27,476 bases of DNA, taken from the IMG/VR virus record IMGVR_UViG_3300020185_000206, positions 1-27,476 of that record. One strand, 5' to 3'. Below, in pieces: positions 1 through 27,476 of the stretch; the first letter of the stretch is position 1; every line of letters starts with the position of its first letter. A program made the position numbers and the translations under genes. Below the pieces are notes generated by a model. That model worked only from the letters and a program-made list of their open reading frames with translations, was not told where the DNA came from and did not search any database. The DNA is from a virus.

Positions 1-246
1 AAAAAAACCACAAGAATATTGTGATTGGTTATTACCCCTTTTTAACGAGATACAGAGAGTTTTAAAACCAAGTGGTAGTTTCATACTTAACATAAATGAT
101 AATTGTAAGAATGGACTTAGAAACCCTTTTATATACGAATTGATATATAGAAGTCAGAAGGAGACCAAGTTAAAGTTCTACGACACTTATATCTGGCACA
201 AAAGAAATGGTATACCAAATGGGGGTAAGAGAAGATTTAGAAATAC
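1..246. repeat. Terminal overlap, copy 1 (circular join)
   Basis: These 246 bases match 27231-27476 at a constant offset of 27230. I count four mismatches, at 94, 97, 106 and 231 (27324, 27327, 27336, 27461). In the methyltransferase reading frame the first three are silent and the fourth changes Arg to Lys. A coding frame continues unbroken through the join, so this is the overlap of a circular or circularly permuted genome. The silent bias of the mismatches points to real strain variation rather than random read error. Confidence 0.9.
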
Positions 247-697
247 CACAGAGTTTATATTTCATTTTGTTAAAAACCAAAAAGAGTTAAAGTTCTATAT
301 GGATAGAGTATTGGAAGATACTAATATTGAAACAAAAAAAAGGTTTGAAAGAAATGGATTATTTAAACCACAAGGTAATATTATAGATGGTGTTAGACTT
401 TATGATGTTGAAAGAGACCTTGTAGTTAAAGATAGAGTTAGACCAGATAATGTATTTAGATTTTCAACAGCAGGTGCAGCAAGAGATAATCATATCAAAC
501 ACCCCGCACCATATCATAGACAATTACCAGAATACTTTATCAATTTATTAACTGATATTGGTGATGTTGTATTAGACCCATTTGCTGGTATTGGAACAAC
601 AGGACTACCCTGTAAAGATATGGAAAGAAAGTTTAGGGGGTATGAGTTGAATAAGAAGTATTGTGATTTTGGAAATAAAAGAATAAATGATAAATAA
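2..697 (+). CDS. DNA methyltransferase (N4C/N6A type), 3' part
   Basis: This is the C-terminal part of a DNA amino-methyltransferase. Its start lies at 27112, across the circular join, and the complete product would be 271 residues. The catalytic motif TSPPY (residues 24-28) comes first and the AdoMet-binding motif DPFAGIGTTG (about residues 232-241) comes last. This is the motif order of the beta class, which methylates N4 of cytosine or N6 of adenine. No restriction endonuclease partner is recognisable beside it, although an HNH gene starts 4 nt downstream. A likely role is modifying phage DNA against host restriction, or regulating it. The target sequence cannot be inferred. The frame is open from base 2, so no start inside this copy should be used. 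Confidence 0.9.
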   Translation, partial: KKPQEYCDWLLPLFNEIQRVLKPSGSFILNINDNCKNGLRNPFIYELIYRSQKETKLKFYDTYIWHKRNGIPNGGKRRFRNTTEFIFHFVKNQKELKFYMDRVLEDTNIETKKRFERNGLFKPQGNIIDGVRLYDVERDLVVKDRVRPDNVFRFSTAGAARDNHIKHPAPYHRQLPEYFINLLTDIGDVVLDPFAGIGTTGLPCKDMERKFRGYELNKKYCDFGNKRINDK

Positions 698-700
698 ATT

Positions 701-1117
701 ATGACTTATACAGCAGATAAAGAAGGTAACGTTTACAATGCAAACGGACTAAAATTAAAGTATTGGATAAACCCCTCAGGATACAAATACTTTAAGATGT
801 ATTTAGATGGGGGTGAAACCAAAGCAATATCACTACATAGATTTACGTGGGAATACTTTAATGGTGAGATACCCAAACATTTACAGATAGACCATATCAA
901 CGAAGATAAATTGGACAATAGATTGGTGAACTTACAACTATCTACAAACAAAGCAAATACAAGAAGAAGGGTGTACTGTAAACTAGATATGGAAAGAGCC
1001 ACTGAGATACGTGATTTGTATAACCACACGAATACTAGTATGGATAAACTAGCATTAGAATATGGTTGTAGTAAAACCACGATATTCAATTGTTTAAAAA
1101 ATAATACTTGGGCATGA
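701..1117 (+). CDS. HNH endonuclease with C-terminal helix-turn-helix
   Basis: This 138-residue protein has the layout of a free-standing HNH homing endonuclease. The HNH core lies at about residues 43-90, with His46 in ISLHRFTW, the Asp64-His65 pair in IDHIN, then DNRLVNLQ and Asn83 as the later core positions. The C-terminal 45 residues (MERATEIRDLY, then LALEYGCSKTTIFN) look like a helix-turn-helix for target binding. The gene begins 4 nt after the methyltransferase stop, and its TGA overlaps the next ATG as ATGA, so it belongs to the terminase-tail operon. It may be a selfish homing gene. HNH proteins near terminase genes assist packaging in some phages, but this one resembles the homing type more. 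Confidence 0.85.
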   Translation: MTYTADKEGNVYNANGLKLKYWINPSGYKYFKMYLDGGETKAISLHRFTWEYFNGEIPKHLQIDHINEDKLDNRLVNLQLSTNKANTRRRVYCKLDMERATEIRDLYNHTNTSMDKLALEYGCSKTTIFNCLKNNTWA

Positions 1118-1782
1118 ACAATATTAAACTTACGATAGGAGACAATAGATACGATATAAACCCACAACTCACACTTGGTGAGTATATGGATATACAAAAG
1201 AATAAAGAGTCGTTAGAAGACCCCTTAAAATTAATGTCACACCTAACTTCAATACCTGAAGAAGACTTAAGGAAGATAGACCAAAATAAAGCAACCATAA
1301 TCGCAGATAAGATATTATCAAAGAAGATTAAGAAGTATGAAGAACAGGTACAATCCACATTTGAGTTTAAGGGGATAACCTATGGTCTTGAGACTGATTT
1401 AACAAAGATTAACTTTGGTGGATGGGTGGACTTGGAGACATTCATATCGTTATCACATCACGAACACTTAGATAAGATAACAGCAATCTTCTATAGACCT
1501 GTAATAGGTCAGATAGGTAAGAAATACTTTTTGGAAGAGTATGATAGTGACTCTATGATAAAACGAGCAGAGGTATTCAAAGACCTACCATTTGAGATTG
1601 TGTCAGGGGCTCAGCGTTTTTTTTTGGACTTCACAAAACAATATATAACAAGTATAACACATTCTTTGACTATGAAGACAAAGAAGATGAAGAGGAGAAT
1701 GAAAGCCGTAGATATGATGAGCAAGATACTCCCCAAATACCTTCGTGGGAAACTTGTGCAAGGTTTTATTACCAACAAATAA
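1114..1782 (+). CDS. Tail assembly chaperone, zero-frame product
   Basis: This is the zero-frame product (222 residues) of a probable tail assembly chaperone gene, analogous to lambda gpG. I chose the ATG at 1114, which overlaps the HNH stop as ATGA; the TTG six bases upstream is less likely. Position two genes after the terminase and upstream of the tail genes and tape measure fits a chaperone that coats the tape measure before tube polymerisation. After a run of nine T at 1617-1625 the zero frame becomes very basic (KTKKMKRRMK), whereas the -1 frame gives an acidic stretch and then a plausible folded domain. The two products therefore probably share residues 1-170. The family assignment rests on context and frameshift architecture, not on a catalytic motif. 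Confidence 0.72.
   Translation: MNNIKLTIGDNRYDINPQLTLGEYMDIQKNKESLEDPLKLMSHLTSIPEEDLRKIDQNKATIIADKILSKKIKKYEEQVQSTFEFKGITYGLETDLTKINFGGWVDLETFISLSHHEHLDKITAIFYRPVIGQIGKKYFLEEYDSDSMIKRAEVFKDLPFEIVSGAQRFFLDFTKQYITSITHSLTMKTKKMKRRMKAVDMMSKILPKYLRGKLVQGFITNK
1617..1625 (+). promoter_or_regulatory. Probable -1 ribosomal frameshift site (T9)
   Basis: Nine T lie in the register CGT TTT TTT TTG. The heptamer T-TTT-TTT at 1617-1623 fits the X-XXY-YYZ rule for a -1 slip. The -1 frame is then open to 1937, where its stop overlaps the next start. Tail chaperone genes of many long-tailed phages use this arrangement. A homopolymer sequencing error is the alternative. Confidence 0.7.
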
Positions 1783-1937
1783 TGATATTAGCAGATGAAG
1801 ACATTACAAAGATGGATGAGGTATTAAAATACTCCGTTATTAAATGTTTTAATTATTTATCATATATAAAGGATAAGAAAACTCGTGAGATGAATGCAAT
1901 AAAAAGAGCACGAGAAAAAACAAGAACAGTAAGATGA
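1623..1937 (+). CDS. Tail assembly chaperone, -1 frame extension (GT-like)
   Basis: This is the -1 frame continuation of the chaperone. It adds about 104 residues to the 170 read before the slip, giving a fusion of about 274 residues. It opens with an acidic linker (DYEDKEDEEENE) and ends in a helical domain (WETCARFYYQQ, then MDEVLKYSVIKCFNYLSY). In lambda-like phages the corresponding T extension recruits tail tube subunits to the tape measure. An internal ATG at 1782, overlapping the zero-frame stop as TAATG, could also start a free 51-residue product. The TGA at 1935-1937 overlaps the next gene's ATG at 1934. That overlap places the -1 frame, not the zero frame, in the chain of coupled genes. 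Confidence 0.68.
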   Translation, partial: FGLHKTIYNKYNTFFDYEDKEDEEENESRRYDEQDTPQIPSWETCARFYYQQIMILADEDITKMDEVLKYSVIKCFNYLSYIKDKKTREMNAIKRAREKTRTVR

Positions 1938-2395
1938 CAGTATATAACGAAATGACATTTAAAAGAGCGGTTGATGAAATATTCAACTTTGCTGATGCTC
2001 ACAAACAAGTAAATGGATGGGGGTTTGGTAATCTTGTTGATTATGGTAAGATGGATGATGAGACTACCACCTTATATCCGTTTGTATTTGTAACCCCTCA
2101 AAACATTAGTTACAATAAGACATATACCACATATGAGTTTACCATTACCTTAGGTGACCAAGTTCAAGCGGATGAAGAGAATAGGGTTAGTGTAATCTCC
2201 AACATGCAAATGATTGGTAAGGACTTATTGGCATATATCCAACAAGATAATTTGGAAACGTATTTTGATTTTGATTTCCCTGTTAATGCTGTTCCTTTTG
2301 TTGAAAGATTTAACGATGTTATTGGTGGGGTGTCACTACAACTATCTGTTAGAGTGGTAGACTCCATAAACACTTGTGAACCAATTGCAGGATAA
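1934..2395 (+). CDS. Neck or tail terminator-like structural protein
   Basis: This 153-residue protein has no catalytic motif that I recognise. It begins MTVYNEMTFKRAVDEIF and contains YPFVFVTP, alternating beta-type segments and a C-terminal strand-like stretch (GGVSLQLSVRVVDS). That layout resembles the tail terminator or tail-completion proteins that cap the tail tube at the head end. It overlaps the chaperone frame upstream (ATGA) and the next gene downstream (TAATG), where a gp10-like protein follows; head-completion and tail-terminator genes often sit side by side. The assignment is inference from context and general shape. Confidence 0.5.
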   Translation: MTVYNEMTFKRAVDEIFNFADAHKQVNGWGFGNLVDYGKMDDETTTLYPFVFVTPQNISYNKTYTTYEFTITLGDQVQADEENRVSVISNMQMIGKDLLAYIQQDNLETYFDFDFPVNAVPFVERFNDVIGGVSLQLSVRVVDSINTCEPIAG

Positions 2396-2937
2396 TGGAA
2401 GAGATGTTAGAACTTCTTGTTCAACAACTACGAAAGGAGTTAGCCAAGAGATACCCCTCTCGTGGATATAATGGTGAACCCAAAGGTCAGGGAACATACG
2501 TTAAAAACAATACTAGTGATTTATCTAATAGTATTAGTTACAAAATAGAAAACGATATTGATACAGGAGACCCCAAGGGTGTAATCATTATGGATGATTA
2601 TTACTATTATGTAGACCAAGGTAGAAAACGTGGTTCAGGAACTATAGGTCAAGGTAATATCAAAGGATGGCCACCTGTTAGAGATATACAACAGTGGGTT
2701 CAACAACGAGGGGTATCAATACCTGGTCTTGATGTGAATACGGTAACTTACCTCATCGGTAAGAGTATTTGGATGAAAGGTATTAAGGGTATAGATTTTA
2801 TAAACAACGCAATAGACAATATAATAAACGACTTGGTAGAAGAAGGACAAGAAGAATACGCAGAACTATTTGAGGAGTTCATAGAAGAAATAATTGTTAG
2901 AGGTACCAGTTCAAACGATTTAATTAATATACAATAA
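2395..2937 (+). CDS. HK97 gp10-like tail-completion or neck protein
   Basis: The 180-residue product resembles the HK97 gp10-like neck family. It has an N-terminal helix, then a central pattern YYYYVDQGRKRG followed by WPPVRDIQQWVQQRG, then a C-terminal AYLIG-like segment (TYLIGKSIWMKGIKGIDF). The order VDxGRK, PP..I..W, then IG.SI..KGIK.xxF is the part I recognise. Such proteins sit at the head-tail interface. The start overlaps the preceding stop (TAATG) and the stop overlaps the next start in the same way. The last 40 residues are acidic (LVEEGQEEYAELFEEFIEE), which is unusual and may be a contact surface or disordered tail. Confidence 0.65.
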   Translation: MEEMLELLVQQLRKELAKRYPSRGYNGEPKGQGTYVKNNTSDLSNSISYKIENDIDTGDPKGVIIMDDYYYYVDQGRKRGSGTIGQGNIKGWPPVRDIQQWVQQRGVSIPGLDVNTVTYLIGKSIWMKGIKGIDFINNAIDNIINDLVEEGQEEYAELFEEFIEEIIVRGTSSNDLINIQ

Positions 2938-4724
2938 TGGGACAGATTAGTATTGAAAAAAATATAAATAACCTACAACCGACATTATCACCTGACAACT
3001 ACTTTGTATTGTCTGCTGATACAAATACAGAAGACAAGTTTAGGTATGTCTTTGATATGACCATAAATGGTGAGACAATATATCAAGGTAAGTGTACACC
3101 TAACCCCGAAGGTTTGGGTATCGTTACCGTAGGTGATGTAATTGACAACTATTCATTAAATAACCCGATAGCCTTTTCAGGTACTTCACAGATATTCGTT
3201 CACGAAACCAACTACTTCTCAAAACCTCCAACAGGTGAGGTGGTATCTTATCAGATGTTCTTTGGTGAAGAACACGCTGATAGTTTAGGAGTAATCACAG
3301 GTTATACCGGTGTGGGTAAATCAGTCGGTGACCCCGCATATCCATCAGGAGAGAAACGAGCCTATCTTGGAACTATGGGTAGAAACTTCTATTCTAACTT
3401 ACAATCATATGACACTAGTAAGTTATTGATGACAGGTTATGATGGTTTATATCCATCACAGACTAGTTTGTTTATGACGAATAGTCCAAGAATTAGAGAG
3501 GTGGGTGATAACGACTATTTCACGTTATCTGTATTGAATTATAATTTCCCACAATTGGTTCCAAACACATCTTACGTATATGATGTTCAATATAAGTTCT
3601 ATAATGAATCTAACGTCCTTATAACAGGTTATACGGTAAACAACATTAGAAGTAATGGTGGAGGCCCAAGAGATACTTGTACTGAGACATATCCTATATC
3701 AATTCCTACAGGTGAGACTGCAAATGGATGGAATGTAATACACATAGGTGCCGGTCCTAAGAATATCTATATACCTGATGGTACTGCTTATTACACAGTT
3801 CAAGTATTAGGTGATGAGACAATTCCTCCTACACCATCGGTCACCCCATCACAAGGGGTTTCACCATCTGTGACTCCGACACCTACTGTCACCCCTTCTA
3901 TAACTCCATCAGGTCTACCTGCGGGTTATACTAAGTGGGAGATGGCACCTTGTTGTGGTGGTGGTTCTAATGTTGTATTAGGTATTCAAAGTGGAACAAC
4001 GGGAACGATAAGAGTTTATAATAACGCTTGTTATTATGCTTTGAATACATCCACTAGTACTCCTGATGCACTTGTTGCAGGTTCTGCTGATTATGCTAGT
4101 TGTGTATCTTGTACTGCGGTGTATGAATGTAGAGGTGGTGCAGCGCCTGATGGAGGTGGTGACCCTGACCCGACACCTACGGTCACTGACCCACCCGATG
4201 AAGCATTAAGAGGAACACCACCAGTACCGACACCTGGTGTATGTGAAGATTATGAACCTGTATCAGAGTTATTCACATTCAATATAGAATGTCAGTATGA
4301 TGCATTTAACTCAAGACAATTTATCTTTAAGAATAGATTTGGAACGTGGGACTATTACCGATTCAACTACAAGAAAGTAGAAGAAGTTGCAATAGACAGA
4401 GAGAGATATAAGAAGTTCTCAATTGACTATGGTAGTGCTAACCCTGTTAAGACAACATACAGAAGGGGTCTCACAGATTACACAACACAGATGAGAGAAG
4501 TCCATACAGTTAATACAGGGTTTATCAACCAACCTGATATGTATTACCTTGAGGAGTTATATACCTCAAACGATGTTTATATCATTTTAGGTAATGGTGA
4601 GATATTCCCCGTCAATATCATATCAACTGATTTTGAGAAGAAGACAGCGGGTAGAGGAAAAGAAATTACCAACCTTACATTACAATACGAATACTCAAAT
4701 AATATTAGATTATTGAATAAGTGA
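2937..4724 (+). CDS. Tail protein with Cys-rich, Pro/Thr-flanked insert
   Basis: This 595-residue virion protein seems to be an ancestral tail protein with a module inserted in it. Residues 1 to about 295 and about 437 to 595 are beta-rich. The C-terminal part (FIFKNRFGTWDYYRF, later LYTSNDVYIILGNGEIFPV) recalls distal tail proteins of Bacteroidota phages. Between them lies a Pro/Thr/Ser linker (TPSVTPS-type repeats, about residues 297-325), a Cys-rich domain with CC, CY, CVSC and C (about 333-400), and a second Pro-rich linker to about 435. The insert probably projects from the tail as a decoration or adhesin domain. The stop overlaps the next ATG as TGATG. The distal-tail assignment is moderate; the insert is directly visible. 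Confidence 0.6.
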   Translation: MGQISIEKNINNLQPTLSPDNYFVLSADTNTEDKFRYVFDMTINGETIYQGKCTPNPEGLGIVTVGDVIDNYSLNNPIAFSGTSQIFVHETNYFSKPPTGEVVSYQMFFGEEHADSLGVITGYTGVGKSVGDPAYPSGEKRAYLGTMGRNFYSNLQSYDTSKLLMTGYDGLYPSQTSLFMTNSPRIREVGDNDYFTLSVLNYNFPQLVPNTSYVYDVQYKFYNESNVLITGYTVNNIRSNGGGPRDTCTETYPISIPTGETANGWNVIHIGAGPKNIYIPDGTAYYTVQVLGDETIPPTPSVTPSQGVSPSVTPTPTVTPSITPSGLPAGYTKWEMAPCCGGGSNVVLGIQSGTTGTIRVYNNACYYALNTSTSTPDALVAGSADYASCVSCTAVYECRGGAAPDGGGDPDPTPTVTDPPDEALRGTPPVPTPGVCEDYEPVSELFTFNIECQYDAFNSRQFIFKNRFGTWDYYRFNYKKVEEVAIDRERYKKFSIDYGSANPVKTTYRRGLTDYTTQMREVHTVNTGFINQPDMYYLEELYTSNDVYIILGNGEIFPVNIISTDFEKKTAGRGKEITNLTLQYEYSNNIRLLNK

Positions 4725-7021
4725 TGAAGACATTATTATTAGTAGCAACAGGAGATACAAATAACTTCCATACTGATTTGGATTTATTTGATGATGTACC
4801 TATAAATCTTGTAATACAAGAAGGTGACTTATCAGGATTTGAAAGAAGGTCAAACTATACGAAGACATTTAGAGTTCCTGCAACAGCAAAGAACTCAAAG
4901 GTATTCACTAACTTCTTTGAGATAAACGGAGTTCAATACAACCCCCTTAACTCACTACCGTGTGTGGTTCAGAATATGGGTAATGATATATTCAAAGGAA
5001 CACTTCGTTTAAATGGTGTATATCGTAACGAATTGTATGATGAGTATGAAGTATACATCATACAGGAGTTAGTTGATTTTTCCAACCTCTTAGGGGATTT
5101 AAAACTATCTGAACTTAATTGGGCTGACCTTAACCACGAGGTAAACTATTCTGCTATTACAACAAGTTGGTATGCTGACTCAGGAACTACTAATGGTTTA
5201 TTTGGTGGAACTATACTATACCCTATGATAAACTACGGATTGGAGTATACAGGTAGTGCACCTGACTTTGATTTTTGTATTGGTTCTTCCCCTTGTTTTA
5301 GTAATTCAAGTAATCCGTTACCTGAAAGGATTTGGAGACCAGCAATTAGGTTATCAGAGATGTTCACAAGAATTATTGAATATACAGGTTATGTTGTGGA
5401 CTCAGAGTTTATCAACAGTTCATACTTCCGTTCCTTATATATGAATTTAGGTTATGCTGATAATTTGGGTGTTAGTGTACCTGACCAAACAGAAAACCTA
5501 AATGTATTCAAGGTATATACCAACACCTCAACAACACAGAGTTACGCAGGTACAATAGAACCTAATGCATCTGTTGTCCCATTCAATAGAACGACTCCTG
5601 ATGGTTATGATAATCTCAATAACTATCAATTTAGTCAAAGAAGATTTGCAGTTCCAAAGTCAGGGTCGTATTCATTCAATATCAGATTAGCCTATACAAA
5701 GGTTGGAACATTCAACGAAGAATTAAGTTTTAGAATATTTGTTAATAAGTCATCCAACCCCAACGACATAGAAAACGGAACAACGATTGCTAATACAGGT
5801 TTCTTGGATGCAACTGATAACGACCAACAATTGTTATTACCATTTACAGCAAATCTTAATGCCGGTGATTTCGTTCAGGTATTTGTTCAATTTGAAAGTG
5901 GGCCTGGTGTAGGGTATAACCAAACACAAACCTTGATATTAAAAGCATATGATGCAAACTATGCCGCACCTCAGTGGTTGTTATTCAACTCACCACAATT
6001 GGTATCAACCGATGTGGATATTACATTAAACTTACCTGATATAAAAGCAATTGATTTCTTAAAGAATATTGTAAATATGTTTAATATGGTTTTCTTGGTT
6101 AAAGATGAGAGAACGATAACCGTTGAACCTTTTGCATTGTATTTTGATGATGACAATAGAACAGTAAAAGATTGGACTGGTAAATTAGATATTAGTAATG
6201 ATTATGTTATTGAACCATTCTCATTTGATTTACCAAAGGAAGTGATATATCAATATCAAAGTGGTATACCCGAAGTTCAAAACCAATATTATGAAAATAA
6301 CTTTAACAAAAGATTTGGAACAAGGACAGTAATAAAAGACGATAGTAATATATTACAAGGGGAAGAGATATTTGAATCTGTATTCTCTCCGACACCTACG
6401 GATACTATTGATGGTAGTGACTATGTTATTCTACCAAGGATGTTTAGGGTTAGTGATAGTAACCAAAAGGTTGCTGCTAGTATAAACCCTCACTTATTCT
6501 TTTGGGTAGGTAATAGGTTTATGTATACAGGTGAAGATGGTACTGGTCAAACCTCTTGGTGGTTAAAATCAGGGACAACACAAGTAGAGTGGACAACATA
6601 CCCCGCAGTCAATCACTTAAGTCAATTACAACCATCTCAATCGTTTAATCAATTCTCTGATTTAAACTTCGGAAAGAGTTGGGACTTTTTTGGTAATAAC
6701 AATTCTGTTATAGGTCAATTCACAAGTAATAACATATTTGAGGTATTCCAAGAACAGAGTTATAATGAAAAGTATTCAAGTGAAGCGAGGAGGTTTAGTG
6801 GTAGGATATACTTACAACCAAATGAAGTCGGTAGTATAGATTTAAGAGATAAGATATATATTAAAGATAGTTTCTTTAGAATAGAGAAAATTAATGAAGC
6901 CAGTTTGACTGACGATAAACTAACTGAGGTTAACTTAATAAAAGACTTGGGTGGATTTGAGTATACTGAACCACCATCACCTAACTATACCGTATCACCA
7001 AACGAGGGTTTCCCACCTTAA
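4724..7021 (+). CDS. Large tail tip or hub protein
   Basis: This 765-residue protein is encoded between a distal-tail-like gene and the tape measure gene. I use the ATG at 4724, which overlaps the previous stop by one base; a GTG at 4721 is in frame. The N-terminus (LDLFDDVPINLVIQEGDLS, then RSNYTKTFRVPATAKN, then FKGTLRL) matches a pattern I recognise in tail proteins of Bacteroidota phages: a declared deformation-free strand pair followed by SYTKTIRIP-like residues. The middle is a long beta-rich region with a carbohydrate-module-like stretch (FAVPKSGSYSFNIRLAYTK). No lysozyme or peptidase motif is visible. It probably forms the tail tip or hub; the exact position is inference. Confidence 0.6.
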   Translation: MKTLLLVATGDTNNFHTDLDLFDDVPINLVIQEGDLSGFERRSNYTKTFRVPATAKNSKVFTNFFEINGVQYNPLNSLPCVVQNMGNDIFKGTLRLNGVYRNELYDEYEVYIIQELVDFSNLLGDLKLSELNWADLNHEVNYSAITTSWYADSGTTNGLFGGTILYPMINYGLEYTGSAPDFDFCIGSSPCFSNSSNPLPERIWRPAIRLSEMFTRIIEYTGYVVDSEFINSSYFRSLYMNLGYADNLGVSVPDQTENLNVFKVYTNTSTTQSYAGTIEPNASVVPFNRTTPDGYDNLNNYQFSQRRFAVPKSGSYSFNIRLAYTKVGTFNEELSFRIFVNKSSNPNDIENGTTIANTGFLDATDNDQQLLLPFTANLNAGDFVQVFVQFESGPGVGYNQTQTLILKAYDANYAAPQWLLFNSPQLVSTDVDITLNLPDIKAIDFLKNIVNMFNMVFLVKDERTITVEPFALYFDDDNRTVKDWTGKLDISNDYVIEPFSFDLPKEVIYQYQSGIPEVQNQYYENNFNKRFGTRTVIKDDSNILQGEEIFESVFSPTPTDTIDGSDYVILPRMFRVSDSNQKVAASINPHLFFWVGNRFMYTGEDGTGQTSWWLKSGTTQVEWTTYPAVNHLSQLQPSQSFNQFSDLNFGKSWDFFGNNNSVIGQFTSNNIFEVFQEQSYNEKYSSEARRFSGRIYLQPNEVGSIDLRDKIYIKDSFFRIEKINEASLTDDKLTEVNLIKDLGGFEYTEPPSPNYTVSPNEGFPP

Positions 7022-7023
7022 TT

Positions 7024-7031
7024 AATATTTA
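7024..7031 (+). promoter_or_regulatory. -7-like element before the tape measure gene
   Basis: AATATTTA lies 6 nt before the ATG at 7038, one mismatch from the TATATTTA form. The following bases TAGATA-ATG are identical to those before the gene at 19190. The gene is one of the few here not joined to its upstream neighbour by an overlap, as expected if it has its own promoter. Confidence 0.55.
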
Positions 7032-7037
7032 TAGATA

Positions 7038-10001
7038 ATGGCAAAAACAATAGCAATACAATTAGAAATTGATGGAGCACAACAAGCCGTCAAAACGATA
7101 GGTGAGTTAGAAACCGCAATTGAACAATTAACGGAAGAGTTAAAAGGTACTGATATAGGTTCTGAGAGGTTTAATCAACTTACCTCAGAACTAAACGAAG
7201 CAAGAAGTGCATTAAAAGGATTTGAACAAACCTTTGAAGGTTTAGACCCCCAACAAAAGACACAAGCCTATGTTGCATTCGGTGAGAGTGTTGTATCAGG
7301 TATATTATTAGCACAAGAAGCATTAAGGTCGTTTGGTGGTGAGAATGAAGCAGTAAATGCGGCTGTTGAAAAATCTACTCAAGCAATTAACTTAGCATTA
7401 CAGGCTCGTATTGTAATTGAGGGAGCACTTGAAGCGAGAGTCATCGCAACCACACTTGCACAGAGAGCGTTAAACACCGCAACAGTAGCAGGTAGTAAGG
7501 CACTTAAAGTATTATTCACTACACTAGCCGCAAACCCCTTAGGAGCGGTCTTAGCGGCAATCACTCTATTGGTAACAGCATTTATTGCATTGAGTGAGGG
7601 TACTGAAGACTCAACAAAAGCATTTGGTGAAAACGAAGATGCACAAAGAGATTTAGAATTACAGAGTAGAGCAACAGCAAGAGCGATAGATGGATTAAGA
7701 ACAGAAACTGATTTATTGTTAAAAGAATATGAGTCGTTTGACTTATCACAAACAACAGAAGAACTTGCATCAGTTCAAGAGCAATTGAATAACTTAGTTG
7801 AATCACAAAGTGCAGTAAGAAACTTTGGTCAATCTATTGGTGAGTTAGGTAATGACATATTGAGTGGTGTTATTGAAATAAAAGATTTAAACCTAACATT
7901 AGCAGAACAGAAAGAATTGTTAAATGTTGCAGAAGATGCATTGACAGGTTATATCGGTTCATTTGGTTCACCCCAAGTAGAGAGTAATATCACGAGTATC
8001 AAGAACCTTATTGAGATATTACAGAACTCCATAGGCGAGGCTGAAGGGGAGACTGATGCATTAACAAAGAGATTGGAATTCTTACAGAAGAGATTAGAAG
8101 ATTTAGAGAAAGCCAGAAGTGCAAAAGCATTGGAAGATTTTAGTGATGCATTACAAGATGCATCTGATGCTGTAGGTGTATTGAATAGACAATTATTAGA
8201 ATTTGGTGATACCCCTGAACCTGAGATTATTGAAGACCTCAAAGAGTTACTTACATTACAACTTAAGTTAAGAGAAGCGACCGAAGAAAATAGAAAAACA
8301 TTAAGTGATACATTTACAGGTTATCTTACAGATGTTGAAGATGCAAAAAGTGAAACTGATATATTTGGTCAAGAGGTTGATAAGATTAGAGAACAATTAA
8401 CAGAAGCATTTGTTACCGGTGATATTGAATTATTCGGTAATAAAATTGAGGAGGTTCAAAATGCATTCTTATCAGAAGAAAATGTTAATAAGTTTACGAA
8501 TGAACAAAGAGCAGCAATAACACAAATATTGAGTGGTTATGAGGTTGCATTTAATTCATTAAAAGAGTTAGGTGTAGATACAGAGGATGAATTTAATAAT
8601 ATCGTTATACCCCTACTTGATGGTTTAACAAATAAACTTCAATTGGAGGGTTCACTAAAGTTTACTGAAGTTGGTGGAACAATATCTGAGTTCCAATTAT
8701 CTGTTGCAGATATAGAAGAAGGAACGATAGAGTTCTTCAATAAGAGACAGGAGTTGATTGATACAATCAGAGAACAACTATTAGAAGAAGCGGATTTAAA
8801 TAAATTAAATGCTGAAGACCGAGAGAAAGCAATTGAAAATGCAACCAAACTATCCGAAGAACAGGCTGATGCGATAATTGATGTTATTACAAATACTGCC
8901 AAAGCAGAAGATGCAATCAGGGGTGTATTATTTGAGACACAACAATTAACAGAAGGTATACAAGATACATCAAATGATTTTGATGAGTTCTTTGGTTTAG
9001 TATTAACTAACTTTGATGAAATAGCAGAAGAGTTTGACGTTACAAAGTTATTAGACCCTGACCCCTCAAAATTAGATGCTAACTTAAGTGAACTTACAAG
9101 GTTCTTTAAAGAAATAAGTAACGACCAAATAGATTTGGATGAGTTTACTCAAGAACAGAGATTAGAACTACTTGAGGAGTTCCTTGAGAAGAGAAAAGAA
9201 CTGATTGAGAAGAATACCAAAGAAGAAGAAGATATACAAAAACAAAGTTTGGAAGAAACCTTAGGTAATCTACAAGAGGTATTGTCATCTATAAGTCAGG
9301 TAGGTGCAGCATTGGCAGAACAATCACAATTCCAAATCAGTGTAATACAGAGAGAGACCGAAGCATTATTAGACGAAGTGGTAGGTGATACAAAAGAAGC
9401 GGCAGACCTAAGAGAAGAGATACAAGAGGATGCAACCCGTAGAATATTAGAACTTGAAAGACAAGCAGAACTTAGAAGTCTACAATTTGCAAAGATTGAA
9501 GCAATATCACAACTCGCTGTTGCTACGGTTAGAGCATTAGCATTACCACCTCCGTTTAACGCAATTGCAACAGCCGCAGTTGGAACGGCAGGTAGTTTAC
9601 AGATAGGACTTATCCAATCACAAATTGAAGACCTTAAATCAGTTCCCGCGTTTGCTCAAGGTGGTATAGTTAAAGGTGAAGGTACCGGTACTAGTGATAG
9701 TATACCTGCGATGTTGAGTAATGGAGAGTTCGTAGTTAACGCAAAATCTACAAGGGAGTTCTTACCCCTTTTACAACAATTAAACGAAAGAGGACTACAA
9801 AGATTTGCTCAAGGAGGATTTGTATTGGACTCTGGTAGTAGTAACCCTATATTTATGGGTAATACATCATTTGACGATAGTAGAATTATAGATGCTCTTG
9901 AACGTAGAGATACAACCCCTTTACGAGCGTATGTTTTTGAAAAAGAAATTACAGACGCACAAGATATTGAAAGAAGACTACAAGAATTGTCTAAACTGTA
10001 A
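7038..10001 (+). CDS. Tail tape measure protein
   Basis: This 987-residue protein is the longest in the genome, and its length sets tail length in this class of phage. Most of it is charged helix and coiled coil (for example ELETAIEQLTEELKG near residue 22). Hydrophobic segments occur at about residues 157-187 and 823-858. The C-terminal motif GTGTSDSIPAMLSNGEF (about 883-899), between two AQGG segments, is typical of tape measure proteins in phages of Gram-negative hosts. The promoter-like element 6 nt upstream suggests independent transcription. I see no peptidoglycan hydrolase motif in it. The family call is strong; the role in spanning the membrane at DNA entry is family knowledge. Confidence 0.92.
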   Translation: MAKTIAIQLEIDGAQQAVKTIGELETAIEQLTEELKGTDIGSERFNQLTSELNEARSALKGFEQTFEGLDPQQKTQAYVAFGESVVSGILLAQEALRSFGGENEAVNAAVEKSTQAINLALQARIVIEGALEARVIATTLAQRALNTATVAGSKALKVLFTTLAANPLGAVLAAITLLVTAFIALSEGTEDSTKAFGENEDAQRDLELQSRATARAIDGLRTETDLLLKEYESFDLSQTTEELASVQEQLNNLVESQSAVRNFGQSIGELGNDILSGVIEIKDLNLTLAEQKELLNVAEDALTGYIGSFGSPQVESNITSIKNLIEILQNSIGEAEGETDALTKRLEFLQKRLEDLEKARSAKALEDFSDALQDASDAVGVLNRQLLEFGDTPEPEIIEDLKELLTLQLKLREATEENRKTLSDTFTGYLTDVEDAKSETDIFGQEVDKIREQLTEAFVTGDIELFGNKIEEVQNAFLSEENVNKFTNEQRAAITQILSGYEVAFNSLKELGVDTEDEFNNIVIPLLDGLTNKLQLEGSLKFTEVGGTISEFQLSVADIEEGTIEFFNKRQELIDTIREQLLEEADLNKLNAEDREKAIENATKLSEEQADAIIDVITNTAKAEDAIRGVLFETQQLTEGIQDTSNDFDEFFGLVLTNFDEIAEEFDVTKLLDPDPSKLDANLSELTRFFKEISNDQIDLDEFTQEQRLELLEEFLEKRKELIEKNTKEEEDIQKQSLEETLGNLQEVLSSISQVGAALAEQSQFQISVIQRETEALLDEVVGDTKEAADLREEIQEDATRRILELERQAELRSLQFAKIEAISQLAVATVRALALPPPFNAIATAAVGTAGSLQIGLIQSQIEDLKSVPAFAQGGIVKGEGTGTSDSIPAMLSNGEFVVNAKSTREFLPLLQQLNERGLQRFAQGGFVLDSGSSNPIFMGNTSFDDSRIIDALERRDTTPLRAYVFEKEITDAQDIERRLQELSKL

Positions 10002-10007
10002 TATTTA
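10000..10007 (+). promoter_or_regulatory. -7-like element before the protease gene
   Basis: AATATTTA overlaps the tape measure stop codon and lies 6 nt before the ATG at 10014. It probably starts the protease-scaffold-capsid unit. No clear -33 TTG is visible at 18-20 nt upstream, so the call is moderate. Confidence 0.5.
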
Positions 10008-10013
10008 TTAGTA

Positions 10014-12197
10014 ATGAAAATATACGAATTAAAAATAACTGATAATTTACTTGAAGAAACACCTTTAAATGAATTAGAAGATTATTCTTCGGTAACTGAG
10101 ATAGCGTTGGTTCAGAATCCTGCGATTGAGACCGAATGGGTGTATATGTCAAAACAAGAATTTGAGAGTTATACTGACTATCCACAATATATGAGTGATG
10201 CGGCACAAGTCGCACTAAACTACCTTGAAGAAAGTGGTAACCCCAACGATTGTATGACACAAACAGGTAAGGTTCGTGCACAACAACTAGCACAGAAAAA
10301 ACCTGTATCATTACAGACCTTAAAGAGAATGAAATCTTATATTTCTCGTCATATGGTTGATTTGGATAGTTCAACATCATATGATGATGGATGTGGAAAA
10401 ACCGCAATGGCTGCGTGGGGATGTAGAAGTAAGAATGAATGTAATGCAGCCCTAAAATGGTTGGATAGAAAAATCACAACTGTTGAAGAAGAATTTATAA
10501 CCCCCAATCCTTGTCAATCAGGATACGAAGCAATCGGAACTAAAATCAAGAATGGTAGACGAGTACCCAATTGTGTCCCCCTCTCTGCAAAAGCACATAC
10601 ATTTGATGCTGTTGTTGATATTAATGGTGTTCCATTATACAAAACACAATCTGAAGCAGATAGTGAAGCAGCAAGTATGGGATGTAGTGGTTCACATATA
10701 CACGAGTATGAAGGTCAAGAATTATATATGCCTTGTCAAACACACGAAGAAGCAACACAACTATGGGACGATGGTTCTACAGAAGAGTTGTCTATGGAAG
10801 AGAAAGGTGTTGAATTGGATGTGTTATTAGAAAATGGTTGGACTATCACTGACTCAGTAGAAATTGATGAACAATATACAGAGGAATTGATTGAGGAATA
10901 CAGAAAGAAAGTTAATAACAATTATACGGCTCAAGAGTTTTATAGAATTGTTAGTAGTCCAAATGAACCCTCTATAATGGATAGTTCATACAGAAAGAGA
11001 AGATATATCTATACCATCGGACCAGGTCAAGGTAGCCCCCTTATTTCTACATCAAGACAGATATGTAGACAGATGATTGGTCAAAAACAATTGGTATATA
11101 GATTTGAAGATATACAGAGTTTAAATTTACAACTTACTGCTGAAGATAAAGACAGAAAGATTGTACCGAGACCCAAAGGAACTTCACCTGATATATTCAG
11201 ATGGAAGATGGGTGCAAATTGTAGACACGTATGGTCTGAACTTTCATTTTCCCCCGATGAAAGAATACCAAAAACTGCTACAAGAGGTAAGAGAAAAGCA
11301 GAAATGGAATTACCTGCACCAGGTGGTTCAGGACAAGTAAATCCAAAGGTTGCATTCTCACACGATGAAGATAGAGAGATGATTGAAGGTGTTATTGATT
11401 TGATTTTACAAGTCGGTGATATGGAAGAGAGAAAGAAAGTTGCAGAACATGCAATTAGAAACTTTATGGATGAAGGTGTGTCATTTGATGTTAATGACTT
11501 TTTAACAAGAATTAACTTATTAGGTGAAATTGAATTAAGTCATCACGAAGAAGATAAACCTGTTGTATATCAATATGGTTTACCTGTCTATGAGTTAGAA
11601 GAAATTGCTGTATGGAAATCAGAGGTGATGGGATGTAAAGGAGTATACGATGAGGTTGAGTATGATGGTAAAAAACATTACAGACCTTGTAAGTATGTCA
11701 GTGAAGAGAGTAAGTTCAAAGAACAATTCACCTTCAATATAGATGAAGAGAAGAGAATGATTTACTCACCGGCAATGTTGCCTGATAGACTTATAAAACG
11801 TATTGATGAGGTTACAAGACAAGAATATTTTGTATACTTCACAAAAGAGACTATTGAGAAAATAGCACAAAAATTTTTAATGGAAAAAAGAGTTAATAGT
11901 ACCAACTTAGAACATACCAATCTTAAGTATGACGATATTTATATGGTAGAGAGTTGGATTGTTACTTCTGATTTAGATAAGGCTTATTCATTAGGCTTTA
12001 CTCGTCAAGAAGTTCCTATCGGAAGTTGGATGGTCGCTTATAAAGTGAAAAACGACAAAGTGTGGAACGAACAAATAAAGACAGGAAAAGTAAAAGGTTT
12101 ATCCGTTGAGGGTGAATTTGAACTTGTCCAACAATCTTTCAGTAACGACGAGTATTTATATAATGAAATAATAAACATACTTAAAAAAACCGAATAA
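10014..12197 (+). CDS. XkdF-like prohead maturation protease, multidomain
   Basis: The C-terminal 160 residues match the XkdF-like phage serine protease family (peptidase S78-like). They run from MIYSPAMLPDRLIKR through EYFVYFTKETIEKIA, LEHTN, VESWIV and GSWMVAYKV to KGLSVEG. His634 and Ser697 are the likely catalytic residues. The N-terminal region carries a separate module at about residues 80-155 (GKVRAQQLAQKKPVSL, then YISRHMVDLD and YDDGCGKTAM). This module recurs in protease-associated proteins of phages. Two Cys-containing segments follow (MGCSGSHIHEYEG; VMGCKGVYDEVEYDG) that resemble each other and may bind metal or support assembly. At 727 residues it is much larger than a bare protease. 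The scaffold and capsid genes follow directly, so it probably cleaves them during head maturation. Confidence 0.82.
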   Translation: MKIYELKITDNLLEETPLNELEDYSSVTEIALVQNPAIETEWVYMSKQEFESYTDYPQYMSDAAQVALNYLEESGNPNDCMTQTGKVRAQQLAQKKPVSLQTLKRMKSYISRHMVDLDSSTSYDDGCGKTAMAAWGCRSKNECNAALKWLDRKITTVEEEFITPNPCQSGYEAIGTKIKNGRRVPNCVPLSAKAHTFDAVVDINGVPLYKTQSEADSEAASMGCSGSHIHEYEGQELYMPCQTHEEATQLWDDGSTEELSMEEKGVELDVLLENGWTITDSVEIDEQYTEELIEEYRKKVNNNYTAQEFYRIVSSPNEPSIMDSSYRKRRYIYTIGPGQGSPLISTSRQICRQMIGQKQLVYRFEDIQSLNLQLTAEDKDRKIVPRPKGTSPDIFRWKMGANCRHVWSELSFSPDERIPKTATRGKRKAEMELPAPGGSGQVNPKVAFSHDEDREMIEGVIDLILQVGDMEERKKVAEHAIRNFMDEGVSFDVNDFLTRINLLGEIELSHHEEDKPVVYQYGLPVYELEEIAVWKSEVMGCKGVYDEVEYDGKKHYRPCKYVSEESKFKEQFTFNIDEEKRMIYSPAMLPDRLIKRIDEVTRQEYFVYFTKETIEKIAQKFLMEKRVNSTNLEHTNLKYDDIYMVESWIVTSDLDKAYSLGFTRQEVPIGSWMVAYKVKNDKVWNEQIKTGKVKGLSVEGEFELVQQSFSNDEYLYNEIINILKKTE

Positions 12198-12198
12198 T

Positions 12199-13020
12199 AT
12201 GTTAAACGCAAAAGACGCGATTGGTAAAATTAAGGAACTTTTAAATTTGGAATTTTCTGAAACTCAACAGAAGTTTTTCAGTTCACAATTAGAAGACGGT
12301 ACACAAGTTACAAACAATACAGATAGTGAAACCCTTGAATTAGGTGATACACTATATGTTGTTGCTAATGATGGTAACTTAGTCCCCGCTCCTGGTGATA
12401 TGGAACACACACTATCCTCTGGTGAAGTTGTCAAGTTAGATATAGAGAGTAAAGTAGTTGCTATGGCATCTATGGATGCAATCTCTAACGAGACACCTGA
12501 CGAAGCCGAGATAGTTGTTGAAGCAAAAGAAACCGAAGATGAAAAGTTTGACAGCGCTACCTTAGAAGATGGAACGAGAATCACAAACGATTTGAGTGAA
12601 GACTTCGCAGAGGGACAGAGACTATATGTAATCACAGAAGATGATTCAAGAGTTGATGCACCGGAAGGGGAGCACGTCACAGAATCAGGAATCCAACTCG
12701 TTGTGGATGCTGAGGGCATCATCACTGGTGTCCGCAGACCCGACGAAGAAGGTTCAGGTTCGTTAGAAAGTTCTGAAGAATTTGCTTCGCTAAAAACTGA
12801 GATGGCTGAAATTAAGACAGCAATTTCACAGGTATTAAATTTGTTCTCGGAGTTTAGTGCTTCCGCAGAAAAGGAAATGAATGAAGTAAAAACAGAATTA
12901 GAAAACTTCAAGAAGTCTCCCGAAGTAGAGAACATCAAAAACAAAACTCTAAACAATAAAAAGTTGGGTCAATCCTTTTCAGAATACAGGGTTGAACAAT
13001 TAAAAAAGTATTTAAAATAA
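12199..13020 (+). CDS. Scaffold-like acidic protein with internal duplication
   Basis: This 273-residue acidic protein lies between the protease and the major capsid gene, the classic scaffold position. Residues 31-85 (LEDGTQVTNN, then GDTLYVVANDG, PAPGD) and 121-178 (LEDGTRITND, then GQRLYVITEDD, DAPEGEH) are two copies of one beta-rich unit of about 55 residues. Residues 193-240 form a probable coiled coil (EEFASLKTEMAEIKTAIS onward), and the C-terminus is basic. A duplicated small domain plus coiled coil and basic tail suits a protein that binds capsid subunits and is then removed by the protease. The scaffold role is inference from position and architecture. Confidence 0.7.
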   Translation: MLNAKDAIGKIKELLNLEFSETQQKFFSSQLEDGTQVTNNTDSETLELGDTLYVVANDGNLVPAPGDMEHTLSSGEVVKLDIESKVVAMASMDAISNETPDEAEIVVEAKETEDEKFDSATLEDGTRITNDLSEDFAEGQRLYVITEDDSRVDAPEGEHVTESGIQLVVDAEGIITGVRRPDEEGSGSLESSEEFASLKTEMAEIKTAISQVLNLFSEFSASAEKEMNEVKTELENFKKSPEVENIKNKTLNNKKLGQSFSEYRVEQLKKYLK

Positions 13021-13027
13021 TTTAATT

Positions 13028-13945
13028 ATGAAAAAGAAACTAAACTTTTCGTATGATTTAACAGCACTTGACGCATTCTCATTAGAGAGAGCAGACGAGA
13101 TGTTGTTGAACTCGGTCTTGGGTAGTGTTACTCCAAGATACGCAAAGATTTACCCAAATATGAAGGGTACATCTATGAAAATCGGTGTTATGGCTAATGA
13201 CCCCGCATGGCAGAATGGATTGACTTGTGGTCTTTCTGAGTCAGGTACTACTGACATTACACAAGTAGAGATTGTTGGTTGTTACAAATCAGCAAGATTA
13301 AACAACTGTGGAAACGAGTTGAGAGACTACTTCTTGTCACAGGCTTTATCTAACTCATTATACCAAGAGAACATTCCTTTTGAGGAGTTGTTCATTCAGG
13401 ACTTGAGTAACAGAGCATCTGACTTTATGGAAGTTGAATTATGGCAGGGAACATCTTGTGGTATCAACGGTATCGCTGACTTAGTTGTTGCTGGTGGAAC
13501 TGACGGTGGTGCTTACACTGCTTTAACTGTTGATAACGCTGTTGACGTGTTGAACTCAGTTATTCTTCAATTACCTGCAAAGGTTCAAAGAAGAACTGAT
13601 TTGACTGTCTTCTTGTCATTCGCTGACTACAGAGCATTCATCGCTAACTTATCAAAGACTTCATCTATGAACCTATTTACTTTAGGTGATGAGTCAGGAT
13701 TATCAACTGAGACTACTGTCTTCTTACCAGGTTCAAACATCGCTGTTGTTCCTACACAAGGTCTTGACGGATTGAATACGATTGTATGTGGACCTTCACA
13801 GGACATTCTTATCGGACTTTCTGCTGACGATGGTATGGCAGTTAGAGTTCAGTATGATTTCTTCAACGATACAGTTGCATCAATCACTAAAGTAGGATTC
13901 GGTATTGGAGTCCACGAAGTCAGTAATTTCGTATTCCTTGACTAA
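13028..13945 (+). CDS. Major capsid protein
   Basis: I call this 305-residue protein the major capsid protein because it directly follows protease and scaffold genes and has a capsid-like composition. It begins MKKKLNFSYDLTALDAFSLERAD. A long amphipathic region (FEELFIQDLSNRASDFMEVELWQGT) may be the spine helix. Later come strand-like stretches (RTDLTVFLSFADYRAF; PGSNIAVVPTQGLDG) and the C-terminal VRVQYDFFNDTVASI. Codon choice leans more toward TTC, GAC and AAC than in neighbouring genes, consistent with strong expression. The start is preceded by an A/T-rich leader without Shine-Dalgarno, as in Bacteroidota. The fold cannot be proven from sequence alone, but no other gene in the genome is a better candidate. 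Confidence 0.82.
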   Translation: MKKKLNFSYDLTALDAFSLERADEMLLNSVLGSVTPRYAKIYPNMKGTSMKIGVMANDPAWQNGLTCGLSESGTTDITQVEIVGCYKSARLNNCGNELRDYFLSQALSNSLYQENIPFEELFIQDLSNRASDFMEVELWQGTSCGINGIADLVVAGGTDGGAYTALTVDNAVDVLNSVILQLPAKVQRRTDLTVFLSFADYRAFIANLSKTSSMNLFTLGDESGLSTETTVFLPGSNIAVVPTQGLDGLNTIVCGPSQDILIGLSADDGMAVRVQYDFFNDTVASITKVGFGIGVHEVSNFVFLD

Positions 13946-13987
13946 TCGGTTCTAAACCATAAACTCAACATTAAAAAATAAAAAAAT

Positions 13988-14533
13988 ATGAGTTGTTTTA
14001 TATCAAATGGTCTAGAATTAGGATGTAGAGACGCCTCTATCGGAGGAATAAAAGCAATTTGGGTATTAGGTGCAAGTGGAAATACTATTTCAAGTGTTAC
14101 TACTGATGCTGACGACCAAATTACAGCAATCTCAGGTTCAGGAATTATGTACAAGTTTGAACTCGTTAAGGGTTCATCAAGTATGAGTGAAACTGTATCT
14201 GTTAATGCAACATCTAATTCAATCGTATACCAACCAAGTGTTACGATGAACTTACCTAAGTGGGATAACAATTTAAGAAACGTTTTCTTTGAATTGACTA
14301 AACAACCTGAATTCTTCTGTGTTGTTGAAGACAATAACGGACGTTACTGGTTCCCCGCACAGGTTAATGGTTTGTCAGCAAACGACGCTACCCTTCAAAC
14401 AGGTGCTGCGTTCACTGACGCTAATGGTGCGACAATTACAGCGACTGGTGGTGAACCTGCTGCTGTTAGAGAAATTGAGGTTGCGACCACAATTGACGCT
14501 GTCTTCACAGGTATTACCTTTGACGCAGTCTAA
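13988..14533 (+). CDS. Probable major tail tube protein
   Basis: This 181-residue protein follows the capsid gene after a short A-rich leader. It starts MSCFISNGLELGCRDASIGGIKAIWVLG, continues with YKFELVKGSSSMSETVSVNA and ends with the segment VVEDNNGRYWFPAQVNGLS. The pattern is one I recognise from small abundant virion proteins of Bacteroidota phages: GGIK near the N-terminus, E.T.SV..NA..NS..Y in the middle, then EDNNG.YW and a gain-of-charge tail. It is most consistent with a tail tube subunit. A terminator lies just downstream, as expected for the end of a highly expressed unit. A head decoration protein is the main alternative. Confidence 0.6.
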   Translation: MSCFISNGLELGCRDASIGGIKAIWVLGASGNTISSVTTDADDQITAISGSGIMYKFELVKGSSSMSETVSVNATSNSIVYQPSVTMNLPKWDNNLRNVFFELTKQPEFFCVVEDNNGRYWFPAQVNGLSANDATLQTGAAFTDANGATITATGGEPAAVREIEVATTIDAVFTGITFDAV

Positions 14534-14545
14534 TAAATAAAATTT

Positions 14546-14587
14546 AAAATGGGGAGGATTGAGTATTCCTCTTTCCTTCCCATTTTT
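14546..14587 (+). terminator. Rho-independent terminator after tail tube gene
   Basis: AAAATGGGGAGG at 14546-14557 pairs with CCTTCCCATTTT at 14575-14586, giving 12 bp with one G-T wobble around a 17-nt loop. The T run 14583-14587 follows the stem. It closes the protease-scaffold-capsid-tube unit and separates it from the adhesin genes. Confidence 0.8.
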
Positions 14588-14610
14588 ATAGCCTTTAATA
14601 CAATTACAAT

Positions 14611-15669
14611 ATGATTAGATGGAATGGTAAAAATTGGATTCCTGCAGGGATAAAACCTGTTATAGGTAAAAGACGAGGAGCACCTGTACCTGGTCGTCCT
14701 AAAGCCAGATGGGTTGCGGGATGGGTAGGTGGTTTAGGTGAACCTGCTGACCCTACAGCATGTGACTTTACATTCTCACCAATATTCCCACCAAGTCCGA
14801 CACCCTCTATCACTCCCACTACAACTGTTACTCCTACTGTAAGTGTCACTCCCACACCATCTATCACCCCATCGGTTACTGTGACACCGACACCAAGTCC
14901 TTCGGTAATACCATTTGACGCTGATGCTGCGGCTTACTTAGCCGAAGTTGTCGCTTCAGGTGGTACAGTAGATGCTACAATGAGTGCAGCAACCAACACA
15001 TTGTTTGTTGACTTAAAAGCGAATGGGTTCTATAATAACCTTTATTTTTTCCCAATGATTGGTGGTATTGCTAATTCAAATGGTATTGAAGCCACTTTAA
15101 GCACTTATAGAATTGATTGGTACGGTGGTTGGACACACAACGCAAGTGGTTCTACTGCTAACGGCATTAATACATACGGTGAAATTGTTGGTCTTAATAA
15201 ACAAACAATGCCAGGTGGTTATGGTGATAATACATACGGTATGGAAGTATTTGTTAAAAACAGTAATAGTCAAGGTTATGATATGCAGTCTGACAATAGT
15301 GACAAAGATTTGATTATTGCTCAATTTGATGTAGGTACTACTGCATATATTAGAAGAAATAGTGGATTTAAGACAGGTAGTAATACTGACGCATTAGGTT
15401 TATATGCTTCTACTCAGACAGGGACAACAAGTGGTACAGGTAAATTGATTAAAAATGGTAGTACCACAATTATTAATACTCCTCAAGCAGGTTTAAATAT
15501 TGGAGGTAACAGTTGGTTAGGTAAAGGTGGTGGAGCAGGTGGGGTATCCACTGATAGTGGATATAGTTTCTTATATTACAGTAATTATATGACAGATTCA
15601 CAAGTATCAACATTTGCAGGAATAATAAACGACTTCCAAACAGCATTGGGAAGAAATACATATAGTTAA
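14611..15669 (+). CDS. Adhesin-like virion protein A, Pro/Thr linker plus LamG-like domain
   Basis: The 352-residue product has three parts: a basic N-terminal segment (MIRWNGKNWIPAG to about residue 60), a Pro/Thr/Ser/Val linker of TPSITPT-type repeats (about 61-106), and a C-terminal globular domain of about 245 residues. The C-terminal domain begins AAAYLAEVVASGGT, contains FPMIGGIAN and GGWTHNASGST, and ends INDFQTALGRNTYS. It is widespread in virion fibre proteins of uncultured phages and is probably a concanavalin/LamG-like carbohydrate-binding fold. It is a close paralogue of the next gene (TAATG overlap) in the linker and the C-terminal domain. It probably decorates the virion and binds host surface glycans. 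Confidence 0.68.
   Translation: MIRWNGKNWIPAGIKPVIGKRRGAPVPGRPKARWVAGWVGGLGEPADPTACDFTFSPIFPPSPTPSITPTTTVTPTVSVTPTPSITPSVTVTPTPSPSVIPFDADAAAYLAEVVASGGTVDATMSAATNTLFVDLKANGFYNNLYFFPMIGGIANSNGIEATLSTYRIDWYGGWTHNASGSTANGINTYGEIVGLNKQTMPGGYGDNTYGMEVFVKNSNSQGYDMQSDNSDKDLIIAQFDVGTTAYIRRNSGFKTGSNTDALGLYASTQTGTTSGTGKLIKNGSTTIINTPQAGLNIGGNSWLGKGGGAGGVSTDSGYSFLYYSNYMTDSQVSTFAGIINDFQTALGRNTYS
14791..14838 (+). repeat. 48-bp Pro/Thr linker repeat, copy 1
   Basis: These 48 bases match 18181-18228 with one mismatch (14799 G versus 18189 T). Both copies encode PSPTPSITPTTTVTPT-type sequence in different adhesin genes, and the flanking DNA differs. This is a candidate recombination joint. Confidence 0.9.
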
Positions 15670-16727
15670 TGTCACAAATAGGAATAACAATAGAGAGTAT
15701 TAATTTTAACGGTCAGAGTGTAGACATATCTTTTGCACCATTCTCAGGTGGTACAATAAATTTGGGAACACAAACAATACCTTATGATTACTTATCAACG
15801 AATTATGAAGGTGTTTATACAATAGACATTCCTTCTGTCCCTAAGACTTGTACCTTAACTGTTGGTACTGCACCGAGTCCTACACCAAGTCCGACAATTA
15901 GTGTGACCCCATCTATTACTCCAACTATAACACCGACACCCACACCATCTGCAGCAGCAGGTGACCCTGATGCAACCGCATACTTAGCCGAAGTTGTCAC
16001 TTCAGGTGGTACAACAAACGCAACTATAGATGCAGCAGTACAAACATTATTTACTGACCTTAAGACAGCAGGTGTATATAGTAAACTTAACAACTTCTAT
16101 CCTATGGTTGGTGGTGTTGCAGGTTCACACGCAATTAACGCTAATTTAGATACCGCATACGACTTGACATTCGCGGGTGGTTGGACACACAATGCAAGTG
16201 GTTCTACAGGTAATGGTAGTAATGCTTATGCTGATACAAGTTATCAACCTTTCAGTGAAACTACGATTTCTGCTACAACATTCGGTTACTACAACCATAA
16301 AGCCATTAGTTTAACAGGAGAGAGGTATACTGGTTCACTTAATAATGTATCACCACAGGAATGGTTTGCATTTAGAAACTCCGACTTAACAACAAATAGA
16401 ATAGGTTTTGGATTAAATACTATAAACGTTGCTATAAACTCAGGACAACAAGGTATGTTAATGTTCACTACAGATAGTAATGGTCAATTTAGAACAAATT
16501 ATAATGGTACTACGTCTCCTGCTGGTGCGTTAATACAACCACCACTTCCTGATTGGCCTGTCTTTATGGGGGCGTTGAACCTGACTGGTAATCCGTATGG
16601 ATATAATGATATGGGATTTGCGTTCTTCTTCAATAGTAACTATAGATTAACGTCAACAGAATTGGTTGACTTAGCAACAGCAATAAACGACTTCCAAACT
16701 TCATTAGGAAGAAATACATATACATAA
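15669..16727 (+). CDS. Adhesin-like virion protein B, paralogue of A
   Basis: This 352-residue protein has a different N-terminal domain from its neighbour (residues 1-68, MSQIGITIESINFNGQSVDISF, beta-rich). The linker and C-terminal domain match protein A. The linker (PSPTPSPTISVTPSIT-type) spans about 69-98. The C-terminal domain shares AYLAEVV.SGGT, FYPMVGGVAG, GGWTHNASGSTGNG and INDFQTSLGRNTYT with protein A. The two genes are the same length and overlap by TAATG coupling. This supports tandem duplication followed by replacement of the N-terminal, attachment-side domain. It is probably a receptor-binding or decoration protein. I see no chaperone domain or enzyme motif. Confidence 0.68.
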   Translation: MSQIGITIESINFNGQSVDISFAPFSGGTINLGTQTIPYDYLSTNYEGVYTIDIPSVPKTCTLTVGTAPSPTPSPTISVTPSITPTITPTPTPSAAAGDPDATAYLAEVVTSGGTTNATIDAAVQTLFTDLKTAGVYSKLNNFYPMVGGVAGSHAINANLDTAYDLTFAGGWTHNASGSTGNGSNAYADTSYQPFSETTISATTFGYYNHKAISLTGERYTGSLNNVSPQEWFAFRNSDLTTNRIGFGLNTINVAINSGQQGMLMFTTDSNGQFRTNYNGTTSPAGALIQPPLPDWPVFMGALNLTGNPYGYNDMGFAFFFNSNYRLTSTELVDLATAINDFQTSLGRNTYT

Positions 16728-16741
16728 TAAAATAAAATAAT

Positions 16742-16984
16742 ATGGAACACGTAGGAATAATAACACCAACACAGAAAGACGAACTAATAGGTCACGAGTG
16801 GGAACCTCGTAGTTACTTCAATCCCGTACAGGATTGTTATAACGAATGGGTAATCTCTCAACAAGAAATACAAGGTAATGTAAACCCCGATTTTTCGTGG
16901 GTTAATGAATTACCTTTGGTTGATTGGTGTCCACCAGTTGTACCACCTATCACAGGTGATACGGGTGATTTTTTGGGGTCTTAA
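16742..16984 (+). CDS. Small virion-associated protein
   Basis: This 80-residue protein starts MEHVGIITPTQKDELIGHEW and carries YFNPVQDCYNEWVISQQEI and a Pro-rich C-terminus (CPPVVPPITGDTG). The pattern YFNPVQD..xxWVIS..EI is familiar from small proteins beside fibre genes in phages of Bacteroidota, but I know no function for it. It lies 14 nt after adhesin B and directly before a 55-residue gene, so it is probably co-transcribed with the fibre genes. It may be a fibre accessory protein. Confidence 0.55.
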   Translation: MEHVGIITPTQKDELIGHEWEPRSYFNPVQDCYNEWVISQQEIQGNVNPDFSWVNELPLVDWCPPVVPPITGDTGDFLGS

Positions 16985-17152
16985 ATGGATTATAAATTCA
17001 AGAATATAACCATAGACCTTGAAGATGATTTGGTGGGTGTAATGACCTACTTTAAGGACAAACAGAGGGTAAAGACCTATTGGTTCTCAATGCCCGAAGC
17101 CTTGGATATAGATAAACTGTTGAAAGACACAGAAAAGATTATAAACAAATGA
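16985..17152 (+). CDS. Small protein of unknown function
   Basis: This 55-residue ORF starts at an ATG that immediately follows the preceding TAA and ends in TGA overlapping the next ATG (ATGA). The product, MDYKFKNITIDLEDDLV and YWFSMPEALDIDKLL in part, is acidic, with strand and helix character and no membrane segment. Tight coupling on both sides supports it as a real gene. I see no domain. Its place before a holin-like gene might suggest a lysis or assembly accessory, but this is only context. Confidence 0.6.
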   Translation: MDYKFKNITIDLEDDLVGVMTYFKDKQRVKTYWFSMPEALDIDKLLKDTEKIINK

Positions 17153-17349
17153 TAAAAAAATTAATACAAAGAATTATGGACGAAAAAATTAAAGGATTAG
17201 TCAGACACGCGCTGACAGTTGCAGGTACAGTGTTGGTAACCAAAGGTGTTATCGATGAAGCAATGTTAACAGAGGTTGTAGGTGCAGTTATTACACTTAC
17301 AAGTTTCGTATGGAGTTTCATCTCCAAAAAAGAAGTTGAGAAAAAGTGA
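17149..17349 (+). CDS. Holin-like small membrane protein
   Basis: The 66-residue product has two hydrophobic segments, about residues 20-34 (HALTVAGTVLVTKGV) and 41-58 (TEVVGAVITLTSFVWSFI), joined by a short acidic turn, with a basic C-terminus (KKEVEKK). The size, two-segment hairpin topology and charged tail are those of small phage holins. Holins form lesions in the inner membrane so that an endolysin can reach the cell wall. No endolysin gene is recognisable next to it or anywhere else in the genome. The start overlaps the previous stop as ATGA. A non-holin membrane protein remains possible. Confidence 0.6.
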   Translation: MIKKLIQRIMDEKIKGLVRHALTVAGTVLVTKGVIDEAMLTEVVGAVITLTSFVWSFISKKEVEKK

Positions 17350-17411
17350 AATCATTAATCCACGATATAATCTATTATTGTTGTATAACAATACAATTAA
17401 TCATTTTATAA

Positions 17412-17582
17412 ATGGCAAGACCCTATAAAAGAATAGGATATACTGATTTAGATGTATCATATTATGATATAAAAGCAGTTCCCCCCTCAATAGAAGGACA
17501 AACCTTCTATATTCAACTTGAGGATGGTTTTAATCTTTTACAGGAAGATAGTTTTGCATTATTACTAGAAGAAGCACCCTAA
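17412..17582 (+). CDS. Small virion-like protein with MxRPY N-terminus
   Basis: This 56-residue ORF begins MARPYKRIGYTDLDVSYYDI and ends with an acidic repeat-like tail (LEDGFNLLQEDSFALLLEE). Its first 23 residues resemble the start of the protein encoded at 18085 (MGRPYNRVEF, then YWDIKVAG), so the two may share a docking segment. The stop overlaps the next ATG as TAATG. The 62 nt before the start form the only gap between the holin-like gene and this cluster, and contain a small AT hairpin (17377-17392). The function is unknown; attachment to a common virion partner is inference. Confidence 0.6.
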   Translation: MARPYKRIGYTDLDVSYYDIKAVPPSIEGQTFYIQLEDGFNLLQEDSFALLLEEAP

Positions 17583-18085
17583 TGGCAAACAAAAAAATAT
17601 CACAATTAACAAATACTCTGAATCTAACAGACTCAGATGAGTTCGCGGTAGTAAATGGTGGGGAAACTAAAGCAGTTACATTCTCCTACATTAAAAGGAA
17701 TTTCCCCAATTCTTATGGTAGTGCCGATAGTGGTTCTATCTATATTGTTCCTGTTGAAATACTTGGTGCACCTGTGGGTTCAACTAATTTAGGTGATACC
17801 GCTTATTCAAATACCGGTATGATAAACCTAAGGTGGCAATCTGGTGCTGGTAATGGTGTTCATGCCCTAACTTTACCTGATGCTACGGCATTGAATAACA
17901 CCTATAGGGTAATCAGATTTGTTTGTGATGGTACAGTAACTGCTAATAAAGAATTCTATCTAATACCTGCAGGAGGACAAACCCTTGATGGTTCTGCTTC
18001 AGCATTTCAAATAGATAGAGAATATGAAGGTATCGCTGTATGGAGTGATGGTGTTGAGTGGTATAGAATACAATCAAAAGCGTAA
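17582..18085 (+). CDS. Tail-fibre-like structural protein
   Basis: This 167-residue protein opens with MANKKISQLTNTLNLTDSDEFAVVNGGETKAVTF. The KISQLT..xLT.sDxxxVVxGGxTxxVTF pattern is common at the N-termini of phage fibre and tail spike subunits. The remainder is beta-rich (MINLRWQSG, HALTLPDATALNNTYRVIRF, LDGSASAFQIDREYEGIAVWSDG) and resembles the trimeric C-terminal domains of short fibres. It is coupled by TAATG to genes on both sides. It probably forms part of the adsorption apparatus. No lyase or hydrolase active site is visible. Confidence 0.6.
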   Translation: MANKKISQLTNTLNLTDSDEFAVVNGGETKAVTFSYIKRNFPNSYGSADSGSIYIVPVEILGAPVGSTNLGDTAYSNTGMINLRWQSGAGNGVHALTLPDATALNNTYRVIRFVCDGTVTANKEFYLIPAGGQTLDGSASAFQIDREYEGIAVWSDGVEWYRIQSKA

Positions 18086-19170
18086 TGGGTAGACCATATA
18101 ATAGAGTTGAATTTGAGAGCACTAATGGTTTTGAATATCCTTATTGGGATATAAAGGTCGCTGGTGACCCTCCACCTTCACCAAGTCCTACACCCTCTAT
18201 CACTCCCACTACAACTGTTACTCCTACTCCGAGTCCATCAGCACCACCAAGTGCAACTCCGACTCCCACACCATCTAATACCCCACCATATGATTATGAT
18301 AGAAACTATGAGTTTACCATAGACACTCGTAATACAAATAATAATTCAAGTGGTACAAATGGTTTCAATTTTAGTTTGACAAACTCTTCATTTGTACCTG
18401 TTGGACTACAGAATCAAGTTAGAATATATTGGGGTGATGGTAGTTCTGATTTGGTTTCAACAACAAGAAGTCACGTTTATTCTACACCAGGTATTTACAC
18501 AATTAGAGTTGAAGTTACCGCAAGTTATGTATTAAGTGATTTATGTGGTTTTGAGTTTGAATTGTCTGCTTCACCTTATTTTGAAGGTGATGCAGTTAAA
18601 GTGACAAGTGTTTCAATTATATCTCCTGAATATGCTCTTAGTAGAGGTTTAAATGATTTTAGAGGTTGTCGTAACCTTGTAGACTTCACTGGTCAAGCAA
18701 CACAATTATCTATATCAGGTAGTTCTGGCGCTTTATTTGAAAATTGTAATTCATTAACAGGTGGACTCGCAAATTGGAATGTCAGTGGAGTTACAACTAT
18801 GGTTAGGATGTTTCAGAACTGTACATCATATAATGAAGATATATCAGGATGGGATACTGGTAATGTAAGTGACTTCGGTGCTATGTTCTATTCTGCCACC
18901 ACATTCAATAGAAATCTTGGTAGTTGGGATATTAGTTCAGTATCTACATCTTGTAGTAATAGACAAGGTATGACTAATATGTTTGGTTTATCTAACTTAC
19001 AGAAAAACAACTACGACCAAATTCTTATTGGTTGGGAAGCACAAACACCACCTATTTGTATAAATCTATTTGGTGTACCTTGTGGTTATACAACAACAGG
19101 TCAAGCAGCGAGGAATTCATTAGCATCAACTTATCAGTGGTTAATAACCGATGGTGGTTTAGTTCCATAA
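18085..19170 (+). CDS. Adhesin-like protein with PKD and BspA-like repeats
   Basis: This 361-residue protein has a domain order unusual for a virion. First comes an MGRPY-type N-terminal segment (1-27), then a Pro/Thr/Ser linker (about 29-70), a PKD-like Ig fold (about 75-170, with IYWGDGSSD, HVYSTPGIYTI) and BspA-like leucine-rich surface repeats (DUF285-type, about 190-310). The repeats show the periodic F.NC.S..., W.VS.VT.M..MF.NC, W.T.NVS pattern with about 25-residue spacing. BspA-type repeats bind host or partner surfaces in bacteria and protists. Here they probably sit on the fibre and recognise a receptor. The linker DNA is nearly identical to that of adhesin A. The domain calls are good; the ligand is unknown. 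Confidence 0.7.
   Translation: MGRPYNRVEFESTNGFEYPYWDIKVAGDPPPSPSPTPSITPTTTVTPTPSPSAPPSATPTPTPSNTPPYDYDRNYEFTIDTRNTNNNSSGTNGFNFSLTNSSFVPVGLQNQVRIYWGDGSSDLVSTTRSHVYSTPGIYTIRVEVTASYVLSDLCGFEFELSASPYFEGDAVKVTSVSIISPEYALSRGLNDFRGCRNLVDFTGQATQLSISGSSGALFENCNSLTGGLANWNVSGVTTMVRMFQNCTSYNEDISGWDTGNVSDFGAMFYSATTFNRNLGSWDISSVSTSCSNRQGMTNMFGLSNLQKNNYDQILIGWEAQTPPICINLFGVPCGYTTTGQAARNSLASTYQWLITDGGLVP
18181..18228 (+). repeat. 48-bp Pro/Thr linker repeat, copy 2
   Basis: This is the partner of 14791-14838, with one mismatch in 48 bases. Here it lies between an MGRPY-type head and a PKD domain, unlike the first copy, which precedes a LamG-like domain. Confidence 0.9.
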
Positions 19171-19175
19171 CCTAC

Positions 19176-19183
19176 TATATTTA
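19176..19183 (+). promoter_or_regulatory. -7-like element before gene at 19190
   Basis: TATATTTA lies 6 nt before the ATG, followed by TAGATA exactly as before the tape measure gene. It probably drives the 19190-portal-connector unit. Confidence 0.6.
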
Positions 19184-19189
19184 TAGATA

Positions 19190-20077
19190 ATGATTAGAAC
19201 ATCAGCCAATACAGAAAACACGTTATGGGTAAATGCCTCAAGGAATAAGACCTTAAGTAATCCTACCTATATGATGAGTATTACACATCAGGTAAATCAA
19301 AACTTTGTTAAAAGATTTATACCTCAAAATGTAACGCCTCAATCAGGGACTACTATAGAAAATCCAAGAGTTGATTTATTTAATGTTACCTTTAGTGGTT
19401 CAGGTGAAAACCTTACTGGTGGTACAAGAGCGTGGTATTATCAAGTATCTCCAACAATACAATATGCTAATTTAACTCAATCAGCAAATAAAGGTAATAG
19501 ATATATCTTTATGAGTTGGGAAGTTGACTCTCAACCGGATATTGATGGTGAATGGGGTGTTTATATTGATAGTCCAAATGTTGGTGAAGTTGTTACTGGT
19601 GGCACTTGGACTATTGATGGTACTTCTGTACCTCTTGAAAGAATATTAGATTTTGGTAAAGGTAATATAGGTATATCAATATGGATGGAAGACCCTTATT
19701 TGGATGGAAAAGTTCACGAATATTCATTTACAACAAATAGTGGTAGAACATTTAGTGATACTCTTTATCTCGCTACTATGAATGAGGTAAATACTATTCG
19801 TCCTTGGCAGTATTATAGTAGTACCTGTAATGTTAGTGTAGTCCCTCTCGAAGGTTGTACAGGTTATCCGACAACATATCTCGGTAAGACAACTGTTGAT
19901 ATTGAGGACTATGGGTGGTATTATTATAAAATCTATGAACAAACATCACCAATAAATCTAAATCCTTCATTAACAACTGACGTTGTTGACGAGGGTATAT
20001 TATATGTAATACCACCTGAGAATACAGAAACTTCATATACAGGGTATTCTAATAATAACATAACTATTTATGAATAA
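19190..20077 (+). CDS. Structural protein, probable fibre or baseplate component
   Basis: The 295-residue product begins MIRTSANTENTLWVNASRNKTLSNPTYMM and ends with DYGWYYYKIYEQTSPINL and VVDEGILYVI. I recognise these elements from a structural protein found near portal or fibre genes in Bacteroidota phages: an opening of the form MI.L..N..NT..V...E.T.L..P.Y, and a closing G.Y.YKIYEQ.S..NL.......VE.G...V. Both ends are Ig-like and beta-rich. The function is unproven. It has its own promoter-like element 6 nt upstream, and its stop overlaps the portal ATG (TAATG), so it is co-expressed with the portal. Confidence 0.55.
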   Translation: MIRTSANTENTLWVNASRNKTLSNPTYMMSITHQVNQNFVKRFIPQNVTPQSGTTIENPRVDLFNVTFSGSGENLTGGTRAWYYQVSPTIQYANLTQSANKGNRYIFMSWEVDSQPDIDGEWGVYIDSPNVGEVVTGGTWTIDGTSVPLERILDFGKGNIGISIWMEDPYLDGKVHEYSFTTNSGRTFSDTLYLATMNEVNTIRPWQYYSSTCNVSVVPLEGCTGYPTTYLGKTTVDIEDYGWYYYKIYEQTSPINLNPSLTTDVVDEGILYVIPPENTETSYTGYSNNNITIYE

Positions 20078-21159
20078 TGGATAATAGATTTCAAGCATTT
20101 GGAAAAAGAATTGATAGTATTTCACGATTTGATGAAAAAGTCGTTAGAAATCAAGATTGGGTAAATTGGGGTTCAGACAACGCTTTCCCTGAATTCTTAT
20201 ACAGTATGTTGGATTATAACCCAACACATAATGTATGCGTAACTGCTAAAGCAGATAATGTAGTAGGTCAAGGTATGGTTGACGGAGATACTATGGTTAA
20301 TGGTGTTCAAACCTTAGATGAGTTCTTTAGAGAGTTGACGTGGGAATATATCACCACAGGAAATGCATTTATAGAAACAGTATGGAGTAATGACAGAGGG
20401 GGGGAAGGTTTAGCCGGTATATACGTATTACCATCATCATCAGTTAGAGTTCAAAAGAAAGAATCTATTGATGACGAACAAGAGATTTACTATTACTGTG
20501 AGTCGTGGTTGGATTATAAGAAAAACAATATTATTGAGTTTAACAAGTTAGACCCAACAGTTGACACATATAGACAAATATACCATATAAAGAGATATTC
20601 ACCAGGTTATGATTACTATGGTTCACCAGGTTATATGTCTGTTGTTAACGACATTAGATTGGCTCATCAAATATCTCTATTCCATTTATCAAACATCTTA
20701 CAAGGTGGATTACCAGGTTTATGGGTAAACTTCCCAAATCAAATTCCTGAGTCATCAGAAGAACAGAGACGTATGTTACAAATGATTGAAGACCGATTTG
20801 CTGGTGCTGAAGGTGCAGGTAGAACGATGGTATCATTTAGTGATGGTGGTGAATTAGCCCCACAGATTACACAAATACCTACCAATACTCACGATGGTTA
20901 TTACACTGAAGTCTTTGACTTGACAACAAGACAAATTTTGTCAGGTCACAAGGTAAGTAGTGGTCTTTTGATTGGACTCAATAATGGTGGTGGTTTAGGT
21001 TCAAATGCTGATGAGATAAAGAACTCATTTCAGTTATTCTTGAATACAACCATCAAACCGATACAAGACGAATTGATTGGTCAATTAAACCCTGTCATTA
21101 AGTTGTTATATCCAAACCAACAAATAAACACAGATATTATTCAAAATCAAATATTATGA
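20077..21159 (+). CDS. Portal protein
   Basis: This 360-residue protein looks like a compact HK97-type portal. It has an N-terminal region with WVNWGSDNAFPEFLYSMLDYNPTHNVCVTAKADNVVG, a central YITTGNAFIETVW, then IYHIKRYSPGYDYYGSPGY and a long helical C-terminal part. The motifs TGNAF, the PGYDYYGSP loop and SGLLIGLNN.GGLGSNADE are typical of portals in this phage group. Portals form the dodecameric DNA gate of the head and dock the terminase. It is shorter than many portals (400-500 residues). It lies after the fibre genes rather than between terminase and capsid, and overlaps the connector gene by 4 nt (ATGA). Confidence 0.85.
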   Translation: MDNRFQAFGKRIDSISRFDEKVVRNQDWVNWGSDNAFPEFLYSMLDYNPTHNVCVTAKADNVVGQGMVDGDTMVNGVQTLDEFFRELTWEYITTGNAFIETVWSNDRGGEGLAGIYVLPSSSVRVQKKESIDDEQEIYYYCESWLDYKKNNIIEFNKLDPTVDTYRQIYHIKRYSPGYDYYGSPGYMSVVNDIRLAHQISLFHLSNILQGGLPGLWVNFPNQIPESSEEQRRMLQMIEDRFAGAEGAGRTMVSFSDGGELAPQITQIPTNTHDGYYTEVFDLTTRQILSGHKVSSGLLIGLNNGGGLGSNADEIKNSFQLFLNTTIKPIQDELIGQLNPVIKLLYPNQQINTDIIQNQIL

Positions 21160-21728
21160 GTATTACAGCATATTTCGTAAGTGAACAAAAACTAAAAGAT
21201 TACACACCTATTAGTCCTAACTTAGATAGTAGTAAGTTAATTTCTGCTATTAGATTGGGTCAAGATATAGTTGCTCAAGAATCGTTGGGTCAATCGTTAT
21301 ACGAGAAGATGCAACAACTCATTACTACTGGTGATATATCTTTGTCAGGTAATACAAACTACAAAGAGTTATTGGATGATTATATTGTCCCTTGTTGTAT
21401 TTGGAACTCATACTATGTATCACTTGATTTCGGACTCGTAGAATACGCTAACGCAGGTCTTGTGAGTAATTCCACTGAACAAGGTAGTTCAATTGATTTG
21501 GCTACCTTTAAAACGATTAAGGGAGGTGCTAAGACAAAGGCTGACTTCTACACAGAGAAACTCAATAGATGGTTAAGAAACCAGTCGCAATTATATCCTG
21601 AGTATAATGACGAAACTAGTGGAGAAATAATACCCAATCCAAACACAGGGTTCAGACCGGGTATCGTATTTAATGAAGGGCCTATCTGTAGAGACGAGAT
21701 GTTGTTCTACGGAATGCCGAGATATTAA
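21156..21728 (+). CDS. Head-tail connector-like protein (DUF6712-like)
   Basis: The 190-residue product starts ITAYFVSEQKLKDYTPISPNLDSSKLISAI and continues with IVAQESLGQSLYEKM and LLDDYIVPCCIWNSYYVSL. This order (LK.YTPI..N.D...L...I..AQ, then LG..LYEK, then LL..YI.P) matches the connector-like family I know as DUF6712 in Bacteroidota phages. Such helical proteins form the ring under the portal. The residues LVSNSTEQGSS and ADFYTEKLNRWL fit the family's second half. The start overlaps the portal stop (ATGA). The stop overlaps the stop of a minus-strand gene by four bases, so this is the end of the plus-strand virion cluster. Confidence 0.72.
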   Translation: MSITAYFVSEQKLKDYTPISPNLDSSKLISAIRLGQDIVAQESLGQSLYEKMQQLITTGDISLSGNTNYKELLDDYIVPCCIWNSYYVSLDFGLVEYANAGLVSNSTEQGSSIDLATFKTIKGGAKTKADFYTEKLNRWLRNQSQLYPEYNDETSGEIIPNPNTGFRPGIVFNEGPICRDEMLFYGMPRY

Positions 21729-21988
21729 AAGGGTAGTTCAGAGGGTTCAGCGTTCCTAAGAACCTCTTTACCGTAGTATGTTTCAGTAAACAAAACATCA
21801 AACAAGTCTTCTTGACGATAACCTTTGTCCTTTGCCTCATCACTATTCAACCAATTGGTGATTAGTTCTGAGTTGTCAATCTGTTTTACAGTCATCTTAT
21901 AGTCATAGAAAAGACGAGGGAGTGTAGAAGATTTGTAGTTGTCCATAATAAAGACAGTGTTGGGGTAGTATTCTTTGTGTGTTTTCAT
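21725..21988 (-). CDS. Small acidic protein of unknown function
   Basis: I start this at the ATG at 21988 (87 residues, MKTHKEYYPNTVFIMDNYKS), not at the longer frame, because TATATTTG lies 4 nt upstream. The product has no membrane segment; a helix-rich C-terminal half contains ELITNWLNSDEAKDKG and LFDVLFTETYYGKEVL. Its opening MKT...YPNT.F loosely resembles the product at 25017 (MKTIQIDYPTNAYF), which has the same promoter layout. They could be diverged relatives. No function is recognisable. Its stop overlaps the convergent connector gene. Confidence 0.6.
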   Translation of the reverse strand: MKTHKEYYPNTVFIMDNYKSSTLPRLFYDYKMTVKQIDNSELITNWLNSDEAKDKGYRQEDLFDVLFTETYYGKEVLRNAEPSELPF

Positions 21989-21992
21989 ATTA

Positions 21993-22000
21993 CAAATATA
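21993..22000 (-). promoter_or_regulatory. -7-like element TATATTTG, minus strand
   Basis: Read on the minus strand this is TATATTTG, an exact match to TAnnTTTG, followed by TAAT and then the ATG at 21988. It decides the start of that gene. It lies just beyond the stop of the preceding minus-strand gene. Confidence 0.65.
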
Positions 22001-22002
22001 AG

Positions 22003-22392
22003 TCAAATAATGTTCTTATCCAAACGATTTATCAATTCTGCTTGAATTTTTGCAATCCAACCATTCTCATAACCTTTCTTTTCCCACCTGTCAAATCTTT
22101 CTTCTTCTCTTTTATACATAAGTTGAGTTCTCTCTTCTTCGTCTTCAACAAATGTAAAGACACCTGTTCTAACTTCCTCAACTTCTTTGATTAGACCAGC
22201 ATCTAATATTTTTGAGAATGCTGCCCCACTTGATGAGGTTTTGATATTATGAGTCTTAAAGAAATACTCAATTACATCGTTATATATGACCGTTTCACGA
22301 CTTTTGATATATTCATATACCTTCTTACCTAAAGTGTCCATATTGGGGTTCTCAAGGTTTTCTATGTATGTTTTTTGCTGATTCCTTGTCAT
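22003..22392 (-). CDS. Possible winged-helix DNA-binding protein
   Basis: This 129-residue protein has a likely winged-helix region at about residues 18-75: GKKVYEYIKSRETVIYNDVIEYFF as helix pair, then HNIKTSSSGAAFSKILDAGLIKEVEEVRTGVFTFV as recognition helix and wing. The C-terminal 50 residues are highly charged helix (EEERTQLMYKREEERFDRWEKKG) and may dimerise. It lies in the minus-strand cluster, whose members could be early or regulatory genes, and its start overlaps the previous stop (TAATG). A transcriptional regulator role is inference; no close family is recognised. Confidence 0.55.
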   Translation of the reverse strand: MTRNQQKTYIENLENPNMDTLGKKVYEYIKSRETVIYNDVIEYFFKTHNIKTSSSGAAFSKILDAGLIKEVEEVRTGVFTFVEDEEERTQLMYKREEERFDRWEKKGYENGWIAKIQAELINRLDKNII

Positions 22393-22610
22393 TACTTCTT
22401 ACCTTTATATTCGTTAATGATGTATTCATCTACTTTCTCAAGTCGTTCTCCCATTTCTTTGGAGTAACCATTCTCAATATAGTCAACCAATACTGTGGTG
22501 ACTGATACCATATCTTTTAGTGTGGGACATATACCACACATTGCAAAATAGTCTGATACTACTTTGATTTGTGATTGTCTTGCAATCTGTGAACCTGTGC
22601 TGTTTTTCAT
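22392..22610 (-). CDS. Small protein of unknown function
   Basis: This 72-residue product is helix-rich: IARQSQIKVVSDYFAMCGICPTLKDMVSVTTVLVDYIENG, then a charged C-terminus. It has two nearby cysteines (AMCGIC) but no full zinc site. It heads a two-gene unit with the winged-helix-like gene, whose ATG overlaps its TAA. A consensus minus-strand -7 element lies about 45 nt upstream of its start, so this mRNA would have a leader, unlike the others. The function is unknown. Confidence 0.6.
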   Translation of the reverse strand: MKNSTGSQIARQSQIKVVSDYFAMCGICPTLKDMVSVTTVLVDYIENGYSKEMGERLEKVDEYIINEYKGKK

Positions 22611-22654
22611 CTTGTTATTATTTTGAGGATTATGTTATATACTATATATATCCA

Positions 22655-22662
22655 CAAAAGTA
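22655..22662 (-). promoter_or_regulatory. Consensus minus-strand promoter (TACTTTTG)
   Basis: On the minus strand TACTTTTG matches TAnnTTTG exactly and is preceded, 20 nt earlier, by a TTG that fits the -33 element. Transcription would start near 22648, giving a leader of roughly 35-40 nt for the gene at 22610. The intervening 22611-22691 holds no gene. Confidence 0.6.
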
Positions 22663-22691
22663 ACAAAAGTCCACTAAAATAACAACTTTTT

Positions 22692-22829
22692 TTATTTATT
22701 TCTGTTTTCCCACTTTGAGATACATACAGCGATAGCCTGTCTTTGTGGAAACTCTTTGGAAGACTCTTTGATACAAGCACTAACATATGTGTCTTTGTCT
22801 TTGTATCTATTTGGATTTGGAAGGGGCAT
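22692..22829 (-). CDS. 45-residue protein with EFPQRQAIAVC motif
   Basis: This small minus-strand gene opens MPLPNPNRYKDKDTYVSACI and continues KESSKEFPQRQAIAVCISKW. The core pattern C...E.FPQRQA.AVC...W is one I recognise from short modules linked to phage prohead proteases or early virion proteins. There it usually reads F..RC......FPD..QR.AVC...W. Here it is a stand-alone gene far from the capsid cluster. The two cysteines and the Trp are retained. An in-frame stop 15 nt upstream fixes the start at 22829. It lies 39 nt downstream of the zinc-ribbon gene. The function is unknown. Confidence 0.68.
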   Translation of the reverse strand: MPLPNPNRYKDKDTYVSACIKESSKEFPQRQAIAVCISKWENRNK

Positions 22830-22868
22830 AATTGAATTGTTTTATATTTTTGATGGTGTCATACCACG

Positions 22869-23336
22869 TTATTGGTTATCTTTCTTATATGGACTCTTAA
22901 ATGGGTATGGGTCAACATCTGTATGTTTAACATCTGATTGTTCCAATACGACCCCATACTTTTCTTTTACTCTATCACAGAATTGTTGGTGTATATCTCC
23001 ACTAGTATTATATCCAACACTATTGAGATAATTCATCATATCTTCATAGTCAGAGTAGTTCATAAACCTTGTTCCAAAGGTTCGTGCGGTACTGATAACC
23101 CATCTATCTTTTAGGTTACCATCTCTGTCATAACTCTTTGGTGTTACGTCTTTAATGATTGCCGCTTCTCTTTGTTCTTGTCTACACACTCTACAATACT
23201 TGTCTACAGCAAATTTGTAGTTGGAGTTAGCAGCCATTTTATGTTCGGGGAAAAACATTTCACACTTAATGCAATCATAATACCATAATCCATCTTTACC
23301 TATGAATCTTGTTCTATCTTTAAAAGGTCTTGACAT
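22869..23336 (-). CDS. Zinc-ribbon protein of unknown function
   Basis: The 155-residue product has a clear four-cysteine zinc site: Cys22-x2-Cys25 (DCIKCEMFFPEHKM) and Cys48-x2-Cys51 (YCRVCRQEQRE). The first pair sits in a knuckle like that of phage recombination endonuclease VII or HNH-type zinc proteins, but I see no nuclease His/Asn core after it. Residues 75-125 contain KDRWVISTARTFGTRFMNYSDYEDMMNYLNSVGYNTSG. The start at 23336 is supported by TATATTTA 5 nt upstream. The gene diverges from the noncoding RNA region. It may bind nucleic acid and regulate early functions; that is inference. Confidence 0.6.
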   Translation of the reverse strand: MSRPFKDRTRFIGKDGLWYYDCIKCEMFFPEHKMAANSNYKFAVDKYCRVCRQEQREAAIIKDVTPKSYDRDGNLKDRWVISTARTFGTRFMNYSDYEDMMNYLNSVGYNTSGDIHQQFCDRVKEKYGVVLEQSDVKHTDVDPYPFKSPYKKDNQ

Positions 23337-23341
23337 ACTAA

Positions 23342-23349
23342 TAAATATA
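23342..23349 (-). promoter_or_regulatory. Minus-strand -7-like element TATATTTA
   Basis: On the minus strand TATATTTA is followed by TTAGT and the ATG at 23336. Its presence on this strand too, at the same 5-nt spacing, is strong evidence that the motif is a functional element. Confidence 0.65.
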
Positions 23350-23375
23350 CGAATATAAAAAAAAGTTCCAAATTA

Positions 23376-23405
23376 TTTGACCATTTTCCAAAAATTGACT
23401 ATTTA
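23376..23405 (+). promoter_or_regulatory. Candidate promoter of structured RNA 1
   Basis: TTTG at 23376-23379 (-33-like) is followed after 18 nt by ACTATTTA at 23398-23405, with TTGAT next, so transcription would start near 23411. TATTTATTGATA also occurs before the gene at 24064. No ORF with a normal start lies directly downstream. It diverges from the minus-strand promoter at 23342. Confidence 0.45.
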
Positions 23406-23410
23406 TTGAT

Positions 23411-23600
23411 AACTCCAACAAATAAATGGGAGTATCTTTAAATCTCGTTATGGTCGTTCTTGGGACTTATGACCAACTGAGAGCCTCAAAACTACTAATG
23501 TAGTTAAGAATGGTAGAGTCCTTGATGCAGCACTAGCATCTAGCAGGGACTTAATTATTCTACCTAAAACTACATTATCTTATTAATCTAGTTTGGTAAA
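23411..23600 (+). ncRNA. Candidate structured RNA 1, unknown family
   Basis: I see nested helices in this noncoding stretch. ACTCC 23412-23416 pairs with GGAGT 23429-23433. TGGTC 23451-23455 pairs with GACCA 23471-23475. TAATGTAGTT 23496-23505 pairs with AACTACATTA 23568-23577. GGTAGA 23512-23517 pairs with TCTACC 23559-23564. GTCCTT 23518-23523 pairs with AGGGAC 23545-23550 (one G-T wobble). GATGC 23524-23528 pairs with GCATC 23536-23540. The last four helices are coaxially nested, giving an 82-nt hairpin. GTAGTT 23500-23505 can pair instead with AACTAC 23490-23495, so two mutually exclusive structures exist. The 3' end is uncertain and no terminator follows directly. I do not recognise a known RNA family, and it is not a tRNA. 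Confidence 0.6.
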
Positions 23601-23618
23601 TTAAAAGTAATTCAATAA

Positions 23619-23649
23619 TTGACAACAAATCCAAAGTATAATATATTTA
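23619..23649 (+). promoter_or_regulatory. Candidate promoter of structured RNA 2
   Basis: TTG at 23619-23621, a 20-nt spacer and TATATTTA at 23642-23649 fit the Bacteroidota -33/-7 pattern. The same TTG-N20-TATATTTA layout precedes the large terminase gene. Transcription would start near 23655. Confidence 0.6.
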
Positions 23650-23654
23650 TATGT

Positions 23655-23795
23655 GAAGAACGACTGTGATACTATCTAGTAACCTGTTAATTATTTTTTT
23701 ATTATAGTTATGTTGTTTTTCAGTAGTATTCCATTTTGAGTTATTCATAGTATCACACAACCCCCCTTCAGAACGCTGTTGGGGGGTTTTATTTT
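23655..23795 (+). ncRNA. Candidate structured RNA 2, about 140 nt, own promoter and terminator
   Basis: TGTGATACTAT at 23665-23675 pairs perfectly (11 bp) with ATAGTATCACA at 23747-23757 and closes a U-rich loop of about 71 nt. A strong terminator begins two bases later. A consensus promoter lies at the 5' end, and no ORF longer than a few codons fits in this strand. Promoter, closing stem and terminator make a self-contained small RNA unit. The loop contains a T7 run and few secondary pairs. The function is unknown: an antisense or sponge RNA, a replication RNA and a packaging RNA are all open. Confidence 0.6.
23759..23795 (+). terminator. Strong rho-independent terminator
   Basis: AACCCCCC (23759-23766) pairs with GGGGGGTT (23781-23788), then a TT/TT internal loop, then CAG (23769-23771) with CTG (23776-23778) around loop AACG. 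A T-rich tail runs to 23795. It is the most GC-rich hairpin in this AT-rich genome and ends structured RNA 2 just before the gene at 23819. Confidence 0.88.
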
Positions 23796-23805
23796 ATCAA
23801 CACAA

Positions 23806-23813
23806 TATATTTA
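23806..23813 (+). promoter_or_regulatory. -7-like element before gene at 23819
   Basis: TATATTTA is followed by TCGTT and the ATG at 23819, a spacing of 5. It lies directly after the terminator of structured RNA 2. Confidence 0.55.
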
Positions 23814-23818
23814 TCGTT

Positions 23819-24043
23819 ATGAAGGAATTTATTACAGATAAAGTATTATTACTTAATACAGGTGCAATTACAGTAACGATGTTTACTGAGTTACAAGAGG
23901 TGTTGAAAATCATATTATTGATTGTTTCTATTACCTATACTATTATTAAAATGGTCAAGGGTAAGAAGGGGAATACTGAACTAGAAAAACAAATAGAGGA
24001 ATATTTTAATAATAAAAAAGACAAAGATTGTGAACAAAGTTAA
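23819..24043 (+). CDS. Small membrane protein, holin-like candidate
   Basis: This 74-residue protein has one strong membrane segment at about residues 29-46 (LKIILLIVSITYTIIKMV), a weaker one at about 8-22 (KVLLLNTGAITVTMF), and a charged cytoplasmic tail (KGKKGNTELEKQIEEYFNNKKDKDCEQS). That layout fits a second holin-type or membrane-tethered lysis protein in addition to the one at 17149. It begins directly after a strong terminator and has a promoter-like element 5 nt upstream. Small membrane proteins of this shape are common beside the packaging genes of phages of Bacteroidota. A role in lysis is inference. Confidence 0.55.
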   Translation: MKEFITDKVLLLNTGAITVTMFTELQEVLKIILLIVSITYTIIKMVKGKKGNTELEKQIEEYFNNKKDKDCEQS

Positions 24044-24050
24044 TTTAGAG

Positions 24051-24058
24051 GATATTTA
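24051..24058 (+). promoter_or_regulatory. -7-like element before gene at 24064
   Basis: GATATTTA (one mismatch) is followed by TTGAT and the ATG at 24064. It overlaps the intergenic gap after the membrane protein gene and probably drives the unit running to the small terminase gene. Confidence 0.45.
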
Positions 24059-24063
24059 TTGAT

Positions 24064-24324
24064 ATGGCGTATATAAACATACCTGACAATTATTTCAATA
24101 TACCGGTTATTGAAAGAATACAACTAGCAAAGAAAGCGGTATATAATAAAGGATTTGATATTCAATCAATCATTAAAGAAACATCTGTTGAACTCATAGT
24201 TGCAATTCTAAACAAAAGGTTGGATGAACATATCAAAGAAGAAGAATACGAACAAGCAGATTTTTTAAATAAGGTAATTAATATTATTGAACAAAACTTT
24301 AACGAATATGAAAAGGGGGTGTAA
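24064..24324 (+). CDS. Small protein of unknown function, helix-rich
   Basis: The 86-residue product begins MAYINIPDNYFNIPVIERIQLAKKAVYNKG. It has a C-terminal helical stretch LNKRLDEHIKEEEYEQADFLNKVINIIEQ that recalls the UVR-type helical hairpin (short residue pattern with EEYEQA and A..L...I). It may mediate protein-protein contacts. It overlaps the next gene by 17 nt. I know no function for it. Confidence 0.55.
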   Translation: MAYINIPDNYFNIPVIERIQLAKKAVYNKGFDIQSIIKETSVELIVAILNKRLDEHIKEEEYEQADFLNKVINIIEQNFNEYEKGV

Positions 24325-24562
24325 CTGTAAGAGAACTGATGATAGGTCAAGACCTTCATATCTACACGATAGAACGACTATGGTGAAGTCAAAGGTGTGG
24401 TATGATAAGAACCTAAAAGATATGTCATATACAGACCTTACATTTGATGATAAACAGAATATGAAGATTGTCTATTCAGAGATATTCCCAACGAATAAGG
24501 TAAAGGATAGTGAGATTATATACTCTCAATTAAACAAGTATTTAAAAGATTATAAGATATGA
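24308..24562 (+). CDS. Small protein with CxC motif, unknown function
   Basis: I start this at the ATG at 24308 (84 residues) because upstream in-frame codons lie inside the previous gene without a normal start. The N-terminus MKRGCNCKRTDDRSRP is basic with a Cys-x-Cys pair that could bind metal. The rest is charged (SKVWYDKNLKDMSYTDLTFDDKQ, then IFPTNKVKDSEIIYSQLNKYLKDYK). The stop overlaps the small terminase start (ATGA). Neighbouring genes place it in the packaging unit. No function is recognised. Confidence 0.6.
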   Translation: MKRGCNCKRTDDRSRPSYLHDRTTMVKSKVWYDKNLKDMSYTDLTFDDKQNMKIVYSEIFPTNKVKDSEIIYSQLNKYLKDYKI

Positions 24563-24993
24563 GTAATGCAATAGGTAGACCAAGACACACAATAGAGTAT
24601 CTTGTTGAAAGGGGGAAGTGGAGTGTTGACTGGCAAAAAGAGATAATGGAGATAGGAAAACAGGGAGGAAATAAGACTCAGATGATGGAACACTTCAATT
24701 TGGGTAGAGAGACATTCTATAAATTGTATAATAATGACCCTCAGTTTACGAACACAGTAGATAAGGCAATGATATTGTCACAAAACCACTGGTTAAGTCA
24801 CGTAGAAAATGCATTTGAAAAAGGGGAAAGTAAGAATATAAATGCGGGGTTATGGCAATTTATGATGAAGAATATGTTTCCAAGTGATTTCCAAGATTCA
24901 AAGACAATAGATGTAACCAGTCAAGGACAGAAATTAGATGGTGATAAGAATATTGTTGTAAGAGTAATTCCCCCAAGAGATTTGGAAGATTGA
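24559..24993 (+). CDS. terS: Terminase small subunit
   Basis: This 144-residue protein contains a helix-turn-helix typical of small terminase subunits: GNKTQMMEHFNLGRETFYKLYNN (about residues 36-58), followed by QFTNTVDKAMILSQNHWLSHVENAF and a C-terminal tail. Small terminases recognise phage DNA and recruit the large subunit to start packaging. It lies four genes upstream of the large terminase and overlaps its predecessor by ATGA. The intervening genes each have their own promoter-like element, which is unusual because small and large terminase genes usually abut. Confidence 0.78.
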   Translation: MSNAIGRPRHTIEYLVERGKWSVDWQKEIMEIGKQGGNKTQMMEHFNLGRETFYKLYNNDPQFTNTVDKAMILSQNHWLSHVENAFEKGESKNINAGLWQFMMKNMFPSDFQDSKTIDVTSQGQKLDGDKNIVVRVIPPRDLED

Positions 24994-25004
24994 TTTGTTT
25001 GCCA

Positions 25005-25012
25005 TATATTTG
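25005..25012 (+). promoter_or_regulatory. -7 element TATATTTG before gene at 25017
   Basis: TATATTTG is an exact match to TAnnTTTG, followed by TGGT and the ATG at 25017. It decides the start of that gene: the longer frame from 24990 would put the element inside the coding region. Confidence 0.65.
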
Positions 25013-25016
25013 TGGT

Positions 25017-25220
25017 ATGAAAACAATTCAAATTGACTATCCCACAAACGCATACTTTATGACGAAGAAAGAGTTTGCAAATAATGATGAAAGAACCGAT
25101 TGGTTAATCTCAACTATGAAGAGAAAAAAAACATATAGTCCGTGGCATCATTACGACGACTATGTTGTTGAAAAAGTTATTCCAAATGGAGAATTGGAAT
25201 TTTGGATTATTGGTTCATAA
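25017..25220 (+). CDS. Small protein of unknown function
   Basis: The 67-residue product starts MKTIQIDYPTNAYFMTKKEF and ends in VEKVIPNGELEFWII. I prefer the ATG at 25017 over the upstream in-frame start, because the TATATTTG element sits 4 nt before it. The protein is mostly strand-and-helix with no membrane segment. Its opening resembles the minus-strand product at 21988 in part. It lies between the terminase small subunit and the kinase-like gene. No function is recognised. Confidence 0.6.
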   Translation: MKTIQIDYPTNAYFMTKKEFANNDERTDWLISTMKRKKTYSPWHHYDDYVVEKVIPNGELEFWIIGS

Positions 25221-25224
25221 TCAT

Positions 25225-25232
25225 TATCTTTA
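25225..25232 (+). promoter_or_regulatory. -7-like element TATCTTTA before gene at 25237
   Basis: TATCTTTA is one mismatch from TAnnTTTG, followed by CACT and the ATG at 25237. The spacing of 4 matches the two exact TATATTTG elements. Confidence 0.5.
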
Positions 25233-25236
25233 CACT

Positions 25237-25434
25237 ATGAATAACAACACTATGTATGACCTTGAAATTACTTTTTGGAATGAAGGTGATGACACCACAA
25301 AAGTTATTGAATTAACAACCTCTTACCCTGAATATAAAGATGTTGAAGATACACTTGAACTTAATGGATTAGATGATTTCAAATCTAATGGAGGAAATTA
25401 TGATTTTTTTGATGTAAAAGTTTTGGAAGAATGA
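25237..25434 (+). CDS. Small acidic protein of unknown function
   Basis: This 65-residue acidic protein starts MNNNTMYDLEITFWNEGDD and continues KVIELTTSYPEYKDVEDTLELNGLDDF. I start it at 25237 because of the element 4 nt upstream and because the longer frame begins inside the previous gene. Composition suggests a strand-rich fold with acidic surface, such as a DNA mimic or a partner protein. That is speculation. The stop overlaps the kinase-like start by ATGA. Confidence 0.6.
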   Translation: MNNNTMYDLEITFWNEGDDTTKVIELTTSYPEYKDVEDTLELNGLDDFKSNGGNYDFFDVKVLEE

Positions 25435-25781
25435 CAATATGTTCTTCAACAAGGGTTGTAATCATACTAAAAGACAGAGTATATAAGATACCCATAGATT
25501 ATAGGGGTTATTTGCAAGGTAAGAATGAATCCAAAGTATGGAGACAATACAAAGACACAAACAAACTAGTTCCCCTTATATGGGAGAGATTTGGTATTGT
25601 ATGTCAAGAAAGAGCAGAAAGGATTTGTCATAGACCCCCAATAGAAGAAGTAAAAAAACTAATACCACAATTTAATATAGACAATTGTGATTTACATAAC
25701 ATAGAAAATTGGGGACAATATCAAGGTAGAACAGTATTGTTAGATTATGGTATTGATGAGAGGATTAGTAAGATGTATTAA
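25431..25781 (+). CDS. Miniature kinase-like protein
   Basis: This 116-residue protein has the landmarks of a stripped-down protein kinase or aminoglycoside phosphotransferase fold: Lys19 in VYKIP (ATP-binding lysine), Glu33 in KNESKVW (candidate helix-C partner), Asp87-Leu-His in NCDLHNIENWG (catalytic loop) and Asp105 in LLDYG (metal-binding DFG-like). The Asn after the catalytic Asp is one residue later than usual. At 116 residues it is under half a normal kinase domain, and the substrate lobe is missing. Similar mini-kinases occur in other environmental phages as far as I recall. It may phosphorylate a host protein or bind nucleotide only. It lies directly upstream of the terminase promoter. 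Confidence 0.6.
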   Translation: MTICSSTRVVIILKDRVYKIPIDYRGYLQGKNESKVWRQYKDTNKLVPLIWERFGIVCQERAERICHRPPIEEVKKLIPQFNIDNCDLHNIENWGQYQGRTVLLDYGIDERISKMY

Positions 25782-25796
25782 ATTATTTGTTAACTA

Positions 25797-25827
25797 TTGA
25801 GGACATTTCATAACTTTCCTATATTTA
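25797..25827 (+). promoter_or_regulatory. Promoter of the large terminase operon
   Basis: TTG at 25797-25799, a 20-nt spacer and TATATTTA at 25820-25827 fit the -33/-7 pattern, with TAGTAT then ATG at 25834. The operon it heads continues with overlapping genes across the circular join to about 7021. Confidence 0.65.
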
Positions 25828-25833
25828 TAGTAT

Positions 25834-27003
25834 ATGGAGTTTCAAACTACGATACTATACTTAGACATTCAGGACAAGATACAAGAAGATAAGAGATACA
25901 TCTTCTTAAGGGGGTCATCACGTTCAGGAAAAAGTTATACTGCATTACAACACCTCATCATAACTGCACTTGCAAATCCCGACACAACAATCACTGTTGC
26001 TCGTGAAACACAGGTATCAATTAAGAATACTATCCTCGTTGACTTTAAGGACATTCTACAGAGTTTAGACCTATGGGAGGATAGTAAGTTCAACAAGGTA
26101 GAAATGATATATCGTATGGACAACGGTTCAACGATTAGGTTTATCGGATTAGATGACACAACAGGTAAACTTCGTGGGATGAAGTCTGACGTTGTGTTCA
26201 TAGACGAAGTTAATACCATAGAAAAATCTGCATTTATACAATTGGATATACGTACAGAACAATATATCTTAGCAGCATACAACCCCGAAGTACCACAGAA
26301 TTGGTGGGGGTTTGAATTTGAAACCAAAGATAATGGTTGTATGTTACATTCAACTTGGAGACAAAATGCATTCTTAGATGACAAGATAATCCAATCCATT
26401 CAAGACCTTAAGAAGATAGACCCTGAGATGTATGAGATATACTCTGAGGGTAGGATTGTTGAACCAAGAGAGAAAGTCTTTATACAACCTGAGACTTACT
26501 CAGAAGACCCCAATTACAAACACAGATATATCGGAATTGACTTTGGGTATTCAAATGATGCTTGTGCTGTTGTTGAAGTATTAAATTTAGACAAGACCAT
26601 ATGGGTTAAGGAATTGTTCTATAAGACAGAGACAACCAACGATGACTTACTATATGAACTCAGAGAGATGGGTATAGATAGGAGTGTTGATATTGTTGCA
26701 GACTCAAGTGAACCTAAGAGTATAGAAGAATTAAGAAGGGGTGGTCTTAATGTAAGAGGTGTTAAGAAAGGTAAAGGTAGTGTCTTATGGGGTATCTCAA
26801 AGATGAAACAATATAAGACGTATGTTCACGAAGATTCATTAAATCTAATAAACGAGTTCTCAAACTATAAGTTCAAGAAAGATAGAAGTGGTAGACAAAC
26901 CAGTTCAGTTACTGGTGATGACCACGCATTGGATGCGTTAAGATATATCGTAACAGAGTTTGTATCAGAGAACAACAGAAAAGGAAAATATTATTTGGTA
27001 TGA
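25834..27003 (+). CDS. terL: Terminase large subunit
   Basis: This 389-residue protein is the packaging motor. The ATPase has Walker A GSSRSGKSY (residues 27-35) and Walker B VFIDE (121-125). The RNase-H-like nuclease follows with Asp236 in IGIDFGYS, Asp290 in IVADSSEP and the acidic cluster GDDHALDALRY (361-371). Together these are the complete set for ATP-driven packaging and for cutting concatemers. It is of the PBSX-type lineage. The promoter-like TTG-N20-TATATTTA precedes the ATG by 6 nt. The stop TGA overlaps an ATG at 27000 (ATGA), from which a 45-residue ORF and then the methyltransferase follow. Confidence 0.93.
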   Translation: MEFQTTILYLDIQDKIQEDKRYIFLRGSSRSGKSYTALQHLIITALANPDTTITVARETQVSIKNTILVDFKDILQSLDLWEDSKFNKVEMIYRMDNGSTIRFIGLDDTTGKLRGMKSDVVFIDEVNTIEKSAFIQLDIRTEQYILAAYNPEVPQNWWGFEFETKDNGCMLHSTWRQNAFLDDKIIQSIQDLKKIDPEMYEIYSEGRIVEPREKVFIQPETYSEDPNYKHRYIGIDFGYSNDACAVVEVLNLDKTIWVKELFYKTETTNDDLLYELREMGIDRSVDIVADSSEPKSIEELRRGGLNVRGVKKGKGSVLWGISKMKQYKTYVHEDSLNLINEFSNYKFKKDRSGRQTSSVTGDDHALDALRYIVTEFVSENNRKGKYYLV

Positions 27004-27017
27004 TATTACACGGAGAT
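27000..27017 (+). repeat. 18-bp direct repeat, copy 1
   Basis: These 18 bases, beginning ATGATATTACACG, recur exactly at 27112-27129 and differ from it in both flanking bases. Each copy contains the start codon of a gene in this operon. Confidence 0.9.
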
Positions 27018-27137
27018 AACTATATAGACCCAAAGAAATACCCTGAATGGTATTCAGCACAATACACAGAACAAGACCGGAAGGTAATAAAAGAAATATG
27101 TGAAAAGACAAATGATATTACACGGAGATTGTTTTGA
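27000..27137 (+). CDS. Microgene sharing its start with the methyltransferase
   Basis: This 45-residue ORF starts at an ATG overlapping the terminase stop (ATGA) and ends at 27135-27137, inside the start of the methyltransferase gene. The first six residues MILHGD are identical to those of the methyltransferase, because 18 bases recur at 27000-27017 and 27112-27129. The remainder (PKKYPEWYSAQYTEQDRK) is a short charged helix. The coupling supports translation. The repeat suggests that it arose by insertion or recombination at the methyltransferase N-terminus. Function unknown. Confidence 0.5.
   Translation: MILHGDNYIDPKKYPEWYSAQYTEQDRKVIKEICEKTNDITRRLF
27112..27129 (+). repeat. 18-bp direct repeat, copy 2
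   Basis: This is the exact partner of 27000-27017 and covers the methyltransferase start codon. Homologous recombination between the copies would delete the microgene and leave the methyltransferase start intact behind the terminase gene. Confidence 0.9.
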
Positions 27138-27476
27138 ACTAATTAAAGAACAACCTGACAATTCAGTTGATTTGGTTATTACATCACCCCCTTATGCTGA
27201 TATAATAAATTATGGAAAGAACATATCAATAAAAAAACCACAAGAATATTGTGATTGGTTATTACCCCTTTTTAACGAGATACAGAGAGTTTTAAAACCA
27301 AGTGGTAGTTTCATACTTAACATCAACGATAATTGCAAGAATGGACTTAGAAACCCTTTTATATACGAATTGATATATAGAAGTCAGAAGGAGACCAAGT
27401 TAAAGTTCTACGACACTTATATCTGGCACAAAAGAAATGGTATACCAAATGGGGGTAAGAAAAGATTTAGAAATAC
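27112..27476 (+). CDS. DNA methyltransferase (N4C/N6A type), 5' part
   Basis: This is the N-terminal part of the methyltransferase whose remainder is at 2-697. It starts at the ATG at 27112 (MILHGDCFEL), with the catalytic TSPPY at residues 24-28. The frame runs off the window end, where the last 246 bases duplicate positions 1-246. Joined at the overlap, the product is 271 residues. The start is supported because typical family members begin with a short MILHGDC-type strand ahead of DLVITSPPY. It overlaps the microgene upstream by 26 nt. Confidence 0.88.
   Translation, partial: MILHGDCFELIKEQPDNSVDLVITSPPYADIINYGKNISIKKPQEYCDWLLPLFNEIQRVLKPSGSFILNINDNCKNGLRNPFIYELIYRSQKETKLKFYDTYIWHKRNGIPNGGKKRFRN
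27231..27476. repeat. Terminal overlap, copy 2 (circular join)
   Basis: This is the partner of 1-246, with four mismatches out of 246. It should be removed once when the molecule is circularised, leaving about 27,230 bp. Confidence 0.9.

Follow-up and report, generated by a model that had tools for sequence, protein, structure and literature searches.

We interpret positions 23409–23583 on the plus strand of the window, by which we mean the whole analysed stretch of 27,476 nt, as a real structured RNA, named RNA1 here. Judged by its compensatory helices, its own promoter and the lack of a conserved reading frame it qualifies as a structured noncoding RNA gene, and the searches described below lead us to regard it as a previously unlisted RNA family of Bacteroidota-type phages. 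As the best explanation we tentatively propose a stand-alone, bistable phage RNA gene that acts on a conserved, probably host, partner. The duplicated-arm layout makes refolding directly testable, and RNA1 belongs to phages of a phylum in which RNA biology has been little explored.

For the region 23376–23600 a minimum free energy of −59.5 kcal/mol was calculated in comparison to a shuffle mean of −40.1 kcal/mol (z −5.0; 0 of 200 shuffles as good). The 5′ end of RNA1 is derived from the promoter and the 3′ end is the point where conservation stops. On the plus strand the RNA is predicted to begin with hairpin P1 (23412–23433, ACUCC/GGAGU, arms 23412–23416/23429–23433), which contains one compensatory pair and a variable loop; in the relatives L028 and L113 the arms read ACUUC/GAAGU with a longer insert. 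Hairpin P2 (23443–23482) follows with 5 and 7 bp (23443–23447/23478–23482 and 23451–23457/23469–23475) and a conserved loop, UCUUGGGACUU. P3 (23488–23505, AACUAC-UAAU-GUAGUU) combines an invariant stem with a loop that varies across the homologues; it contains the first copy of AAAACUAC (B1, 23488–23495) and the exchangeable strand b (23500–23505). The long hairpin P4 (23496–23577) is built from P4d (23496–23505/23568–23577), P4a (23507–23514/23554–23561), P4b (23516–23523/23545–23552) and P4c (23524–23528/23536–23540) with a 4-nt bulge, UAGC, and its P4d helix excludes P3. A hairpin of four helices at this position had been claimed in the initial annotation; the hairpin stands, with helix lengths of 10, 8, 8 and 5 bp in place of 10, 6, 6 and 5. 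The smaller helices noted ahead of it are retained as P1 and P2 on the transcript side, whereas those using bases before about 23409 include promoter DNA and probably lie outside the RNA, because the transcript should start near 23409–23413. Two 8-nt repeats run through the fold. Both copies of GGGACUUA, one covering the P2 loop and the first base of the P2 3′ strand (23462–23469), the other the P4b 3′ strand and the next base (23546–23553), are identical in all homologues, and so is the second copy of AAAACUAC (B2, 23566–23573). Overall, loops and linkers of RNA1 are as strictly conserved as its stems. A second switch, in which the upstream GGGACUUA loop would pair with GAGUCC, was dropped at a predicted pairing probability of 0–0.04.

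Three homologues were found, giving only three distinct sequences including the window. The window is the whole IMG/VR record (G000). RNA1 occurs in near identity in L022 (G001) and as covariance-model matches in L028 (G003) and L113 (G004), the latter two records being partial. Between the window and L022, 207 of 208 positions are identical over 23376–23583, in comparison to only 368 of 456 in a flanking gene, so that RNA1 is conserved far better than its surroundings. A portal-protein scan yielded L023–L028, of which L028 has RNA1, and L113 was obtained by a pattern scan with the conserved core. A first 16-mer scan of IMG/VR had fallen on a variable helix and returned only the L022 contig and chance matches. 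The covariance-model scores of RNA1 are 148, 145.5 (L028) and 143 bits (L113), with no other credible score in about 1.7 Mb of loci scanned; weak model matches in L112 and L129 lie inside coding sequence and were rejected as homologues. The contigs of L022 and L028, which stem from different samples, end at 13569 and 14551, respectively, both exactly 10 nt past the second AAAACTAC copy. This shared end may mark a divergence point of co-occurring phages sharing the RNA.

The statement that no known family has this layout holds up in the collections searched. At gathering scores Rfam 15 gave no match in the window or in any of nine related loci, and relaxed thresholds returned only chance-level matches (E 0.7–5) around RNA1 in the window and L113. 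BLAST of RNA1 against phages and plasmids was without a match, a 21-base pattern did not find the RNA1 core in bacterial genomes, and no relative of the portal encoded in bacterial genomes was detected by the scan used. A published description was not found in the literature searched, the coverage of which was incomplete. In being strongly conserved, structured phage RNAs of unassigned role, GOLLD and ROOL, which are large phage-associated ornate RNAs (PMC12286853), are similar to RNA1; in contrast to it they are far larger and listed in Rfam, and no match to them was obtained here.

The covariation analysis suggested along with the first description of the element supports a structured RNA. 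Counted by hand over the three distinct sequences, 11 base pairs differ in both bases with pairing retained, and three further pairs change to or from a G-U wobble. Two-sided changes fall on P4a (1), P4b (1), P4c (4) and P4d (3), and in L028 one G-C pair of P2 became A-U and one U-A pair became U-G with pairing kept. RNAalifold recovered P2, P3, P4a and P4b in an unguided consensus. The sample of three distinct sequences is small, and the shuffle control made with two of them is weak, 62 of 500 shuffles pairing at least as well as the real sequences. Helix halves varying without compensation had been named as evidence against the proposal; the only cases found were the pairs at the outer end of the alternative helix of L028.

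With respect to the strand, 158 of 162 pairing cells are kept on the plus strand versus 136 on the minus strand, and P1 to P4c contain no broken cells on the former and 21 on the latter. Nearly all wobble pairs, including several invariant G-U pairs, are workable only on the plus strand, which argues that the element is an RNA made from this strand. A protein-coding gene was rejected as no open frame is kept in the homologues, and no small reading frame is conserved on either strand. The only plus-strand frame with a start codon that is common to the window and L113, 25 aa long in the window (ATG 23425), is without its start in L028 and carries a stop there. L028 and L113, the RNAs of which are otherwise 97% alike, differ in P2 by three changes, every one of them stem-preserving. 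Since the changes in L028 keep P2 paired but destroy the frame, selection would act on the plus-strand RNA and not on a peptide.

The alternative pairing proposed for GTAGTT (23500–23505) was confirmed: AAAACTAC occurs at 23488–23495 and 23566–23573, the segment can pair with either copy, and this arrangement is kept in all homologues. At least two repeated 8-mers in the core were found in only 12 of 2000 dinucleotide shuffles. As both copies of AAAACUAC are present in every homologue and never vary, the core of the alternative pairing is beyond covariation testing. The flanking pairs of P4d do covary (AAU with AUU in the window, UCA with UGG in L113), while in L028 just one of four extra flanking pairs forms. 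The P3 and P4d folds are predicted at −45.0 versus −46.7 kcal/mol for the window to 23583, −52.1 versus −49.3 for the window to 23605, −66.5 versus −64.5 for L028 and −67.9 versus −69.7 for L113. With a difference of about 3 kcal/mol at most they are close to isoenergetic in these models. A conserved bistability of RNA1 is thus plausible from the folding models, and it may be used as a switch.

The window represents a near-complete phage genome of about 27.2 kb. Its ends, 1–246 and 27231–27476, overlap over 246 nt with 98.4% identity and few mismatches, from which we take the record to be a circularly assembled genome with strain variation; this would also explain why its methylase gene is split. 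The encoded proteins comprise a large terminase (Terminase_3), a terminase small subunit, tail and head proteins, a DNA methylase, a holin and a portal with relatives in flavobacterial (Nonlabens) phages, and promoters of the Bacteroidota-typical form TTTG-N20-TATATTTG precede genes in the window and its relatives. No tRNA or tmRNA was found in the window. Four small genes run leftward from 23336 and everything from 23819 round to 21728 runs rightward; RNA1 is located in the 482-nt gap between these units. In the window and in L113 the late operon for packaging and morphogenesis spans almost the entire genome in the same direction as RNA1. The GC skew tracks gene direction and is uninformative.

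The promoter-like element noticed upstream in the initial annotation is conserved in relatives. This predicted promoter P_A (TTGACC-17-TATTTA, 23377–23405, plus strand) directly precedes RNA1, about 6–8 nt before its presumed start, and for this reason the transcript should start near 23409–23413. Counterparts read TTGACT-17-TATTTA in L028 and L024 and TTTACA-17-TATATT in L113, and the pattern TTGAC-18-TAT[AT]T[TA] occurs in the 27-kb window only at P_A and at 23619. There a second predicted promoter, P_B (TTGACA-17-TATATT, 23619–23647, plus strand; 11 of 12 consensus positions), lies between RNA1 and the late operon, with TTGACT-17-TATATT as its equivalent after RNA1 in L113. A predicted intrinsic terminator precedes the late operon (23759–23796, plus strand); its hairpin loop and second stem arm are conserved in L003, the contig of which starts inside this terminator.

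The relatives point towards exchange of RNA1 as a unit. Between L028 and L113 the RNA is identical at 219 of 226 positions (97%) within unrelated flanks: the 120 nt upstream align with 62 of 112 identities, and the neighbouring zinc-ribbon protein is 21% identical. L023 has no RNA1 despite its near identity to L028 (portal 91%, two neighbouring proteins 97–100%, another early protein 88%). RNA1 being shared by L028 and L113 in unrelated flanks and missing from L023, we conclude that it is an exchanged cassette. In L024 and L026 the same slot holds, behind the same promoter, genes for an Arc-like repressor and for a replication initiator (phrog_270, 4e-12). Inside the initiator gene of L024 two perfect 23-bp repeats with 24-bp spacing (14229–14275) resemble origin iterons. 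L113 has RNA1 after its Arc-like gene, in the place of the initiator. The RNA thus behaves like a swappable module of a slot for control or replication. The slot of L023 (8120–8600) holds a different noncoding structured stretch (z −3.1) with long-range inverted repeats, one perfect over 12 bp and one of 82% over 17 bp. Searches of the phage collection and of Rfam at gathering scores returned no counterpart of this stretch.

In the tentatively preferred reading, RNA1 would be transcribed from P_A and fold into P1, P2, P3 and the long P4 hairpin; as a cassette it is swapped into and out of the slot that separates the divergent early genes from the late operon. Once the 3′ part is made, GUAGUU would leave the upstream AAAACUAC, its partner in P3, and pair with the downstream copy to form P4d, a handover that could allow co-transcriptional folding or a change of shape upon binding. 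The folded RNA would most likely act in trans by binding a conserved partner, which is probably part of the host machinery, because its loops and linkers are as strict as its stems across phages with widely diverged proteins. The conserved loops showed no convincing or consistent complementarity to the phage's own genes. RNA1 may also be linked to replication or early control.

With lower probability, and in our judgement improbably, RNA1 serves the late operon as a cis-acting leader, with P_A transcripts reading through the terminator at 23759–23796 while P_B transcripts lacking RNA1 stop there. It would act either on RNA polymerase in the manner of put RNA or by the exchange of P3 and P4d. 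In the window and L113 RNA1 sits at the 5′ end of the co-directional operon, and in the window the terminator that is conserved in L003 lies between it and the first gene. No terminator lies directly 3′ of RNA1, so its transcript probably continues in the direction of the late operon, and this speaks for a leader. Against this, a terminator is absent in L113 between RNA1 and the genes that follow it, P_B and the equivalent promoter of L113 supply the operon with a start downstream of RNA1, the close relatives L023 and L024 have the same operon without RNA1, and no pairing between RNA1 and the terminator was found. The put RNA of HK022 measures about 65–70 nt and forms two stem-loops. A published precedent is given by HK022 put RNA, which acts as an antiterminator in cis and by itself, as a phage RNA, suppresses both pausing and termination (PMC9378689). 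Similar to put, RNA1 is a phage RNA beside a promoter with conserved sequence and structure and, in the window, a terminator downstream. Unlike put it comprises about 175–230 nt with a long P4 and lacks a following terminator in L113; the promoter proximity is shared, whereas the two-stem-loop layout is replaced by four helices over at least 165 nt with a gap of 7 nt between P2 and P3.

Ranking next, and unlikely in our estimate, is RNA1 as the core of an RNA-based replication module that replaces the initiator protein: the P_A transcript would fold, stay on the template or recruit host replication proteins, and prime or control DNA synthesis. A model for this is ColE1 RNA II, a replication primer RNA of about 550 nt under the control of antisense RNA I, with which RNA1 shares a promoter-driven structured RNA and mutually exclusive helices. 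The comparison is suggested by the slot, which holds the Arc-like repressor and the initiator with its repeats behind the same P_A in L024 and L026, holds RNA1 after the Arc-like gene in L113, and is exchanged in the manner of a replication module. No phrog_270-type initiator is present in the RNA1-bearing records, among which the window alone is near-complete. Of the window proteins that were compared with Pfam or PHROGs, none was recognised as a replication protein. On the other side, the equivalence of RNA1 and initiator derives from position alone, and the L113 and L028 records are partial. Sequence downstream of RNA1, where synthesis would presumably start, is not conserved between the window and L113. 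Unlike ColE1 RNA II there is no evident antisense promoter or conserved downstream origin, minus-strand promoter-like sites at the locus being only weak (9/12), and no clear DnaA box was found in the locus. Both put RNA and ColE1 RNA II serve here as comparisons of how RNA1 might work, not as memberships. The cassette behaviour and the initiator-slot position pose the question whether a phage initiator protein is replaceable by an RNA module. Should RNA1 do so, which we consider rather doubtful, small phages would start or control replication with a bistable RNA and swap protein and RNA modules in a promoter-anchored slot.

A function at the DNA level, for example as a single-strand origin or as a site of attachment or packaging, with an incidental RNA fold is very improbable: the common end point of two independent contigs and the position upstream of the terminase genes would suit it, but the wobble changes and invariant G-U pairs suit only a plus-strand RNA, the conserved promoter sets the transcript start just before P1, and the contigs of the window and L113 continue through the site.

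Downstream of RNA1 a second, terminated RNA segment was noticed at 23650–23796, with its own promoter at 23619–23647 and closed by GUGAUACUAU/AUAGUAUCAC. The FopS family of small RNAs (Rfam RF04319) is known from Bacteroidetes (PMC11697453), and its weak match (22.6 bits, well below the gathering score of 56) concerns the 3′ part of this second segment (23713–23798) and not RNA1. Elsewhere in the window, between 2937 and 20077, several structural (tail and surface) proteins contain Ser/Thr-Pro repeat runs such as SVTPTPSITPS.
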